Under the pieces are notes generated by a model. The model was not told where the DNA came from. It searched no databases and was given only the letters and a program-made list of their open reading frames with translations. From Thermostichus lividus PCC 6715 (GTDB taxonomy: Bacteria > Cyanobacteriota > Cyanobacteriia > Thermosynechococcales > Thermosynechococcaceae), in the NCBI RefSeq assembly GCF_002754935.1, contig NZ_CP018092.1:310001-374000 (forward strand): DNA of 64,000 nucleotides. Direction: 5' to 3'. Shown here in pieces: positions 1-64,000 of the stretch. A program made the translations under genes and the position numbers. Every line of letters begins with the position of its first letter. Within the stretch, counting starts at the first letter, position 1.

Positions 1-15
1 CAGTTCAAGTTTCAT
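1..15 (-). CDS. Start of a gene running off the left edge; possibly cas7e (cse4)
   Basis: Only five codons are visible (MKLEL), starting with ATG at position 15 and preceded by a near-perfect ribosome binding site (TAAAGGAGG on the minus strand, 21-29). The gene lies downstream of a cse2 remnant on the same strand. In type I-E cas operons the gene after cse2 is normally cas7e, whose N-terminus is a short beta strand of this kind. The cas7e assignment rests on position, not on sequence, and could easily be wrong. Confidence 0.35.
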
Positions 16-26
16 GAGAACCTCCT

Positions 27-107
27 TTAGGAAATAAAAGATTTAACTAACAAGTCCAAACAACAATAAGGTTCATCTTTTTCGATGACGAAAGAGAGTT
101 GATACAT
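27..107 (-). CDS. 26-residue ORF with strong ribosome binding site, unknown
   Basis: ATG at 107 is preceded by AGGAGG about six bases upstream, and the ORF ends in TAA overlapping the ribosome binding site of the next gene. The product would be 26 residues, starting MYQLSFVIEKDE and containing a CC pair. It could be a real micro-gene, a leader peptide coupling translation to the next gene, or the N-terminal stub of a decayed gene. No family is recognised. It sits between a DUF2283 gene and the gene starting at 15, in what looks like one tightly packed transcription unit. Confidence 0.35.
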   Translation of the reverse strand: MYQLSFVIEKDEPYCCLDLLVKSFIS

Positions 108-131
108 TATTTTTCCTCCTGATTTTTCCGA

Positions 132-341
132 TTAATGAGGTGCGGGTTTTGCAATCATGTAGCTAACAAATTGAGGATCATCGACACGCTGAGAGGCATC
201 TAATACCTCTAGGCCGACGACATTGCCCTCGTCATCAAAGTCGAAGATAATCCCTGATACATCTTCATCACTTTCGCTAATGGGCGTATCTCTAAATAAA
301 ATTCTCAGTACATCAACCTCTGGGTCGTAAATAATTTTCAT
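132..341 (-). CDS. DUF2283 family protein
   Basis: A 69-residue protein with the DUF2283 layout: an N-terminal 'YDPEVDVLRI' strand, a central acidic stretch (about residues 17-36, SESDEDVSG..FDFDDEGNVVGLEVLDAS) and the family's 'GLEVLDAS' segment. DUF2283 proteins are small and are usually encoded beside DUF4258 genes. The pair is often listed as a putative toxin-antitoxin module, without firm functional proof. The start ATG overlaps the TGA of the upstream DUF4258 gene in an ATGA (338-341), implying translational coupling. The likely role, inferred only, is the antitoxin-like partner. Confidence 0.8.
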   Translation of the reverse strand: MKIIYDPEVDVLRILFRDTPISESDEDVSGIIFDFDDEGNVVGLEVLDASQRVDDPQFVSYMIAKPAPH

Positions 342-601
342 GACATCCTCCAGTATTTTTGAATTTTGCTAGTTCGATAGACTGTGATTACAACCGATGG
401 CGAGATAGTTTCATCTACAAAGACTCGCAGAAGATATTGCTTTTCGCCATCAAAACGGATTCTAGATTGGTAAATAGTGCGCCGATTTCGCCCTAGCAAG
501 ATCTGCTCCGGCTGCGAAAGTACTGCTTCTACCTGTTCTCGGGCAATGCCCCGGCGCTGCATTTCTTCCAAAGCGTGGGCTGTAAATCTAAGCTGACTCA
601 C
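338..601 (-). CDS. DUF4258 family protein
   Basis: 87 residues. The N-terminal 'FTAHALEEMQRRGI' and the following 'VEAVLSQPEQIL' match the DUF4258 pattern (RFTxHAxxRMxxRGI), and the C-terminal half is strand-rich ('LRVFVDETISPSVVITVYRTSKI'). DUF4258 resembles RelE-like small toxins in size and partner gene, but activity is unproven. The start GTG overlaps the TGA of the cse2 remnant as GTGA (598-601), and its own stop overlaps the DUF2283 start, so three genes form a coupled chain. The 4-bp overlap suggests the pair was part of the cas operon rather than a late arrival. Confidence 0.8.
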   Translation of the reverse strand: MSQLRFTAHALEEMQRRGIAREQVEAVLSQPEQILLGRNRRTIYQSRIRFDGEKQYLLRVFVDETISPSVVITVYRTSKIQKYWRMS

Positions 602-930
602 GACTCAGCCTCGTCAGCTATACTAGGTGGTGCTGCCCGCCAGAAGGTTTTGGCCCACTGGTCTTGGATAAATTGATCAGGATGATCCCAGAAACAGATA
701 TCGGCTATGAGTTGGGGATAGTAGATGGGAATTTTCTTGTCCTTTTTACTTTTAATCTGTCGCACCAACGCTGTAATCGGAGATTGGATATTAGCAAGAT
801 CGGTATCTAGCAAGGCTTTAAATCGCCGTTCTGGGCCTTTAGATTGACTGCTGTTGTGTAGGCAAACGGTAGCAGAGCAGGGGAGCATGTCACTTTTTGA
901 GAGAAAAGGCGGGTCAAGGTGCCCATTCAA
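598..930 (-). pseudogene. cse2: cse2 (casB) C-terminal remnant, type I-E CRISPR-Cas
   Basis: The open frame is 110 residues, but only the C-terminal part (from about residue 25) resembles a known family. It contains 'ERRFKALLDTD', then 'ALVRQIKSK', then 'YYPQLIADICFWDHPDQ' and 'QWAKTFW', in the order and spacing of the Cse2/CasB small subunit of type I-E Cascade, whose C-terminus has RRFxALL...LVxxLKSK...QLxxDLxxWDHP...WAxxFW. The usual N-terminal half is absent. Upstream (higher coordinates) there is a transposase scrap and then acnB, with no cse1 or cas3. The gene is therefore 5'-truncated and the complex it served is probably non-functional, unless intact copies exist elsewhere. Confidence 0.75.
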
Positions 931-1091
931 AAGCCTATGGCTTTGTAAACTTCAACAATTTTCGGGAAAGGTTGTTAGCACGAGTGTTGAATTTGGTAGA
1001 GAAAGACAGAAAAAAGTGGCCAAACTGCGATGATTTGGCTACAAGTAAAACAAACTATAGCGGTTCTTGCGCCTGTTTTATTATCAACTGA
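897..1091 (+). pseudogene. ISL3-type transposase C-terminal fragment
   Basis: A 64-residue open frame whose middle (about 930-990) reads KAYGFVNFNNFRERLLARV. This closely resembles the C-terminal segment of ISL3/IS204-type DDE transposases, which usually ends (K)RxAYGFxNFxNFRxRLL. The catalytic core is absent, so it is a remnant. It lies exactly at the truncated 5' side of cse2, on the opposite strand, and probably marks the deletion junction that removed the upstream cas genes. The tail after 990 is not recognised. Confidence 0.6.
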
Positions 1092-1106
1092 GCAAGAGAT
1101 ACCTGA

Positions 1107-3713
1107 CTACCCTCCAACGCTCGCCATGAGTTTCTCCTCTTCAGCTATGGAAATTAAGCGACCTTGGTTTTCGTAGTCAGGAATTTGATCAAAGTAGAGG
1201 TAGCGGTATATATCAGCAGCTAGCGGATCAATTTTACGGGTAACAATCTCTAAGTATTCCTCACGAGTGGGGATGCGCCCCAACAGTGCGCAGACTGCCG
1301 CCAGTTCTGCTGAGCCTAAATAGACCCTTGCCCCCTTGCCCATCCGGTTATTGAAATTGCGGGTTGAGGTAGAAAATACCGTCGTATTATCTGCAACCCG
1401 CGCTTGGTTCCCCATACACAGCGAGCAACCGGGCATTTCCATCCGTGCCCCTGCTGCTGCAAAAATACCATAGTAGCCTTCTTCCCGGAGTTGCTGCTCA
1501 TCCATACGAGTGGGGGGCGCAATCCATAGGCGTACCTTGACTGCCCCTTCTCCTTCCAGCACCTTGGCAGCAGCGCGATAGTGGCCAATATTGGTCATGC
1601 AAGAGCCAATAAAGACTTCCTGAACAGGGTCACCCGCACACTCGGACAAGGTTTTAATATTGTCCGGGTCGTTCGGGGCAGCCACTAATGGCTCACGAAT
1701 TTGATCAAGATCCACCTCAATCACATCAGCATACTCTGCATCTGGATCCGCCGCGAGGAGGGTGGGGTTAGCTAACCACTCTTCCATCCGTTTCACCCGC
1801 CGCAAAATTGTCCGCGGATCGCTGTATCCCCGCGCCACCATGTTTTTCAAAAGCACAATATTGGAGCGCAAGTAGGTGGCCACAGTTTCTTCGCTGAGTT
1901 TAATGGTGCAACCCGCCGCCGATCGCTCCGCGGTGGCATCGGTGAGTTCAAAGGCCTGCTCCAGTTGCAAATCTGGCAAGCCCTCCATTTCCAAAATCCG
2001 CCCAGAAAAGACGTTTTTTTTGTTTTCCTTGGCAACAGTGAGCTTACCCTGCTGAATTGCTACGTAAGGAATGGCATTGACAATATCTCGCAAGGTTACC
2101 CCCGGTTGCAACTGCCCCTTAAAGCGCACTAGCACCGATTCGGGCATATCTAGGGGCATCACCCCCAAGGCTGCGGCAAAGGCCACCAAGCCAGACCCCG
2201 CAGGGAAGGAGATCCCCAAGGGAAAGCGCGTGTGGGAGTCACCTCCGGTGCCCACCGTATCCGGCAGGAGCATCCGGTTGAGCCACGAATGGATAATGCC
2301 ATCTCCCGGACGTAGGGAGACACCGCCCCGCGAGTGGATAAAGTCCGGTAGTTCTTTGTGGGTTTTGATGTCCACCGGTTTAGGATAAGCAGCGGTGTGG
2401 CAGAAGCTTTGCATGACGAGATCGGCACCAAACCCCAGACAGGCTAGCTCTTTTAGCTCGTCGCGGGTCATGGGGCCTGTGGTATCCTGAGACCCCACTG
2501 TGGTTATCACCGGCTCGCAATAGGTGCCAGGGCGGACACCGGGTAGCCCACAGGCTTTGCCAACAATTTTTTGAGCCAAGGTGTAGCCCTTCGTACTCTC
2601 TATGGGGGCAGCAGGACGGGTAAAGAGGGGGCTGGGGTCGAGTCCGAGGGCTGCTCGCGCTTTATCAGTGAGGGTGCGGCCAATCAGCAGGGGAATGCGT
2701 CCCCCCGCCCGGACTTCATCGCGCAGGGTATCGGGCTTCAGGGAAAAGGTGCTGATCACGTCACCCGCTGCATTTGTGATTTCGCCCTTGTAGGGATAAA
2801 TCGTAATTACATCTCCCATGGCCATAGCGGTGACATCGCACTCAATGGGCAAGGCACCAGAGTCTTCCATGGTGTTAAAGAAGATGGGGGCAATTTTGCC
2901 ACCCAAACAAACTCCCCCAGTGCGCTTGTTAGGGACGTAGGGAATATCGCGGCCAATGTGCCAGATAACCGAGTTGGTGGCAGATTTACGCGAGGAGCCG
3001 GTACCGACCACATCCCCAACGTAGGCTAGGGGGTAGCCTTTTTGTTTGAGGTCAGCAATAATCTGCAATGCGCCCGGTAAGCGGTTTTCGAGCATGACGG
3101 TGGCGTGCAGGGGAATATCGGGACGGGTGGTAGCGTGGGGGGCAGGGGATAGATCATCGGTATTGGTTTCACCAGGTACCTTGAAGACGGTGACGGTAAT
3201 GGCCTCTGGCAGTTCGGGACGGCGGGTAAACCAGTCGCCATTAGCCCATGATTCCATGACGTGACGGGCATGGGCATTGCCCTGCTGCATCAGGTCTTGA
3301 ACATCATGGAAGGCATCATAGACCAAGAGGGTCTGACTAAGCGCCTGCGCGGCGGCGGCAGCTAATTCACTGTTTTCATGACCCAAGAGGGCAATTAGCG
3401 ACTGTACGTTATAGCCCCCCAGCATTGTGCCAAGGAGTTCAACGGCAGCAATGGGTGAAATTAAGGGACTGTGGAGTTCGCTGTTGGCGATCGCCGTCAG
3501 AAAGCCTGCCTTAATGTAAGCTGCCTCATCAACCCCAGGAGGAACGCGATCGCGCAGTAGATGGATAAGATAGTCTTCTTCTCCTTGAGGAGGCTGTTGT
3601 AGTAGATCACAGACCGCTGATACCTGTGCTGCCGTTAGGGGTAGGGGTGGAATTCCAAGGGCGGCACGTTCATCAGTATGCTGGCGGTATTGATTCAGTA
3701 CAGTTGTGTCCAC
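1107..3713 (-). CDS. acnB: Aconitate hydratase B (bifunctional aconitase/2-methylisocitrate dehydratase)
   Basis: 868 residues, full length for AcnB. The enzyme interconverts citrate and isocitrate through cis-aconitate in the TCA cycle, using a 4Fe-4S cluster in the cytosol. The N-terminal HEAT-like domain of type B aconitases is visible (residues 1-160), followed by the swivelling domain ('[16 protein letters not shown]') and the catalytic core with cluster-ligand segments '[22 protein letters not shown]', '[14 protein letters not shown]' and '[14 protein letters not shown]'. AcnB is the normal aconitase of cyanobacteria. It is transcribed alone on the minus strand; its upstream region abuts an IS200/IS605 element at 3815. 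Confidence 0.97.
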
Positions 3714-3896
3714 AGTCCTGTGACCTCGATAAACGGCAAGCAGATGCCCAGGAGTCTGCTCCTTAAGAGTTTAGATCTAGATTATAAATTTGGCGACTCG
3801 CTCCTATACATTATAGGAGTGATGTGGGCGGGCTAAAACCCCTCCGCTTTAGCGAGGGGATACAGCCAACTCAGGGGGCTTTAGCCCCTAGTAAGG

Positions 3897-4292
3897 TCAA
3901 TTACTCTTGCCCTGAGCTTCAATGTAGCGCTGAATTGTTTCGCTGCTAACATTGCCAGCCGTTGAGACAAAGTAACTGGATGTCCACATGGACGGCAGTT
4001 TCATTAATGGATTAGGGAATTCCTGTCTGAGGAACCGTGCAGTTCGCCCCTTAATTCGATGAATGATTTGATAGGGTGCAATTGTTGGAGGGCAGTTAAC
4101 AAAGAGGTGGACATGATCCGGTTCAATTGCCAACGACACAACTTGACAATCAATCTCCTCTGCTGCTTCCCATATCAACTGCCTGCACCGATTTGCTATT
4201 TCTCCCCGTAAAACAGGTCTACGCCGCCGAGGAATCCAGACAAAGTGATAGTTCAGCAAATACGTTGCACTGCGGCTTTTCTGGTAGTCCAT
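3897..4292 (-). CDS. tnpA: IS200/IS605 transposase TnpA (Y1 HUH)
   Basis: 131 residues, normal for the Y1 transposases that cut and rejoin single-stranded element ends. The HUH metal-binding motif is present (His60-Val-His62 in 'EPDHVHLFVN') and the nucleophile is probably Tyr123 in 'IQRYIEAQGK'. The N-terminal 'YHFVWIPRRRRPVL' is typical of the family. It is divergent from tnpB, with 5' ends close together near 4290-4350. No frameshift or missing catalytic residue is seen, so it may be active and could mobilise the two small relatives in trans. Confidence 0.93.
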   Translation of the reverse strand: MDYQKSRSATYLLNYHFVWIPRRRRPVLRGEIANRCRQLIWEAAEEIDCQVVSLAIEPDHVHLFVNCPPTIAPYQIIHRIKGRTARFLRQEFPNPLMKLPSMWTSSYFVSTAGNVSSETIQRYIEAQGKSN

Positions 4293-4349
4293 AGTTCACC
4301 GGTTTGTCTATCTGTGCTACGCTGTAGACAATTGTTGCATAAACTCACC

Positions 4350-5639
4350 ATGTTTGGATGTCAGCAAGTTTTGCTCAACCCCAATAACGAACTTAAGGGG
4401 GTGATGGAATTTGTCTGCTCTGAGGCAAACAAGCTAACCAATCAGGGCATCTACTATGCTCGTCAACTGCACTTTAAGACCGGGCAGTGGATTGGCAAGC
4501 ATAGCCTGAGTTACGAATACAAGACCAGTAAGCACTTCCAAGCTCTTTACTCCCAGGCTGCACAGCAAACCTTGATTTCGGTCTACGAGTCGTTTAAGTC
4601 CTACCGAGCATTGTTGAAACTGTGGCGAGGTGGAGAACTGGCAGAGAAACCCAGGATGCCAAATTACCGCAAGAAGGGAGGGTTGGCAGTAGTCAGCTAT
4701 CCCAAACAAGCGCTGAAGTTGGTTGATGGGATGATCCGGGTTCCGCTGGGGCAGTTAGTGAAAGTGTGGTTTCAGATTGATTCGTTCACTGTCCCCGTGC
4801 CCTCCAATCTCAAATTTGAGGACATCAAGGAACTGCGGATTCTGCCGCGCAATGGGTGTTTCTACACTGAGTTTGTCTATCGTCTGAACCCCGTTCAGAT
4901 TGATGTAGACCCGATGCGGGTGCTGGGCATCGATTCGGGATTAAACAACTGGCTCACCTGCGTCAGCAATGTGGGAACCAGCTTCATTGTGGATGGACTG
5001 CACCTGAAATCATTGAACCGCTGGTACAACAAGCAAATTGCCAAGCTGAAAGAAGGTAAGCCTCAAGGCTTTTGGTCAAAGCGACTGGCACAACTCACTG
5101 AGAAGCGCAATCGGCAGATACGTGATGCAGTGAACAAAGCGGCTAGGATTGTGATTGACCATTGCACCCGTAACCGGATTGGTCGGATTGTATTTGGCTG
5201 GAACCAGCAGCAAAAGGACGGTTCCAACCTAGGCAAGAAGACCAATCAGAAGTTTGTGCAGATCCCAACTGCGAGACTGAAAGAGCGGATTGCTCAGTTA
5301 GCGGAGCAGTACGGGATAGAGTTTGTTGAAACTGAGGAGTCGTATACCTCTCAAGCATCGTTTGTGGATGGTGACTTTTTGCCGACATTCGGTGAAAAAC
5401 CTGATAGCTGGAAGTCATCGGGGAAGCGGACGAAGCGAGGCTTGTTCAGGACTGCTCAGAATTGGTACATCAACGCGGATTGTAATGGCGCTGCCAACAT
5501 CCTGCGTAAAGTAGCGACGATGCTTGGATTGAGTCTGAGCGGAGTTGGTAGGGGGTCTTTGACTGCCCCCACCCGTATTAAGTTGTGGGTGACAGCTCAA
5601 GGGAAAAGCGAAGCAACGCGGCTTCAGCCCGTTGCGTAG
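4350..5639 (+). CDS. tnpB: TnpB RNA-guided nuclease of the IS605 element
   Basis: 429 residues from ATG 4350; an upstream extension in the same frame overlaps tnpA and is unlikely to be coding. The RuvC-like acidic residues are visible: Asp195 in 'VLGIDSGLNN', a glutamate in 'FVETEESYTSQ' (about 327-330) and Asp377 in 'INADCNGAANI'. The four-cysteine zinc ribbon usually found between the last two is missing: the stretch 'ASFVDGDFLPTFGEKPDSW' has no CxxC pairs. TnpB proteins cut DNA next to a short TAM, guided by an RNA made from the element's right end, and so help retain the element. The last codons overlap the presumed guide-RNA region. Confidence 0.9.
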   Translation: MFGCQQVLLNPNNELKGVMEFVCSEANKLTNQGIYYARQLHFKTGQWIGKHSLSYEYKTSKHFQALYSQAAQQTLISVYESFKSYRALLKLWRGGELAEKPRMPNYRKKGGLAVVSYPKQALKLVDGMIRVPLGQLVKVWFQIDSFTVPVPSNLKFEDIKELRILPRNGCFYTEFVYRLNPVQIDVDPMRVLGIDSGLNNWLTCVSNVGTSFIVDGLHLKSLNRWYNKQIAKLKEGKPQGFWSKRLAQLTEKRNRQIRDAVNKAARIVIDHCTRNRIGRIVFGWNQQQKDGSNLGKKTNQKFVQIPTARLKERIAQLAEQYGIEFVETEESYTSQASFVDGDFLPTFGEKPDSWKSSGKRTKRGLFRTAQNWYINADCNGAANILRKVATMLGLSLSGVGRGSLTAPTRIKLWVTAQGKSEATRLQPVA

Positions 5640-5683
5640 CATCCTTTGGGAATCCCCTCTCTTTCAAGGAGGAGAGAAGTCAA
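5548..5683 (+). ncRNA. Candidate omega (TnpB guide) RNA region
   Basis: In IS200/IS605 elements the TnpB guide RNA is encoded by the tnpB 3' end and the right end, with the guide lying just outside the element. The 136 bases from 5548 to the right end are kept almost unchanged in both 438-bp derivatives, although the rest of tnpB is gone. That is what selection for (or recent origin with) this RNA would give. The predicted guide would start at 5684. Inferred from position and conservation only. Confidence 0.45.
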
Positions 5684-5841
5684 ATGCACTTGTACCGTCA
5701 GTACTGCTAAGCCTTGAGGGGACGCGGGGAACGCTGAGAGGAGGGGATAAACATTTTTTTCATACGTGGCGATCGCCCTGTATAAGAGCCAAAACTGCCT
5801 AGGAAACCTGAATAAGGGACTCTAGTTGAGGACATTAGCAT

Positions 5842-6609
5842 ATGAGGGATGACCACCAACAGGACGCTCTCCTCACACAGTTAGCGGCTGTGAGGCTACA
5901 GCGGGACACCTTTCAAGCTATTCTCAGAACCCACCCAAGAGTGATGTCTAAACAGGATATCATCCATCAAGCACAGGAGTGGGGTTGGCAAGTTACCAAC
6001 CGTGGCAATGGTCGGCACTCCACAAAAGCAGTTCGCGGAAACCTAACGATCAGCATTCCTGGCCATGGCGACGGTGACGAGTTACAGACAGGACTTGTTC
6101 ATCAACTCCTCAAACAACTATCAGAACCGATTTTGACGGAACTAAACCGCAAGGAACACCAATATAGCCAACAGCTAATCGACCTGCTCTTGGCAGGGAA
6201 TCCGTATAATGGTTCGTTTCAAGAGTTTAGGATCAAGCAAGAATTAGAGTTCTATCGTGAGCTAGCCCAAGCTCAACAAGACGAGATTCAACGCTTAAAA
6301 ATGCAAATTCAAGAGTCAGAGGAAGCCGCCCTCGAACTGTGTAGCAACCTAGAGTACGATAACCAAACACTAGTCGCTAAAGTCAAAACCCTTGCCGAAG
6401 AACGAGTGCAGCTAGAGTGGTTTTTTGAGCAAGTTCTCTCTGCGCTCAAACAGATTCAATTTCATGTCGGTAAACTTGAGAGCATTGTTAACCTGATCCC
6501 TGGGTCAGTGTGGATCAAGCATCGACTACAACGGCAGATTGACCATATCAAGCGTATTTTTGACGCTAACAACTTAGCTGCTGCCCCTCTTCAATTGCCT
6601 CGGGAGTAA
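5842..6609 (+). CDS. HicA-like N-terminal domain plus coiled coil, unknown function
   Basis: 255 residues, no exact family recognised. Residues about 35-90 ('MSKQDIIHQAQEWGWQV', 'GNGRHSTKAVRGNLTISIP', 'GDELQTGLVHQLLKQL') follow the helix-strand-strand-strand-helix order of HicA-type mRNA interferases. They include a histidine where HicA has its catalytic His (GxxHHxF) and the basic/strand segment 'LTISIPGHG'. The rest is helical, with a strong coiled coil at about 135-200 (rich in E, Q, L). No HicB antitoxin gene lies beside it. It is followed after 4 bases by the 6614 gene. It could be a sensor or nucleic-acid-binding component of the downstream sigma/CHAT locus; that link is inference from proximity. 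Confidence 0.6.
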   Translation: MRDDHQQDALLTQLAAVRLQRDTFQAILRTHPRVMSKQDIIHQAQEWGWQVTNRGNGRHSTKAVRGNLTISIPGHGDGDELQTGLVHQLLKQLSEPILTELNRKEHQYSQQLIDLLLAGNPYNGSFQEFRIKQELEFYRELAQAQQDEIQRLKMQIQESEEAALELCSNLEYDNQTLVAKVKTLAEERVQLEWFFEQVLSALKQIQFHVGKLESIVNLIPGSVWIKHRLQRQIDHIKRIFDANNLAAAPLQLPRE

Positions 6610-6613
6610 GGTT

Positions 6614-6958
6614 ATGGGTCTGATTGAAAATCTTGAAACGGCTATCGGTGCTTCGCGCCGCAATTATGCTGAACTTCTTAGCCTCACCAGCGAACTCATT
6701 ACTGAGCGGCAACAGCGGGGACAACACTCTTGGCGATCGCTCAGTTCCCAACCATGGACTGCTGCTAAATTGCAAAAAGCGTTTCCGTCATTTCAAGCTG
6801 CCCGGGCGTACTTTTATCAACGCTATGGCATAAAAGCTAAGGGGTGGCAGACATTGGCAGAGCGGGTGAATACGGTGGAGGCAGCACTGGTTCACTTAGG
6901 GTTGGCAATTCGCGAAACGCCAGAAGCAAGAGCGATCGCTCCGCTGTGCGGTTCCTGA
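6614..6958 (+). CDS. Small helical protein, unknown function
   Basis: 114 residues, starting with ATG 6614 just 4 bases after the previous stop and preceded by a GTAAGG-type ribosome binding site, so it is probably co-transcribed and coupled. The sequence is predicted mostly helical ('IENLETAIGASRRNYAELLSLTSELITERQQ', 'LQKAFPSFQAARAYFYQRYGIKAKGWQTLAERV'). The motif 'FPSFQAARAYFYQRYGIKAKGW' looks like a compact DNA- or RNA-binding helical bundle but matches nothing I can name. No signal peptide or membrane segment. Confidence 0.6.
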   Translation: MGLIENLETAIGASRRNYAELLSLTSELITERQQRGQHSWRSLSSQPWTAAKLQKAFPSFQAARAYFYQRYGIKAKGWQTLAERVNTVEAALVHLGLAIRETPEARAIAPLCGS

Positions 6959-7235
6959 TACGGTCTTTAGTACCCTAAAGGCTTGCCCTAAGCCTACTCA
7001 GGCTGATGGTAACGCTGTGCTCCCGCTCTGTCAGTCGTCTAGTTTAGTAACGCAGATTTCTTAGGTTCTGAACATTTCTGGGGCAGAGACCTGCATAGGC
7101 TGAGGCATATTTCTTGGATAAGCATGTAGCAGGACTAGAGGGATAAGGTATGCGTCTCAGCTAAAAAGCTTGAATAGCAGACTGTTTAGCTCCGCCAATT
7201 GTTGACTCCTGAGTGAGAACGGAAGAGAGCAACCA

Positions 7236-8723
7236 ATGACTTTACTACGTTCCGATAATGAACAATTGTTTACGTTTATTGCCCTGCAAGATGGCGATCG
7301 CCCCAAGTGGTATCGCGATAAGCAGACGGCACGCTACTTGCAACAACAGGGACACTGCTTAGACGCTCCCTATCAAACAGCCCTTCAGCTGTTGAATCGG
7401 TTGCAAACAGACCCGCACCATCCTGAAGCCTGCTATTGGGTGAGGGTGCTGTACTGCTACTTACAGGAGTGTGTGTGGCAGGTGTCGCAGCGATTAGCTG
7501 ACCATCGACATGGCTATGGCTACAGCCGCGAGGATTATTTCCAAACAGGGTGTTCTCTCCTGTGGCAAGCCCCCCTCACGGTGCTACAGGGATTCGACCC
7601 CACAAAAGGGCACCTTCTCAGCTTTGTTTCCCGGCGTCTGTATGACCGGGTGTATGAGGTTTACTATGGTGCGCGTCAGTCGGATTGGGGGCTGTTGCGC
7701 AGGGCAAGCACTAGGCGGCTGAGGCAGGCGTTAACCCTCAGTGGTTACCCCGATCGCCACCGCTGCCTCATTGTTTTTCTTGTGGTCTGCTGGCAGCAGT
7801 TGACCACTGGCTCAGTAGCTCCAGATTCCCAGACCTTGGCACAGATCAGTCGCACCTACACCCAGTCTCAGCCCCAATCCCCCCCTCTAGGGGAGCGCGA
7901 TATTGAGGGGTACCTCCAGCAGGCCATTCAAGCCCTGCGCCATTATCACACCAAGCGCCGCATTGTTTGTCTGTACTATTGCGAGCAAGTCAGCCAAGGG
8001 GAGATTGCCAGACAGCTTGGGCTACCGGGTCAACATACGGTATCTCGGTTGCTTGAGAGGACGCGAAGCTCCCTCGCAAAAGACTTACTCACATTGTGGT
8101 TGCGGGCGCGAGAATACCTAATCCGCGATTGCCTGCAAGCCACTTGGCAGGAATTGACAGACATATTGCCCCCCAGCCTTGATCGTCGATTGGGGCATGT
8201 GCGCGCGGCTGAATTGCCCAGCATTGACCCCGACTCTCGCGAGGCGATCGCCGCCCAACAACAGTTACGACAGATTAAAACCAACCTCAACGATCCTGAA
8301 AGCAAGGCTGCACTGAAATCATTGATCACGCATCCCCCGAGCGAAGATATCCGCTGGCAAGCCGCAGAATTACTCCATGATCACACTGACCCCGACCCGA
8401 CCGCTGGCTCGTGGAAAGTGCGCAAAGTTGATCTTGGCATTGCCCTAGATGGCACCACCCTTGCCCTGACCATGGCGGTTTTACCACGGGATGCCACCTC
8501 AGCACACTTATTTGTGCGGGTCACCCCCTTCAGTGCCGATGCGTTTCTTCCTGCGGGGTTAAGTTTAGAAATTGTGACCGAAACGGGCGATCGCTTTGCC
8601 CGCTTAACCAGCCGTGCCGAAGATCAAGCCGTGCAGTACAAATTCTGGGGAGACATCGGCGAAGCCTTTGGCATCATCCTTGAGTATGGCGGTACTAAAA
8701 TCACAGAGAGTTTTGTTGTTTAA
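7236..8723 (+). CDS. Sigma-70-like protein with DUF1822-type C-terminus
   Basis: 495 residues. Residues about 65-170 resemble sigma region 2 ('YFQTGCSLLWQAPLTVLQGFDPTKGHLLSFVSRRLYDRV'), and residues 247-285 form a helix-turn-helix like sigma region 4 ('QVSQGEIARQLGLPGQHTVSRLLERTRSSL'). From about residue 392 the protein changes to strand-rich sequence ending 'GIILEYGGTKITESFVV', which matches the C-terminus of cyanobacterial DUF1822 proteins. In other cyanobacteria a sigma-like gene, a DUF1822 gene and a CHAT gene are often neighbours; here the first two appear fused. The CHAT gene follows after 38 bases. The likely role, inferred, is transcription control linked to the CHAT protein. Confidence 0.75.
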   Translation: MTLLRSDNEQLFTFIALQDGDRPKWYRDKQTARYLQQQGHCLDAPYQTALQLLNRLQTDPHHPEACYWVRVLYCYLQECVWQVSQRLADHRHGYGYSREDYFQTGCSLLWQAPLTVLQGFDPTKGHLLSFVSRRLYDRVYEVYYGARQSDWGLLRRASTRRLRQALTLSGYPDRHRCLIVFLVVCWQQLTTGSVAPDSQTLAQISRTYTQSQPQSPPLGERDIEGYLQQAIQALRHYHTKRRIVCLYYCEQVSQGEIARQLGLPGQHTVSRLLERTRSSLAKDLLTLWLRAREYLIRDCLQATWQELTDILPPSLDRRLGHVRAAELPSIDPDSREAIAAQQQLRQIKTNLNDPESKAALKSLITHPPSEDIRWQAAELLHDHTDPDPTAGSWKVRKVDLGIALDGTTLALTMAVLPRDATSAHLFVRVTPFSADAFLPAGLSLEIVTETGDRFARLTSRAEDQAVQYKFWGDIGEAFGIILEYGGTKITESFVV

Positions 8724-8761
8724 CAATTCTCCTCCTGTTCTCAAGCATCTCCCCGATCGCT

Positions 8762-10681
8762 ATGATGCAGCACGTCTGTTTAGAACTCGACACTCCACCG
8801 CTAGCTGACCAAAGCTTTGAAGGACGATTACTCTTGGGTTTAGAAGGCCAACTGGATGCCCAAGGCGTGTTTCCAGTAGTCTTCCAGCCCCTCCAGTTAG
8901 TGAAGACAGCCTACGAGGAATGGGTGGGTGCCTATAGGGAGTGTGCCAAAGCCACCCGCTTGGGTGCAGTGGGGAACCAAATTACCAATATTTCTAGTCC
9001 GTTACCCCACTTGCTGCAAGACGTAAGAGCAAAATACCAAATCTTTGTCGAGCGTCTGCAACGCTGGCTCAACGAGACCCGCGTCAATGATCTATCAAGT
9101 CATGGGGATGTCAGTTCATCGTGCTTTGGCTTGGCTAATTATCTGTTTAATCCCTTTGGCGAATCCCGGCACCTGTTCGTCCAAACCCCCACCCTTGAGC
9201 TATGGCGGTATCCGTGGCATGAGTGGTTTCGCATTCGCAATCATCTGGAGCTTGAAGTGGTGTTCATGCCGCGCTTTTATCGACCCTTGCAAAACCCCCA
9301 TCACAAGTATCCAAGAGTTCGCATCCTAGCCATTTTTGGCAAAGAGCATGGTCTGAACCTCAGCGGTGATTTCTCAGCCCTTCGGGCGCTGCCAAATGTA
9401 GAGCTTCACTCCTTAGTGACTCCCAGCCTAGGAGACCTCGTCCACCTGTGGCAAGAACCATGGGACATTCTGTTCTACGCGGGGCATAGTGGGAATGGCG
9501 CTATTGATGTGGACTCTCGCCTAGAGATTCAACAGATCCGCGACACCCTTCAGTATGCTGCCCAGCAGGGATTACAGCTTGGTATTTTTAACTCCTGTGA
9601 AAGTATTGATATTGCCCAACAACTCGTGCAACTGGGGGTTCCCCACGTCATTGGGATGCGGGAAGTGATTCCCGATCTTGTTGCGCAGCGATTTTTACAG
9701 TATTTTCTCAGCAATTTTCAAAGGGGTGCCGATCTCTATACGGCGGTGGCACGGGCGCGATCGCAACTGCGGGAACTCGTGCACATCGAGGAACACTTAC
9801 CCGGAACAGCGTCATTGCCCCTCATTTGTCGCCATCCCCAAGCTCGCCCCCTGACGTGGGCACACCTCCAACAGGGCAGCCGTACCACTATTGTTATCTC
9901 CCCCGATAGCTCATCGCCCCTGCACCAGCTCCCAGATCTCCTATTTTGGTGCCGCTTACAGCTCGATCTTGCTCAGCAAGAGTTTGCATGGGTAGAAACC
10001 AGTTATAGGAGTGATGTGGGCGGGCTAAAACCCCTCCGCTTTAGCGAGGGGATACAGCCAACTCAGGGGGCTTTAGCCCTCTCTATGTGTTAAACTAGAG
10101 ACGTGGAAAGTAGGCGTATCAACTACGCGAAGAAACATCCTAGTACGGAGAAATCCCGGCAAGTAAGTCACTACCGCTTTGGCGGCAAGCCTAAACCACT
10201 GCAAGCAATGGCAGGATGTTGAGCGTATCGAATTGGCTAGTGTTGAAAAGCGCGAAACCACGAACCGAAACATAAACGTAGTCCCAATAGCAGAAATGCT
10301 TGAGGTGAGTAGGGGGTCTTTGACTGCCCCCACCCGCATTAAGTTGTGGGTGACAGCTCAAGGGAAAAGCGAAGCAACGCGGCTTCAGCCCGTTGCGTAG
10401 CATCCTTTGGGAATCCCCTCTCTTTCAAGGAGGGGAGAAGTCAATTCAACTACCAAACAGCCCAGTCCCTGCAATATCAGCAGTCCCTGCAAAATGTTGT
10501 TCACTGGGCCTGTGGTGTGCTGCGTACCTTTGGCTCGTTTGAAACGTCCCCGCAGTTACGGTTTTTCTTTGCCGCCTTGCAACTCGATGCAGAGGCCACC
10601 CTAGAGCAGGTGGCGGCTCAGCGGGCTATCCCCTACCTCCAACACCTAGCTACTAAGGAGCACGGGCTACATCGCACCTAG
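8762..10681 (+). pseudogene. CHAT-domain (caspase-like) protein gene, split by a 438-bp IS derivative
   Basis: As it stands the frame reads 8762-10093 (443 residues), the last 29 or so from the inserted element. Removing 10007-10444 joins ...WVETSY to FNYQTAQSLQYQ... in frame and extends the gene to TAG at 10679-10681, giving about 494 residues. The CHAT catalytic pair is visible: His242 in 'YAGHSGNG' and Cys279 in 'GIFNSCES', with the flanking 'PWDILFY' and 'VIGMREVIPD..AQRFLQYF' typical of the caspase-like fold. CHAT proteins are cysteine proteases used in bacterial immunity and cell-death circuits. The protease core is upstream of the insertion, so a C-terminally altered but possibly active protein could still be made. 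Confidence 0.8.
10007..10444 (+). mobile_element. 438-bp non-autonomous IS200/IS605 derivative, copy 1
   Basis: Shares about 74 bp at the left end and the last 136 bp with the element at 3815-5683, including both end hairpins and the final 31 codons or so of tnpB. The middle (about 10085-10308) is unrelated to the full element's tnpA/tnpB. It lies 3' of TTAT (10003-10006) inside the CHAT gene. Its sequence is almost identical to the copy at 51317-51754, so both moved recently. It has no transposase, so the element at 3815 is the obvious source of TnpA. Confidence 0.9.
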
Positions 10682-10696
10682 GCAGCTATCTTGATC

Positions 10697-11557
10697 ATGC
10701 AGCAACAGCCAAACGACGCTCATCTTCAGCAGGCATTGCAAACGTTTGAACAGGCGTTATTGCAAAAAACGCCAGACATCGAGCTAAGACAGAGGTTAGT
10801 GGAGCAGCTACACCAGTTCTTGGTTCAAGTGCCGCTGCCACTGGTGCAAACTGCTTGGAACAGTACCCAAGGGCGTACTTTAGCAAAACTCCTCTGCCAA
10901 CTGGCAAACAACACTCAGGAGACAACCTGCCTGCGCCTTGCTGCTGCAACAGCTATGGGCTTGGCGGGAGATTCCTTGGCGCAGCAAGCAACCGAGATAG
11001 CACTGACCATACTACGGCACTCGTCCTCCCTTGAAGATGTGATTGCCGCTAGCCGTTGCCTCCAGCGCCTCAATGCCCATCTAGCGGAGGTGGAGTCGCG
11101 CCTCCTGCGCTTCCTTGACTGGGCAACGGTACACTCTCATCAGGTTGCTCTGTGCCGGGCACTTGGTGTGGTGCACCCCGGTCACACCAGAGCCATTCAA
11201 ACCCTAGAGACGCTGATTCGGCAGCAGATCTACGATACGGATACCTTACTGATGGCAGTGGCCGCCTTACAGCGGATTGCTCCTGAGCATTCCTTACCCC
11301 ACGAAACCCTTGCAACTTTCGTAACTAGGGCGACGGCCATCAAGGATGCAGTCGATTTCTATCAGGGACTTAGCCTCATGAAGGCGCTCAAGTATCCCAT
11401 TGCGCCCTATCTCAGTGCGGCAGTGGTGCGCTGGATGCGGGAGGAAATTCATGCGATGGAAGCTCGTCAAGAACCTTACCTCCACGCTCCCTATACGGTT
11501 CTCTGGTACTGTATCCAACATTTATTGTTTGGGGAAATTGCAAAAGAATTGCAATAA
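10697..11557 (+). CDS. HEAT-like alpha-helical repeat protein, unknown function
   Basis: 286 residues from ATG 10697; an in-frame TTG at 10691 is a possible earlier start. The whole protein is helical with loosely repeated units ('ETTCLRLAAATAMGLAGDSL', 'SSSLEDVIAASRCLQRLNAHL', 'SHQVALCRALGVVHPGH', 'DTDTLLMAVAALQRIA'), as in HEAT/ARM solenoids that hold partner proteins. It starts 16 bases after the original CHAT stop, so it was probably the last gene of that operon. The element insertion upstream may reduce its expression. No catalytic motif is seen. Confidence 0.7.
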   Translation: MQQQPNDAHLQQALQTFEQALLQKTPDIELRQRLVEQLHQFLVQVPLPLVQTAWNSTQGRTLAKLLCQLANNTQETTCLRLAAATAMGLAGDSLAQQATEIALTILRHSSSLEDVIAASRCLQRLNAHLAEVESRLLRFLDWATVHSHQVALCRALGVVHPGHTRAIQTLETLIRQQIYDTDTLLMAVAALQRIAPEHSLPHETLATFVTRATAIKDAVDFYQGLSLMKALKYPIAPYLSAAVVRWMREEIHAMEARQEPYLHAPYTVLWYCIQHLLFGEIAKELQ

Positions 11558-11604
11558 TTTAGTGCTAGCACTTAATCCCTTCCCTTGGCGGGTATGCTTA
11601 GAAT

Positions 11605-11640
11605 TTAAAGAAAAAGGGGTCGTCTCAACGACTGACCCCG
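11605..11640 (-). terminator. Rho-independent terminator of ald
   Basis: On the minus strand a GC-rich stem (GGGGTC ... GACCCC with an inner GTC/GAC pair, 11616-11639) is followed by TTTTTCTTT. It lies about 165 bases beyond the ald stop and also separates ald from the end of the HEAT-like gene. Confidence 0.65.
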
Positions 11641-11804
11641 CCTGCCGATTCCTCAGAGAGGAGAACACTGATATTCAATCTAAGACAGATGAGAAAAAAT
11701 GTCAATAATTTTCAATAGGAGACTCTAATTGCCTTGGCCATGGTGGTCAACACTCTGCGCTGGCTTCCTGAAAGCCTATCGAGCAAGGGTCTCCTGTGAG
11801 GACG

Positions 11805-12896
11805 TTAAAGGTCAGGAAACACCTGCCGAACATCGGGATGCACTAACCGATGGTGCTGAATGACTAGCCCCTTGGCTAAGGCAGGAGACAGCTCAAGGGC
11901 GCGATCGCCATGATCAGCCAAGCGGAGAATGTAGGGCAGCGTGCTGTTCATCAGTGCTTGGGTGGCTGTCCACGGCACGGCACCGGGCATATTGGGCACC
12001 CCGTAGTGGACAACCCCGAAGGCGGTGTAGGTGGGGTCAGAGTGGGTGGTGGGGCGCAGGGTTTCTACGCACCCCCCTTGATCCACCGCCACATCCACAA
12101 TCACGGCTCCCGGGCGCATGGTCTGTACGAGCGCCTTTGGCACTAAACAGGGCGGACGTTGACCGGGCACCAGCACCGCACCAATCACTAGATCTGCGTG
12201 GGGCAGTAAGGCCGCAATTTGATGAGAGGTGCTATAGAGGTACTCCACCCGTGCGCCAAAGAGGGTTTCAAGATACTTGAGCCGCTCTAGGTTAATATCC
12301 AGAATGCTCACCTGCGCCCCCAGCCCGATCGCCATCCGAGCCGCTTCGGTACCAACAATGCCACCCCCTAAAATCACCACCCGTCCAGGGGAGACACCGG
12401 GAATGCCGCTGAGTAAGACTCCTCGCCCGCCCTGGGGACGCTCTAGGAACCGTGCCCCAAACTGTACCGCCAAGCGCCCAGCAATCATACTCATGGGGGT
12501 GAGTAGCGGAAAACTGCGTTGATGGTGATAATTTTCTTCAACGCTTTCGTAGGCAATGGCGGTGACCCCCGATTGCACCAGTGCCACGGTCAATTCGCGA
12601 CTGGCGGCTAAATGTAGATAGGTAAACAGGTATTGGCCAGATCTCAGGTAGCGGTACTCAGAGGGCAGGGGTTCCTTGACCTTGACGACTAGCTCTGCAT
12701 CCCATGCCTGTTGAGCGGTCTCCACCACCGTTGCCCCAGCGGCTTGGTAGCTCTCATCGCTAAACCCAGACCCCACCCCAGCACCCGTTTCAATACGAAC
12801 CTCATGTCCGCGCTCTCGTAGGGCTTGCACCCCCGCCGGCGTGAGACCAACACGAAATTCTTGGTCTTTGCGTTCTTTAGGGACACCAATCTGCAT
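11805..12896 (-). CDS. ald: Alanine dehydrogenase
   Basis: 363 residues, full length. It reversibly deaminates L-alanine to pyruvate with NAD. The family signature is intact: N-terminal 'MQIGVPKERKDQEFRVGLTPAGV' with the substrate-binding Arg/Lys pair, 'VVKVKEPLPSEY', and the Rossmann motif 'VVILGGGIVGTEAARMAIGLGA'. The conserved Asp/His region 'VDVAVDQGGCVET' is also present. It is the second gene after pheA on the minus strand (4 bases between them), so nitrogen and aromatic amino acid genes share a transcript. Confidence 0.96.
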   Translation of the reverse strand: MQIGVPKERKDQEFRVGLTPAGVQALRERGHEVRIETGAGVGSGFSDESYQAAGATVVETAQQAWDAELVVKVKEPLPSEYRYLRSGQYLFTYLHLAASRELTVALVQSGVTAIAYESVEENYHHQRSFPLLTPMSMIAGRLAVQFGARFLERPQGGRGVLLSGIPGVSPGRVVILGGGIVGTEAARMAIGLGAQVSILDINLERLKYLETLFGARVEYLYSTSHQIAALLPHADLVIGAVLVPGQRPPCLVPKALVQTMRPGAVIVDVAVDQGGCVETLRPTTHSDPTYTAFGVVHYGVPNMPGAVPWTATQALMNSTLPYILRLADHGDRALELSPALAKGLVIQHHRLVHPDVRQVFPDL

Positions 12897-12900
12897 GAAA

Positions 12901-13761
12901 TCAGGACGCTCCTAGTGGTAAAAATTGGTAACTGCCAAAAATTTTAAGTACATCAGTAACCGCAGTAAGGGCTTCCAGGCACTCAGCGACGATGGCAGGT
13001 TGGCCATTGACTTCAAGATCCACAAAAAACAGGTAGTCTCCGAGGGCGCGCTTACTGGGGCGAGATTCAATGCGGCTGAGGTTAATCTGGCGATCGCTAA
13101 AAAGTTGCAGAACCTTGAGCAGTGCCCCCGGTTGGTTGGCCTTGAGGCTAAAGGCAATGGAGGTGTGGGTGCTGCTGGTGGTCGGCCAGCCATTGCCCTG
13201 TTGACGGCTAACCACCCAAAAGCGGGTGCAGTTGTCCGCTAGGTCTTGAATGTTGGTGGCCACAATGGGCAGTTGATGCAATTGGGCAGCCCGAACCGAG
13301 GCGATCGCCCCCACGGTAGCCGATTGCGCCACGTACTGCAAGCCATCGGCGGTAGAGGCGACCGGACACTGCTGGGCATGGGGCAGCATGTGTTGCAGCC
13401 AGCGCTGACATTGGCCTAGGGCTTGGGGGTGGGAATAGACAGTACGAATCTCCTCAAGCCGAGGGGTCTGCGCCACAAAGGCATGGAGAATGGGCAGGTC
13501 AAAGGCGTACTGGATGTGCAGTTTATCTAAGCGCCAGAGGGAATCTAGCGTACTATTGACACTCCCCTCAACGGAGTTTTCACTGGGCACCAGCGCCAGA
13601 TCCAACTGGGCGATCGCCAGCGCCTCTAGGCAGCCAGCAATGGTCGAGAAGGGTACCAAGTCTATGGGCTCACCCTGCTGCCACTGGGCATAGCGCTGAG
13701 CCGCTTCTTCACTGTAGGTACCCACTGGGCCTAAATAGCCGAGTCGTTGCCGTTGCGTCAC
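12901..13761 (-). CDS. pheA: Prephenate dehydratase
   Basis: 286 residues from GTG 13761, whose first bases overlap the TGA of the upstream ABC gene as GTGA. A longer frame begins at GTG 13788 but would overlap by 31 bases and adds no conserved sequence. The enzyme converts prephenate to phenylpyruvate in phenylalanine synthesis. Catalytic-domain motifs are 'LGYLGPVGTYSEEAA', 'VPSENSVEGSVNSTLD' and 'DLADNCTRFWVV' (the Thr-Arg-Phe signature). A C-terminal ACT domain ('FSLKANQPGALLKVLQLFSDRQINLSRIESRPSK') carries the usual phenylalanine-feedback ESRP motif. Confidence 0.95.
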   Translation of the reverse strand: MTQRQRLGYLGPVGTYSEEAAQRYAQWQQGEPIDLVPFSTIAGCLEALAIAQLDLALVPSENSVEGSVNSTLDSLWRLDKLHIQYAFDLPILHAFVAQTPRLEEIRTVYSHPQALGQCQRWLQHMLPHAQQCPVASTADGLQYVAQSATVGAIASVRAAQLHQLPIVATNIQDLADNCTRFWVVSRQQGNGWPTTSSTHTSIAFSLKANQPGALLKVLQLFSDRQINLSRIESRPSKRALGDYLFFVDLEVNGQPAIVAECLEALTAVTDVLKIFGSYQFLPLGAS

Positions 13762-16739
13762 AGAATATCCTTGCGTTTTTGAAACCACCCCACCAACCCC
13801 AGCATTACGGCAATAATACCGCCTAGGCGCAGGTTATTGACGAGAACATTGGCCGTAAACGTCTGCCTCTGTAAGCTCCAAAAGCGATCAATCAGGGCTT
13901 CACCACTGGCGATCGCCCGCCCCCGGTTTTCTTTCCACTCAGCAAACTGATCTTGCCAGCGATCCATAGCCGCCTGATAGTCCTTCACTTTCTGGTTGTA
14001 GGCTTCAACCCGATCCCGATAGGCTTGGTCAAAATCAACGATCGAGTTGGGTAACCCTGGCGCATCGCCCGGCTCTGGGGGCTGGGGGGGTTCCGGCTCA
14101 TCAACGGCAGGGTGGTACTCTTTGCGCACCCCCGGAAAATTACAGCGACTAAAGAGATTGTCATCAAAGCAAGGACAGGTTTCTAAGACAGCAGCACTCA
14201 GTTTCTCCCGTTGCGCCTTAGGTTGCTGCCAACAGTGATCAGCAGCCACATCCCGGCCAAACCCCATGAGGGAGACCACATTGGCATAGCTCCAGCGGGT
14301 CAGGGTGACATCGCTGAGAAAATTGCCCACCACCCCCAAATCCTTCAGGGGAATAATGGCGCCCGCAAAGGTAATCTGGGGCACTAAAAACAAAATAGTG
14401 AGTAAAGGAGCCACCGTTTGCGTTGGCGAGAGGGCAGAGACTAACAAGCCCATCACCATCCCGCCAAAGGTGGCGAGGAATAACGTCAGGTATAGGCCAG
14501 CGATCGCCCCCCAACCCAGGCTCATGCGCACTGCCATGACCTTGATCCCCAGAAAAACCGCCGCTTGGTAAAGGGCTAACACAGCAGCCGGTGCAAGTTT
14601 AGAAAGGATATAGGGCCACAGCCCTAGCCCCACCATCCGCTCGCGGCGATAGATTTCCACTTCTTTGACAATCTCGCGCATCGTTGCCAAGCTGCCTACC
14701 ATCACGGCAATCAGGACAGTGACAAACGCCATCGTAAAGGCCTGCCCGGCATCCCCCTGCTCTGGATCCAAGATGGTGGGTTTCCAGAGGACAAAATCCA
14801 AGGCACCCAGCAGAGGGGCTAAGGATAGCATTAGAATTAGCGCCGCTTTATCCTGGCGCACAATGGCTAAGTTGCGCTGGGTCAGAATCCACCACTGTCG
14901 CCATGGTGCCACCTGAGGAACCGTGGGTACTTGCCGCTGTTGCTGGACCTGCCGCGTTGCAGCGGTATCGATGTTGAGGGGACGTTGGCGATCGGCCACA
15001 TAGGTTTGATAGAGGTGGGACTGACGATACCGTTGCTGCCACAGTTCGGGGTTGGGTTCGCTGTCAATTTTTAGATAAATTTCGTCAAAGTCTTGCACAT
15101 CAAAGTAACTAAGCGCCTGATCCGGTGGGCCAAAGTAGGCAAGGTGCCCGCCCCGCGCCAAAAACACTACCAAATCGCAGAGCATCACATTCTTGGTGGC
15201 ATGGGTAATCAGTAAAATCGTCCGCCCTTGGTCAGCCAGTTGCCGCAGTAGGCGCATCATTTGAGTTTCTGTTCCCGGATCGAGGCCGGAGGTGGCCTCA
15301 TCAAGGAAAAAGAGGCTGGGGCGGGTGAGTAATTCAACCCCAATGGAAACCCGCTTGCGCTGCCCCCCACTCAACTGTTTGACGAGCACGTGTCGGCGGG
15401 CGGTCAACTCCAATTCTGAGAGCACTCGACGCACCTGCTCTTGGCGCTCTTTTTCTGTAAAGTCTGCTGGTAGTCGCAGACGTGCCGCATAGTCCAAGGC
15501 TTGGGTCACCGTCAGTTCGGAATGAATAATGTCATCTTGAGGGACATAGCCAATTTGGGTGCGATAGGTGCCAAAGTAACGGTACAGGTCATAGCCATTC
15601 ACCAGTACGGTGCCGCCAGTGGCCGGGCGAAAGCCATTGAGGGCATCCAGAAGGGTGGATTTGCCTGCCCCACTACCGCCGACAATCGCCACAAACTCCC
15701 GGGGCAAAATCGACAGGGAAATATCCTGCAACAGCTTTGCTCCCTTTGGGGTGGTTTTACTAAGGTGAATGGCATCGAGGCGGAGGTTGCCACTGTCGTT
15801 GTGGGGAACAATGGTTTCATCCGGCGTAAACACCGAACTATAGGGGCCAATGCGAATCAGTGCGCCGGTGGGCAAGGGGTAGGGTTTGCGGGGGTCAAGG
15901 CGGCGATTGTTAACGTAGGTGCCATTGGCCGACTCTAAATCCATAATGTGCCACTGGCCATCCTCTAGGTAGAGGCGGGCATGGAACCGCGAGACCACCG
16001 GATGATCTAAAACCATATCGTTGGCAGGATCTCGACCAATACGAATGGTCTGGCGATCGCGCAGTTGCAGGGGGCGCGTATGCTCAACCACTTGGGTGGC
16101 AGGCATGAGCAAATAGGTCAGTCGCAGGGATTCCCCAATATGGAGCACATCCCCCGGACTCAGAAGGTGCTCGCTCACCGTGGCACCGCGCCAGTGCAGG
16201 CCGTTTTTACTTCCTAGATCAGTGATTTTGTAGTGCTCGCCGCTGCGCACGAGCTTGGCATGGTGAAAGGAAACAAAATGATAGTCAATGGCAATATCCG
16301 CTTGTGGATCCCGCCCTAAAATCAGTTCGTCCTTGAGGAGGGGAAACTCTTGCAGCCACTGGGGAGTTGCCACTTGCAAAATTGGCGTGCTGGGTGCCCC
16401 CATCACCACCGTGCCCGGTAGCGCGGTGGTGGCCACGGCCGCCGGGGAAAAGATGATCTGGAAGTTGCCAATTTGGATGCGATCGCCCTCCTTGAGTACC
16501 GCCGGCGTGCGGGGACGCAGCTTTACCCCATTGACAACGGTGCCGCTGACACTGCCCAAGTCGGCAATAGTGTATCCCCCGTCGCTGGGGAGAATGGCTG
16601 CATGGTGGCGGGAGATCCCCTCCCCCACAAGGATGACGTGGTTTTGGGGATCGGTGCCGATAACGAGGCGATCGCTCCCCAGTTGAATCTGTTGCGTCGT
16701 ACCATCAGCGGCCTGAAGTTCAAGGATTGGCGAAGCCAT
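13758..16739 (-). CDS. ABC transporter with three FHA domains (ABCG-type half transporter)
   Basis: 993 residues from ATG 16739 ('MASPILELQ'); a 35-residue upstream extension lacks conserved sequence. Three FHA domains come first ('VIGTDPQNHVI..SRHHAAI', 'ILGRDPQADIAI..SFHHAKL', 'RIGRDPANDMVL..SRFHARL', within residues 1-290). Next is an ABC ATPase with Walker A 'GGSGAGKSTLLDAL', signature 'LSGGQRKRVSIG' and Walker B 'LFFLDEATSGLD', then an ABC2-type membrane domain (about 640-850) with a hydrophilic insert near the end (rich in P, E and coiled coil) and a last membrane span. FHA domains bind phosphothreonine, so regulation by Ser/Thr kinases is likely. The substrate is unknown. Upstream gene of pheA and ald. 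Confidence 0.9.
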   Translation of the reverse strand: MASPILELQAADGTTQQIQLGSDRLVIGTDPQNHVILVGEGISRHHAAILPSDGGYTIADLGSVSGTVVNGVKLRPRTPAVLKEGDRIQIGNFQIIFSPAAVATTALPGTVVMGAPSTPILQVATPQWLQEFPLLKDELILGRDPQADIAIDYHFVSFHHAKLVRSGEHYKITDLGSKNGLHWRGATVSEHLLSPGDVLHIGESLRLTYLLMPATQVVEHTRPLQLRDRQTIRIGRDPANDMVLDHPVVSRFHARLYLEDGQWHIMDLESANGTYVNNRRLDPRKPYPLPTGALIRIGPYSSVFTPDETIVPHNDSGNLRLDAIHLSKTTPKGAKLLQDISLSILPREFVAIVGGSGAGKSTLLDALNGFRPATGGTVLVNGYDLYRYFGTYRTQIGYVPQDDIIHSELTVTQALDYAARLRLPADFTEKERQEQVRRVLSELELTARRHVLVKQLSGGQRKRVSIGVELLTRPSLFFLDEATSGLDPGTETQMMRLLRQLADQGRTILLITHATKNVMLCDLVVFLARGGHLAYFGPPDQALSYFDVQDFDEIYLKIDSEPNPELWQQRYRQSHLYQTYVADRQRPLNIDTAATRQVQQQRQVPTVPQVAPWRQWWILTQRNLAIVRQDKAALILMLSLAPLLGALDFVLWKPTILDPEQGDAGQAFTMAFVTVLIAVMVGSLATMREIVKEVEIYRRERMVGLGLWPYILSKLAPAAVLALYQAAVFLGIKVMAVRMSLGWGAIAGLYLTLFLATFGGMVMGLLVSALSPTQTVAPLLTILFLVPQITFAGAIIPLKDLGVVGNFLSDVTLTRWSYANVVSLMGFGRDVAADHCWQQPKAQREKLSAAVLETCPCFDDNLFSRCNFPGVRKEYHPAVDEPEPPQPPEPGDAPGLPNSIVDFDQAYRDRVEAYNQKVKDYQAAMDRWQDQFAEWKENRGRAIASGEALIDRFWSLQRQTFTANVLVNNLRLGGIIAVMLGLVGWFQKRKDIL

Positions 16740-17310
16740 AAAAAGCCATATAGGTGATGTTGTTGAGAATTTCCTATATTTTGGCACCGTGTTGGCCAAC
16801 TCACAGGGGAGCACCTCACTATCGAGCGGCGCTGTTTTAGCCACCTAAGCGGGACGCCCCGCGCTCTACCTGTAGCTCACGTCCCAAAGGGTCAGGTGAG
16901 CATCGGGATGAAAGCGCGTTCATCAAGGGGTTCGATGCCCCGCAGATGAACCAACTCCTATGGTACGAGTCAGGTGCAGTCTGGCTCTCACTATATCGCT
17001 TCAGCATGGAAACCGTTACGCCACCACAAGGAGCCACAAAGTGCGACTCATGCCAGAGTACATCTTGGTTCTTCCGAAACGGTGGTGAAAATTGTGTAAT
17101 AAGATACTTTTACAGCGGTCTGCATCACTAACTGGTACAGCAGCAGTGAGCAAAGTAGTTCTTCAACATCTCAGAATATTGCTTCTGTAAGAATTGTCCC
17201 ATATCGTTGCGGAAACTACTGTAAGGTGGGTACTACCCCCTCGTAACCCACTAAAGGCTATTAAGCTAATATAGGAAATGCAGTGCTTACAGATTAAGGT
17301 AGAGCAGCCC
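16740..17310. other. Gene-free stretch with two strong hairpins
   Basis: Two inverted repeats stand out. At 16875-16901, GCTCAC and GTGAGC flank a loop containing AGGGTCAG. At 16918-16951, GTTCATC and GATGAAC enclose a second GGGG/CCCC stem with loop TTCGATG. A similar hairpin with the same AGGGTCAG loop core occurs at 39808-39831. These look like ends of a decayed IS or miniature element. The frame 16946-17131 has a CxxC pair but matches no family, so I do not call it a gene. The promoter of the FHA-ABC gene should lie near 16740-16860. Confidence 0.45.
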
Positions 17311-17445
17311 ATGCCAAGGCATTCATTAGATTTACGGCTCAGGGTTGTGGCAGCTTCTCAAGCAGGTGGAACATCCATCCACCAAGTAACAAGTTGGTTC
17401 AAGAGGGGTCAGAGAACCACTTATCAATGGGTTCAACGGGATTTA
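17311..17445 (+). pseudogene. IS630-type transposase N-terminal fragment
   Basis: The translated stretch 'MPRHSLDLRLRVVAASQAGG' followed by 'TSIHQVTSWFKRGQRTTYQWVQR' resembles the N-terminal helix-turn-helix of IS630-family transposases (xYSLDLRxRVVxxxxxG...F). The DDE core is missing and the frame runs into the start of the NFACT gene without further similarity. It is a remnant with no expected activity. Confidence 0.55.
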
Positions 17446-17545
17446 ACAAGGCAGCCGTTTATCTATCCCGTAGCGATGATGAGCGGTAGTTCGCCCCTAA
17501 AGAACGTCAGAACTCAACGAAAAGGCGCAGCATTGGTATTTTGGA

Positions 17546-19294
17546 GTGTTGGCTGTGCAACCTGTTGATCTCACTACCCTGCGTGCCATCTGTACTAGCT
17601 TACAGGGCACGTTACCCGCACGACTAGAAACGGTTTATCAGCGCGATCGCCACACCCTTGCCCTTGCTCTGCGCACTCTCAAGCAGCAGTACTGGTTAAC
17701 ACTGAGTTGGCATCCCCAAGCAGCGCGGATTTGCTTTGAACCGCCACCCCCTCGCCAACCCGATACCTTCACCTTTAGTCAGCAACTGCACCATCAACTC
17801 AGCCGCTTGGCCTTAGTGAAGATTGACTTGCTCCATGACTGGGAGCGGGTTGTGGACTTGCAGTTTGCCCAACGCCCCCAGGACCCGATTCAGTGGCACC
17901 TTTATGTGGAAATCATGGGCAAGTACAGCAATGTGATTCTGGTCAACACTGCTGGGGAGATTATTACGGCGGCGCATCAAGTCAGTGCTCACCAATCTCG
18001 TCTTCGCCCCATTCTCACCGGTGCCCCCTACGTCCCGCCGCCGCCGCTGACAGCCGCTATCCCCACGGTTGAGGATTCCTTTGAGCACTGGCAAAGCCAA
18101 GTCAGTCTCATTCCGGGAGCGGTACGGCAACAACTCCTAAAGGCCTACCGCGGCCTCAGTCCTGCCCTTGTTCAACATCTACTTGAGGATGCGGGCATAC
18201 ACCATACCCTACACACCCATGAGTTAACCGCTCAACAGTGGCATCATCTCTTTGAGCACTGGCAGCATTGGCTAGAGTGTTTGCAGCAGCAGCGCTTTGT
18301 GCCTCAGGTAACCCCTCGGGGCTATCGGGTCACCCCTGCCCTCAACCAGACGGTGGCTCATGCCGTGCCACTCCATGAGCTGTTAGCCACCTACTATGGT
18401 CAAGCCCTTGCCCAGCAAGAGACCCAACAGTTACAGCAGCAACTGCGCCAGACTGTGCAGCAGCATCGTCAAAAAGTATTAGCCAAGGTTCAGGAGTTTC
18501 AGCGTCGTTTAGCCGAGGCTACCGAGGGCGATCGCCACCGCTATGTCGCCGATCTCCTCATGGCCTATGGTTACCTATGGCAGCCTGGAATGCAGTCGCT
18601 CACCGTCACCGACTTTGAGACCAATACCCCCATCACCATCCCCCTATCTCCTGAAAAAACTGCTATCCAAACTGCCCAAGACTTGTACAAACAGCACCAA
18701 AAACTCAAACGTGCCCAGCAACACCTCACCCCCCTGTTAGCCGCAGCACAGGCCGAACTCGCCTACCTTGATCAAGTCCAGACCACCTTGGATGCCGCCC
18801 ACACTCTTGATCTGCTAGACGAAATTCGCGATGAACTTATTCAGCAGGGGTATCTCAAATGCCCCACCTACTACCGTCCACCCCAAACCCCTAGCCCGTA
18901 CCTGCGCTACACTACCCCCAGCGGCTATACCGTTTTTGTGGGGCGCAATAATCGCCAGAACGATGACTTGACGTTACGGGTGGCCAGTCCCTATGACTGG
19001 TGGTTTCACAGCCAAGAAATTCCAGGCAGCCATGTGATTCTGCGTCTTGAAGCTGGGGACTTACCTAGCGAAAAAGATATTCAGGCGGCAGCGGATATTG
19101 CTGCTTACCACAGCCAAGCGCGGGAAAGCGCCCAAGTTCCCGTGGTCTATACCCTGCGTAAACATGTGCAAAAACCGAAGGGCGCCAGCCCCGGAATGGT
19201 GATTTATGATCAGGCCACCGTTGTGTGGGGGGTGCCTCACCACTTGTCATCCTCCACTGTCGTGAAGGACAGGGATAGGGATATCCTAGGCTGA
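17546..19294 (+). CDS. NFACT-family protein (RqcH/fibronectin-binding-like)
   Basis: 582 residues from GTG 17546, about the normal length in cyanobacteria. The NFACT-N part (residues 1-200, with 'WHLYVEIMGKYSNVILVN' and 'HQSRLRPILTGAPYVPPP'), a long coiled-coil middle (about 285-400) and the C-terminal NFACT-R domain ('FVGRNNRQNDDLTLRVASPYDWWFHSQEIPGSHVILR') are all present. Bacterial members bind stalled 50S ribosomes carrying peptidyl-tRNA and add C-terminal alanine tails, marking nascent chains for degradation; the role here is by family. The last 20 residues (after 'VVWGVPHH') do not look conserved and abut IS sequence at about 19310, so the natural C-terminus may have been changed by the insertion. 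Confidence 0.85.
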   Translation: MLAVQPVDLTTLRAICTSLQGTLPARLETVYQRDRHTLALALRTLKQQYWLTLSWHPQAARICFEPPPPRQPDTFTFSQQLHHQLSRLALVKIDLLHDWERVVDLQFAQRPQDPIQWHLYVEIMGKYSNVILVNTAGEIITAAHQVSAHQSRLRPILTGAPYVPPPPLTAAIPTVEDSFEHWQSQVSLIPGAVRQQLLKAYRGLSPALVQHLLEDAGIHHTLHTHELTAQQWHHLFEHWQHWLECLQQQRFVPQVTPRGYRVTPALNQTVAHAVPLHELLATYYGQALAQQETQQLQQQLRQTVQQHRQKVLAKVQEFQRRLAEATEGDRHRYVADLLMAYGYLWQPGMQSLTVTDFETNTPITIPLSPEKTAIQTAQDLYKQHQKLKRAQQHLTPLLAAAQAELAYLDQVQTTLDAAHTLDLLDEIRDELIQQGYLKCPTYYRPPQTPSPYLRYTTPSGYTVFVGRNNRQNDDLTLRVASPYDWWFHSQEIPGSHVILRLEAGDLPSEKDIQAAADIAAYHSQARESAQVPVVYTLRKHVQKPKGASPGMVIYDQATVVWGVPHHLSSSTVVKDRDRDILG

Positions 19295-19309
19295 CTGCAT
19301 TAAGCAATC

Positions 19310-20700
19310 TCCTGACGGTTGACATACTCCCCTGCCTAAAGGCAGGGGATTCTTGTTCTTGGTTCTGCGAGCGCACTTACTTCATCAGGTTGCCCATCAA
19401 AAGCAGAGGTGCATCTCTCCCCAAGCGTTCCCTCTTGCGAGGTGGTTCCCTTTTGCCCAAAGGTACCGTTGAGCCACTCCATTCCCAAGATGCTTAGTCC
19501 CTTCTTGAGGATGTTCAGAGCCGCGTTCTGGTCTCTGTCCATCTCAAACCCACACCTAGGACAACTATGGGTTCTAGTGGATAAGGTTTTCACGACCCTA
19601 TGCCCACAGTTACTGCAATCCTGCGTGGTGTACTGCGGCGGCACGCTGACTACTGCCTTGTCCCATACCTTACCGTAGTAGTCTAGCCAAGCAGTGAATT
19701 GAGACCAGCCAGCATCATGGATGGATTTGGCAAGATGATGATTATTAACTAGATTCTTCACCTGCAAGTCTTCATACGCCACGACAAAGCGCTCCGCGCC
19801 GCCAAAGGCGAACGTGAGATGCCACCACGCACCGTGCCTGCTTAATTGCCCAGTCTTTACGCTGGCGTTGAACTTTCAGATGTACTTTGCCTAGTCGCTT
19901 TCTTTGCTTGTGGTAGTTCTTGGATTGAGGTTTCGCCCCTTTCCTGAACTTCCGACTTAACCTGCGTTGATGCTGTTTTAACCTCCGTTCACTACGTCTT
20001 AAAAACTTAGGACAATCGACCGTGTTTCCGTTCTGGTCGGTGTAAAAGTGTTTTAACCCCAAGTCAATACCGATGACATTGCCTGTGTATTGTCCTTGCT
20101 CTTTGCGCTCTACATCCAAGCAGAATTGAGCATAGTACCCATCTGCTCTGCGTACCACTCGCACTCGGTTGATTTTGGAGTTCAGGATATGGTGTCTTGC
20201 TTCTCCATTGCAGTACAGAGCAAACGAACCAGCATTAAAGTCATCAGTGAAGGTGATGGACATTCCATCTCCTGACAGCTTCCAGCCCGATACCTTGTAT
20301 TCCACAGAACGGCAATGCTTCTTAAACTTGGGATACCCTTTCTTGATCGCCTTGTTTCTGCAGTTGGTATAGAAGCGAGAGATGGAAGCCCAAGCTCGCT
20401 CTGCACTTGCCTGCCTTGCTGATGAGTTTAACTTCTTGGCAAAGGCAAACTCTTTAGATAAGTCTTTGCAGTGGGCATAGAGAACAGCTTTGTTTACGCT
20501 CTTGTTGTCCATCCAGTACCGCACACATTTGTTTCTGACAAACTGAGCGGTGCGGATGGCTTCATCCAGAGCCTGATACTGCTCTGCTGTGCCGTTTAGT
20601 AGCTTGGCTTCTCTGACTAACATAATGATATTTTATTACAGGCTTGACTTGATAAAACAGCGTGCGCCTTACATCCCTGCCCTCAAGGGCAGGGCTTTAC
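19310..20700 (-). mobile_element. TnpB-only (IS1341-type) insertion sequence
   Basis: A frameshifted tnpB (19336-20623) is bracketed by two hairpins: CCCTGCC TAAA GGCAGGG near 19329-19348 (right end) and CCCTGCCC TCAA GGGCAGGG near 20675-20694 (left end). No tnpA is present. The exact ends are estimated from the hairpins. It is unrelated in sequence to the 3815 element. It lies just beyond the 3' end of the NFACT gene. Confidence 0.7.
19336..20623 (-). pseudogene. tnpB: TnpB, frameshifted
   Basis: The N-terminal part (20623 down to 19772) carries the RuvC-I motif 'VIGIDLGLKHFYTD' and runs to '..KQARCVVASH', after which the frame leaves the family sequence. The second frame (19782 to 19336) resumes with 'VAYEDLQVKNLVNNHHLAKSI', the zinc ribbon 'CSNCGHRVVKTLSTRTHSCPRCG' and the RuvC-III 'DRDQNAALNIL'. 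Between them is a GC-rich stretch of about 28 bases (about 19784-19812) that is not TnpB-like and shifts the frame. A single active TnpB cannot be made unless by recoding. Otherwise full length (about 430 residues). Confidence 0.88.
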
Positions 20701-20782
20701 GGCGTTTTTTCGGTAACCGAAGTTGGTTCAGAGGGTAGCGACCTTGACCACTGGATTTTTATCCCAGATTTGGGTAGATAAA

Positions 20783-21172
20783 ATGCTCGTCTGCGACGCC
20801 AAGTTGCAAGGAACTAAAGACCAGTATCAGCGGCTCGATCAAGCGCTGCGGACTGGTCTTTTTGTTCGTAACAGCTCCCAGACATGCTCGTGTTGCGGCC
20901 ATTTGGTTAAGATGTCCCTCAGCACTCGTCCTCATTTGTGCCAGTGCGGAACTGTTCTGGACAGAGACTCCAACGCAGCTATCAACATTTTGGAGCTAGG
21001 TTCATGTACTGTGGGGCACACAGGATCTTATGCCTCTGGAGAGGAGGCCGCTACTCATCTTCTGGAGACAGCGGTTGAGCACGTCACCTCGTTGCAGCAG
21101 GAACCTTCATCGGCGACGATGGAATCCTCTTCCTTCGCTGTGCTCAGGACGGGGAGGATGTCAAACCCTTAA
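20783..21172 (+). pseudogene. TnpB with internal in-frame deletion
   Basis: 129 residues from ATG 20783. The N-terminus ('MLVCDAKLQGTKDQYQRLDQALRTGLFVRN') matches the TnpB start and is joined directly to the zinc ribbon ('CSCCGHLVKMSLSTRPHLCQCG') and last RuvC motif ('DRDSNAAINIL'), followed by the usual C-terminal 'VGHTGSYASGE'. The recognition domain and RuvC-I/II residues are gone, so it cannot be a nuclease. The frame stays open across the junction and the 3' end with its terminal hairpin is kept. This is a second, independent case of internal deletion of a tnpB-bearing element in the window. Confidence 0.8.
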
Positions 21173-21190
21173 TCAACCCTGAAGTAGGCC

Positions 21191-22393
21191 ATGATACACA
21201 CGCCCAGTTGGATTCAATCGACAGTTTTAGGAGTGAGTTACCTAGCATTTGGGGTTGGCTCTATCCCTGGCTGGCAAATGAATCGTGCCACTATTGCTCT
21301 GGTCAGTGCAGCGGTTCTAATTGGCCTAGGTACCCTCACCCTAGATGAGGCGTGGCAGGCGATTGATGCAAATACCATCGTGTTTTTGCTCAGTATGATG
21401 GTGGTGAATGCCTACCTATCCTATGCCGGTTTTTTTAATCTGGCGTTGTTGTACGTGCTACGGTTTACCCGGAGTCCGTTGGGCTTACTGGGATTGTTAA
21501 CGGTGGGGACGGGGGTGTTGTCGGCGTTTTTCTTAAATGACACCTTGGCGTTAGTGAGTACGCCGCTGACGGTGCAGTTGACGCGATCGCTAAAATTAAA
21601 CCCTGTACCCTACCTGTTGGCGATCGCCGGTGCCACCAATATCGGTTCAGTCGCAACCCTCAGCGGCAATCCACAAAATATTCTGGTGGGGTCATTTTCG
21701 GGCATTCCCTACAATGAGTTTGCCCTAGCCTTAGCGCCGGTAGCCATTCTTGGCCTAGGGTTACAGGTTGGGCTGCTGTGGTTGCTCTATCCAGAGGTGC
21801 GATCGCTCCAGCCCTGTCCACCGCCTTCGCTGCCACGCTTGCGCACCTATCGACCCGTGTTGATCAAAACCCTAATTGTCACAGGTTTATTACTGACTGC
21901 CTTTATCATCGGCTTACCCCTAGCAGAGTCGGCTTTTTTAGCCGCTGCTGCCTTACTCGTCACCCGACGCATTAAACCCCAGCGCGTGTTGCAACAGGTG
22001 GACTGGTCCTTACTAGTGATGTTTTCCGGCTTGTTTATCCTCACCCGCTGTGTACAAGAATTGGATCTATTAGCGGGGTTAACGCCTTGGATTACCCATC
22101 CGGCGGGGCTGCTGGTGGTGACGGTGATTGTCTCAAATTTGATTTCTAATGTGCCAGCAGTGCTGCTTTTGCAGGGGGGAATCCCACCGGACGCGACCCA
22201 AAGCTGGCTGCTACTGGCGGCGGGATCGACCCTAGCCGGTAATCTGACGCTGTTCGGAGCGGTGGCCAATCTTATTACGGTTGAGGCGGCAACTACCGCA
22301 GGCTGTCGTCTTTCTTTTTGGCAACATCTGCGGTTTGGGTTACCACTGACCGCCATGACCCTGATGCTAACCTATGGGTGGTTGGTGTGGTAA
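21191..22393 (+). CDS. ArsB/NhaD-superfamily anion or sodium transporter
   Basis: 400 residues with about 10-11 hydrophobic segments, in the layout of the ion transporter superfamily (ArsB, NhaD, DASS). The re-entrant-type motifs are visible: 'LSAFFLNDTLALVSTPL' and 'GATNIGSVATLSGNPQNILVG' in the first half, 'VSNLISNVPAVLLLQ' and 'GSTLAGNLTLFGAVANLITVE' in the second. These paired SxxxNxP/GNxxN-like loops form the transport site. The substrate cannot be read from sequence; arsenite, sodium and dicarboxylates are all possible. The start at 21191 follows immediately after IS sequence, so its original promoter may have been replaced. Confidence 0.85.
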   Translation: MIHTPSWIQSTVLGVSYLAFGVGSIPGWQMNRATIALVSAAVLIGLGTLTLDEAWQAIDANTIVFLLSMMVVNAYLSYAGFFNLALLYVLRFTRSPLGLLGLLTVGTGVLSAFFLNDTLALVSTPLTVQLTRSLKLNPVPYLLAIAGATNIGSVATLSGNPQNILVGSFSGIPYNEFALALAPVAILGLGLQVGLLWLLYPEVRSLQPCPPPSLPRLRTYRPVLIKTLIVTGLLLTAFIIGLPLAESAFLAAAALLVTRRIKPQRVLQQVDWSLLVMFSGLFILTRCVQELDLLAGLTPWITHPAGLLVVTVIVSNLISNVPAVLLLQGGIPPDATQSWLLLAAGSTLAGNLTLFGAVANLITVEAATTAGCRLSFWQHLRFGLPLTAMTLMLTYGWLVW

Positions 22394-22410
22394 GTCCTGT
22401 GCCTATGATT

Positions 22411-22630
22411 GTAAACTACTCCCAGCTAAAGCAGGGAGCTTTTAGTAGCCCTGCAGTTAGCAAGCCAACCGCGAGCCTCTGGGGTGGTTTACAACACCCC
22501 CAATCGACCGTTACCAGTGCCTTGAACAACCGTTTCTGGTGTCCGCAGTATAATTATAACCTAAGGCAACTAAAGTTGCTAAAGGAGCTTTCCTCCCCGC
22601 ACTGAAGTACGGGGCTTCCAGCCCTACCCG
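22411..22630 (+). mobile_element. 220-bp miniature element, copy A
   Basis: Nearly identical, in opposite orientation, to 39855-40074; both are exactly 220 bp between the points where similarity stops (GTAAACTACTCC at one end, CCCTACCCG at the other). Each end can fold: CTCCCAGCTAAAGCAGGGAG at one end and CCCCGCACTGAAGTACGGGG at the other. This fits a palindrome-ended IS200/IS605-type miniature with no coding capacity. No flanking duplication is seen. It lies between the transporter stop and moaC. Confidence 0.82.
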
Positions 22631-22699
22631 TTGTGATGAAAGCCGAGATTCGAACTGCACAACTTGACCATGCCATGGATCAGATTCGAGGTTAGCCCC

Positions 22700-23758
22700 A
22701 TGTTCTCACACATTAATGAGAACCAACAACCGCAAATGGTAGATATTAGTGACAAAGACGTGAGCGATCGCCGTGCAGTGGCCGCTGCCCTCATTGAGTT
22801 GCCCCCTGTCTTTCTCGCTTACCAGCAGGAGAATGAGCTATGCCTGAAAAAAGGCGCCGTGCTGCAAACGGCCATCATTGCCGGCACCATGGCCGTGAAA
22901 CGAACCGCTGAGGCCATTCCCTTTTGCCACCCCCTACCCATTACCGCCTGTCAGTTCCGCTGTGAACTGCTGCCCCTTGCGGACAAGCTGCAAATTCGCC
23001 TTGAGTGCGAGGTCAAAACCCGCGATCGCACCGGTGTGGAAATGGAAAGTCTCCACGGGGTTACTGTTGCTGCCCTCACTGTCTATGACATGTGCAAGGC
23101 GCTCAGTAGCAACATTGTGATTCGTGACGTACGCTTGCTGGCTAAAAGTGGCGGCAAAAAGACCCTCGGCCAATACCCCCTTTACGGCTTAGTCCTCACG
23201 GGCGGCAAAAGTGAACGCATGGGACGGGATAAAGCCCTCCTAGACTATTATGGTCAGCCCCACGCCCAATACCTCTACCACCTGCTGAGCCAGTATTGTG
23301 AACAGGTTTTTTTATCGGCGCGATCGCAGCAATGGCAGGGCACCCCCCTTGCCGACCTGCCGACCCTTGGGGATACTCTTCCCAGTGAAGGCCCCATCTC
23401 TGGGATTCTAACGGCCTTACGCACCTACTCCCAAGTGAACTGGCTAGTGGTGGCCTGTGATCTGCCCTACCTCAAGGCCGAAACGCTGTTTCCCTTACTC
23501 CAGCAGTACCGTGAAGATGTGGTAGCGACCTGCTATCATCATCCCCAAGAGCGTTTTCCTGAGCCGCTGTGCGCTATTTACACCCCCCAAGCCCTAGGGG
23601 TCTTTGAAGCGGCCTATGCAGCAGGAGAGCGCTGCCCGGTCAAGGTACTCCAGCAAGCGGTGTGCCATTGTATTGCTCCGTGCCACCCTACGACAACCGC
23701 TAACATCAACACCCCCGAAGACTATACCCACGCCTTGCACGATGTCCGCGCCCAATAG
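22700..23758 (+). CDS. moaC: MoaC-MobA fusion protein (molybdopterin synthesis)
   Basis: 352 residues from ATG 22700 ('MFSHINENQQPQMVDIS'); an upstream in-frame ATG at 22670 is less likely. Residues about 1-155 are MoaC (cyclic pyranopterin monophosphate synthase) with 'MVDISDKDVSDRRAVA', 'AIPFCHPLPI', 'GVEMESLHGVTVAALTVYDMCKA' and the catalytic Lys in 'LLAKSGGKKT'. From residue about 160 a MobA-type GMP transferase follows ('GLVLTGGKSERMGRDKALLDYYG', 'VACDLPYLKAE'). The fusion links the second step of cofactor synthesis with the last. moaD and moaE follow. Confidence 0.93.
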   Translation: MFSHINENQQPQMVDISDKDVSDRRAVAAALIELPPVFLAYQQENELCLKKGAVLQTAIIAGTMAVKRTAEAIPFCHPLPITACQFRCELLPLADKLQIRLECEVKTRDRTGVEMESLHGVTVAALTVYDMCKALSSNIVIRDVRLLAKSGGKKTLGQYPLYGLVLTGGKSERMGRDKALLDYYGQPHAQYLYHLLSQYCEQVFLSARSQQWQGTPLADLPTLGDTLPSEGPISGILTALRTYSQVNWLVVACDLPYLKAETLFPLLQQYREDVVATCYHHPQERFPEPLCAIYTPQALGVFEAAYAAGERCPVKVLQQAVCHCIAPCHPTTTANINTPEDYTHALHDVRAQ

Positions 23759-24002
23759 TCCTAAAATCATTCACCTGCGCTACTTTGCCCTCCTGCGCGA
23801 ACAGGCGCACACCGAGAGTGAAGAGCGCCCCACCACTGCTGGTACCTATGCTGAACTCTATCAGGAACTCCAGAGGTGCTACGGCTTTTCACTGCCCCTA
23901 GGACAGATGAAAGTGGCTGTTAACGATACCTTTGTGGATCTCAGTACGCCTGTGCAGGAGGGGGATGACGTTGTCTTTATTCCACCGGTGGCGGGGGGCT
24001 AA
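23742..24002 (+). CDS. moaD: MoaD, molybdopterin synthase small subunit
   Basis: 86 residues from ATG 23742, overlapping the end of moaC-mobA by 17 bases. It is ubiquitin-like, with the C-terminal 'DDVVFIPPVAGG' whose final Gly-Gly is adenylated and thiocarboxylated to carry sulphur. It works with MoaE to insert the dithiolene sulphurs into precursor Z. The frame is open further upstream, but only the part from 23742 resembles MoaD. Confidence 0.93.
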   Translation: MSAPNSPKIIHLRYFALLREQAHTESEERPTTAGTYAELYQELQRCYGFSLPLGQMKVAVNDTFVDLSTPVQEGDDVVFIPPVAGG

Positions 24003-24004
24003 AG

Positions 24005-24439
24005 GTGACTATTTGCCAGTTTTCCCTAGCGGCTGAGCCGTTGCATCCAGCGGTTCTCAGCCGCCCTTTGGCACATCTGGCGGCGGGTGCCTTCGTCAGC
24101 TTTGAAGGCTGGGTGCGCAATCACAACGCAGGCAAAACAGTGTTAGCCCTTGAGTATGAGGTCTATACCACCCTTGCCCTCAAAGAGGGGGAGCGCATCG
24201 TTGCGACAGCCATTGAGCGGTTTGACCTCCTCGGGGCGATCGCCTACCACCGTTACGGAACACTCCAACTAGGAGACATTGCTGTTTGGGTGGGCACCAC
24301 GGCAGCGCATCGGCGCCAAGCATTTGCTGGAACCGCCTATATCATTGATGAAATCAAATGCCGCCTACCCATCTGGAAGAAAGAGTACTATGCTGGTGCT
24401 CCTGCTACTTGGGTCTATTGCCGTGAGCATCGCCACTGA
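24005..24439 (+). CDS. moaE: MoaE, molybdopterin synthase large subunit
   Basis: 144 residues, GTG start two bases after the moaD stop. It contains the MoaE core 'GAFVSFEGWVRNHNAGKTVLALEYEVY', 'HRYGTLQLGDIAVWVGTTAAHRRQAF' and 'RLPIWKKEYYAGAPATWV' with the catalytic lysines of 'IWKKE'. Together with MoaD it makes molybdopterin. Last gene of the moaC-mobA/moaD/moaE operon; moaA and moaB-like genes are not in the window, and moeA is at 38595. Confidence 0.94.
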   Translation: MTICQFSLAAEPLHPAVLSRPLAHLAAGAFVSFEGWVRNHNAGKTVLALEYEVYTTLALKEGERIVATAIERFDLLGAIAYHRYGTLQLGDIAVWVGTTAAHRRQAFAGTAYIIDEIKCRLPIWKKEYYAGAPATWVYCREHRH

Positions 24440-24483
24440 GGAACCAGACGAGTGCCGCCTATCCACCATCAGATAAGCAACGC

Positions 24484-24665
24484 TGATTGATCGGATTTGA
24501 AACTTCTCTGTGTCGAATGAATTTTTTTTGAGATTTTTGGTATAGACTTACGCTCAGTCCAAAAGCAATTCACATAGATAAAATACTATGGATTGTTTGA
24601 TTTTTAGATCAAGCTAAATAGGCACTCAATGACTTTGAAGCAAGTGATTGATCGGCCTTGATCAA
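24484..24665 (+). promoter_or_regulatory. Repeated TTGATC/GATCAA half-sites upstream of sbtA
   Basis: Within the 313 bases before sbtA the 11-mer TGATTGATCGG occurs twice (24484-24494 and 24645-24655). The second copy forms a perfect inverted repeat TTGATC-N6-GATCAA (24648-24665), and GATCAAGCT also occurs at 24607-24615. LysR-type regulators (CcmR/NdhR, CmpR) control the inducible bicarbonate systems of cyanobacteria and bind short inverted repeats of this kind. The assignment to one of them is inference. Confidence 0.45.
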
Positions 24666-24752
24666 GCTGATCTACGCCTGACTCACGAGCACGATTACCG
24701 TCGCTGGTGTGCTGTTCTAACCCCTACTATCCAATTCACAGAGGAATGAACC

Positions 24753-25883
24753 GTGGATTTCTTGTCCAATTTCCTAATGGATTTCGTGAAGCAGTTGCAG
24801 TCCCCAACCCTCAGCTTTCTGTTGGGGGGTATGGTGCTTGCGGCTCTCGGAAGTCAACTCCAGATTCCGGAGTCAATTTGCAAGATCATCATCTTCATGC
24901 TGCTGGCTAAAATTGGCCTCACTGGGGGCATGGCCATCCGTAATTCCAATTTAACGGAGATGGTTTTACCTGTAGCATTCTCTATCCTGTTAGGGATTCT
25001 CATTGTCTTCATTGCCCGCTATACGTTGGCTAAGTTGCCCAAGGTCAAAACTGTGGATGCGATCGCCACCGGCGGCTTGTTTGGTGCGGTGAGTGGCTCA
25101 ACAATGGCGGCTGCCCTAGCACTTTTAGATGAGCAAAAGGTTGCCTATGAAGCATGGGCAGGGGCGCTCTATCCCTTTATGGATATTCCAGCCCTTGTCA
25201 CTGCAATTGTGATAGCCAACATTTATCTCAATAAGAAGAAGCTTGCTGCCACCGCCGAGTCCTCCCTAGAAGAGTCGCTCAGCAAGCAGTCTGTCGCCGC
25301 AGGGGAGTACTCTGACCCGCAAAATTACCCGAGCACGCGCCAACAGTACCTCCGGCTAAAGCAGCGACCTGAGAATGCTCGGGTCAAGATATGGCCCATT
25401 GTCCAAGAAAGTCTCCAAGGACCAGCTCTCTCAGCAATGTTGTTGGGAATTGCCCTTGGCCTGTTTGCTCGCCCCGAAAGTGTCTATGAAAACTTTTACA
25501 ATCCCCTATTCCGTGGTTTGCTTTCGATCTTGATGTTGGTGATGGGAATGGAGGCATGGTCACGCATTGGCGAGTTGCGCAAGGTGGCTCAGTGGTACGT
25601 TGTATATAGTGTGGTGGCACCGATAGTGCATGGGTTGATGGCCTTTGGCCTTGGTATGATTGCCCATTACACGACGGGATTTAGTATGGGAGGAGTTGTG
25701 GTTCTCGCCGTCATTGCGGCCTCCAGTTCAGATATTTCTGGTCCTCCCACTTTACGTGCTGGTATTCCATCGGCGAATCCCTCCGCTTACATTGGTTCCT
25801 CCACTGCAATCGGTACCCCCATTGCAATCGGCGTGTGCATTCCCCTATTCTTCGGGTTGGCGCAGGCGATCGGTGGCATTTAG
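24753..25883 (+). CDS. sbtA: Sodium-dependent bicarbonate transporter SbtA
   Basis: 376 residues, about ten membrane segments in two inverted halves, with the family N-terminus 'MDFLSNFLMDFVKQLQSPTLSFLLGGM'. A central cytoplasmic loop (about residues 155-215, hydrophilic, 'KKKLAATAESSLEES') separates the halves and is the usual regulatory region contacted by SbtB. Conserved pore segments include 'GLFGAVSGSTMAAAL' and 'AAASSSDISGPPTLRAGIP'. It imports bicarbonate with sodium across the plasma membrane for the CO2-concentrating mechanism. The product starts with GTG (24753), with GAGGAA a few bases upstream. sbtB follows. Confidence 0.96.
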   Translation: MDFLSNFLMDFVKQLQSPTLSFLLGGMVLAALGSQLQIPESICKIIIFMLLAKIGLTGGMAIRNSNLTEMVLPVAFSILLGILIVFIARYTLAKLPKVKTVDAIATGGLFGAVSGSTMAAALALLDEQKVAYEAWAGALYPFMDIPALVTAIVIANIYLNKKKLAATAESSLEESLSKQSVAAGEYSDPQNYPSTRQQYLRLKQRPENARVKIWPIVQESLQGPALSAMLLGIALGLFARPESVYENFYNPLFRGLLSILMLVMGMEAWSRIGELRKVAQWYVVYSVVAPIVHGLMAFGLGMIAHYTTGFSMGGVVVLAVIAASSSDISGPPTLRAGIPSANPSAYIGSSTAIGTPIAIGVCIPLFFGLAQAIGGI

Positions 25884-25962
25884 GGTTCGATAGGTCGTGG
25901 TCTGTACTTACTCTCTGGGCTGACCAGACCACATTAGATGAACATAGCCAATACACATCTGA

Positions 25963-26310
<348 letters not shown>

Positions 26311-26322
26311 GTTAGGTGAGTC

Positions 26323-26366
26323 AAGACCCAAATAGTTGAGACCTATCTCGGCTGTCTGGGTCTTTT
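26323..26366 (+). terminator. Terminator after sbtB
   Basis: AAGACCCA at 26323-26330 pairs with TGGGTCTT (26357-26364), followed by TTGG; a smaller GAGA/TCTC stem lies inside the loop. It is about 12 bases after the sbtB stop. Confidence 0.6.
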
Positions 26367-26509
26367 GGTTGACAGGTTCATCTCCATTGAGTCACGCAGT
26401 CCCTGTCCGTGCACGGGTGAATTTTTTGTAGATGTTTTCATAGGGAGGGGCACTGGACTACTGCCTCTACTATATCTGCATAGACTTTGATCAACATGGA
26501 GCAAACACC

Positions 26510-26755
26510 ATGGACAAGTTTGACCCCACTCAGCTACGAAGCCAATTTGATAACACCAGTGAAGGCTGGCTAGTTCATGTATATAGTGGCGATCGCCGTC
26601 TGCTGTGCGTCTTGGACTCGTCCCATGCTTGGACGTTTTTGCTAGGCTGCGGGGTCGGTATTCTACTGGCGCTGGGGTGGTTTAATCTTGCCAAATACAG
26701 CCCATCTACGACGTATGTTCCGGCAACAACTCCCCCTCAGGGGCTGATTGATTAG
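26510..26755 (+). CDS. Small membrane protein, unknown function
   Basis: 81 residues from ATG 26510. The first 45 residues are soluble and contain 'EGWLVHVYSGDRRLLCVLDSSHAW'; one membrane span follows (about 43-62, 'FLLGCGVGILLALGWFNLA'), then a short Pro/Thr-rich tail. Its ribosome binding site is weak (GGAGC near 26496). It is compositionally similar to its neighbours, not foreign. No family recognised; its position downstream of sbtAB does not prove a link, since a terminator separates them. Confidence 0.55.
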   Translation: MDKFDPTQLRSQFDNTSEGWLVHVYSGDRRLLCVLDSSHAWTFLLGCGVGILLALGWFNLAKYSPSTTYVPATTPPQGLID

Positions 26756-26792
26756 CCTAACCATCAATCACATCTTTCAGGGGTAGCAGTCA

Positions 26793-26822
26793 CAAAAAAG
26801 GGGGGCTAGCCCCCTTCTTCTA
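26793..26822. terminator. Bidirectional terminator
   Basis: The perfect palindrome GGGGGCTAGCCCCC (26801-26814) is preceded by CAAAAAAG and followed by TTCTTCT. On the minus strand it reads stem then TTTTTTG, so it ends the DUF928 transcript best; on the plus strand it can end the small membrane gene. Confidence 0.8.
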
Positions 26823-26886
26823 AAACTTATTGCTTTTTTAGGACGAGAGAGAGATCTAAGGTGCATTGATCGCCAACCCCCCTTGA

Positions 26887-27635
26887 TTAGTTGGGCTGCA
26901 GCCGTTGCACCATCAGGGGGTTACTCAGGCGATTCAGCCCCACGCTATCAGATGTCATTAACTCGGTCCACAGGGTTGCCGTTTTGGTGTCGTTGGGTTG
27001 CTGCTGCCGTAGGTTGACCAAAACATTGAGGGCATCATACCAAAGACCATTGGCCGCCAGTAATTCATAGGCTTCCACTGGGGTTGCCTTGGATAACTGC
27101 TTGGCCAACGCTTCAGGCATTGGAACCCGCTGTACCCATCCTTCCACAAAGCGAATTTGCGAGGGATCAGGATCGGCAGGGTTACAAATGAGACTCACTG
27201 TCCAACGGTAATCAACCCCTTCCATGAGGGGCGGCACCTTGCCATCCAGAGTGAGGCTATCCAAGCGAGGACGACCCGCTAAGGGCAAGGTCTGGGAGTA
27301 GATTTCTACTTGCCCACCATCAGGTCGAGACTGAAACAGGGTAAACTCCATCGCTTGATAATTATTGGCGGGTAGATACCAATAAAACGTGGGTCGATTG
27401 GCTGTTGTCAAGCCAATGTTGGTGACCGGAACTAGAGTAGTCAGGTCAGGTTCTGTTGCACTCGTTTCTACTTTGCACGCCCCACGGGTTGCCGCCCCTT
27501 CACGGTTCCCCGGACGCGACAAATTAGCGGGGGGGTAAAGCCTGCCCAACTGACGCCAGCATTTAGAAGCACCGCCGCCAACCCCCATGACAGAATATGA
27601 GTCATTGAAATGGGACGATATGGGTAAGTCTTCAT
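26887..27635 (-). pseudogene. DUF928 protein, frameshifted near the signal peptide
   Basis: The C-terminal 200 residues are a clear DUF928 domain ('LTTLVPVTNIGLTTANRPTFYWYLP', 'YRWTVSLICNPADPDPSQIRFVEGWVQRV', 'GLWYDALNVLVNLRQQQPND'). A signal peptide ('MTHILSWGLAAVLLNAGVSWA', from ATG 27635) lies in another frame. The two join if one C is added to the minus-strand C7 tract (G7 at 27529-27535), giving ..WAGFTPPANLSRPGNREG. DUF928 proteins are exported cyanobacterial proteins of unknown function. A full-length paralogue with an N-terminal TPR is at 50389. The break may be a sequencing error, slippage-based switching or true loss. Confidence 0.8.
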
Positions 27636-27995
27636 GGATTTAATCCTTAATATCACGCACAATAGGCAGAGATTTATAACCCGAAGCAGTCACTGAACTA
27701 ACCTACTGCCACACTATTACCTTACTTGAAGGAGTAAAGGCCAAGGGTGATGCTGCCAATGCTGTTGTCATGATCATTATCACGATGCGTAGTTGATGAG
27801 AGACACATTCACCCTTCTAGACCTAATTACCCATAGGTATGGGCATTTCTCGATACGACGGTTGCAACCGTACCAGAGTTCCCAAGAAACGAAGGCCAGG
27901 GCAGGGAATGGTTCCGGTAGTTGCTGTCTATACTGGAAGGTATATTTACTAGCTAGTTTGTTTTTTCATTACCATCTTTTAGGGCTTGTTAGTCC
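27636..27995. other. Intergenic region with a 14-bp perfect palindrome
   Basis: No gene-like frame is seen. ACGGTTGCAACCGT at 27858-27871 is a perfect palindrome suited to a dimeric regulator of the hydrolase gene at 27996. TGATCATTATCA near 27771-27782 is Fur-like but weak. The stretch holds the promoters of the divergent DUF928 and hydrolase genes. Confidence 0.4.
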
Positions 27996-29693
27996 GTGAA
28001 GAGATACTCTGGAAACGCCCGTTGCTCATGGCTGCTGTTTGTTATAACAGGAGCGGTAATTTTTGGGTCAGCTTCCTTTAATAGCTCAGCTCAGGCAGCA
28101 GAAACAATTATTTTCCGCTATGGTTTTTTGGAGCGATCGCTAGCGGTTAACGACTTAGAAACCTTTGTGGAAACTGGGGCTGTTTCAGCGGAGTTAGGTG
28201 CCTACTTGCGCCTGTTACCCCTTGCGCGCCGGCAACAGCTGCGATCGGCACTGCAAGAACGGCTGCGTCTTGCACCAGTGGCTGTGGCGCAACTTCTCTA
28301 CTCCCCTTTAGGTAAAGAACTATTAAATCAGGCGGCAACAATTATTCAAACCCAAGCTCGCCACAGTAATACCTATGCCCTCCGTGCTGCGCTGATTACT
28401 GCCGCTGCTGACCCCGAAGGTTTAACTGCCCTGAGCCTGATTCGCCACTATCCCTCGAGGAGCATCCGCGTTGACTTACAAAAAGGGTTGACCATTCTTA
28501 AAAACTTTCAAGCCACCATCCGTGAAACCGAAACAATTCTAGACGTGGTGCGGCAGCAGTCAGTGGTGGATGAGTGGCAGCAAAACGTCCCCGCAGTACA
28601 ATCGCTACTACACCCCGGCGGGGGACGTTGGCTGGAAATGCCTTGGAGCGTTGAGGATCGCTCACCGCGTCGCTTACAGTTAACAGGACAGCCCCGTACC
28701 ATTGAAGTGGATGTTTACTTGCCCCTTGTGGCTTCCCAGCAATTGGTGCCCGTGGTTGTTATTTCCCATGGCTTGGGGGCAAATCGCCACAGCTATCGCT
28801 ATTTGAGCCAGCACTTGGCCTCCCATGGCTTTGCGGTGCTTGCCCTTGAGCACGCAGGAAGTTCTACGCGGCAACTTTTGTCTTTTCCGGTGGGTTATAC
28901 CAGTGCCTATGCAGCGGCACAAGAGTTTCTGGATCGCCCTTTGGATGTCACCTTTGTTCTGAATCACCTCAGTGAATTTCCCGAGCAGTTACACCCATGG
29001 CAGGGGCGGCTCAACCTTGAGGGCGTTGCCATGATTGGTCAGTCCTTTGGCGGCTATACTGCCCTAGCCCTTGCAGGGGCGCGTCTTGACTTTGAACAGT
29101 TGGCGCGCCACTGTCCCAGTAACATTCTGGATTCGTTTAATGTGTCGCTGTTGTTGCAGTGTCAAGCCCAAACGTTACCGCCGCGCACCTATGATTTCCA
29201 AGACCGGCGAATTAAGGCGGTGTTAGCGGTGAATCCAATTACCAGTGCCCTCTTTAGCCCGCGATCGCTGGCGCAATTGACTATCCCCGTCATGTTTGTG
29301 GCTGGTAGTAATGATACGATCGCCCCCGCGGTGTCTGAGCAAATCTATCCCTTTACATGGCTGACTACGCGCGATCGCTACCTTGCCCTGATTGACGATG
29401 CCACCCATTTTTCAACCATTGGCGAAGCTCGGGCCAATGAACCCGTTATGCCGGTGCCTGCTCGCCTTGTGGGGGCCACGCCACCGCGATCACGGGCGTA
29501 CCTGAAGGCATTGAGCCTAGCGTTTTTGCGCGCTCACCTCCTAGAGGATGAAACGGCGCGCCAGTGGCTTACCCCCGCTGCTGCGTCGGCTCTGAGTATT
29601 CCACCCCATTCCCTGAGCTTGACCCACTCCTTGGCAACACCGATGCTGGATACAGCCTTGGATCAATTGGCAGTTACCCGCCGCGATCGCTAA
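27996..29693 (+). CDS. Secreted alpha/beta hydrolase (DUF1400 + dienelactone hydrolase/PAF-acetylhydrolase type)
   Basis: 565 residues, GTG start. A signal peptide (about 1-34, 'LLFVITGAVIFGSASFNSSAQAAE') is followed by a DUF1400-type helical domain (about 35-180, 'FRYGFLERSLAVNDLETFVETG'), which is common on exported cyanobacterial hydrolases. The alpha/beta hydrolase domain follows, with 'VVISHGLGANRHSYRYLSQHLASHGFAVLALEHAG', nucleophile Ser in 'GQSFGGYT', acid in 'VAGSNDTIAPA' and His in 'DDATHFS'. All three catalytic residues are present. It probably acts on esters or lipids in the periplasm. The substrate is unknown. Confidence 0.88.
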   Translation: MKRYSGNARCSWLLFVITGAVIFGSASFNSSAQAAETIIFRYGFLERSLAVNDLETFVETGAVSAELGAYLRLLPLARRQQLRSALQERLRLAPVAVAQLLYSPLGKELLNQAATIIQTQARHSNTYALRAALITAAADPEGLTALSLIRHYPSRSIRVDLQKGLTILKNFQATIRETETILDVVRQQSVVDEWQQNVPAVQSLLHPGGGRWLEMPWSVEDRSPRRLQLTGQPRTIEVDVYLPLVASQQLVPVVVISHGLGANRHSYRYLSQHLASHGFAVLALEHAGSSTRQLLSFPVGYTSAYAAAQEFLDRPLDVTFVLNHLSEFPEQLHPWQGRLNLEGVAMIGQSFGGYTALALAGARLDFEQLARHCPSNILDSFNVSLLLQCQAQTLPPRTYDFQDRRIKAVLAVNPITSALFSPRSLAQLTIPVMFVAGSNDTIAPAVSEQIYPFTWLTTRDRYLALIDDATHFSTIGEARANEPVMPVPARLVGATPPRSRAYLKALSLAFLRAHLLEDETARQWLTPAAASALSIPPHSLSLTHSLATPMLDTALDQLAVTRRDR

Positions 29694-29714
29694 GGGCGGC
29701 GACACACATTGGGG

Positions 29715-30293
29715 CTAGCGCTGCGCCTGAGTGCCATACATCGCCTGCAACACAACCGCAGGGTTCACCAGTTGACCGCGATGCCGCAACGTCCAGTGTA
29801 AATGAGGACCGGTGGTTCGCCCTGTCATCCCCACTCGGCCAATGCGCGCCCCCGTGGGTACTCGCTGTCCCTCTAAAATGAGCACTCCCCCTGGGCGATC
29901 TACCATGGCGCGGCCTTGGGGGGTTTGCTCAACTCGACCTTTCATGTGGCAATAGACGTGCTCCCATGCCCCTGAACGGATTCGCACCAAGGTGCCACAG
30001 GCGGTATCGTCCGAGACTTCAATCACCTGACCTGCCCACCAGTTACGAATGTAACTGCCTTCGGGGGCAGCAAAGTCAAGACCATTGTGGAATTCTGTGG
30101 TTGGTTCCCCCGTGGGCGATCGCCGGTAGCCGAAGGGTGAGCTATAGCCCTGAAAATTTTCTACAGGAAATGAAGCATCATTCCAGCGTAAGGTTCCTTG
30201 GCTACTATTTTGGGACGGTTGGCTCAGCTTGGGACTGCCCAGCACACCACCAAGGGCGATCGCCAATGCCAGACTGATTCGCTGCCAGTGCAT
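29715..30293 (-). CDS. M23-family (LytM) peptidase
   Basis: 192 residues with an N-terminal signal peptide ('ISLALAIALGGVLGS'). The LytM zinc-site residues are present: His and Asp in 'EFHNGLDFAAPEG' and the HxH in 'TGPHLHWTLRHRG'. Members cut peptide cross-links in peptidoglycan in the periplasm. It is convergent with the hydrolase gene (21 bases between stops) and divergent from isiB. Confidence 0.9.
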   Translation of the reverse strand: MHWQRISLALAIALGGVLGSPKLSQPSQNSSQGTLRWNDASFPVENFQGYSSPFGYRRSPTGEPTTEFHNGLDFAAPEGSYIRNWWAGQVIEVSDDTACGTLVRIRSGAWEHVYCHMKGRVEQTPQGRAMVDRPGGVLILEGQRVPTGARIGRVGMTGRTTGPHLHWTLRHRGQLVNPAVVLQAMYGTQAQR

Positions 30294-30424
30294 AGTTCAA
30301 CTCCTCACCATCTCTTTGTGGCTCCTTTTAGCCTACGGCTTTAGACCACTGTTGATGCACACCGTTCCCTATTCTAGGGGCACCCCCTTGTTTTCGCACT
30401 CCACCCTTGAAGTTTATTGAGATT

Positions 30425-30436
30425 TTATTGCAATAA
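30425..30436. promoter_or_regulatory. Palindrome upstream of isiB, possible Fur-type site
   Basis: TTATTGCAATAA is a perfect 12-bp palindrome about 100 bases before isiB in an AT-rich stretch. Flavodoxin genes are usually Fur-repressed in cyanobacteria, but this sequence is only a partial match to a Fur box. Confidence 0.3.
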
Positions 30437-30536
30437 TAGGCTAGGGGGATTTAGCCAACCATTGCCCCCGCTGTCCCGATTGCCCCAGATAGCCCTAGGA
30501 GAACGCCACCGTGAACCGATTTAGAGGACGTTATCA

Positions 30537-31049
30537 ATGGCAAAAATTGGCCTATTCTACGGCACCCAGACCGGCAACACCCAGATGATTGCCGAAAAGA
30601 TTCAGACTGCTTTTGGTGGAGCAGACATCGTCGCACTGCACGACATTGCCGATGCCGAACCAGAAGATTTTCGCAACTACAGTTACCTGATTATTGGCTG
30701 CCCCACGTGGAATATTGGCGAGTTACAGGCTGACTGGGAGGGATTCTACGATGAGCTAGAGGCAATTGACTTCAGCAACAAAAAAGTGGCCTACTTTGGT
30801 GCCGGCGATCAGGTGGGCTATGCGGATAACTTTGGCGATGCCATTGGCATTCTTGAGGCCAAAATTAGTGAGCAGGGCGGCAGTACCGTCGGCTATTGGC
30901 CTACCACTGGCTACGACTTTAATGAGTCAAAAGCGCTGCGGGGCAACCAATTTGTGGGGTTGCTCATTGACGAAGACAACCAATCTGAGCTAACGGATCA
31001 ACGCATCCAACAGTGGGTGGCACAGCTAAGGACTGAATTCGATCTTTAG
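30537..31049 (+). CDS. isiB: Flavodoxin IsiB
   Basis: 170 residues, the length of long-chain cyanobacterial flavodoxins. The FMN phosphate loop 'FYGTQTGNTQMIAEKI' and the isoalloxazine segments 'GCPTWNIGELQADWEGFYDEL' and 'YFGAGDQVGYADNFGDAIG' are intact. It replaces ferredoxin as electron carrier from photosystem I when iron is scarce. The neighbouring Fur box at 31102 and Crp-type regulator suggest an iron-related cluster. Confidence 0.97.
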   Translation: MAKIGLFYGTQTGNTQMIAEKIQTAFGGADIVALHDIADAEPEDFRNYSYLIIGCPTWNIGELQADWEGFYDELEAIDFSNKKVAYFGAGDQVGYADNFGDAIGILEAKISEQGGSTVGYWPTTGYDFNESKALRGNQFVGLLIDEDNQSELTDQRIQQWVAQLRTEFDL

Positions 31050-31101
31050 GCCTGCTGCGGGCAACTCTCTGAAACGGGCGCGAGGGTTGCCTCAATATTC
31101 T

Positions 31102-31117
31102 GATAATGATAATCAGC
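31102..31117. promoter_or_regulatory. Fur box upstream of the Crp-type regulator
   Basis: The stretch from 31102 (GATAATGATAATCAGC) matches 14 of the first 15 or so bases of the classical Fur consensus GATAATGATAATCATTATC. It lies about 25-40 bases before the regulator's ATG at 31142, where it would block transcription in iron-replete cells. Confidence 0.7.
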
Positions 31118-31141
31118 CTTAAAATACTTAAGGGGGTAGCC

Positions 31142-31780
31142 ATGCTAACTCTTGACCTACGCACCTATGCCGACAAAACTTACCGGCTCCACGATCTACA
31201 GCCCAAAGCCTCGGTGCCGCTCCAAGAGCGGTGCTGGCTGGTGCAATCGGGGACAGTAGAGATCAACCTTGTCGATAGCGAGGGAATGCTGTGTTTTGTT
31301 GGACTGGCCACAGCGGGCATGGCTATTTTGGGGCTCCCTTCTATTTGCTATGAAATTGAGGCGCTGCAACCGAGCCGCTTGCTCTCCTTTAGCCCTGCTG
31401 AGGTAGAGCAGTCGAGCCACCTCCTGCGGCTGTTGTGGGAAGGCCAACAGTGCCGCCAGTACTACAGCGATTTACTGCTGCGGGCAACCCACTACCCCAC
31501 TGCCCTAGAGCAATTGCACGAGGTGCTGGTTGTCTTGGCGCAGCTCCTTGGCATCAGAACACCGGCAGGGGTGCGGCTGCCCCTGCGGCTGACCCACGCG
31601 CGCTTGTCTCACTATACGGGCATTAGTCGCGTGACGGTGACTCGTTTGCTGAAAGAACTGTTACAGCAGCAGCGCCTATCTTGGCAGCGCGATCGCCACT
31701 TAACGCTGCCCGCAAGTTGTGTCCCATCACCCCCCATCCTCCCTTGCTCAATAGCGTTGGCGCCAAAAGGTCAGCACTGA
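31142..31780 (+). CDS. Crp/Fnr-family transcription regulator
   Basis: 212 residues from ATG 31142; the frame is open further upstream through the Fur box but that part is not protein-like. The N-terminal half is a shortened cupin-type sensor ('CWLVQSGTVEINLVDSEGMLCFVGLATAGMAILG') without the PE..R phosphate loop of cAMP binders. The C-terminus has a winged helix-turn-helix ('RLTHARLSHYTGISRVTVTRLLKELLQQQRLSW') of the Crp/NtcA type. The Fur box in front and isiB behind suggest a role in iron-stress gene control, which is inference. The 3' end overlaps a small minus-strand gene. Confidence 0.85.
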   Translation: MLTLDLRTYADKTYRLHDLQPKASVPLQERCWLVQSGTVEINLVDSEGMLCFVGLATAGMAILGLPSICYEIEALQPSRLLSFSPAEVEQSSHLLRLLWEGQQCRQYYSDLLLRATHYPTALEQLHEVLVVLAQLLGIRTPAGVRLPLRLTHARLSHYTGISRVTVTRLLKELLQQQRLSWQRDRHLTLPASCVPSPPILPCSIALAPKGQH

Positions 31781-31924
31781 CCAAAGGCCGGTCAACCAAC
31801 TGGCAAGAGCCAAAATAAGGAGAATGCCACCGGGGATCATCGTCAGCCAGCCGATGCCACGCAAAACGTACAGACTCAGAAACAGACTAAAACAAACAGC
31901 AAAGGTGTAATAGGCAGCGCGCAC
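31748..31924 (-). CDS. 58-residue membrane protein, unknown
   Basis: GTG 31924 to TGA 31748. It has two hydrophobic segments: 'YYTFAVCFSLFLSLYVL' and 'MIPGGILLILALASWLTGLW', separated by 'RGIGWL' and ending in the basic 'WRQRY'. A stop lies just upstream of the frame, so the start is confined to 31924 or a nearby non-ATG codon. It overlaps the 3' end of the Crp-type gene by 33 bases, tail to tail. The pattern looks like a real small cyanobacterial membrane protein, not chance. Confidence 0.55.
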   Translation of the reverse strand: MRAAYYTFAVCFSLFLSLYVLRGIGWLTMIPGGILLILALASWLTGLWSVLTFWRQRY

Positions 31925-32402
31925 AGCAAATCGGGTGACGAAGTGTTATAGTTTACTTCGTAATGTAAGGGCATGAGACTTGTCAACAGTGAAAGACTTA
32001 GCGTTGATGGGTGATCCCAACATCACAACTTGGTATCTAGAAATGGGTCTGCGGCAGCGGCGCGCTGCCATTCCTGCCCTATCGGTTGTGGATAACTGTG
32101 AAGGACCTAGTATGAGCTGATCGGCCTGCAACTTGAGGTTTGCGCCCTTGGCGTAAACTGGGTCGATCAGACGTAGTCAAGCGTTTTATTACATGTCTAA
32201 CCTCTGAGGGTAGCCAGAAAAAGCTACTGGGGATTCATACCTAGCTTGTAGGACAAGCCATCTCTCCAGCGCAGATGACATTTTTGAGCGCTACCCCTCT
32301 GAGAATCAGCAACTCCAGCACAGTTGGCGTGGCGGTTATGTCTGTGAAACAGTCCCCAGCATCACTGGCTGTGCCTGTCTCTATTGTCTTGCGAGGTCAA
32401 CT
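31925..32402. other. 478-bp gene-free region before the deoxyhypusine synthase gene
   Basis: No convincing frame is seen on either strand. A single perfect DnaA box (TGTGGATAA, 32087-32095) is present but alone. The region also has short inverted repeats (for example CTACTGGGG/CCCC near 32223-32330 is weak). An RNA gene or long leader is possible; I cannot identify one. Confidence 0.4.
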
Positions 32403-33521
32403 ATGTCAGCATTTGCCACCCCTATTACCCCCGCTCCGATTCCCGACAACATTAGCCTTACGGATCTCATTGATAACTACTTCACGGCCTATAACTCCGG
32501 TCGTTTACGCGAACTGTGCCATCTGCTTGCTCAGCGGGTGCTCCAGCCAGAGGTGACTGTTGGTCTCAGTCTTTCCGGTGCCATGACCCCCACAGGCTTA
32601 GGGATTTCTGCCCTAGCGCCCTTAGTACGAGCGGGGTTTATCGACTACATCATCAGTACAGGGGCAAATCTCTACCACGATATTCACTACGCCTTGGGTA
32701 TGGAACTTTACGCAGGGCATCCGTTTGTAGATGATGTGCAACTGCGGCAGCAGAGCAAGATTCGTATCTACGACATTATCTTTGACTACGATGTGCTCCT
32801 AGAAACCGATGCCTTTTTGCGGCAGGTGCTGCGCAGCGAAACGTTCCAGCACCGCATGGGAACTGCTGAGTTCCACTATCACTTGGGTCGCTATGTTCGC
32901 GAACTTGAGATCCAGCGGGGGCAACCCCATTCTTGCTTACTGGCAACAGCCTACGAGTGTGGGGTGCCCATTTACACCTCCTCTCCTGGGGATAGCTCCA
33001 TTGGTATGAATGTGGCGGCGATCGCCCTCGAAGGCTCCAAACTGGTGATTGACCCGGCCATTGATGTCAACGAAACCGCGGCCATTGCCTACTTTGCTCG
33101 CGAAGCCGCTGGCGGAACTGGCAAAAGTGCCGCCCTGATCATTGGCGGGGGCAGCCCCAAAAACTTCCTGCTGCAAACCCAGCCGCAAATCCATGAGGTG
33201 CTGGGCTTACCTGAACGGGGGCACGATTACTTTATTCAAATTACGGATGCTCGACCAGATACAGGCGGGCTATCGGGGGCGGTGCCGAGCGAGGCTGTTA
33301 GCTGGGGCAAAGTGGATCCCCAAGGGCTACGGGATACGGTGGTGTGCTATACCGACAGCACCATTGCCCTGCCGATTCTCACCGCCTACTGCCTCAATCG
33401 CTGTCCATCTCGTCCACTGAAGCGGTTGTACGATCGCCGGGGTGAAATGATAGAGCGGTTGCAGGAGCTTTATTTGCAAGCACAACTCCAGCAGAAAGTC
33501 CAAGACATCCCCCCCCTGTAG
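32403..33521 (+). CDS. Deoxyhypusine synthase-like protein
   Basis: 372 residues with the DHS fold and NAD-binding signatures: '[15 protein letters not shown]', '[22 protein letters not shown]', '[15 protein letters not shown]' and '[23 protein letters not shown]' followed by '[18 protein letters not shown]'. Archaeal and eukaryotic DHS transfers aminobutyl from spermidine to eIF5A, which cyanobacteria lack. The cyanobacterial relatives are thought to make polyamines such as homospermidine. The catalytic lysine region is best represented by 'AVSWGKVDP', where DHS has its Schiff-base lysine. It converges on the metal ABC operon. Confidence 0.9.
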
Positions 33522-33555
33522 CCACCTATCCCTGTGGCACGCCGATTCGCCGCAG

Positions 33556-34302
33556 CTAGCCACCCTCTCGGGGGATCTGTGCGGATCCCTCGAAGGCTCG
33601 GGCAAGGTTTTCCGGTGTAAAGACCTCCGCCGTAGTGCCGTATGCTAGGATGCTTCGGTTTACAAGGATCACCTGATCGCAAAAGGTGGTAATTGAGGCC
33701 AGATCGTGGGTCGAGATCAGAATTGTGCGCCCCGCCTGCCGCTCTGCCAAGAGTAAATCAATGATGAGCTTCTCGGTTTTGATGTCCACCCCCGCAAAGG
33801 GTTCATCCAGCAGCAGCACCGCTGCCTCTTGGGCAAAGGCACGAGCTAAGAACATGCGTTTCTTTTGCCCCCCGGACAGTTCGCCGATTTGGCGGTGGCG
33901 CAGTGGCCAGAGTTCAACTTGCTCAAGGCTTTGGCGCACTCGTTGGCGGTCGGCTGCCCGCGGTTGCCGCAGCCAGTTCATTTTGCCGTAGCGTCCCATC
34001 ATGACTACATCCCAAACCCGCAGCGGAAACTGCCAGTCCACGTCTTCGCTTTGGGGCACATAGGCCACAAGGGAACGCCGCTGTACCTGCCGCAGGGGCA
34101 GACCATGGATGTGCACTTGACCCCTCACGGGCTGCACAAACCCCATGATGGCCTTAAAGAGGGTGGATTTACCGGCACCGTTCATCCCGACAACGCCACA
34201 GATTGTCCCTGCACTGAGTTGCAGCGTGGCACCGTAAAGAGCAATCGTGCGGTGGTAGGCTACGGTAACATTTTGCAGGTCAATGGCGGGCTGGGGAATC
34301 AT
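33556..34302 (-). CDS. Metal ABC transporter ATPase (MntA/ZnuC type)
   Basis: 248 residues. It has Walker A 'GMNGAGKSTLFKAI', Q-loop 'YVPQSEDVDW', signature 'LSGGQKKRMFLARA', Walker B '[12 protein letters not shown]' and switch 'ISTHDL'. The 'QSEDVDWQFPLRVWDVVMMGRYG' segment is typical of manganese/zinc importers. The start ATG overlapped the original TGA of the binding-protein gene (ATGA at 34299-34302). No permease gene follows; the next gene downstream is on the other strand. Confidence 0.92.
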   Translation of the reverse strand: MIPQPAIDLQNVTVAYHRTIALYGATLQLSAGTICGVVGMNGAGKSTLFKAIMGFVQPVRGQVHIHGLPLRQVQRRSLVAYVPQSEDVDWQFPLRVWDVVMMGRYGKMNWLRQPRAADRQRVRQSLEQVELWPLRHRQIGELSGGQKKRMFLARAFAQEAAVLLLDEPFAGVDIKTEKLIIDLLLAERQAGRTILISTHDLASITTFCDQVILVNRSILAYGTTAEVFTPENLARAFEGSAQIPREGG

Positions 34303-35245
34303 GGTGTGTTTTTTCCAGTGAGGCCGTTAAGGAGGGTGTCAATGTTGTATCTGAGCAACTCTAGGTAGGTGGGGGCATTCCCCCTGGCGGGGAGAGGGAG
34401 TCCACATAAAAAATGCCCGCAAAGGTTGCCCCTGACTCGCGGGCTACTTGCTGTTGGGGCGCTGGGTTGACGGTGCTTTCACAAAAAACAGCGGGAATTT
34501 TTTGCGCTCGTACCGTGGCGATCGCCTGTGCCATCTGCTGGGGGGTTCCCTGCTGATCAGCGTTCACTGGCCACAGATAAACTTCCTGAAGTTCATAGTC
34601 TCGCGCTAGGTAGGAAAAGGCACCCTCACAGGTGACGATATAGCGTTGGTTGGCTGGCAGCACGGCTAACGCTTGCCGCAGTTGTTGATCTAAGGCTTGA
34701 ATGGCTGCTTTGTAGGCAGCGGCATTGGCGGCGTAGGTGGCGGCTCCCGCCGGATCCAATTCAGTGAAAGCCTTGCGAATATTTTCGATGTAGATCAGGG
34801 CATTTTGCGGTGACATCCACGCATGGGGATTGGGCTTCCCTCGGTAGGCATCCGCAGTAATGGGCATGGGCACAACCCCTGCGGTGAGGGTAACCCGTGG
34901 TACATTGGGCAAGCTGTTGTAAAAACGATCGCCCCAACGCTCTAGACCTAAGCCATTTTCCAGAATTAGGGCCGCCTGTTGGCCGCGCACCAGATCGCTG
35001 GGGGTGAACTCATAGCCGTGAACTTCAGCGCCGGGTTTAATTAGGGATTCAACTCGTAGGCGATCGCCCGCCACCTGCTGCGCCATATCCGCTAATACGG
35101 TAAACGTCGTAAGCACTAACGGCCGCTCCTGCGCTTCGGTTTGGGTTTCAGCAACCGGGGCACTGCTCTGGGGCGGAGGGGCGGCACAACCACCCACCAA
35201 TAACACCCCTACCAATACCCACCGCAAACCAGCCATGCCTTTCAT
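34299..35245 (-). pseudogene. Metal-binding lipoprotein of the Mn/Zn ABC transporter, frameshifted near its end
   Basis: The present frame ends at 34361 (294 residues). It has a lipoprotein signal ('LVGVLLVGGCAAPP') and the cluster A-1/ZnuA-type ligands: His in 'PGAEVHGYEFTPSD', His in 'KPNPHAWMSPQNA', Glu in 'VTCEGAFSYLA' and a final acidic ligand region 'GIFYVDSLSPPGG'. In the next frame the sequence continues 'APTYLELLRYNIDTLLNGL..', the expected C-terminus of the family, up to TGA 34299-34301. Adding one G to the minus-strand G5 (C5 at 34380-34384) repairs it. The protein normally delivers Mn or Zn to the permease. Either a sequencing error or a recent mutation. Confidence 0.85.
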
Positions 35246-35372
35246 AATTCTTTCATAATTTCAGCCTAGCACAGGCCGGTTAATAATCATGACAAAGAAA
35301 AAGAAATCTCTCCCCTTGGAGGGCGATCGCCCCGTCCGATACACTGAGGGGAAGGAGTCCTCGGAGGGAACG

Positions 35373-36485
35373 GTGAAAAGACACAAACATTGGCTCGGTA
35401 TTGTCGTTGTTCTGTTATGGCTAGGAACGCTTGTTATCTCTCCAGTACCAGCAGTTGCCCTACCAACGTCCCCGGCCTTGTTCGCACGGCTACCTCAAGG
35501 CAATGCCGTCACGGATCCCAAAGCCTTATTACGCCTAGCCTTACCCATTAACAACCCCACCGCCCGGGAGTTGCAAAGCGATCTGGAGCAAATTTCCTTT
35601 CTGGTACGCGGTAAGCAATGGTCAAAAATTGCCAGCAACATCAATAAAGCCAAAGCCATTGTGCGCGATCGCGCCGATGAACTCTTGAGCAGTATTGCCC
35701 CCGAACAACAGGACAAAGCGAAAGCCCTGCTGGCGGATTTAACAGACTCCCTCGAGCGCCTCCAGACAGCCGCCGAAACCAAAGATCGCAGCCAGCTTCT
35801 GCCCGCTAAAGCCGCAGCGCTTGACCTGGTGGGGGATTTAGAGGCCATGATGGTGCAAGACTACAACTACACCCCCCCCAAAGAGTATGCCCACCTACCC
35901 CAGTTGCGCGGACGAGCCACCGTCGTCATGGAAACCTCCAAAGGCAACCTCACCATTGTGGTGGACGGCTATAGTGCCCCCCTCACCGCTGGCAATTTTA
36001 TTGACCTAGTGCAGCGGCATTTCTACGATGGCTTACCCTTTACCCGTGCCGAAGAGTCCTACGTGTTGCAGGCCGGGGATCCCCCAGGCCCAGAAGACGG
36101 CTTTATCGATCCACAAACCAAACAGTACCGCACCATTCCCCTTGAAATTCTTGTTGAGGGGGACAAATCTCCCCTCTACGGCATCACCTTAGAGGATGCT
36201 GGTCGCTACCTTGAGCACCCAGTACTACCCTTTTCCGCCTACGGTACCCTTGCCTTAGCGCGCCCGAACGATGATCCCAATGGTGGCTCTTCCCAGTTTT
36301 TCTTTCTACTCTTTGAGCCAGAACTCACCCCTGCCGGGCTAAACCTCCTAGATGGCCGCTATGCCGTATTTGGCTACGTTATTGAGGGCGAAGAGACCCT
36401 CCGGCAACTGCGCCAAGGGGATAAGATTCTGTCGGTGAAGGTCGTGGATGGCCTTGAAAATTTGGTTCAGCCTGCAACAACTTAG
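35373..36485 (+). CDS. Thylakoid-lumen-type cyclophilin (TLP40-like peptidyl-prolyl isomerase)
   Basis: 370 residues from GTG 35373, which has GGAGGG just upstream and puts a signal peptide ('LGIVVVLLWLGTLVISPVPAVA') at the N-terminus; an ATG at 35289 would add 28 hydrophilic residues. After the signal comes a helical, PsbQ-like region (about 30-170, 'ELQSDLEQISFLVRGKQWSKIASNINKAKAI'), then a cyclophilin domain ('GRATVVMETSKGNLTIVVDGYSAPLTAGNFIDLVQRHFYDGLPFTR', 'NGGSSQFFFLLF'). The fold and order match plant TLP40 and its cyanobacterial relatives, which assist photosystem II assembly and turnover in the lumen. Confidence 0.9.
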   Translation: MKRHKHWLGIVVVLLWLGTLVISPVPAVALPTSPALFARLPQGNAVTDPKALLRLALPINNPTARELQSDLEQISFLVRGKQWSKIASNINKAKAIVRDRADELLSSIAPEQQDKAKALLADLTDSLERLQTAAETKDRSQLLPAKAAALDLVGDLEAMMVQDYNYTPPKEYAHLPQLRGRATVVMETSKGNLTIVVDGYSAPLTAGNFIDLVQRHFYDGLPFTRAEESYVLQAGDPPGPEDGFIDPQTKQYRTIPLEILVEGDKSPLYGITLEDAGRYLEHPVLPFSAYGTLALARPNDDPNGGSSQFFFLLFEPELTPAGLNLLDGRYAVFGYVIEGEETLRQLRQGDKILSVKVVDGLENLVQPATT

Positions 36486-36576
36486 CTCTTGCCGGCTGCT
36501 AGCCACACACTGGGGTTTGCTAAAATGGCGGTGCAACCCTCATCAAGGGGTTGTAGGTTCCGTGTGAGGAAAACTC

Positions 36577-37005
36577 ATGCCATTACGTCAGCAATTGCTT
36601 TTGGGATGCGCCACGGTGGTTCTCGCCTTGGCAAGTGTGGGGTCGAATGCCGCGCCGCTGCCCAAGTGGATGGAGCGCCTCAACCTCAACCCCCAGCAAA
36701 CCCAGCAAATGCAGGCGGTAGAGCGCAAATATAGTGAAACTGTGCGGCAGCAGCAAGCAGCCCTGAATACGGCAGAGGAGACACTAGAAAAACTCATGGT
36801 AGCAGGTGCACCCACCGCCCAACTCCAGCAGCAATTTGATCAAGTGATGCGTTTGCGAGAAACCCTGCATCGCACTCGTTTTGCAGCCGCTGTAGAAGTT
36901 CAACAGATTCTCACTCCAGCACAACGGCAGCAACTATCGGCGATGAATCGGCAACGGCTAGAAAACCTGCGGAACTCTCTCCGGCAGGGCACAATGATGC
37001 CATAG
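36577..37005 (+). CDS. Spy/CpxP-like periplasmic protein
   Basis: 142 residues with a signal peptide ('LLLGCATVVLALASVGSNA') and a helical body with an LTxxQ-like repeat: 'LNLNPQQTQQMQAVERKYSET' and 'ILTPAQRQQLSAMNRQRLENL'. This pattern marks the Spy/CpxP family of periplasmic chaperones and metal-stress sensors. It lies just upstream of the InrS-like nickel sensor (46 bases), hinting at a shared metal-stress role, which is inference. Confidence 0.8.
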   Translation: MPLRQQLLLGCATVVLALASVGSNAAPLPKWMERLNLNPQQTQQMQAVERKYSETVRQQQAALNTAEETLEKLMVAGAPTAQLQQQFDQVMRLRETLHRTRFAAAVEVQQILTPAQRQQLSAMNRQRLENLRNSLRQGTMMP

Positions 37006-37051
37006 CTTGGCTCAGTCGCCTGAATGCTATGACCTGAAAAGGAGTTTCGCG

Positions 37052-37393
37052 ATGGGTACTGAGTCCCACTCTCACTCCCCTGAGTCACCCTCTGTGCCGC
37101 CTCGTTTGCACACTCACCCCCACCACCACAGTGAAGCATCGCTGCGGGCCATTATGAATCGCCTAGCTCGCATTGAAGGCCATGTGCGGGGGATCAAAAC
37201 CATGGTGCACGAGAGCCGTCCTTGCCCAGAAGTGCTGATTCAAATTGCAGCGGTGCGAGGGGCACTGGATCGAGTGGCGCGGTTAATTCTAGATGAGCAC
37301 CTGAATGAGTGTGTAACCCGCGCTGCCCAAGAGGGGCGGATTGATCAGGAATTGGCGGAACTCAAGGCGGCGCTGGATCGCTTCTTGGGCTAG
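37052..37393 (+). CDS. CsoR/RcnR-family metal sensor, InrS-like (nickel)
   Basis: 113 residues from ATG 37052 (ribosome binding site AAAAGGAG); the longer frame from 37007 has no ribosome binding site. The four-helix CsoR/RcnR fold is clear ('IMNRLARIEGHVRGIKTMV'). Cys58, His83 and Cys87 occupy the Cys-His-Cys positions of the InrS/CsoR site, and the N-terminal arm is His-rich ('HTHPHHHSE'), as in the nickel-efflux repressor InrS of Synechocystis. The metal (Ni or Cu) is not fixed by sequence alone. No efflux gene is adjacent. Confidence 0.88.
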   Translation: MGTESHSHSPESPSVPPRLHTHPHHHSEASLRAIMNRLARIEGHVRGIKTMVHESRPCPEVLIQIAAVRGALDRVARLILDEHLNECVTRAAQEGRIDQELAELKAALDRFLG

Positions 37394-37441
37394 GGAATCC
37401 CATTTGATACACTAGGTGAACATTGGTTTCTGCACAGGTCT

Positions 37442-37732
37442 ATGTCTGCTGTTATTGCTGCTAACTGGTTTCTGGGGGTTGTTTTTGCTGTATTTACCCT
37501 AGTGTTCATCGTCCGCATTGTGTTGACGTGGTATCCCCAAACCAATGTGCAAGGACCGCTCAAGCTGATTTACTGGCTATCAGAACCCGTGTTGGTACCC
37601 ACGCGGCGGGTCATCCCCCCCTTGGGAGGGGTGGATATTAGCCCAATTATCTGGGTGGGCATTGTGACCTTGCTGCGACAGCTTTTAGTGGGGCCGCAGG
37701 GGTTATTGTTTCTCCTGTTTCCGCCAGCTTAG
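37442..37732 (+). CDS. YggT-family membrane protein
   Basis: 96 residues with two membrane spans ('FLGVVFAVFTLVFIVRIVLTWY' and 'IIWVGIVTLLRQLLVGPQG') and the family motif 'EPVLVPTRRVIPPLGGVDISPI'. Plant and cyanobacterial relatives (YlmG/CCB3) act in chromosome or nucleoid organisation and cytochrome b6 maturation. The stop overlaps the start of the Dam-type gene by one base (TAGTG), so the two are co-translated. Confidence 0.9.
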   Translation: MSAVIAANWFLGVVFAVFTLVFIVRIVLTWYPQTNVQGPLKLIYWLSEPVLVPTRRVIPPLGGVDISPIIWVGIVTLLRQLLVGPQGLLFLLFPPA

Positions 37733-38604
37733 TGACCACGATCGCACCGGAGGTTAAACCGTTCCTCAAATGGGCCGGAGGAAAGTCGCAACTTCTTGGC
37801 CAAATAGCTCCCTATTTACCCACGCAGTGCCGTTGCTATGCGGAGCCGTTTTGCGGTAGCGCAGCGCTGTACTGGTATGTGTACCGGCAATCGCAGCAGG
37901 GCGCGTTTTCCTTGCAGCAGGTACGCTTAGGCGATCGCAATCCAGAACTCATCAATTGCTATGAAATGGTGCGCGATCGCGTTGAGGATCTGATTCTTCT
38001 GTTGAGTGAGTATCGCCAGCAGCACAGCAAAACCTTCTACTATCATATTCGCAGCCTAGCGCACCAGCAGTTAGATCCCCTGACGCGGGCAGCGCGACTG
38101 ATCTACTTAAATAAAACCTGTTTCAATGGCTTGTACAGGGTCAATCGTGCCGGTCAGTTCAATGTGCCTATGGGCAGCTATCGCAATCCCCAGATCGCCG
38201 ATGCAGCAACCTTGCGTTTAGCGAGTGCCGCCTTGCAAAATGTTTGCCTTGAGGTGGCAGACTTCCCGGCAGTGCTCCAGTGGGCCAGCGCTGGTGACTT
38301 TATCTACTTTGACCCTCCCTACTATCCCCTTTCTAAAACCGCGAGTTTTACCAGTTATACCCATCATCCCTTTGGTGCCGCAGAGCACCATGCCTTGGCT
38401 GAGGTCGTGGCAGAGTTGGATCGGCGGGGGTGCTACGTAATGGTGAGTAATGCTTGGGTTGAACCGGTGCTGAGCCTATACCAGCGGTGGCAATGTATTG
38501 AACTCAAGGCAGGGCGGGTCATTAATGCCCACGGCCATAAGCGGGGCAAAATTAGTGAGCTACTGGTCATTAACTACCCTCGGGAGGGTGAGGGATGCCC
38601 TTAA
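37732..38604 (+). CDS. DNA adenine methyltransferase (Dam/DpnM type, D12 class)
   Basis: 290 residues, GTG start. The AdoMet motif 'KPFLKWAGGKSQLLGQI', 'YAEPFCGSAALYW' and the catalytic 'FIYFDPPYYPLS' identify the alpha-group N6-adenine methylases that usually recognise GATC. The D12 signature 'LIYLNKTCFNGLYRVNRAGQFNVPMG' is intact. No restriction endonuclease is adjacent, so it is likely a solitary methylase. GATC lies inside the abundant HIP1 octamer, so HIP1 sites would be methylated. It overlaps moeA by 10 bases. Confidence 0.92.
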   Translation: MTTIAPEVKPFLKWAGGKSQLLGQIAPYLPTQCRCYAEPFCGSAALYWYVYRQSQQGAFSLQQVRLGDRNPELINCYEMVRDRVEDLILLLSEYRQQHSKTFYYHIRSLAHQQLDPLTRAARLIYLNKTCFNGLYRVNRAGQFNVPMGSYRNPQIADAATLRLASAALQNVCLEVADFPAVLQWASAGDFIYFDPPYYPLSKTASFTSYTHHPFGAAEHHALAEVVAELDRRGCYVMVSNAWVEPVLSLYQRWQCIELKAGRVINAHGHKRGKISELLVINYPREGEGCP

Positions 38605-39776
38605 TCAGCGTCAACACTGCTGCGGCACTTATTCGGCAGCATTTACCCGATTGGGGAACGGAAATCGTGTCCTTGAGTACCCTGCACCCTCGGATACTCG
38701 CAGAACCAATTCTTAGCGATCGCCCCTATCCCCCCATTGACCGGATTATGATGGATGGCATTGCCCTGAATTGGCAGCATTATGACGCTGGCCAGCGAAC
38801 CTTTCCAATTCTTGGCACTGTGGCAGCCGGGGATGTGCCACCGCCCTTGAGCGATCCTAGCGCCTGTTTTGAAGTCATGACAGGAGCGGCTCTGCCCCAG
38901 GGCTGTGATTTAGTGATTCCCTACGAAGCCCTAGAGATCAAAGAGGGCATAGCGTCTATCCGACACCCTGAGCCATGGCTGCCCTACCAGTTTGTCCACC
39001 GCTGTGGCAGTGATGCCCCTGCCGGAGCCGTTATTTTGCCTGCTGGCACTCCTCTTCACAGTCCAGCGTGGGGGATTCTTGCCTCTGTGGGGCACACTCA
39101 AGTGAGGGTCAAACGTTATCCGCGCACCCAACTGATTGCCACCGGCAATGAACTGGTGGCACCGGAGCAAACACCCAACCCCCATCAATTGCGGCTCTCT
39201 AACACCTATGCCCTTGCGGCAGCATTGCAGCGCCAAGGCTACTCCCAAGTGAGTCTGACCCATCTGCCGGATGATCCCCAACGGTTAGCGCAGCACTACC
39301 AAGCAGCCAGCCAAACCCATGATTTACTCATCTATTGCGGTGGCGTGTCCAAAGGCAAATTTGATTATTTACCGCAGCTGTGGCAGCAACAGGGGGTGCA
39401 GCAATATATCCATGGGGTAGCGCAGCGACCGGGAAAACCGCTGTGGTTTGGGATCGATCATCAACGTCAAACGGCTGTTTTTGGCCTGCCCGGAAACCCC
39501 GTCTCTAGCTTGGTCTGCTTGCATCGGTATCTGCTAGAAACACCCGTACTCTACGCTCGCTTAGCTGCACCCGTTCATTTTGAAAAACCCTTAGCCTACT
39601 TTTTACCCGTTAAACTAGAAACCACCCAAAATGCTGAACTGGTCGCTCACCCGCGCCCCATGCAAAACTCTGGTGATTTCTTGGCCTTAGCCGATACAGA
39701 TGGCTTTGTTGAACTGCCAGCAGAGCAGCAGACATTTGCCGCAGGGGAGTGTTACCGCTATATCCCTTGGAGTTAA
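38595..39776 (+). CDS. moeA: MoeA, molybdopterin molybdenumtransferase
   Basis: 393 residues, overlapping the methylase gene by 10 bases. It contains the MoeA core: 'DGIALNWQHYDAG', 'FEVMTGAALPQGCDLVIPYEA', 'RTQLIATGNELV', 'LLIYCGGVSKGKFDYLPQLW' and 'AVFGLPGNPVSSLVCLHRYL'. It inserts molybdate into adenylated molybdopterin. The GGVSxGxxD and GLPGNPVS motifs of the active site are intact. Separated by 14 kb from the other molybdopterin genes. Confidence 0.93.
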   Translation: MPLISVNTAAALIRQHLPDWGTEIVSLSTLHPRILAEPILSDRPYPPIDRIMMDGIALNWQHYDAGQRTFPILGTVAAGDVPPPLSDPSACFEVMTGAALPQGCDLVIPYEALEIKEGIASIRHPEPWLPYQFVHRCGSDAPAGAVILPAGTPLHSPAWGILASVGHTQVRVKRYPRTQLIATGNELVAPEQTPNPHQLRLSNTYALAAALQRQGYSQVSLTHLPDDPQRLAQHYQAASQTHDLLIYCGGVSKGKFDYLPQLWQQQGVQQYIHGVAQRPGKPLWFGIDHQRQTAVFGLPGNPVSSLVCLHRYLLETPVLYARLAAPVHFEKPLAYFLPVKLETTQNAELVAHPRPMQNSGDFLALADTDGFVELPAEQQTFAAGECYRYIPWS

Positions 39777-39807
39777 CTCATGAGGGGTTCGGGGAGCGAT
39801 ACGTCCC

Positions 39808-39831
39808 ACGCTGTAGCCGTAGGGTCAGCGT
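39808..39831. repeat. Hairpin with AGGGTCAG loop core
   Basis: ACGCTG (39808-39813) and CAGCGT (39826-39831) flank a loop containing AGGGTCAG, preceded by ACGTCCC. The hairpin at 16875-16901 shares ACGTCCC and AGGGTCAG. Both are probably dispersed IS-end fragments. Confidence 0.4.
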
Positions 39832-39854
39832 CGGAAGTTGGAAGAATGTCACAT

Positions 39855-40074
39855 CGGGTAGGGCTGGAAGCCCCGTACTTCAGTGCGGGGAGGAAAGCTC
39901 CTTTAGCAACTTCAGTTGTTTTAGGTTATAATTGTACTGCGGACACCAGAAACGGTTGTTCAAGGCACTGGTAACGGTCGATTGGGGGTGTTGTAAACCA
40001 CCCCAGAGGCTCGCGGTTGGCTTGCTAACTGCAGGGCTACTAAAAGCTCCCTGCTTTAGCTAGGAGTAGTTTAC
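39855..40074 (-). mobile_element. 220-bp miniature element, copy B
   Basis: Reverse orientation copy of 22411-22630, same length, with only a handful of base differences (mainly near 39911-39936). The right edge runs into the DAHP synthase gene: the final codons (VNYS) and the TAG stop of that gene come from the element. No flanking duplication is seen. Confidence 0.82.
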
Positions 40075-41124
40075 TAGTTGCGACCCCACCGCTGCGGCTA
40101 ATTGCTCTAGCATGTCCACCGTTGTGGCAAAATCCACGCAAGGGTCAGTAATGCTTTGCCCATACACTAACTGCGATAGATCTTGGGGAATTGGTTGGTT
40201 ACCTGCCTTCAGGTGGCTTTCAATCATCACTCCCGCCAGATAACGGGAGTTTTGCTGCACTTGCTGGGCAATGTTGTTACACACCACAACCTGCCGTTGT
40301 GCATCTTTGGCCGCGTTGGCATGGCTGCAATCCACCATTAGGCGAGGACTCAGCCCCTTGCGCTCTAAGAGGGCAGCGGCCATTTCAATGTGGGCGGCGG
40401 AATAATTGGGGCCGTCTTTGCCCCCCCGCAGCACCAGATGGGTATCGGGGTTACCGGTTGTGGCCACAATACTGGCTAAACCATCGGCATTAATCCCCAG
40501 AAAATGGTGAGACTGCTGAGCCGCAATCATGGCGTTAATGGCAGAGTCTAGGTGACCATCGGTACCATTTTTGAAGCCCACAGGCATGGATAGGCCGGAG
40601 GCCATTTGGCGGTGGGTTTGGCTTTCAGTGGTGCGCGCCCCAATCGCTGTCCAACTGACAACATCGGCAATGTACTGGGGAATAATGGGGTCGAGGAGTT
40701 CGGTGGCGGCGGGCATCCCCATGCTGGCAAGGTTCAACAGCAACTGCCGCGCCAAGCGCAACCCCGTGTTAATGTCGTAGCTACCGTCGAGGTGTGGATC
40801 GTTAATCAGCCCTTTCCACCCCACGGAGGTGCGGGGTTTTTCAAAATAGACCCGCATGACAATTTCTAGGCTATCGCTGAGGCGATCGCGCACAGCGGTG
40901 AGTTTGTCGCCGTACTCAAGGGCGGCGTTCACATCGTGGATGGAGCACGGCCCCACAATGACCAAGAGGCGGCGATCGCGCCCTTGGAGAATATCCCGAA
41001 TGCGATCGCGAGTCGTGGCCACAAGGGTGGCTTGGGATTCATGAAGTGGCAAGTCCGCCAGCAGGGTAGCGGGGGTCAACAAGGGTCGCGTCTCAACAAC
41101 GTGAAGATCAAACGTTTGCGGCAT
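40060..41124 (-). CDS. 3-deoxy-7-phosphoheptulonate (DAHP) synthase, class I
   Basis: 354 residues. It condenses erythrose 4-phosphate and phosphoenolpyruvate, the first step of aromatic amino acid synthesis. The class I AroFGH pattern is clear: 'LLVIVGPCSIHDVNAALEYGDKL', 'MRVYFEKPRTSVGWKGLINDPHLDGS', 'TDGHLDSAINAMIAA' and 'RLMVDCSHANAAKDAQRQ' with the Cys and His metal ligands. The last four residues and stop are supplied by the miniature element at 39855-40074, so the native C-terminus has been replaced by a few residues without touching the core. Confidence 0.95.
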   Translation of the reverse strand: MPQTFDLHVVETRPLLTPATLLADLPLHESQATLVATTRDRIRDILQGRDRRLLVIVGPCSIHDVNAALEYGDKLTAVRDRLSDSLEIVMRVYFEKPRTSVGWKGLINDPHLDGSYDINTGLRLARQLLLNLASMGMPAATELLDPIIPQYIADVVSWTAIGARTTESQTHRQMASGLSMPVGFKNGTDGHLDSAINAMIAAQQSHHFLGINADGLASIVATTGNPDTHLVLRGGKDGPNYSAAHIEMAAALLERKGLSPRLMVDCSHANAAKDAQRQVVVCNNIAQQVQQNSRYLAGVMIESHLKAGNQPIPQDLSQLVYGQSITDPCVDFATTVDMLEQLAAAVGSQLVNYS

Positions 41125-41172
41125 GGGTGAGCAATCAGCACTTTTCTCATCATAACGCGATGGGTACAGCCC

Positions 41173-42309
41173 CTAGCTACGGTTGACCCGCCACATTAAC
41201 CCAACCGCCACACTACCGCCGATGATGTGGGGTAACCATGCCGCCACCAGCGGGGGGAGGGTACCAATTGTCCCCAGTGCCCCAAGAAAGAAGGCCAAGA
41301 CGTACTGGCCAAAGATAACCGCAACACTCACGCCAAATCCCTGCCGCCCCCGTCGTTGCGACGGACTGAGGCCAAATCCAACCCCCAAAAGGGCAAAAAC
41401 AACGGCTAAAAAGGGCTGGGCATAGGATTGCGCCAGATGAACCTTTAGGGCACGCACCAGCTCCGCATCCTTGACCGGATCAAGACGACGCAGCGCCCGC
41501 CGGGTTTGCAGAATTGAAAGTTCATTGACCTCGGTAGGACGCAGTTGCCGTGACTGGGCAGGCCGCGGCAGGCGAATTTCCTGTTCCTCAAACTGCAATA
41601 GATCGCGACTGACCCCACGATGGCTAATCAGATAGGCAATGCCGCGGGAGAGAAACCACGTACTCTCACGGAAGTTCCACTCTGCGGCTTCGGCAGTAAT
41701 AACTTGGGTGACCTCTGGCTGTGAAAAATCAAGGATGGTTAACCCCTGAATACGACTACCATCGAAGCGATGGGCATAGTAGAGACGGCGGATGGTTTGG
41801 TCGCGATCGTACTCAGGATAAAAAATATCCGTGCCTTGCCCTAGGGTGCGCTCCTGCTGTAGGAGCTGCTGCATCAGTTGTTCAGACTGAAACTTGGCGA
41901 TAGGCACCCATGTTTCATTGAGGAGTAAGGTGGCACTACTGACGAGGAGGGCAAACCCTAAAACCGGCACCAGTAGGCGTTGCAAACACACACCGACACT
42001 GCGCAACGCGATCCACTCCCCTTCTTCCGAAAGGTGGCTCATGGCACCTACCACCGCTAGCAATACCGCCATGGGCAAGACCAGTACCAACACCGTGGGC
42101 AATTCATACCAAATGAGTTGCAGCAAAATACTTAAGGGTAACTGGGCATCGGCAATTTGTCGCACCAGATCAAAGAGGGTGCCCACCGCTAGGGCAAGGG
42201 TCGTAAAAATGGCTACCCCAAAGCCAAGCCCAGGCAGTAAAAGGGACAGGATGTAGCGATCGAGTGTCGATAGGTGCAATGATCGCCCCCAGCACAACAG
42301 GTTCACCAT
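41173..42309 (-). CDS. lptF: LptF/LptG-family lipopolysaccharide export permease
   Basis: 378 residues with the YjgP/YjgQ layout: three N-terminal membrane spans ('LDRYILSLLLPGLGFGVAIFTTLALAV', 'LPTVLVLVLPMAVLLAVVGAM', 'LLVPVLGFALLVSSATLLLNE'), a periplasmic beta-jellyroll region (about 140-260) and three C-terminal spans. It forms, with LptB, the inner-membrane ABC complex that extracts LPS. Cyanobacteria usually have a single such permease, which would act as a homodimer. It starts 2 bases after the lptB stop. Confidence 0.9.
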   Translation of the reverse strand: MVNLLCWGRSLHLSTLDRYILSLLLPGLGFGVAIFTTLALAVGTLFDLVRQIADAQLPLSILLQLIWYELPTVLVLVLPMAVLLAVVGAMSHLSEEGEWIALRSVGVCLQRLLVPVLGFALLVSSATLLLNETWVPIAKFQSEQLMQQLLQQERTLGQGTDIFYPEYDRDQTIRRLYYAHRFDGSRIQGLTILDFSQPEVTQVITAEAAEWNFRESTWFLSRGIAYLISHRGVSRDLLQFEEQEIRLPRPAQSRQLRPTEVNELSILQTRRALRRLDPVKDAELVRALKVHLAQSYAQPFLAVVFALLGVGFGLSPSQRRGRQGFGVSVAVIFGQYVLAFFLGALGTIGTLPPLVAAWLPHIIGGSVAVGLMWRVNRS

Positions 42310-42310
42310 C

Positions 42311-43099
42311 TCAGAAACGGAAATCTTCGCCCAAGTAGTACTGCCGCACCTTTGCGTCTTGCGCCAGTTCCCAGCCGCTGCCCGCCGCTAAAAGTTGTCC
42401 CTCTCGCAAAATGTAGGCGCGGTCAATAATCTCCAAGGTTTCTCGCACATTGTGATCTGTAATTAGAATGCCCATTTGGCGATCGCGCAGGGTAGCAATC
42501 ATGGTTTGGAGATCATGCACCGCAATGGGATCCACCCCCGCAAAGGGTTCATCCAAGAGCAAGAAACTGGGGCCGCGAACCCCTGCTGCCAAGGCGCGAG
42601 CCAACTCAGTGCGCCGCCGCTCCCCCCCAGACACCCGCTGGCCAAGGGTGTGGGCGATATGGGTCAGGTGAAATTCCGTTAACAGATGATCGAGGCGATC
42701 GCGCCACTGCCGCCGGGGCACGCCCGTTTGCTCTAAAACAAGGAGAATATTCTCAGCAACGGTCAACTGCCGAAAAATACTGGGTTCCTGAGGCAGATAA
42801 CCAATCCCCCGCCGCGCCCGCTGGTGCAATGGGGTACGGGTAATGTCATCATCGTCAAGCCACACTCGCCCTTGATCCGGCCGCTCGATGCCGGTTGCCA
42901 TATAAAAGGTAGTGGTTTTACCCGCTCCGTTGGGGCCGAGTAACCCCACCACTTCACCGCGCGCCACTGATAAACTGACGTGATCGACGACCCAGCGCGC
43001 ACCGTAGCGTTTACAAACCCCTTCTAGGCGCAGAGTGGTCGGTAGGGCAAACCCACCACTAGGGCTGCACAGATTCAATAATTTGTTGGTTAGGGTCAT
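42311..43099 (-). CDS. lptB: LPS export ABC ATPase LptB
   Basis: 262 residues from ATG 43099, overlapping the end of lptA by 41 bases. Walker A '[17 protein letters not shown]', '[19 protein letters not shown]', signature '[15 protein letters not shown]', Walker B '[16 protein letters not shown]' and switch '[19 protein letters not shown]' all match LptB closely. The 'IFRQLTV' Q-loop and 'DHNVRETL' are specific to this family. Confidence 0.95.
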
Positions 43100-43487
43100 C
43101 GGGGATCATTAAAATAGATTCAACTTGGCGGCTTGGGGCAGGTAAGGCCACAAATTTTGCTTCTTGGATAAGGTATGTGATGGAGTCTGCCCGCAGGCTG
43201 TTCCCCTCCTGCAATACATAGACATTACCACTGAGGACAATGCGTCCTTCCCGACTAAAGTACTGGGCTTGAGCCGCAGTGGCCTGAATTTGCCGGGCGG
43301 GATACCGCAGTTGCACATTCCCCCGTGCCGTGATGACCCCCGTCATTGCGTTTGCCTGTTGCACATCAGCCAGAATTGTTAGTGCCTGAGACGCAGTTTC
43401 TTGGGAGGCGGCAGACTGCCACAGCAGCGGTGCAATCCCCAAACTCAGGCCTAGTGCTGCCAATGCCAACCGGCGCGATCGCACCAT
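43059..43487 (-). CDS. lptA: LptA/OstA-like LPS transport protein
   Basis: 142 residues from ATG 43487; a longer frame from 43547 would overlap the divergent holA start and hide the signal peptide ('[22 protein letters not shown]'). The OstA beta-jellyroll strands are visible ('[60 protein letters not shown]'). It would bridge LPS across the periplasm. First gene of the lptA-lptB-lptF operon. Confidence 0.85.
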
Positions 43488-43545
43488 CTCCTTATTCTCC
43501 GCCACAATGCATTTATAGTAATCGATGGCACCGTATTTCCGCACC

Positions 43546-44523
43546 ATGCCTGTTTATTTCTACTGGGGAGAAGACTCATTTCGCCTAGAACAAGCCGTCA
43601 AGGCACTGCAACAACAGGTCGTGGATCCGCTGTGGGAGAGCTTTAATTTTGAAAAGTATGCTGGCGAGGATCCAAGTCAAATTCAGTCTGCCCTAGCTCA
43701 GGTGATGACCCCTCCCTTTGGCGGGGGCGATCGCCTCGTATGGCTGGCAAACACCACCCTTGGCCAACGCTGTAGTGCCGAATTGCTGGCGGATCTGGAA
43801 CGAACGCTGCCGCAGATTCCTAGCACCTGCCACCTTTTGCTCACTAGCCCCCAAAAACCCGACAGCCGCAGTAAGGCCGTTAAACTGCTGCAACAGCACA
43901 GCAAATTTCAGGAATTCAGCCCCATTCCAGCATGGAAAACCTCAGAAATTGAAGCACAGATCCGCAACAGCGCCGAGCACTATCACCTCAGCCTATCGGA
44001 GGAGGCTATTCACCTCCTTGCCGAAGCCGTGGGCAATGATAGTCGCCAACTGCACAATGAATTAGAAAAGCTCTCCCTCTTTGCGGGCGATCGCCCCCCA
44101 ACGCCAACGGATATTGCCACCCTTGTTCACGCCACCCAACAAAGTACCCTAGCCTTGGCCAGTAGCCTCCTGCAAAGCCACACAGGAGCAGCCCTTAGCC
44201 AACTTGATGCCCTCCTGCAACAAAATGAACCACCGCTGCGCCTAATTGCTAGCCTGAGCAAGCAATTTCGCACATGGTTGTGGATCAAACTGCTCAGTAA
44301 CGAGCGAGATGTGCAGACGATTGCCAAATTAGCGGAGATCGGCAACCCCAAACGGGTCTATTTTCTACAAAAAGAGGTTAGGGCAATTCCTCTTGCTGCC
44401 CTAGAAGAGAGCCTCAGCATTTTACTGGTTACAGAATATCAACTGAAATTAGGCAGTGAGGCACACGGTACCCTACGGCAGGCCATGGTTCAACTGTCCT
44501 TAGCCTGCTCCCGCCGCTCTTGA
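43546..44523 (+). CDS. holA: DNA polymerase III delta subunit
   Basis: 325 residues from ATG 43546 ('MPVYFYWGEDSFRLEQAV'). HolA opens the beta clamp in the clamp loader. The family N-terminus ('YWGEDSFRLEQ'), the AAA+-like core ('GGGDRLVWLANTTLG', 'CHLLLTSPQKPDSRSKAVKLLQ') and the C-terminal collar domain ('LALASSLLQSHTGAALSQLDALL') are present. It is divergent from lptA, with start codons about 60 bases apart, and its end overlaps the minus-strand 44490 gene by 34 bases. Confidence 0.92.
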   Translation: MPVYFYWGEDSFRLEQAVKALQQQVVDPLWESFNFEKYAGEDPSQIQSALAQVMTPPFGGGDRLVWLANTTLGQRCSAELLADLERTLPQIPSTCHLLLTSPQKPDSRSKAVKLLQQHSKFQEFSPIPAWKTSEIEAQIRNSAEHYHLSLSEEAIHLLAEAVGNDSRQLHNELEKLSLFAGDRPPTPTDIATLVHATQQSTLALASSLLQSHTGAALSQLDALLQQNEPPLRLIASLSKQFRTWLWIKLLSNERDVQTIAKLAEIGNPKRVYFLQKEVRAIPLAALEESLSILLVTEYQLKLGSEAHGTLRQAMVQLSLACSRRS

Positions 44524-44948
44524 CGATCTAAGTGTGGCTCAAGGGGGGGTAAATTGCTGCTGGTAAGGCGGGATGGTCGACGACTGGGACGATTCCACGT
44601 TTGCCATGCGGCCTTCACTCCCGCAAACACACTGCGGGTTGTCACTTTCGCCTCTTGAACTTGGCGTTTAGCAGCGGAAATACTTTGATCCACCTGCTTG
44701 ACAACATTGCCAGCACTTTCAACCCCTTGGCTAATGTCATCCGTCAGATCGCTAATTTCAAGACCTGTGAGGCGAATGGCCTCAAGGGTAGGGGGCAGTT
44801 CACGACCAAGGGTGTCAAAAAGCTTTTCGGCACTGCGGGCAGCCCGCGCCAACTCCATAAAGGCAGGAATGGCAGCAGCCAACACCACTGCCAAGCACAC
44901 GGCCACTAACACCAGTGACACGGCCAACCAAAATATTGGTTCTGTCAC
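44490..44948 (-). CDS. DUF948-type membrane-anchored coiled-coil protein
   Basis: 152 residues with one N-terminal membrane span ('FWLAVSLVLVAVCLAVVLAAAIPAF') followed by a helical region ('ELARAARSAEKLFDTLGRELPPTLEAIRLTGLEISDLTDDISQG') with heptad spacing, as in the DUF948/YtxG-like family. A basic, unstructured tail ends the protein. Function unknown; general-stress links exist in other bacteria. The tail overlaps holA by 34 bases on the opposite strand. Confidence 0.72.
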   Translation of the reverse strand: MTEPIFWLAVSLVLVAVCLAVVLAAAIPAFMELARAARSAEKLFDTLGRELPPTLEAIRLTGLEISDLTDDISQGVESAGNVVKQVDQSISAAKRQVQEAKVTTRSVFAGVKAAWQTWNRPSRRPSRLTSSNLPPLEPHLDRQERREQAKDS

Positions 44949-45324
44949 GCCCTCTTGTCCTAAACGTGCTGCTAGGTTGCAGGTTTACGGTAATGTGTCC
45001 CGATACTATCATGAGTTCCCAAAGGGTGGCAGTGTTAGTGTTCACTTCCCAAGAGGACGCCTGACCTAGGGCTGGCCTGTGCCATAGTGGAAACAATTGT
45101 GATACTCTAGAACGCTTGATGCTCCCTCTTGTGCTGGCACGCTCTGGCACCATCTTCAAGGTTACCGTCCCTTGTTAGGGGTGTAACGATAAAACAGAGA
45201 GGCAGGGGCAACGTCTCTGCGCGGGGGCAGTGTCTCCACCCTCTCCCCTGTGTCTGCGCGGGCAAGTGGCTGTCAACTACGGATCAGTTTGAGTCGTGCT
45301 TTATTTATTGAGGACTGGGTTCAG
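44949..45324. other. Intergenic region before ftn2
   Basis: No gene is seen. The 10-mer TCTGCGCGGG occurs at 45216-45225 and 45253-45262. An extended -10-like TGTGATACT lies at 45098-45106. The stretch holds the promoters of the divergent 44490 gene and ftn2, with a long leader for the latter. Confidence 0.4.
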
Positions 45325-47376
45325 GTGCGCATTCCTTTAGATTATTATCAAGTGTTAGGTGTGCCAATGCAGGCAACACCTGAGCAAATTGATCAAGCGT
45401 TTCAAGATCGTCTGTTGCAGTTGCCCAGCCACCATCACTCGCCGACAACTGTAGCAACCCGCCGCGAGCTGATTGAACACGCCTACCAAGTTCTGCGGGA
45501 ACCCGATCAACGTCACGCCTACGATCGCCGCTGTCGCAGTCTTGATACCGATGATCTCATCGCCCAACTCGATCCGCAACCCGTGGTTCCAGACCTCGAG
45601 ATCACGGAGCAACAGTTATCCGGTGCGCTCCTACTTCTCTATGAACTGGGGGACTACAACCAAGTTGTGCGCCTAGGGCAGCCCTTTCTCAAGGGGGATC
45701 CCCTTGATTTGAGCCGTCCCTATACGGGATCCGCTGCGGAAGCAGATATTACGTTGACCGTGGCCTTGGCCTATCTTGAATTGGGTCGGGAGCAATGGCA
45801 GCAACAGCACTATCAGGCCGCCGCCACCCATCTGGAAGCTGGACTGCGGATTTTAGAGCGCTCCGGGTTGTTTCCCGAACTGCAACAACAATTTCAAAGT
45901 GAACTGGATCGCTTGCGCCCCTACCGAATCCTCGAACTGTTGGCGCTGCCTCTATCTGATAGTGTGGGTCGTCAGCGAGGGGTGCTGCTATTGCGGGAGA
46001 TGCTCAGCGATCGCGGCGGCATTGAAGGGCGTCAGGATGATCGTTCTGGCTTAGGGGTAGAAGATTTCCTCAAGTTTATTTTGCAGCTACGAGCTTACCT
46101 CACGGCAACTGAACAGCAAGAATTGTTTGAGCGGGAGGCGCGGCGACCCTCTGCTGTGGCCTCCTACCTAGCCGTGCACGCTTTAGTGGCGCGGGGATTC
46201 CATGAGCTGCAACCCAGTTTGATTCGCCGTGGTAAAGACCTACTGCAACGCCTGCTGCCCAATCAAGATATTTACCTCGAGTTAGCCAGTTGCTTGCTCC
46301 TGTTGGGGCAGCCCGCTGAGGCGCTCGCGGCGCTAGAAAAAAGCCAAGATCAGCAAAGTATTGCCTTTATTCGCCGCCATTCAGGGAACGCACCAGACCT
46401 GCTGCCAGGACTGTGCTACTACACTGAACAATGGCTCCAAGAAGAAATTTACCCTGCCTTTCGAGATTTAGGGGAAACCCCCGTATCCCTAGATCAGTAT
46501 TTCGCTGACCCAAATATTCAAACCTACCTCGACGCCCTCAATGAAGAACTCGTGGTTACTCCCATCACTCCTGATGAGGGAACACCCCCACCGCCGGTAA
46601 CCGTTAAACCTAGTGTTGCTGTACCTCCTCCTTACCGCGCCCCCTTTCCGGTCGTCTCTCTCACCGCAGAGACCCTGCCCCTTGAGGCACACCAAGGTAG
46701 TGTTCCGCCCCCTGACGTGCCATCACCAACGGCAACAGTTAGTAGCACGAGCCACACGATCTCCCCTCGAACCACAACGACAAGAACCCAACAGCGCCGA
46801 ACAAGGGATCGTCGCCAGCGTCCCCGTAACGGTTGGCTCTGGGTGGGTGGGGGCGTGCTCCTCATCGGCGCGGGTGTGTTGGCGCAGCACTACTGGTTCC
46901 AGCCACGGCTCACCACAGCCCCTCCCCCAGAAACACCTATTGCAGTAGCGACACCCACGCCGGTGGCCACCAATCCATCCCCTGACGTACCAGAAATGAC
47001 GATTGAGGTGGCGCGCGATCGCCTGCAAGCCTGGCAGCAGATCAAGGCGCAGGCCTTGGGTAGTAACTTTGCCATTGATAACTTAGAAAAGATTTTAACG
47101 GAACCAGCCCTGAGTACGTGGCGATCGCGAGCACAGGGACTAAAATCGGAGGGAAGCTATTGGAGCTACACCCTCACTAACCTAGAGATTAAGGAAATCC
47201 GCCCCCTAGAAAATAACCGTGTGGATGTTATTGCTCAGATTCAGGAAGATGCCAAGTTTTATGAGCAAGGGACGCTCCGATCCGATATTTCCTACAACGA
47301 TAGCTACCGCGTTCTTTATACCTTGGTGCAGGACGGCAATCAATGGCTGATTCAGCGGATGCAAGTTCTTAGCTAA
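45325..47376 (+). CDS. ftn2: Ftn2/ZipN (ARC6) cell division protein
   Basis: 683 residues from GTG 45325 ('VRIPLDYYQVLGVP'). A J-like domain is at the N-terminus ('DYYQVLGVPMQATPEQIDQAF...REPDQRHAYDRR'), then a long helical region (about 80-440), a Pro/Thr-rich linker, one membrane span ('NGWLWVGGGVLLIGAGVLAQHYWF') and a C-terminal ARC6-type domain ('AREVARDRLQAWQQIKAQALG..' region to 'YRVLYTLVQDGNQWLIQRMQ'). It ties the FtsZ ring to the membrane and gathers division proteins. The J-like domain lacks the HPD tripeptide, which is normal for the family. Confidence 0.93.
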   Translation: MRIPLDYYQVLGVPMQATPEQIDQAFQDRLLQLPSHHHSPTTVATRRELIEHAYQVLREPDQRHAYDRRCRSLDTDDLIAQLDPQPVVPDLEITEQQLSGALLLLYELGDYNQVVRLGQPFLKGDPLDLSRPYTGSAAEADITLTVALAYLELGREQWQQQHYQAAATHLEAGLRILERSGLFPELQQQFQSELDRLRPYRILELLALPLSDSVGRQRGVLLLREMLSDRGGIEGRQDDRSGLGVEDFLKFILQLRAYLTATEQQELFEREARRPSAVASYLAVHALVARGFHELQPSLIRRGKDLLQRLLPNQDIYLELASCLLLLGQPAEALAALEKSQDQQSIAFIRRHSGNAPDLLPGLCYYTEQWLQEEIYPAFRDLGETPVSLDQYFADPNIQTYLDALNEELVVTPITPDEGTPPPPVTVKPSVAVPPPYRAPFPVVSLTAETLPLEAHQGSVPPPDVPSPTATVSSTSHTISPRTTTTRTQQRRTRDRRQRPRNGWLWVGGGVLLIGAGVLAQHYWFQPRLTTAPPPETPIAVATPTPVATNPSPDVPEMTIEVARDRLQAWQQIKAQALGSNFAIDNLEKILTEPALSTWRSRAQGLKSEGSYWSYTLTNLEIKEIRPLENNRVDVIAQIQEDAKFYEQGTLRSDISYNDSYRVLYTLVQDGNQWLIQRMQVLS

Positions 47377-48248
47377 GGGGTAGGCTCCCCTGCTGGCCAA
47401 CCTTAAGATTCAGCAATGAGAGTAAAAAGATCAGGAGAAATAGCACAAGGCCAATGGTACAGGCGTAGTTGATTTCTAGGCGCTGAAAGGCATTTTCATA
47501 GATGTAATAAACAATCGTTTTAGAGCTATTGAGGGGTCCCCCTTGGGTCATGACATAGACTTCCTCAAACACTTTTGGTTGCGGCGATCGCTGAAATAAT
47601 AGTCACCAGCAAAATGTAGGGTCGCATCAGAGGCAGGGTAATATCCCAGTGCTGATGCCAGCCATCGCTGCCGTCTAGTGCCGCTGCTTCGTAAAGTTCG
47701 CCACTAATGCCCTGTAGCCCTGCCAGATAAATGACCATGTAGTACCCCAACCCTTTCCAGACAGTGACCGCCATCACGCTAAACAGTGACAGTTGCGGGC
47801 TAGTGAGCCACGGGATGCCACTGGTGCTAATGTGCAAGCCTTGCAAGATCTGATTCAGCAGCCCATTGGGGGCATAGAGCCACCGCCAAGCAATCCCCGC
47901 TACCACCATGGAAATAATCACGGGGGTGTAGTAGGCGGCGCGAAACCAATGAATCCCCCGCAGGGGCTGGTTGACCAGAATCGCTAGTAACAGTGGGGCG
48001 ATCGCCAAAATCGGCACCACAATGACCAAGTAAAGGAGAGTATTGCCAAGGGTTTTCCAAAAGACGCCATCCCGCAGGAGGTGCTCAAAATTTGCTAACC
48101 CCACCCACGTTGGTGCGCTCAACAAATCGGCGTCGTAACGGCTAAAACTCAGAACAAACGCCTGTAGCGCCGGCCAAAACACGGTTAAGGTCAGTAACAC
48201 CAACGCCGGTGCCAAAAAAACATAGGGGATCAGAGCGCGCAGTTTCAT
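47369..48248 (-). pseudogene. Sugar ABC transporter permease (MalF/UgpA type), frameshifted
   Basis: The first frame (48248 to 47565) covers the N-terminal membrane spans and most of the binding-protein-dependent transport domain, ending '..IISAIAATK'. The second frame (47572 to 47369) resumes with 'VFEEVYVMTQGGPLNSSKTIVYYIYENAF', the expected next segment including the family's 'GGP' region. Removing one A from the minus-strand A4 (T4 at 47573-47576) joins them into about 293 residues, normal for the family. The ATG overlaps the carA stop as ATGA. No partner ATPase, binding protein or second permease is nearby. The 3' end overlaps ftn2 by 8 bases. Confidence 0.87.
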
Positions 48249-49402
48249 CCGGTAGCTGAGGGGCGAGGGTGCTGTTGGCGATAGGCACGCATTTGCGCCA
48301 CAAATTCGCCAAATAGATAGTCGGCATCATGAGGCCCCGGACTGGCTTCGGGGTGGTATTGCACCGAAAAGATGGGTAGGGTTTGATGTTTCAAGCCAGC
48401 GATCGTTTTGTCGTTGAGGTTCAGGTGAGTTACTGCCACTGGGGTTTTTTCAAGGGATTCTTTGCTAATGGCAAAGCCGTGGTTTTGGCTGGTAATTTCT
48501 ACTTCGCGGGTTAGTCCTGCGGGTTGGTTAAGGCCGCGATGCCCAAACTTCAGCTTAAAGGTTTCTGCCCCAAGGGATAGCCCCAACAGTTGATGGCCTA
48601 AGCAAATACCAAACATCGGGCGCTGAGCCGCCAAAAGCTGCCGTGCCGTTTCAATCCCTTCGACCACCGCCGCCGGATCTCCAGGCCCATTGGAGAGGAA
48701 AATGCCATCGGGGTTATAGCTGAGCACGGTTTCTGCTGGAGTATCGCTAGGCACCACAATGACACGGCAGCCATAGCTCGCTAAACGGCGCAGGATGTTG
48801 CGTTTAACGCCAAAATCAAGCGCCACTACAGTTAGGGGTGGCTCCTCAGGAGTCACGGGGGGGCGAAATTCCCAAGCGGGGGGGGTCGGCTCAGTCCACT
48901 CGTAGGGAGTGCGGGTGCTCACCATGTTAGCGAGGTTTTGCCCTTGCATACTGGGGGCGGCCAAGACCTCCTGTAGCAGTTGCAGCGGGTCTAGAATCTC
49001 TGTGGAAATGCCGCCGTTCATCGCCCCGACCGTGCGGATCTTGCGGGTGAGGGCGCGGGTATCAATGCCATAGATTCCGGGAATGCGATGGGCGCTAAGG
49101 TAGTCTGGCAGCGACTGGCGCGATCGCCAGTTACTGGGCACCGTGCAAATGTTGCGGGCAATGGCACCGCGCACGTGGGGGCGATCGGACTCATCATCTT
49201 CAGGGGTAATGCCCGTATTCCCCAGCTCAGGATAGGTAAAGGTCACAATTTGGCCGCAATAGCTCGGATCCGTCAGCACCTCTTGGTAGCCGGTCATGCC
49301 TGTATTAAACACGACCTCGCCAATAGCCGTGCCCGGCGCGCCAAAGGAGAAACCGCGAAAAACTGAACCATCGGCTAAAACCAGTATTGCGGGTGCTGCC
49401 AT
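48245..49402 (-). CDS. carA: Carbamoyl-phosphate synthase small subunit
   Basis: 385 residues. The N-terminal CPSase domain ('[44 protein letters not shown]') and the glutaminase domain with Cys in '[18 protein letters not shown]' and His-Pro-Glu in '[13 protein letters not shown]' are complete. It supplies ammonia to CarB for arginine and pyrimidine synthesis. carB is not in the window. The stop overlaps the permease start (ATGA, 48245-48248), an odd operon partner. Confidence 0.97.
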
Positions 49403-49480
49403 AGTGCCTTAAACTGTCGATTCATTCCATCCTACTTTATCGTCCCTGCCTAGGTATCACAACAGCGGCAAAGGCGCAGA

Positions 49481-50266
49481 TCAACGCTGCCCCAAAAACT
49501 TATGGGTTTGGGGAATCACCCGCACATGGGCAAGGCGGTTTTTGAGGTACGCCTGCCACGCCAACACTTGGGCTGGGGTAGGGGGCTGGATCAAGCGCCC
49601 CGTACCAATGGGGGTCACCGGTTGCAAAAAGACGGGGATGCGGGGGTTAACCGTGGCCACCAACTCCGCCATTGTCGCCAAATCAGTGGGGGTTGTCAGC
49701 GCAGAAATGATGACCTTACAAAAGACCTCAACCCCGGCGCGATCGCAGAGGGTCAAGAACTGTTGATGGGCTGGCCAATGACACTCGCCACTGACACTCG
49801 GCAGCTTAATATCCATCCCCACACTGTCGAGGTAGGGTAACACCCGCTCTAGCGCCCTAGGATGGTGACCGCCTGTTTCTAAGTACAGTGGCAGTTGGGT
49901 GGCCGCTTTTAGCGCTGGTAGCAGAGTGGCTAAAGCAAGGGCGTGCAGGAGCGGTTCACCGCCGGTTAAGCTAATACTGTCATGGAGGTGGGGGTGATGG
50001 AGTTGCGCCACAGCAGCAAGAATCTGGGTGCCGGAGAGGGGGTTGGCGACCCGCTGAAATTGGCGATCGCCCGCAATCGTTTCCAACAGAGCGATAGCGG
50101 GCACACTCCAAGTATGGGCGCTGTCACAATACGTACAGCGCAGATCACACCCTGCAAAGCGAATAAACAGTTGCCGCGTCCCAACATTAGCGCCTTCCCC
50201 TTGAATCGCGGAAAAAATTTCCACCAATGGGACGCTCACGCCCTCTAGATCTAGATCACCAATCAT
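49481..50266 (-). CDS. queE: 7-carboxy-7-deazaguanine synthase (QueE, radical SAM)
   Basis: 261 residues from ATG 50266; the frame opens at 50281 but the extra residues are not conserved. The family start 'LVEIFSAIQGEGANVGTRQLFIRFAGCDLRCTYCDSAHTW' carries the CxxxCxxC cluster motif in the QueE form, and 'SLTGGEPLLHALALATLLPAL' is the glycine-rich AdoMet site. It forms the 7-deazaguanine ring for queuosine synthesis. Partners queC and queD are not in the window. Confidence 0.95.
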   Translation of the reverse strand: MIGDLDLEGVSVPLVEIFSAIQGEGANVGTRQLFIRFAGCDLRCTYCDSAHTWSVPAIALLETIAGDRQFQRVANPLSGTQILAAVAQLHHPHLHDSISLTGGEPLLHALALATLLPALKAATQLPLYLETGGHHPRALERVLPYLDSVGMDIKLPSVSGECHWPAHQQFLTLCDRAGVEVFCKVIISALTTPTDLATMAELVATVNPRIPVFLQPVTPIGTGRLIQPPTPAQVLAWQAYLKNRLAHVRVIPQTHKFLGQR

Positions 50267-50388
50267 TGCGGGGCAGCCCACCCTCGATGACCGAAATTCA
50301 TCACAGTTGTTGCGGAAGCCAGATCACAACAGGTCTTGGTTCCCCATAGTACCTTAAAGATAGTTAGCGCATTCAACAGGTAAGTGCT

Positions 50389-51303
50389 ATGTCTTCCCTA
50401 CGTTTTGGTCTGCCGCTCATTCTCCTTGGTACGTTGACGTTAGGTGTCGGCAGCTTACCCACCATCGTCGCCACGCCCGCCGTTGCTCAAAGTAACCCTG
50501 CCAGCGAATTTGACCGCTACATGCAGCGGGGCTATCAGCTGACGGCCAAACGCGACTATCAATCGGCTCTTATTAACTTCCGCCGTGCCCTTAGCCTGCG
50601 GCCCGGTGACCGCTACGCCCTCAATGCCATCAGCAATGTTGAAGCCTACATTGCCCGCGATCGCTTTGCCGCACAGTCTGGGAATCGGCTCACTTTTGTG
50701 CCCACGGGGCGAGGGATGCCCGGCCAGCGGATTGCGGGTGCAACACGCTTTGGCGAATGTACCCAAGGTAAACTCGCTAAGATTGTAGCTCTCATGCCCG
50801 AAGATAACCTCGGCGTAACTGCTGCGGCCAACCCTAGCCTCTTTTTCTATGTTCCCCAAAGTACGGCCAAATTGGCAGAGCTGATGATCCTCAGCGAAGG
50901 GGGGGATCTACTGGCCACCCAAGAGGTTCCGGTCAGCGGCACAGCAGGCATTGTCAGCGTCACGATTGATCCAACAAAAGCCGCCTTACAGCCAGGGCAA
51001 AAATATCAATGGATTTTCTCTCTGACCTGTAAGCCCAACGAACCGGATGCCAACCCCTTTGTTACAGGTTGGATTGAGCGGGCAGAACTGGACAGCAACT
51101 TAGCCGCAGTCATCACCACGGCTCCAGCAGCAGAGCGTTTACCCCTTTTAGCGGCAAACCAGTTATGGAATGATACCCTTGCCACCCTAGCGGCGCTGCA
51201 ACGCCAAAACCCCAATGACCCCGCCATGAAACAGCAATGGCAAGATCTGTTGAACACTGCTGGCATTGATCCGCAGGTTGTCAATATGCCCCTACTGCAA
51301 TAG
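50389..51303 (+). CDS. Exported TPR-DUF928 protein
   Basis: 304 residues. A signal peptide ('LPLILLGTLTLGVGSLPTIVATPAVAQ') is followed by a short TPR-like pair of helices ('YMQRGYQLTAKRDYQSALINFRRALSLRPGD') and a DUF928 domain ('LAKIVALMPEDNLGVTAAANPSLFFYVPQ', 'YQWIFSLTCKPNEPDANPFVTGWIERAEL', 'QLWNDTLATLAALQRQNPND'). It is a paralogue of the frameshifted DUF928 gene at 26887; the C-terminal helical ends align in order. Function unknown; envelope or periplasmic location. The gene ends just before the element at 51317. Confidence 0.87.
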   Translation: MSSLRFGLPLILLGTLTLGVGSLPTIVATPAVAQSNPASEFDRYMQRGYQLTAKRDYQSALINFRRALSLRPGDRYALNAISNVEAYIARDRFAAQSGNRLTFVPTGRGMPGQRIAGATRFGECTQGKLAKIVALMPEDNLGVTAAANPSLFFYVPQSTAKLAELMILSEGGDLLATQEVPVSGTAGIVSVTIDPTKAALQPGQKYQWIFSLTCKPNEPDANPFVTGWIERAELDSNLAAVITTAPAAERLPLLAANQLWNDTLATLAALQRQNPNDPAMKQQWQDLLNTAGIDPQVVNMPLLQ

Positions 51304-51316
51304 TTAGACTGTGCCG

Positions 51317-51754
51317 TTGACTTCTCCCCTCCTTGAAAGAGAGGGGATTCCCAAAGGATGCTACGCAACGGGCTGAAGCCGCGTTGCTTCGCTTTTCCCT
51401 TGAGCTGTCACCCACAACTTAATGCGGGTGGGGGCAGTCAAAGACCCCCTACTCACCTCAAGCATTTCTGCTATTGGGACTACGTTTATGTTTCGGTTCG
51501 TGGTTTCGCGCTTTTCAACACTAGCCAATTCGGTACGCTCAACATCCTGCCATTGCTTGCAGTGGTTTAGGCTTGCCGCCAAAGCGGTAGTGACTTACTT
51601 GCCGGGATTTCTCCGTACTAGGATGTTTCTTCGCGTAGTTGATACGCCTACTTTCCACGTCTCTAGTTTAACACATAGAGAGGGCTAAAGCCCCCTGAGT
51701 TGGCTGTATCCCCTCGCTAAAGCGGAGGGGTTTTAGCCCGCCCACATCACTACT
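51317..51754 (-). mobile_element. 438-bp non-autonomous IS200/IS605 derivative, copy 2
   Basis: The reverse complement is nearly identical to 10007-10444: exactly the same length, and the two internal frames differ by one residue. It lies 3' of TTAT when read in its own orientation (ATAA at 51755-51758 on the plus strand). It retains both end hairpins and the tnpB 3' end. Located between the DUF928 gene and the gene at 51844, apparently without breaking a gene. Confidence 0.9.
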
Positions 51755-51843
51755 ATAAAACCGGCGGTTCGCGCGACAGCCCTGCATCAGTTCCCTGCGA
51801 TTAAGATAGAAGTTGAAGCTGCAACGTCACAGGAACCTGCGTT

Positions 51844-52452
51844 ATGAAAGACGTTACTCGTGGGCATGCCCTAGAAGCCACAAACCACTACCGTCATTTG
51901 CGAGCAATCACCATGGCGCTGGTAGGGGCGATCGCCCCGCTCACCCTTGCAGCATCGGCAGCCTATGCACAGCGAGCCGCTGGCGATATTGTGATTATTG
52001 GTAACTCCCCCTACAACTGGGGGCGCAATCAACGTTACTGGAATCATCTGTTGAATCTCTCAGGGGCGATGGCTCCGACGGCAGCAGTAGGGGGAAATCC
52101 CCCTAGCGATACCGCAGAGGTGGATCCGCAAGTCCTTGAGCAGCAGCTATTGCGCAATATCCGCGTGGGTCAGCCGCGGCTGCAAGCAGTGATTAAACTA
52201 CCCGGCTCTTCAGAAGTGACTGGGACAGTCACGAATAACAACCGCCAACCCGTGACGATTCAGTCGATTAACTTTGAAGTGATTGGTTCCGATGGCCGCC
52301 TGATACAAACGGGCGCAGCGGCCCCCGAACCCGCCACGATCGCCCCTGGCCAAACCGTGACCTACCAACAGTTTCTCCCCACCGTCCCCTCGGATACGGG
52401 GGCAACGGTACGCCTAGGCCGGCCAGCAGTGGTACTGCAAGGGGGTGTCTAA
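51844..52452 (+). CDS. Exported protein with FxLYD-like domain
   Basis: 202 residues with a signal peptide (about residues 18-43, 'LRAITMALVGAIAPLTLAASAAYAQ'). The C-terminal half (about 110-200, 'VTGTVTNNNRQPVTIQSINFEVIGSDGRLIQTG..IAPGQTVTYQQFLP') has the beta-sandwich pattern of FxLYD-type extracellular domains. Function unknown. Its stop overlaps the coaE start by 8 bases, so the pair is co-transcribed. The promoter region lies right at the edge of the element at 51754. Confidence 0.72.
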   Translation: MKDVTRGHALEATNHYRHLRAITMALVGAIAPLTLAASAAYAQRAAGDIVIIGNSPYNWGRNQRYWNHLLNLSGAMAPTAAVGGNPPSDTAEVDPQVLEQQLLRNIRVGQPRLQAVIKLPGSSEVTGTVTNNNRQPVTIQSINFEVIGSDGRLIQTGAAAPEPATIAPGQTVTYQQFLPTVPSDTGATVRLGRPAVVLQGGV

Positions 52453-53035
52453 GCCCTTACGCATTGGCCTCACGGGTGGTATTGCCTGTGGCAAGTCCGT
52501 GGTTGCGGCCTATCTGAAAGAACGCTATCACGTACCCGTGGTCGATGCAGATCAGTTGGCGCGGGAGGCGGTGGCGATCGGTACCCCAGCCTACGACGCA
52601 GTGGTTGAGCGCTATGGTGCTGAAATTTGCCGTGGAGACGGCCAGCTAGATCGCCCACGATTAGGACACATCATTTTTGCTGACCCCCAAGAACGCTATT
52701 GGCTGGAGGGGCAAATTCATCCGTGGGTGGTTGAGCAGATGCAGCAAGCCATCCAAACCTGCCATCATCCGCAGATTTTACTGGTCATTCCTTTACTCTT
52801 TGAAGCCCACCTAGAATGTCTCGTGGATCAGATTTGGGTAGTTGCGGTTGATACAGCCACCCAGTTGGCGCGGCTCCAACAGCGGGATGGACTCAGCACT
52901 GAGGCAGCCCAGCAGCGCCTTGCTGCTCAACTCCCCCTAGCCACAAAAATCACTCAGGCCGATCACGTGATCTGGAATACCGGCACCTTAGCAGAACTCT
53001 ATGCCCAAGTGGATCGCCTCTGGAAGCAGACATGA
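52445..53035 (+). CDS. coaE: Dephospho-CoA kinase
   Basis: 196 residues, GTG start overlapping the previous gene. The P-loop '[19 protein letters not shown]', the '[27 protein letters not shown]' segment and the lid region '[28 protein letters not shown]' are typical. It adds the 3' phosphate in the last step of coenzyme A synthesis. Confidence 0.96.
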
Positions 53036-53082
53036 TCCCCCAAGCAGGTATTCTAGAGATATTGATCGTAGTGTTAAGTTCA

Positions 53083-53415
53083 ATGGCAGAAATTCAGTTT
53101 ATTCGTGGCGTAAATGAAGAAGTTGTCCCCGATGTCCGCCTCACCCGTGCGCGGGATGGCAGCAGCGGCCAGGCAATGTTTTATTTTGACAACCCCAAAG
53201 TTGTCCAAGAAGGCAATTTAGAAATTACGGGGATGTATATGGTGGACGAAGAGGGGGAAATTGTTACCCGCGATGTCAATGCCAAGTTTATTAACGGCCA
53301 GCCCGTCGCTATCGAAGCCACCTATTCAATGCGTAGTCTTGAGCAGTGGGAGCGCTTCATTCGTTTTATGGATCGCTATGCCGCGAGTCATGGCCTCGGC
53401 TTTCAAAAAAGTTAA
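53083..53415 (+). CDS. psb28: Photosystem II assembly protein Psb28
   Basis: 110 residues from ATG 53083 ('[31 protein letters not shown]'); the longer frame from 53032 is not conserved. The signature '[37 protein letters not shown]' is Psb28. The protein binds the CP47 side of photosystem II assembly intermediates on the cytoplasmic face of the thylakoid and is absent from the mature complex. The 3' end overlaps the minus-strand 53366 gene by 50 bases. Confidence 0.96.
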
Positions 53416-54655
53416 AGGCTGGCAACCCCAAGCGATGTAGCAGCCATCGTCCAACAGCGATGAGCTGGTTTTCTAGCCACAACAGCAGGCGATCGCACCA
53501 AAGGAGCAGTTTCTCAAGCCAGTGTAGATCGTAGCCCACGAAGGCAGCCTCCACCTCAACAATGAGCGGGTCGGCATTGATGGGTGGGGGGGCAATCGTT
53601 GGCAGACTTGGTAAACTCACACTCAACAGGGTTGGTCGTGCTGGCATTGGGTCGGTTGCTGCCAGCAGAGGTGACGCCGCAGCAGAGAACGAGGGCGGTT
53701 GCAGGCCAGCGAGCCAGTAAGAGGCTCGACTCAGCCAATCGTGAAGAGGCAGGATGGCAGCCGCTGGGTTGAGGTGCTGTTCAATCCATGCTAGTACCCG
53801 TTGGCGCTGCTGGGGGGTCAAGGTATAGAGAATCGAATTATCACTGGCAATTAAAACCATCTCACCCGTTTGAAGCTGACTGGCAATGCCTTGAACCCTC
53901 ACCCGCGCAAGGGAGCGTTGACCCAGACCCCCTAGGCGCAATTGCCACCGCTGCCAAAGCTGAGCAAGGGGAGACAGGGCTGGTACCTCAACTGTAAGTC
54001 CCGTTACTGTGGCGGTCACGGTCAACTGATTGAGAAATGTTCCCGCTAGACACTGGCGAGGAGCGTTTTGCTGCCGCAAGCGTCCACGATGATGCCGCCG
54101 GTACCACTGCCGAACTTGCTGGTAGTAGCACGCTAGCTCATAGTAAATCCGCTGCTCAATCTGTTGCTGCTCTTGGGGGGTAAAGATTTTGAGGGGCACT
54201 GCGGCGGTATCCACCAGCATCAGGGAGCGAGCTTGGCGATCGCAGGCAAGGTAGAAGGATGGCCGTTGCCCTAAAGCCGTTTCAGCCGTAGTCCGGCGCA
54301 CAGGGCTGAATAACCGTTGCCACCATGGAACTCGCCGCGGCAGTGGCGCGAGGTGCAGCATCAGGGTGTGATTTTCTTGGGGATGCAGAGCAATAGCAGC
54401 GGTGACCGCTTGGGTGGCCAAATCGGCAGCGGGTGGGGAGGACGCAGGTCTGAGGCAGTGCAGCAGTCGGGGCATAGTACTCTTTAGCTGTGGTAGTCCC
54501 TGCTGCCACACCTGAGAGAGGAGACCAGCGATGACGTGCACAACCCCACTCAGGGTACTTTCAACCTGCCAGCGTTGACGTTGCCACTGGTGTTGCCAGT
54601 GTTGCCATTGGCGCCGCCAAAACAGGAAAAAGCGACTTTGATAGGAAATTGCCAT
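53366..54655 (-). CDS. Cyanobacterial protein of unknown function
   Basis: 429 residues, no family recognised. The N-terminus is Trp/Gln/Arg-rich ('[21 protein letters not shown]'). The middle contains '[54 protein letters not shown]' and a strand-rich region with '[32 protein letters not shown]'. The C-terminus has an amphipathic helix ('[30 protein letters not shown]') that may associate with membranes. No signal peptide. Overlaps psb28 tail to tail. The codon and base use resemble the neighbours. Confidence 0.65.
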
Positions 54656-54728
54656 AGCATCCTGCTGGTGGTGGTGTTGCCAAAAAACTGAACGTTGCTG
54701 TTGCAGCTAGCTTACCGTGAAACAGAGC

Positions 54729-54842
54729 CTACCGCAAAGGATCAAGGGCAGCGGTGGGTTGCTGCGCGATCGCCCCGGTAACAGGCATAGTCGTCAACCC
54801 AACCCCCAAACTGAGTGCGCCTAGGGTCTTAGTATTGATCAC
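54729..54842 (-). CDS. 37-residue putative exported peptide
   Basis: GTG 54842 overlaps the last bases of gloB in another frame; the ORF ends in TAG at 54729. The first 26 residues form a clean signal peptide ('[21 protein letters not shown]') followed by [11 protein letters not shown], with a likely cleavage at AIA/QQ. It may be a genuine micro-peptide or the N-terminal stub of a lost secreted protein. Confidence 0.35.
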
Positions 54843-55581
54843 GTTTACCCCGCAAGCGGGTAAAGGTTTGCAGCGGCGTATCGGCCTTGACGGCAGCCTG
54901 TAGGTTAGGGCAATGACAGCGCAGAAAAGGATTGGTTGCTTTTTCTAGACCGATGGTGCTGGGAATGGTGCTTTTGCCATGGGCGCGATCGCGGCAGACT
55001 TGGGCATAGCGTTTCTGAAGGGCTGGATTATCACCATCAACGGTGAGGGCAAAGGCCAAATTTTTCTGGGTGTACTCGTGGGCACACCACACTCGGGTGG
55101 CATCCGGTAGCTGTGCTAACTGCATCAGCGAGGCTAGCATTTCTGAGGGAGTGCCCTCAAACAGCCGTCCACAGCCGCCAGCAAACAGGGTATCGCCACA
55201 AAAGAGATCTTCAGGGGTGTAGTAGGCAATATGACCACGGGTATGGCCGGGGATAAACAGCACCTCTAGGGTCAGATCACCAAAGGAGACGCGATCGCCC
55301 GCCTCAAGGTACACCGACTGCTCAGGAATACGCCCACAGTCAACACGACTCCCGTACACTTGGACATCGGGAAAGCGCGATCGCAGCGCTTGATTGGCAC
55401 CAACATGATCCCAATGGTGGTGGGTATTCAAAATGGCAGTTAGCCGCGCTCCTAACTCATCGAGCATAGCTAGTACAGGTTCCGGCACAGCTGGATCCAC
55501 CACCGCTGCTGTTGCAGTGTTGGGGTCGTGCAACAGAAAAATATAGTTATCCTGAAGGGCAGGCAGGCGATAAATATCCAT
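54829..55581 (-). CDS. gloB: Hydroxyacylglutathione hydrolase (glyoxalase II)
   Basis: 250 residues. The metallo-beta-lactamase motif is '[12 protein letters not shown]' with further ligands in '[16 protein letters not shown]', '[20 protein letters not shown]' and '[15 protein letters not shown]'. The C-terminal glutathione-binding domain ('[38 protein letters not shown]') is present. It hydrolyses S-lactoylglutathione to lactate in methylglyoxal detoxification. It follows cimA by 2 bases. Confidence 0.95.
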
Positions 55582-55583
55582 CC

Positions 55584-57210
55584 CTAGGTTGAAGCCTCAG
55601 ACGGCCATAAGACGTGCGTTTTGCCCAACTGTAAGCCATACTCTAGGGCTTCAGCCACTGCCTGATAGGACGCTTCAATAATGTTGGCGGAAACCCCAAC
55701 CGTCGTCCAGCGATCGCGCCCATTACTCGACTCCACTAGCACCCGCGTCTTGGCCGCAGTACCGGCGTGACCATCCAAGATGCGTACTTTGTAGTCCGTC
55801 AGATGAAACTCAGCGATATCTGGATAGAACGACATGAGAGCTTTACGCAGGGCTTGGTCAAGGGCTGAGACAGGACCGTTGCCTTCCGCAGCGGTGAGCA
55901 TTTCCGCCCCATTGACATCCACTTTTACCGTTGCTAGGGAGTGACTGCGCAGGGTGACCTCCGATTGACTAGAATCGGTGCGGCAAAACACATCAAAGCC
56001 CTTCAAAGTAAAGGGTCGTTGGCGTTGTCCCAAAATCTCCCGGATGAGCAGTTCAAAACTCGCTTCTGCCGCTTCAAACTGATAGCCTTCACTCTCAAGC
56101 TGCTTCATCCGCTCTAAAATAGTACGGCTCAGAGGATGTTGGCGATCCAGATCGATGCCAAGCTCTTGGGTTTTTGCCAAGATATTGCTCACTCCGGCCT
56201 GCTCAGAAATGACAACCCGCCGCTGATTCCCAACAAGTTGCGGATCAACGTGTTCGTAGGTGCGGGGGTTGCGTTGAACCGCACTGACGTGAATTCCCCC
56301 CTTGTGGGCAAAGGCAGATAGGCCCACGTAAGGCGCATGATCATCCGGTGCAAGGTTGACGATCTCACTAATGCGGCGGCTGGCCTCCGTCAGAGTGGCT
56401 AACTGTTCCGGCGGAACACACTCGTACCCCAACTTGAGCTGTAAATTGGGAATGAGGGTACACAAGTTGGCATTGCCGCAGCGTTCACCATACCCATTGA
56501 TGGTACCTTGGACCATCCGTACCCCTGCCTGTACCGCTGCCAATGCATTAGCAACCGCTGTTCCTGCATCGTTGTGGGTGTGAATGCCAAGGCAATCTAA
56601 AGTGCCAAAATGCTCTGTGACTGCTTGGACAATCTCCTGTACCTGATGCGGCAAGCAACCGCCATTGGTATCGCAAAGAACGAGCCAGTCTGCACCAGCA
56701 TTGAGGGCGGTTTCAAGGGTTTTGAGGGCATACTCAGGATTGGCTAAGTACCCGTCAAACCAGTGCTCAGCATCATAAATGACTCGGCGACCATGGCGCT
56801 TCAGGAACTGGATTGAATCGGCAATCATCGCGCAGTTTTCCGCCAGCGTGGTCTTAAGTCCTTCAGTGACGTGGAGATCCCAAGACTTACCAAAAAGGGT
56901 CACCCAGCGAGTTCCTGCCGCCAGAATTGGCTCAAACATCGATTCAGTCTCAGCCGTTCTTCCCGGGCGACGGGTAGCACAAAAGGCAACGAGTTCTGCC
57001 TGTTGCAGGGGCGCTTCCTGTAGGTGCCAGAAAAAACTGAACATCTTTGGGGTTAGCCCCTGGCCAGCCCCCTTCAATAAAATGGATGCCTAGGCGGTCT
57101 AGCTGGCGGGCGATGCGCAGCTTGTCTTCCAGAGACAGGGATAAACCTTCCCGTTGGGCACCATCTCTCAGGGTGGTATCGTAGAGCCAGAGATTCGTTG
57201 CTGCTGTCAC
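55584..57210 (-). pseudogene. cimA: Citramalate synthase (cimA), frameshifted in a T6 tract
   Basis: From GTG 57210 the N-terminus reads '[54 protein letters not shown]', after which the frame is lost. The other frame continues '[32 protein letters not shown]' and runs to the end (497 residues in that frame). Removing one T from the minus-strand T6 (A6 at 57031-57036) restores about 541 residues. The CimA type is shown by 'VIYDAEHWFDGY', 'LCDTNGG' and 'GIHTHNDAGTAVANAL', plus a C-terminal LeuA-type regulatory domain. It makes citramalate for threonine-independent isoleucine synthesis. The start overlaps the ComFB gene stop as GTGA. Confidence 0.88.
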
Positions 57211-57761
57211 CGTGCTGTCTCTCCTGTGGGGCGTTCGTAATCGGTTGCGTAGCTCTGCAACAACGAACTGACTTGGGAGACCACCTCTTTACCAGAGGTT
57301 TTGCCTAGTACCGAGCGTTCGGGGTGGAACTGCGGTCGCGCCATGCTGTGGTTAATCGCTTCTTGCACTTGGGCTCGGATTAGCTCCATGAGTTCTTCTT
57401 CGGCTCGCTGCCGTTGGTATTGTGCCCCTTCTTCGGTTGTGGCGTAGAGCGGCGGCAGCCGGTTTAAGGCGTAGGCGGCAATATCCCCAAGGTCAAGGGC
57501 ACAGTCCTGCTCAGCTTCAATAACGGCAATACGGGTAATAGCCTCGGTGAGTACTAATTCTTCCATTACATTGATAAATTGTTTGCGGGGAACCGCCACC
57601 ACTTGGCCAGTGAGCAAGGCTCCCATTAGGCGATCTAGAGCCATATATTCTTCTACCGACAGCTCTGTAGCTTTGTCGCAAATGCGCCCTACTTCTGCCT
57701 CTTGGGTCGGGGTTAAATACCCGTTCCGCAATGCTTGCTCAACAATTTCCTGAATCCCCAT
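57207..57761 (-). CDS. ComFB-domain protein
   Basis: 184 residues. The ComFB (late competence) domain spans about 60-115 ('[53 protein letters not shown]'). It is preceded by a helical N-terminus resembling '[40 protein letters not shown]', common in cyanobacterial homologues. Cyanobacterial ComFB proteins have been shown to bind cyclic dinucleotides. Its stop overlaps the cimA start (GTGA), so the two are one transcript. Confidence 0.85.
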
Positions 57762-58072
57762 AGGTTTTTTCCGCCATACGTGCTAGCTGGGAGCCTCTGT
57801 TTGCACTGACTAGACTCACATTCAAGTTTATGCGCTCAGCACAGGCTTCGCCAATATTAGGTTACCAAATTGTTGAGATAGCCATGCCCCTAGGGGTGAG
57901 AGAGATCACCTGTGCGGGGAGATGATGGGCACTGCCTAGCTTGTCTCTGAGGCTAATCATGTAAATATGTCCAGCGATTTGTTAAAATGCGTATTTTTGC
58001 TGGTCATGATCTTAATTTTCTTTTAGAATATAGATAAGGCCAATGACTGCCTAACTGCTGAGGAGGCTCACC
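57762..58072. other. Intergenic region before the TPR gene
   Basis: 311 bases between divergent promoters. An AT-rich stretch (about 57990-58040) contains a good -10-like TATAGAT (58030-58036). No gene or clear RNA is seen. Confidence 0.4.
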
Positions 58073-58675
58073 ATGCGCCAACTACTACCCACTGTAATTG
58101 CTACTGTCTCCTGTGCAACCCTTATTGGCATGGCGGGGGCAGCGGTAGGCCAGCCTGTGGCGATCGCGACCCTCACCAGTACAGAAATTCGTGAGTTACA
58201 ACGACTGGTACCCAGCACTGCCGAGGATTATTACAATCTTGGGCTGATGTACCAAGGGGAAGGGAACCTGCCCGCAGCGATCCGTGCCTTTAGTCGGGCA
58301 GTGGAGTTAGACCCCAGTGCCGACTATTATTTTGGGCGCGGTTTGGCCTACTTTGATCACGGGGATCTACAGCGGGCGATCGCTGACTTTGACACTGCCA
58401 TTCGTTACGATCAGCAGTTTGCCAGTGCCTACTACAATCGCGGCATGGCCCACCTTGCCCTACAGGACTATAGTGCTGCCATTCGTGACTTTAACGCAGC
58501 GCTAGAGATTGATCCCCAGTTTGTGGCCGCCTACTATAGCCGCGGCATGGCGCACTTCGACAGTGGCAACATTGAGCTTGCCCAACGGGACTATCAGCGG
58601 GCGCGGAGCCTGAACCCAACCATGACGGCTAAGTACTACGATGCTGCGCCACGACCCTTGACCGGTGGGCCTTAG
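58073..58675 (+). CDS. Exported TPR-repeat protein
   Basis: 200 residues with a signal peptide ('VIATVSCATLIGMAGAAVGQ') and about four consecutive TPR units: 'AEDYYNLGLMYQGEGNLPAAIRAFSRAVELDPS', 'ADYYFGRGLAYFDHGDLQRAIADFDTAIRYD', 'ASAYYNRGMAHLALQDYSAAIRDFNAALEID' and 'VAAYYSRGMAHFDSGNIELAQRDYQRARSLN'. It is a scaffold for protein-protein contacts in the periplasm or lumen. Strong ribosome binding site (GAGGAGG, about 58060). Confidence 0.88.
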   Translation: MRQLLPTVIATVSCATLIGMAGAAVGQPVAIATLTSTEIRELQRLVPSTAEDYYNLGLMYQGEGNLPAAIRAFSRAVELDPSADYYFGRGLAYFDHGDLQRAIADFDTAIRYDQQFASAYYNRGMAHLALQDYSAAIRDFNAALEIDPQFVAAYYSRGMAHFDSGNIELAQRDYQRARSLNPTMTAKYYDAAPRPLTGGP

Positions 58676-58754
58676 GGGGGTCTGGGCACAAACACTGTTC
58701 CTGATGCTGCCGATTAAGGTCATAATGGGGGGGTAACGTTGAGCGATCGCGCCT

Positions 58755-59009
58755 ATGGCAAGAACCCCCTCCGAATTTGCTGTGCATTTATTCCTTGATG
58801 GTGGACATCGCGAAGAAGTGCGATTTCCCTCAATCCAAGAGTTTCAGAAATGGTACAGCAGTGAATTGGTGGCCAAAGCTGATTCTAATGACTTTGTCTC
58901 GGTGCCCATCAAAAATATTCAAGGGGAGTACATGGTGGTGCGCCCCTCCAAAGTGTTTGCCATTCGGGTAGAGCCGATCTTTGCCTCCAGTGTGGATCGC
59001 TTTGCGTAG
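58755..59009 (+). CDS. Conserved cyanobacterial small protein, unknown
   Basis: 84 residues starting 'MARTPSEFAVHLFLDGGHREEVRFPSIQEFQKWYSSEL'. It reads like a compact alpha/beta domain with 'FVSVPIKNIQGEYMVVRPSKVFAIRVEPIF'. No signal or membrane segment. Widespread cyanobacterial hypothetical by general appearance; function unknown. It precedes mltA by 6 bases and is probably co-transcribed with it. Confidence 0.7.
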   Translation: MARTPSEFAVHLFLDGGHREEVRFPSIQEFQKWYSSELVAKADSNDFVSVPIKNIQGEYMVVRPSKVFAIRVEPIFASSVDRFA

Positions 59010-59015
59010 GCTACC

Positions 59016-60188
59016 ATGGCGGGCTTGATTGTTGGTTTTTCCCAAGCAGTGGTGGTGTTGGCAACAGCGGCGATCGCCACCGCAACTGCCACCCCAGTTC
59101 TCATCCCACGGTCACCCTCAACGCTCCCCCCAAGCGTTGGCTTAGATACAGCGCTCTGGCAGCAGGGCGATCGCCCTCGGCTGATCCAAGCCATTGACCA
59201 TAGCTTACACTACTTGCAAACCCCCAAAGCCAAACAGGACTATGCTGCCTACACCGCAGCAGGGCAGCCTGGTGCCAGCTTGGGAGCCAATTTACGCCAG
59301 CGGGTGATTCGCTCCCTCCAACGGTTTCGTCACTTGGTGCAAACCAGTCGCTCTGCGGCTGAACTCCAAGCTGTGGTGAAACGAGAATTCGTCTTTTATC
59401 AATCTATTGGCACCGATGGTCAAGGTCGAGTCGAGTTTACCGGGTACTATGCCCCCACCTACCGCGCCAGCTTAGTTCCTACCGCAGAGTATCGCTACCC
59501 GCTTTTTCGGCGGCCGCCTAACTTTGCCCAGTGGTCAGAGCCGCATCCCACCCGTCTTGAGCTGGAAGGTGCCGATGGCAAACAGTGGCACAAAGGGCCG
59601 TTACGGGGGCTGGAACTGGTGTACCTGCGCGATCGCCTCGAAGCCTTTTTAGTTCAAGTGCAAGGCTCAGCAGAGTTACAACTACCGGATGGTCGTCGCC
59701 TGAGTGTGGGCTACGCGGGCAAAACAAATCATCCCTACACGAGCATTGGCCAAGAGCTGATTAAAGATGGCAAAATCCCGCGCGAAGAGCTGACCTTACC
59801 CCGGCTGATGGCCTACTTTGACGCCAACCCCAGCGAACTGGATCGTTACTTACCCCGCAACGCCAGTTTTGTCTTCTTCGAGAATACGCAGGGCCGCCCC
59901 CCCAGTGGCAGCCTCTCCACCCCTGTAATTCCCGAACGCTCGATTGCTACGGACAAATCCTTGATGCCACCCGGTGCCTTGGCCATTATTAACACCCAAT
60001 TACCCATGAAAAAAGACGGACAATGGCAGCAGCAGCCCATCAGTCGTTTTGTCCTCGATCAAGATACAGGGAGCGCTATTCGCGGCCCCGGACGAGTGGA
60101 TATTTTTATGGGTACAGGCGATGTCGCCAAAACCCGGGCAGGCTTAATTAATACCCCCGGGCAGTTGTATTATCTATTACTCCCTTAG
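59016..60188 (+). CDS. mltA: MltA-type lytic transglycosylase
   Basis: 390 residues with an N-terminal hydrophobic signal ('VGFSQAVVVLATAAIATATATPVLIP'). The MltA domain includes 'FTGYYAPTYRASLVPTAEYRYPLF', 'VYLRDRLEAFLVQVQGSAELQLPDG' and 'SIGQELIKDGKIPREELTLPRLMAYFDANP'. The 3D domain follows with catalytic Asp in 'GPGRVDIFMGTG'. It cleaves glycan strands of peptidoglycan, leaving anhydro-MurNAc ends. Confidence 0.93.
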   Translation: MAGLIVGFSQAVVVLATAAIATATATPVLIPRSPSTLPPSVGLDTALWQQGDRPRLIQAIDHSLHYLQTPKAKQDYAAYTAAGQPGASLGANLRQRVIRSLQRFRHLVQTSRSAAELQAVVKREFVFYQSIGTDGQGRVEFTGYYAPTYRASLVPTAEYRYPLFRRPPNFAQWSEPHPTRLELEGADGKQWHKGPLRGLELVYLRDRLEAFLVQVQGSAELQLPDGRRLSVGYAGKTNHPYTSIGQELIKDGKIPREELTLPRLMAYFDANPSELDRYLPRNASFVFFENTQGRPPSGSLSTPVIPERSIATDKSLMPPGALAIINTQLPMKKDGQWQQQPISRFVLDQDTGSAIRGPGRVDIFMGTGDVAKTRAGLINTPGQLYYLLLP

Positions 60189-60216
60189 CTGTTTCAGCAG
60201 GCGGCGTGAAGGGACG

Positions 60217-61401
60217 CTAACGGTCAACAGACCCCATAATGACATCAATACTGCCAAGAATAGCGACAATATCCGCCACCTTCATCCCCTTCAACAATTG
60301 TGGCAGCACTTGCAAATTGTTAAAGTCCGGGGGACGAATTTTCCAGCGCCACGGAAAGACATTATCGTCACCAATCAGGTAAATACCCAACTCCCCTTTG
60401 CCGGACTCGAGGCGCACGTAGTGCTCACCCTTAGGAATCTTAAACGTAGGTGCTAGCTTTTTGCCCAAGAATTGGTAGTCAAAACCGTTCCACTCCGATT
60501 TTGCCCCTTCCAGCAATCGCTTGGCCTCAAGGTTCTCGTAAGGACCGCCCGGCAACCCATCAAGGGCTTGACGAATAATTTTGACAGATTCACGCATTTC
60601 CTGAATGCGAACAACGTAGCGGGCAAGGCAGTCCCCCTCGGTGGCAACCGGCACGTCCCAGTCAAAATCGTCGTAGCATTCGTAATGATCGACCTTTCGC
60701 AGATCCCACTTCACCCCTGACGCGCGCAGCATCGGCCCTGACAGCCCCCAGTTAATCGCCTCTTCGCGGCTAATTTTACCCACGCCCTGAAGGCGACGGA
60801 TAAAGATAGGATTGTTCGTAATCAGAGCTTCGTACTCATCCACCTTGGGTAAAAAGTAGTCGCAAAAATCACGACATTTGGTGACCCAACCGTAGGTAAG
60901 GTCAGCGGCCACCCCCCCCATGCGGAAGTAGTTATTGTTGATAAACCGCATACCAGTTGCGGCTTCAAACAAGTCGTAGATGTACTCACGCTCACGGAAA
61001 ATGTAGAAAAAGGGAGTCTGGGCACCCACATCCGCCAAGAACGGGCCTAGCCACAGCAGGTGGTTGGCAATGCGGTTTAGCTCCAGCATAATTACACGGA
61101 TATAGCTGGCGCGCTTGGGCACGGCAATGTTGGCTAGTTTTTCTGGGGCATTGACCGTAATGGCTTCGTTAAACATCCCCGCTGCGTAGTCCCAACGACT
61201 GACGTAGGGAATAAACATAATATTGGTGCGGTTTTCAGCAATTTTCTCCATGCCCCGATGCAAGTAGCCAATGACGGGTTCGCAGTCAATGACATCTTCG
61301 CCATCAAGGGTCACCATTAGTCGCAGAACCCCGTGCATGGAGGGATGGTGCGGCCCCATGTTAATCACCATGGGTTCGGTGCGTGTCTCAAGCGTGGGCA
61401 T
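60217..61401 (-). CDS. ndhH: NAD(P)H-quinone oxidoreductase subunit H
   Basis: 394 residues, full length. It is the 49-kDa-type core subunit of NDH-1, which takes part in cyclic electron flow, respiration and CO2 uptake. The family start '[50 protein letters not shown]' and end '[29 protein letters not shown]' are intact. Transcribed alone here. Confidence 0.98.
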
Positions 61402-61496
61402 AGATTGCAGTTCCGCTAAAGGGTCAGGTAATGAAAGGCTTCTTCAATAATGCTACACAGGTTTTCTAAGCTTGCCAATTCAAAATTGTTTATGGC

Positions 61497-62786
61497 TTAG
61501 ATAACTGTACCATCAGGAATCACGGCATTCTTAATGATCACGACCACACCACTGCGAATGTAAAACCCCTGCTCTTCGCGGTTAGATTCTTCGACATGGT
61601 CTTTGTTGATAATTTTGACCTCCCGACCAATACAGGCGTTTTTGTCAATAATGGCTCTACGGATAATACTATTGGCGCCAATCCCCATGGGAATTTTATG
61701 TTGCTCTAGGAGAGCGCTGCGCTGTCCTGAGTGCTGGTAAAAGTCAGCCCCCATGAGTAAGGAGTGATCAATGACACAGCCGGATTCAACGCGCGATCGC
61801 ACTCCCAAGACGGAATGATGGACTTGGCACTCCTTGAGGATACACCCTTCACTGATAATGGATTCGGTGATGTTAGAACTCAGAATTTTGCTGGGGGGCA
61901 AGTAGCGGGGGCGGGTATAAATGGGAGCAGCTTCGTCGTAAAAGCTAAAGGGAGGCTGCGGTTGCTGCGTGAGGGCTAGGTTGGCTTCGTAGAAGGAGCC
62001 AATGGTACCAATATCTTCCCAGTAGCCGTTAAAGACAAAGGTTTGCACACGGTGAGTACGAGCCGCCGCCGGAATAATTTCTTTGCCAAAGTCGGTGGCA
62101 TCGGCCAGTTGTTGCAGCAAATCAATTAATACCTGCCGCTTAAACACATAAATGCCCATGGAGGCAATGTAGGGTTTACGGTGGGCGTCTTCGGCGCTGA
62201 GGCCATAGCGGGTTGTATCAACACGCATCGATAGCAGAGCCTCCCCTTGGGGTTTTTCGCGGAAGTCTAGCACCCGACCGGTGCCGTCCACTTTGATCAG
62301 CCCAAACCCAGAGGCAGCGGCTTCGTCCACCGGCAGCACCGAAAGGGTAATGTCTGCTTGGGTGTCGCGGTGGCGCTGGACAAACTGGCGATAGTCCATG
62401 CGGTAGAGGTGATCCCCTGAGAGGATTAGGTACTCGTCCACGTCCCAATCGGCTAACAGCCAGAGGTATTGGCGCACGGCATCGGCAGTGCCCTGGAACC
62501 AGTTGGGGTTTTCAGGGGTTTGCTGAGCCGCAAGGACTTCCACAAAACCATCGGTCAGCCCTGCAAAGGTGTAGGTGCGGGCAATATGACGGTTGAGGGA
62601 GGCAGAGTTAAATTGGGTCAGGACGTAAATGGTGTTGATTTCGGAATTGATGCAGTTACTGACGGGAATATCGATCAGGCGGTACTTTCCGGCAAGAGGA
62701 ACGGCAGGCTTGGCACGGCGTTTGGTGAGGGGATAGAGGCGCGTTCCGGCACCGCCTCCAAGAATAATCGCCAAGACTCGTTTCAT
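61497..62786 (-). CDS. glgC: Glucose-1-phosphate adenylyltransferase
   Basis: 429 residues from ATG 62786 ('[45 protein letters not shown]'), the usual cyanobacterial start and length; a longer frame opens at 62837. Nucleotide-site '[12 protein letters not shown]', '[11 protein letters not shown]' and '[19 protein letters not shown]' plus the C-terminal left-handed beta-helix ('[26 protein letters not shown]') are intact. It makes ADP-glucose for glycogen and is activated by 3-phosphoglycerate, inhibited by phosphate. Confidence 0.97.
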
Positions 62787-62935
62787 CAAAAACTCCATCT
62801 GAACGGCCACATCAACAGTGTACGCCGTGGTTGGCATTTGATCTCATCTGGCTGTGGTAGTCAGGTTTCGGTAAAGAGTCGCCGCAATGGCATGATAATG
62901 ATACTTGGTCGTTGATCCCACGCGGGGAGTTGGGC

Positions 62936-63139
62936 ATGGGGTTTGTGGATATGGCGATCGCCCAGTTGGCTGCTGACTACGGGGTTTCTGTAGAGGTGGT
63001 CTGTGATTGGTGCGATCGCCTTGGTATTCGCTATACCAGCCCGCAGACGCGCTTGCCCCTAGAAGATGCGAAAGCGATCATTCTGGCGTTGACCACCCCC
63101 CCTGCCAGCGATCAACGGGACACACCACCGCAATCGTAA
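62936..63139 (+). CDS. Small helix-turn-helix-like protein (IF-2 N-domain-like)
   Basis: 67 residues from ATG 62936 ('MGFVDMAIAQLAADYGVSVEVVCDWCDRLGIRYTSPQTRLPLEDAKAIILAL'). The pattern 'VDMAIAQLAADYGVSVEVVCDWCDRLGI' looks like the small winged/HTH domain found at the N-terminus of IF-2 and in cyanobacterial stand-alone homologues. A partial GATAATGATA lies 35-45 bases upstream and resembles half a Fur box. It precedes psbV by 22 bases. Function unknown. Confidence 0.6.
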   Translation: MGFVDMAIAQLAADYGVSVEVVCDWCDRLGIRYTSPQTRLPLEDAKAIILALTTPPASDQRDTPPQS

Positions 63140-63161
63140 GACCTGCTTTATTGGGAGAACT

Positions 63162-63653
63162 ATGTTAAAGAAATGTGTTTGGCTTGCGGTAGCTCTCTGC
63201 CTCTGCCTTTGGCCATTTACCACAGGCACCGCCATGGCTGCTGAACTAACCCCAGAGACGCTGACCGTCCCCCTCAACAGTGAAGGGAAAACGGTGACCC
63301 TCACCGAAAAGCAATATCAAGAAGGCAAGCGATTATTCCAGTATGCCTGTGCGTCCTGTCATGTGGGAGGTATCACTAAAACCAATCCTAACCTTGATCT
63401 GCGCACGGAAACCTTGGCGCTGGCTACCCCCCCTCGGGATACCATTGAGGGGTTGGTGGACTACATGAAAAACCCCACCACCTACGATGGCGAAGAGGAA
63501 ATTGCCGAGGTGCACCCCAGCCTGCGCAGTGCGGATATTTTCCCCAAAATGCGTAACCTGACGGAGCAAGATCTAGTGGCGATCGCGGGTCATATTCTCG
63601 TTGAGCCGAAAATTCTCGGGGATAAATGGGGTGGCGGCAAAATTTATTACTAA
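63162..63653 (+). CDS. psbV: Cytochrome c-550, photosystem II extrinsic protein PsbV
   Basis: 163 residues. A signal peptide (about 1-26, 'WLAVALCLCLWPFTTGTAMAAELTPE') is followed by mature cytochrome c550 with the haem motif 'CASCH' and the second axial His in 'EVHPSLRSADIFPKMRNL'. The C-terminal 'ILGDKWGGGKIYY' is typical. It caps the oxygen-evolving complex in the thylakoid lumen. psbV2 follows after 27 bases. Confidence 0.98.
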   Translation: MLKKCVWLAVALCLCLWPFTTGTAMAAELTPETLTVPLNSEGKTVTLTEKQYQEGKRLFQYACASCHVGGITKTNPNLDLRTETLALATPPRDTIEGLVDYMKNPTTYDGEEEIAEVHPSLRSADIFPKMRNLTEQDLVAIAGHILVEPKILGDKWGGGKIYY

Positions 63654-63680
63654 CCAATAGACAAGGATTTGTCGAAACTC

Positions 63681-64000
63681 ATGCACCTAACTCGTTTTTG
63701 GGCACCGCGCCTAGGATTGCTCCTCCTGCTTGTTATGGTTTGGTGTTGGGGGGCGATCGCGACTCCAGCCGCTGCCAGTGGGGTTGACAATTACGTCATC
63801 CAGTACCTGAAAGCAACTGAGGCCATTGAACTGCCCCTCAATGACCGTGGCGATACTCGTGCCTTTACGCCCGAAGATCTCACCCGCGGTAAGCGCCTCT
63901 TTGAGGAAAACTGCAAAAACTGTCATGTGGGTGGCACGACCTTACCCAATCCCTTGGTGTCCTTGTCCTTAAAGGACCTCAAGGGAGCCGTGCCGCCTCG
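63681..64000 (+). CDS. psbV2: PsbV2-like cytochrome c, incomplete at window edge
   Basis: The first 106 residues are visible from ATG 63681. A signal peptide ('LGLLLLLVMVWCWGAIATPAAA') is followed by 'IELPLNDRGDTRAFTPEDLTRGKRLFEENCKNCHVGGTTLPNPLVSLSLKDLKGA', with the CxxCH haem site. It resembles psbV and lies right behind it, the arrangement known for psbV2 in Thermosynechococcus. The function is less clear than that of PsbV. The 3' end is outside the window. Confidence 0.9.
   Translation, partial: MHLTRFWAPRLGLLLLLVMVWCWGAIATPAAASGVDNYVIQYLKATEAIELPLNDRGDTRAFTPEDLTRGKRLFEENCKNCHVGGTTLPNPLVSLSLKDLKGAVPP

Follow-up and report, generated by a model that had tools for sequence, protein, structure and literature searches.

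A predicted DUF4258–DUF2283 toxin–antitoxin pair inside type I-E cas operons and in the remains of one in Thermostichus lividus

Introduction

Why do two small genes remain open in the cyanobacterium Thermostichus lividus PCC 6715 at a place where the type I-E cas operon around them has broken down? The genes encode proteins of the families DUF4258 and DUF2283 and lie at the very start of the window analyzed here, by which we mean the whole 64,000-nt stretch of DNA (bases 310001–374000 of a 2.66-Mb genome on one contig). An earlier note on this DNA had described them as a toxin–antitoxin-like pair coupled to a Cascade gene and suggested that they might guard the cas operon in the manner of CreTA, which is described as an RNA-based guard of type I-B systems (PMC9458426).

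Toxin–antitoxin genes are reported to have long been known to share genomic islands with defense genes, (PMC3150331); finding one within a cas operon is therefore unsurprising by itself. A 2025 survey lists DUF4258 (PF14076) as a BECR family with unknown activity and the gene order A/T (PMC11980606). The slr1421/ssr2377 genes of Synechocystis 6803, given as a predicted DUF4258–HicB pair with the order AT–T (PMC4963859), likewise represent a DUF4258 predicted toxin in a cyanobacterium. The locus studied here differs from both in having the predicted toxin gene first and DUF2283, not HicB, as its downstream partner; the main text of the survey contains no occurrence of DUF2283. In the literature searched, we found no paper on DUF2283, alone or with DUF4258, and none of the titles and abstract starts listed dealt with genes of this kind in the cse2–cas7 gap. 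A text search of a 2025 review of links between toxin–antitoxin systems and CRISPR returned neither type I-E nor HicA nor cyanobacteria (PMC12737573). A type I-E Cas7 protein is reported as expressed in a Thermosynechococcaceae strain from Namibia whose proteome was studied (PMC11450739).

Here, we present a genetic case for a DUF4258–DUF2283 toxin–antitoxin family with DUF2283 as the putative antitoxin, together with natural before-and-after examples of toxin–antitoxin modules inside a cas operon. New, in our view, are the association of DUF4258 with DUF2283, in which loss is one-sided, and the I-E operons in which the pair can be seen before and after decay. Whether toxin–antitoxin genes in cas operons are guards or mere survivors now becomes a testable question. 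Our explanation, which we consider probable, is that DUF4258–DUF2283 represents an undescribed type II toxin–antitoxin family that entered a type I-E operon once and outlived it by addiction.

An open gene pair between cas remnants

All elements of the locus lie on the minus strand between positions 1 and 930, in the arrangement that the earlier note had read (a cse2 remnant, DUF4258, DUF2283, a 26-residue open reading frame and the start of a further gene), and the sequence confirmed the GTGA and ATGA overlaps. The first element in the direction of transcription (598–930) is a C-terminal fragment of cse2 (Cas11e), which aligns with positions 72–137 of the 137 in the Cse2 profile PF09485 (E 5.8e-9; similarity at 604–861) and also matches TIGR02548. 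Its stop overlaps, as GTGA, the GTG start of a complete DUF4258 gene (338–601, 87 aa), the product of which covers 71/71 positions of PF14076 (E 3.5e-11) and is a predicted RelE/ParE-superfamily toxin. An ATGA junction connects the stop of this gene to a complete DUF2283 gene (132–341, 69 aa; 49/49 positions of PF10049, E 2.8e-17) for the predicted antitoxin. Directly ahead of the DUF2283 ATG and within the toxin's last codons (Tyr-Trp-Arg) stands a GGAGG motif (347–351) that, judged by its position, would serve as the Shine–Dalgarno site of DUF2283.

The 26-residue reading frame (27–107) corresponds to the stub of a HicB-like antitoxin gene, of which the first 19 residues remain. They match residues 1–19 of the HicB proteins in genomes G401 and G280 at 63% identity by tblastn, a short and weak match (E 0.006–0.008) but in the same place. 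A complete HicB occupies the corresponding position in G280, G401 and Vasconcelosia, and the G280 and G401 proteins match PF15919. The last gene begins at 1–15 (ATG 15–13) and runs left beyond the window, with 59 codons to its stop. Its product matches the Cas7e profile PF09344 over 59 residues (E 5e-22), which bears out the proposal that the gene starting at 15 is cas7. This stub has a TAG inside, and a second Cas7e piece follows further left; the two pieces together represent Cas7 residues 1–163 of about 390 at 68% identity (tblastn).

The reading of the locus as a decayed type I-E operon also stood, with the C-terminal half of cse2 and the cas7e stub left and the other cas genes absent. Searches with tblastn at E up to 0.01, using 24 query proteins from the cas and toxin–antitoxin genes of relatives, found no cas5, cas6, cas1, cas2, cas3 or cse1 in the window or in 16 kb of left flank. 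Among the genes expected on extending the sequence leftward, cas7 was thus present as a stub, whereas cas5, cas6, cas1 and cas2 did not appear in those 16 kb. Cas1 had no match in the whole genome in a search that was positive in 9 of 14 control genomes, and no Cas7e was found in the genome beyond the two remnant pieces. Of a complete cas3–cse1–cse2–cas7–cas5–cas6e–cas1–cas2 set with an array, the locus therefore keeps remnants of cse2 and of cas7e on the same strand.

Left of the cas7e pieces stand uppS and other genes that we take to be ordinary chromosomal ones. The aconitase gene adjoins the remnant; the ten other genomes of the genus also have aconitase, with other genes after it, and the sequence inspected there, which stops short of uppS, showed no empty site. 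A scan for promoters and terminators at the locus gave no more matches than in shuffled sequences. About 3 kb from the cas remnant, window positions 3897–5639 hold an IS200/IS605-like pair, presumably a small transposase on the minus strand and a TnpB-like protein on the plus strand. Far from the remnant, C1:2503984–2504076 (L103:1485–1577) holds a pair of degenerate repeats resembling those of type I-E and separated by one spacer, probably all that is left of an array.

The pair in type I-E operons of relatives

Searches for Cse2 gave a match in 7 of 386 genomes of the phylum (6 above the cut-off) and in 5 of 29 genomes of the order, and screening named genomes with an alignment of Cas7e returned 20 loci, 16 of them cyanobacterial. 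The comparison rests on 17 cyanobacterial I-E operons with a readable cse2–cas7 gap, comprising 15 of these 16 and those of G280 (same family, other genus) and G391 (same genus). Left out of the counts were L073 (a contig without cse2), L014 (below the cut-off and not a cse2), four Streptomyces operons, in which tblastn detected no pair genes, and L012 and L013, I-E operons without the pair from the same phylum but outside the class.

G280 carries a complete type I-E operon with arrays, in the order cas3, cse1, cse2, DUF4258, DUF2283, HicB, a frameshifted HicA, cas7, cas5, cas6, a ParE-type toxin with a small partner, cas1 and cas2. This operon supports the earlier assumption that the pair was part of the original operon, and the outcome that would have refuted it, a lack of the pair in the intact operons of every relative, did not occur. 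DUF4258–DUF2283 thus stands between cse2 and cas7 in other cyanobacteria, in G280 complete and in the Synechococcaceae metagenome-assembled genome (MAG) SM2_3_2 with a stop in DUF4258 and a damaged cas7–cas5 region. In G085, a member of another family, a fragment of cse2 precedes intact DUF4258 and DUF2283 genes and a HicB stub of 23 residues; the 18 kb inspected there held no further cas gene except for one weak Cas1 match (E 0.003). Because the gene order of the window recurs in G280, G085 and SM2_3_2, it is not due to chance. The window DUF4258 protein is 76% identical to the G280 and 71% to the G085 copy, and the window DUF2283 protein shares 81–90% identity with the cse2-adjoining copies in G280, G085 and Petrachloros. 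In a tree, the cse2-linked copies group as a single clade (FastTree support 1.0), from which we infer one entry into an I-E lineage.

Other operons retain parts of the insertion. The whole operon of Petrachloros mirabilis has DUF2283 without DUF4258 in the gap, followed by a PemK-type toxin and a HicB gene. In the MAG SM2_1_8, where the contig stops at cas5, the cse2–cas7 gap holds an in-frame fusion of DUF2283 residues 1–27 with a HicB remnant (L070:8747–8965). G391 also has a whole operon, with DUF2283 residues 47–67 only, PemK pieces and a HicB piece in the gap (L022:10950–11550). In total, DUF2283 or its remains occur in the cse2–cas7 gap of 5/17 operons. HicB–HicA occupies the gap in two further ones (Acaryochloridaceae MAG RU_4_10 and Vasconcelosia minhoensis), so that 7/17 have some toxin–antitoxin gene or remnant there; the remaining ten have none and a spacing of only 83–157 nt. 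Four operons also have HicB-like genes in the cas6–cas1 gap, on the opposite strand; three of these four matches fall below the Pfam cut-off. Counting the cse2–cas7, cas3–cse1 and cas6–cas1 gaps together, 11/17 operons hold a toxin–antitoxin-type gene or remnant; as these operons are few and related among themselves, the sample is too small to show an enrichment of such genes, and the MAG contigs L062 and L070 may hold assembly errors that mimic broken genes. The genes counted in the cas3–cse1 gap include BrnT–BrnA pairs, which stand there on the opposite strand in three cyanobacterial I-E operons (L064:5868–6370, L067:5904–6403 and L075:6746–7248).

DUF4258–DUF2283 as a conserved unit with one-sided loss

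With a profile built on the DUF4258 proteins of the three cse2-linked copies, we obtained 31 matches, spread over 29 of the 386 genomes; the 31st was left out, and locus counts rest on 30. At all 30 loci read, DUF2283 follows directly downstream on the same strand, and the two genes overlap by 4 nt at 15 of the 24 loci measured (a count without L041, L047, L049, L051, L057 and L059). These are small, adjacent, co-directional and usually overlapping genes kept as a unit, as in type II toxin–antitoxin systems. Only 3/31 DUF4258 matches adjoin cse2, the other 28 lying elsewhere. This distribution, and the lack of the pair in most of the 17 I-E operons, make it very improbable that the two genes serve Cascade or RNA processing as accessories instead of forming a toxin–antitoxin system, a reading that can point to the literature searched, where we found no tested function for either protein.

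The two genes differ in how they are lost. Four of the 30 loci (L041, L047, L049 and L057) have a DUF4258 frame with an evident break or truncation; L051, where no start codon was found, and L059, with a stop near the end, were scored as unbroken. DUF2283, by contrast, is open at 30/30. A broad DUF2283 profile matched in 82 of the 386 genomes, and among its best 36 matches (E to 1.1e-25) eight come without a DUF4258 match. Directly before seven of these eight DUF2283 genes stand the last codons of a lost DUF4258 (read by eye; at L086 the trace is also a profile match, E 1.4e-6); the eighth, L087, has no trace of it. In the pairs, these last codons contain a Shine–Dalgarno-like GGAG or GGAGG for DUF2283, which would explain why they are retained. 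Together with SM2_3_2 and Petrachloros, this gives 13 loci at which an open DUF2283 stands next to a DUF4258 that is broken, reduced or missing, not all of them independent events (L082 and L083 look like near-copies), against 0/30 for the reverse. The predicted toxin gene is thus dispensable where the predicted antitoxin gene is kept. G391 and SM2_1_8, which count in neither direction, have lost or truncated both genes, and antitoxin loss is therefore possible. The upstream gene might also be lost oftener than the downstream one for other reasons.

Predicted fold of the two proteins

An AlphaFold2 model of the DUF4258 protein (pLDDT 87, pTM 0.78, from a two-row alignment) has the topology helix–helix–four strands–helix; conserved residues of the protein include His9, Arg59 and Tyr75. 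In VIA-align, 43 of the 50 listed rows carry a toxin title or toxin gene name, led by a Salmonella toxin (Z 7.6), BrnT (Z 7.2) and RelE2 (Z 7.0), and the first clearly different protein appears at rank 42 (Z 5.1). Foldseek returned no match at E < 0.001, its best being the same Salmonella toxin at E 0.11. The full-length PF14076 match and the best structural rows, which are RelE, ParE, YoeB, HigB and BrnT toxins, place DUF4258 close to the RelE/ParE (BECR) superfamily, an assignment to be read with the best Z below 8, the two-row alignment and the Foldseek E value of 0.11. The model thus makes a RelE/ParE-fold toxin likely and, with the pairing and the one-sided toxin loss, bears out the toxin–antitoxin-like character claimed for the pair.

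Another close comparison is BrnT–BrnA, which shares the toxin-first order, ranks second among the structural rows and is itself found in the cas3–cse1 gap of related operons. It differs in that DUF4258 has no BrnT profile match and DUF2283 is not a BrnA by Pfam. For DUF2283 the model was poor (pLDDT 58.7), and no antitoxin fold was seen in it. Sequence comparison with solved structures gave five weak matches of DUF4258 to an unrelated protein (E 0.6–0.7) and six of DUF2283 to plant-virus coat proteins over 27 residues (best E 0.00023), which we took as chance. PHROGs yielded weak matches only, to families of unknown function, and PADLOC and NCBIfam yielded none for the pair.

Guard, passenger or survivor

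Two decayed loci are known, the window and G085, of which only G085 is independent, having been found by a search without the pair. At both, the breaks fall within cse2 on one side and HicB on the other, just outside the intact pair. Such breaks would fit the idea that the pair guards the cas operon as a protein counterpart of CreTA, with the antitoxin supplied through cse2 translation along the GTGA/ATGA chain and the toxin freed when Cascade is lost or silenced. Like CreTA as described (PMC9458426), the predicted toxin–antitoxin pair is lodged among cas genes. Of the six loci where DUF4258 or DUF2283 comes after cse2, five (the window, G280, G085, SM2_3_2 and Petrachloros) have a cse2 stop that overlaps the following start, the usual DUF2283 start lying a few bases past the cse2 stop at the sixth, SM2_1_8, and the toxin–antitoxin-type genes or remnants in 11/17 operons, although some are HicB-like matches below the Pfam cut-off, would also accord with guarding.

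Several observations argue against this. Ten of the 17 cse2–cas7 gaps have no toxin–antitoxin gene at all. Among the five operons with DUF2283 traces, an intact toxin gene is found in G280 only, and two of the other four, in Petrachloros and G391, are whole yet without DUF4258 in the gap. Most DUF4258 matches (28/31) lie away from cse2, and the operon of the window was lost anyway. CreTA differs further from the pair, which consists of two proteins, is dead or gone in several operons that keep cas genes and has no pseudo-repeat beside it: the best matches to three repeats reached 16–18 of 28–29 bases, compared to 18–19 in the best of 30 shuffles. A guard role is hence not supported so far and seems unlikely to us. 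We are equally doubtful of its wider form, in which cyanobacterial I-E operons would habitually nest protein toxin–antitoxin modules, with the antitoxin chained through translation to Cascade genes, that punish operon loss or silencing, with DUF4258–DUF2283 surviving operon death.

The pair could instead be a passive passenger, one of the small mobile genes that gather in non-essential gaps of defense operons, open only because decay is recent. Selection tests gave no contrast between the pair and the cas remnants, which suits this reading: the cse2 and cas7 N-terminal fragments share the low apparent omega of the pair (about 0.1). Changes on the window's own lineage comprise six nonsynonymous and seven synonymous ones in DUF4258 (expected nonsynonymous share 0.887, p 2e-4), a result that by itself speaks for the addiction reading below, with corresponding counts of 5/3 in DUF2283, 4/3 in the cse2 piece, 2/3 in the cas7 start and 12/4 in the cas7 middle. 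Ten pair loci inspected over a wider range also speak for a passenger: their chromosomal surroundings are mixed, and in at least four cases include other small toxin–antitoxin-like genes nearby (by eye). Mere carriage is harder to reconcile with the 30/30 pairing and the one-sided toxin loss. In the window, moreover, the reading frames of both pair genes remain uninterrupted although those of Cas7e and HicB have been broken, and HicB is a stub in G085 as well. On balance, we regard a passive passenger as improbable.

The reading we favor is survival of the pair through addiction, with guarding as a possibility. In this proposal, DUF4258 would be a small toxin of RelE/ParE fold that most probably cleaves mRNA as an endonuclease, and DUF2283 the antitoxin that neutralizes it, translated from a ribosome-binding site in the toxin's last codons and coupled through the ATGA overlap. 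The pair would have entered the cse2–cas7 junction of a cyanobacterial I-E operon once, its start overlapping the cse2 stop, and then travelled with that operon. In PCC 6715, deletion and decay would have removed the operon and left the pair intact, as expected of an addiction module rather than of chance sparing. Cells that lost the antitoxin before the toxin would have been counter-selected, and surviving deletions would for this reason end just outside the pair. That G085, the one independent decayed locus, has likewise kept the pair intact counts in favor of this proposal.

Further copies of the pair

The PCC 6715 genome contains a second DUF4258–DUF2283 pair at C1:2018125–2018555 (L024:4117–4562). 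Upstream of it, L024:3370–3890 holds another small gene and then a DUF2283-like gene below the Pfam cut-off. G391 likewise has a DUF4258 gene outside its operon, at C1:1959130. Concerning mobile elements, the window DUF4258 had no relatives in plasmid or phage records, and neither the window DUF2283 nor the narrow and broad DUF4258 alignments had any in viral contigs. The broad DUF2283 alignment led to a complete DUF4258–DUF2283 pair on the viral contig IMGVR_UViG_3300028455_000002 (L080:2735–3192), where its neighbors, by eye, are a methyltransferase-like gene and apparent phage structural genes.
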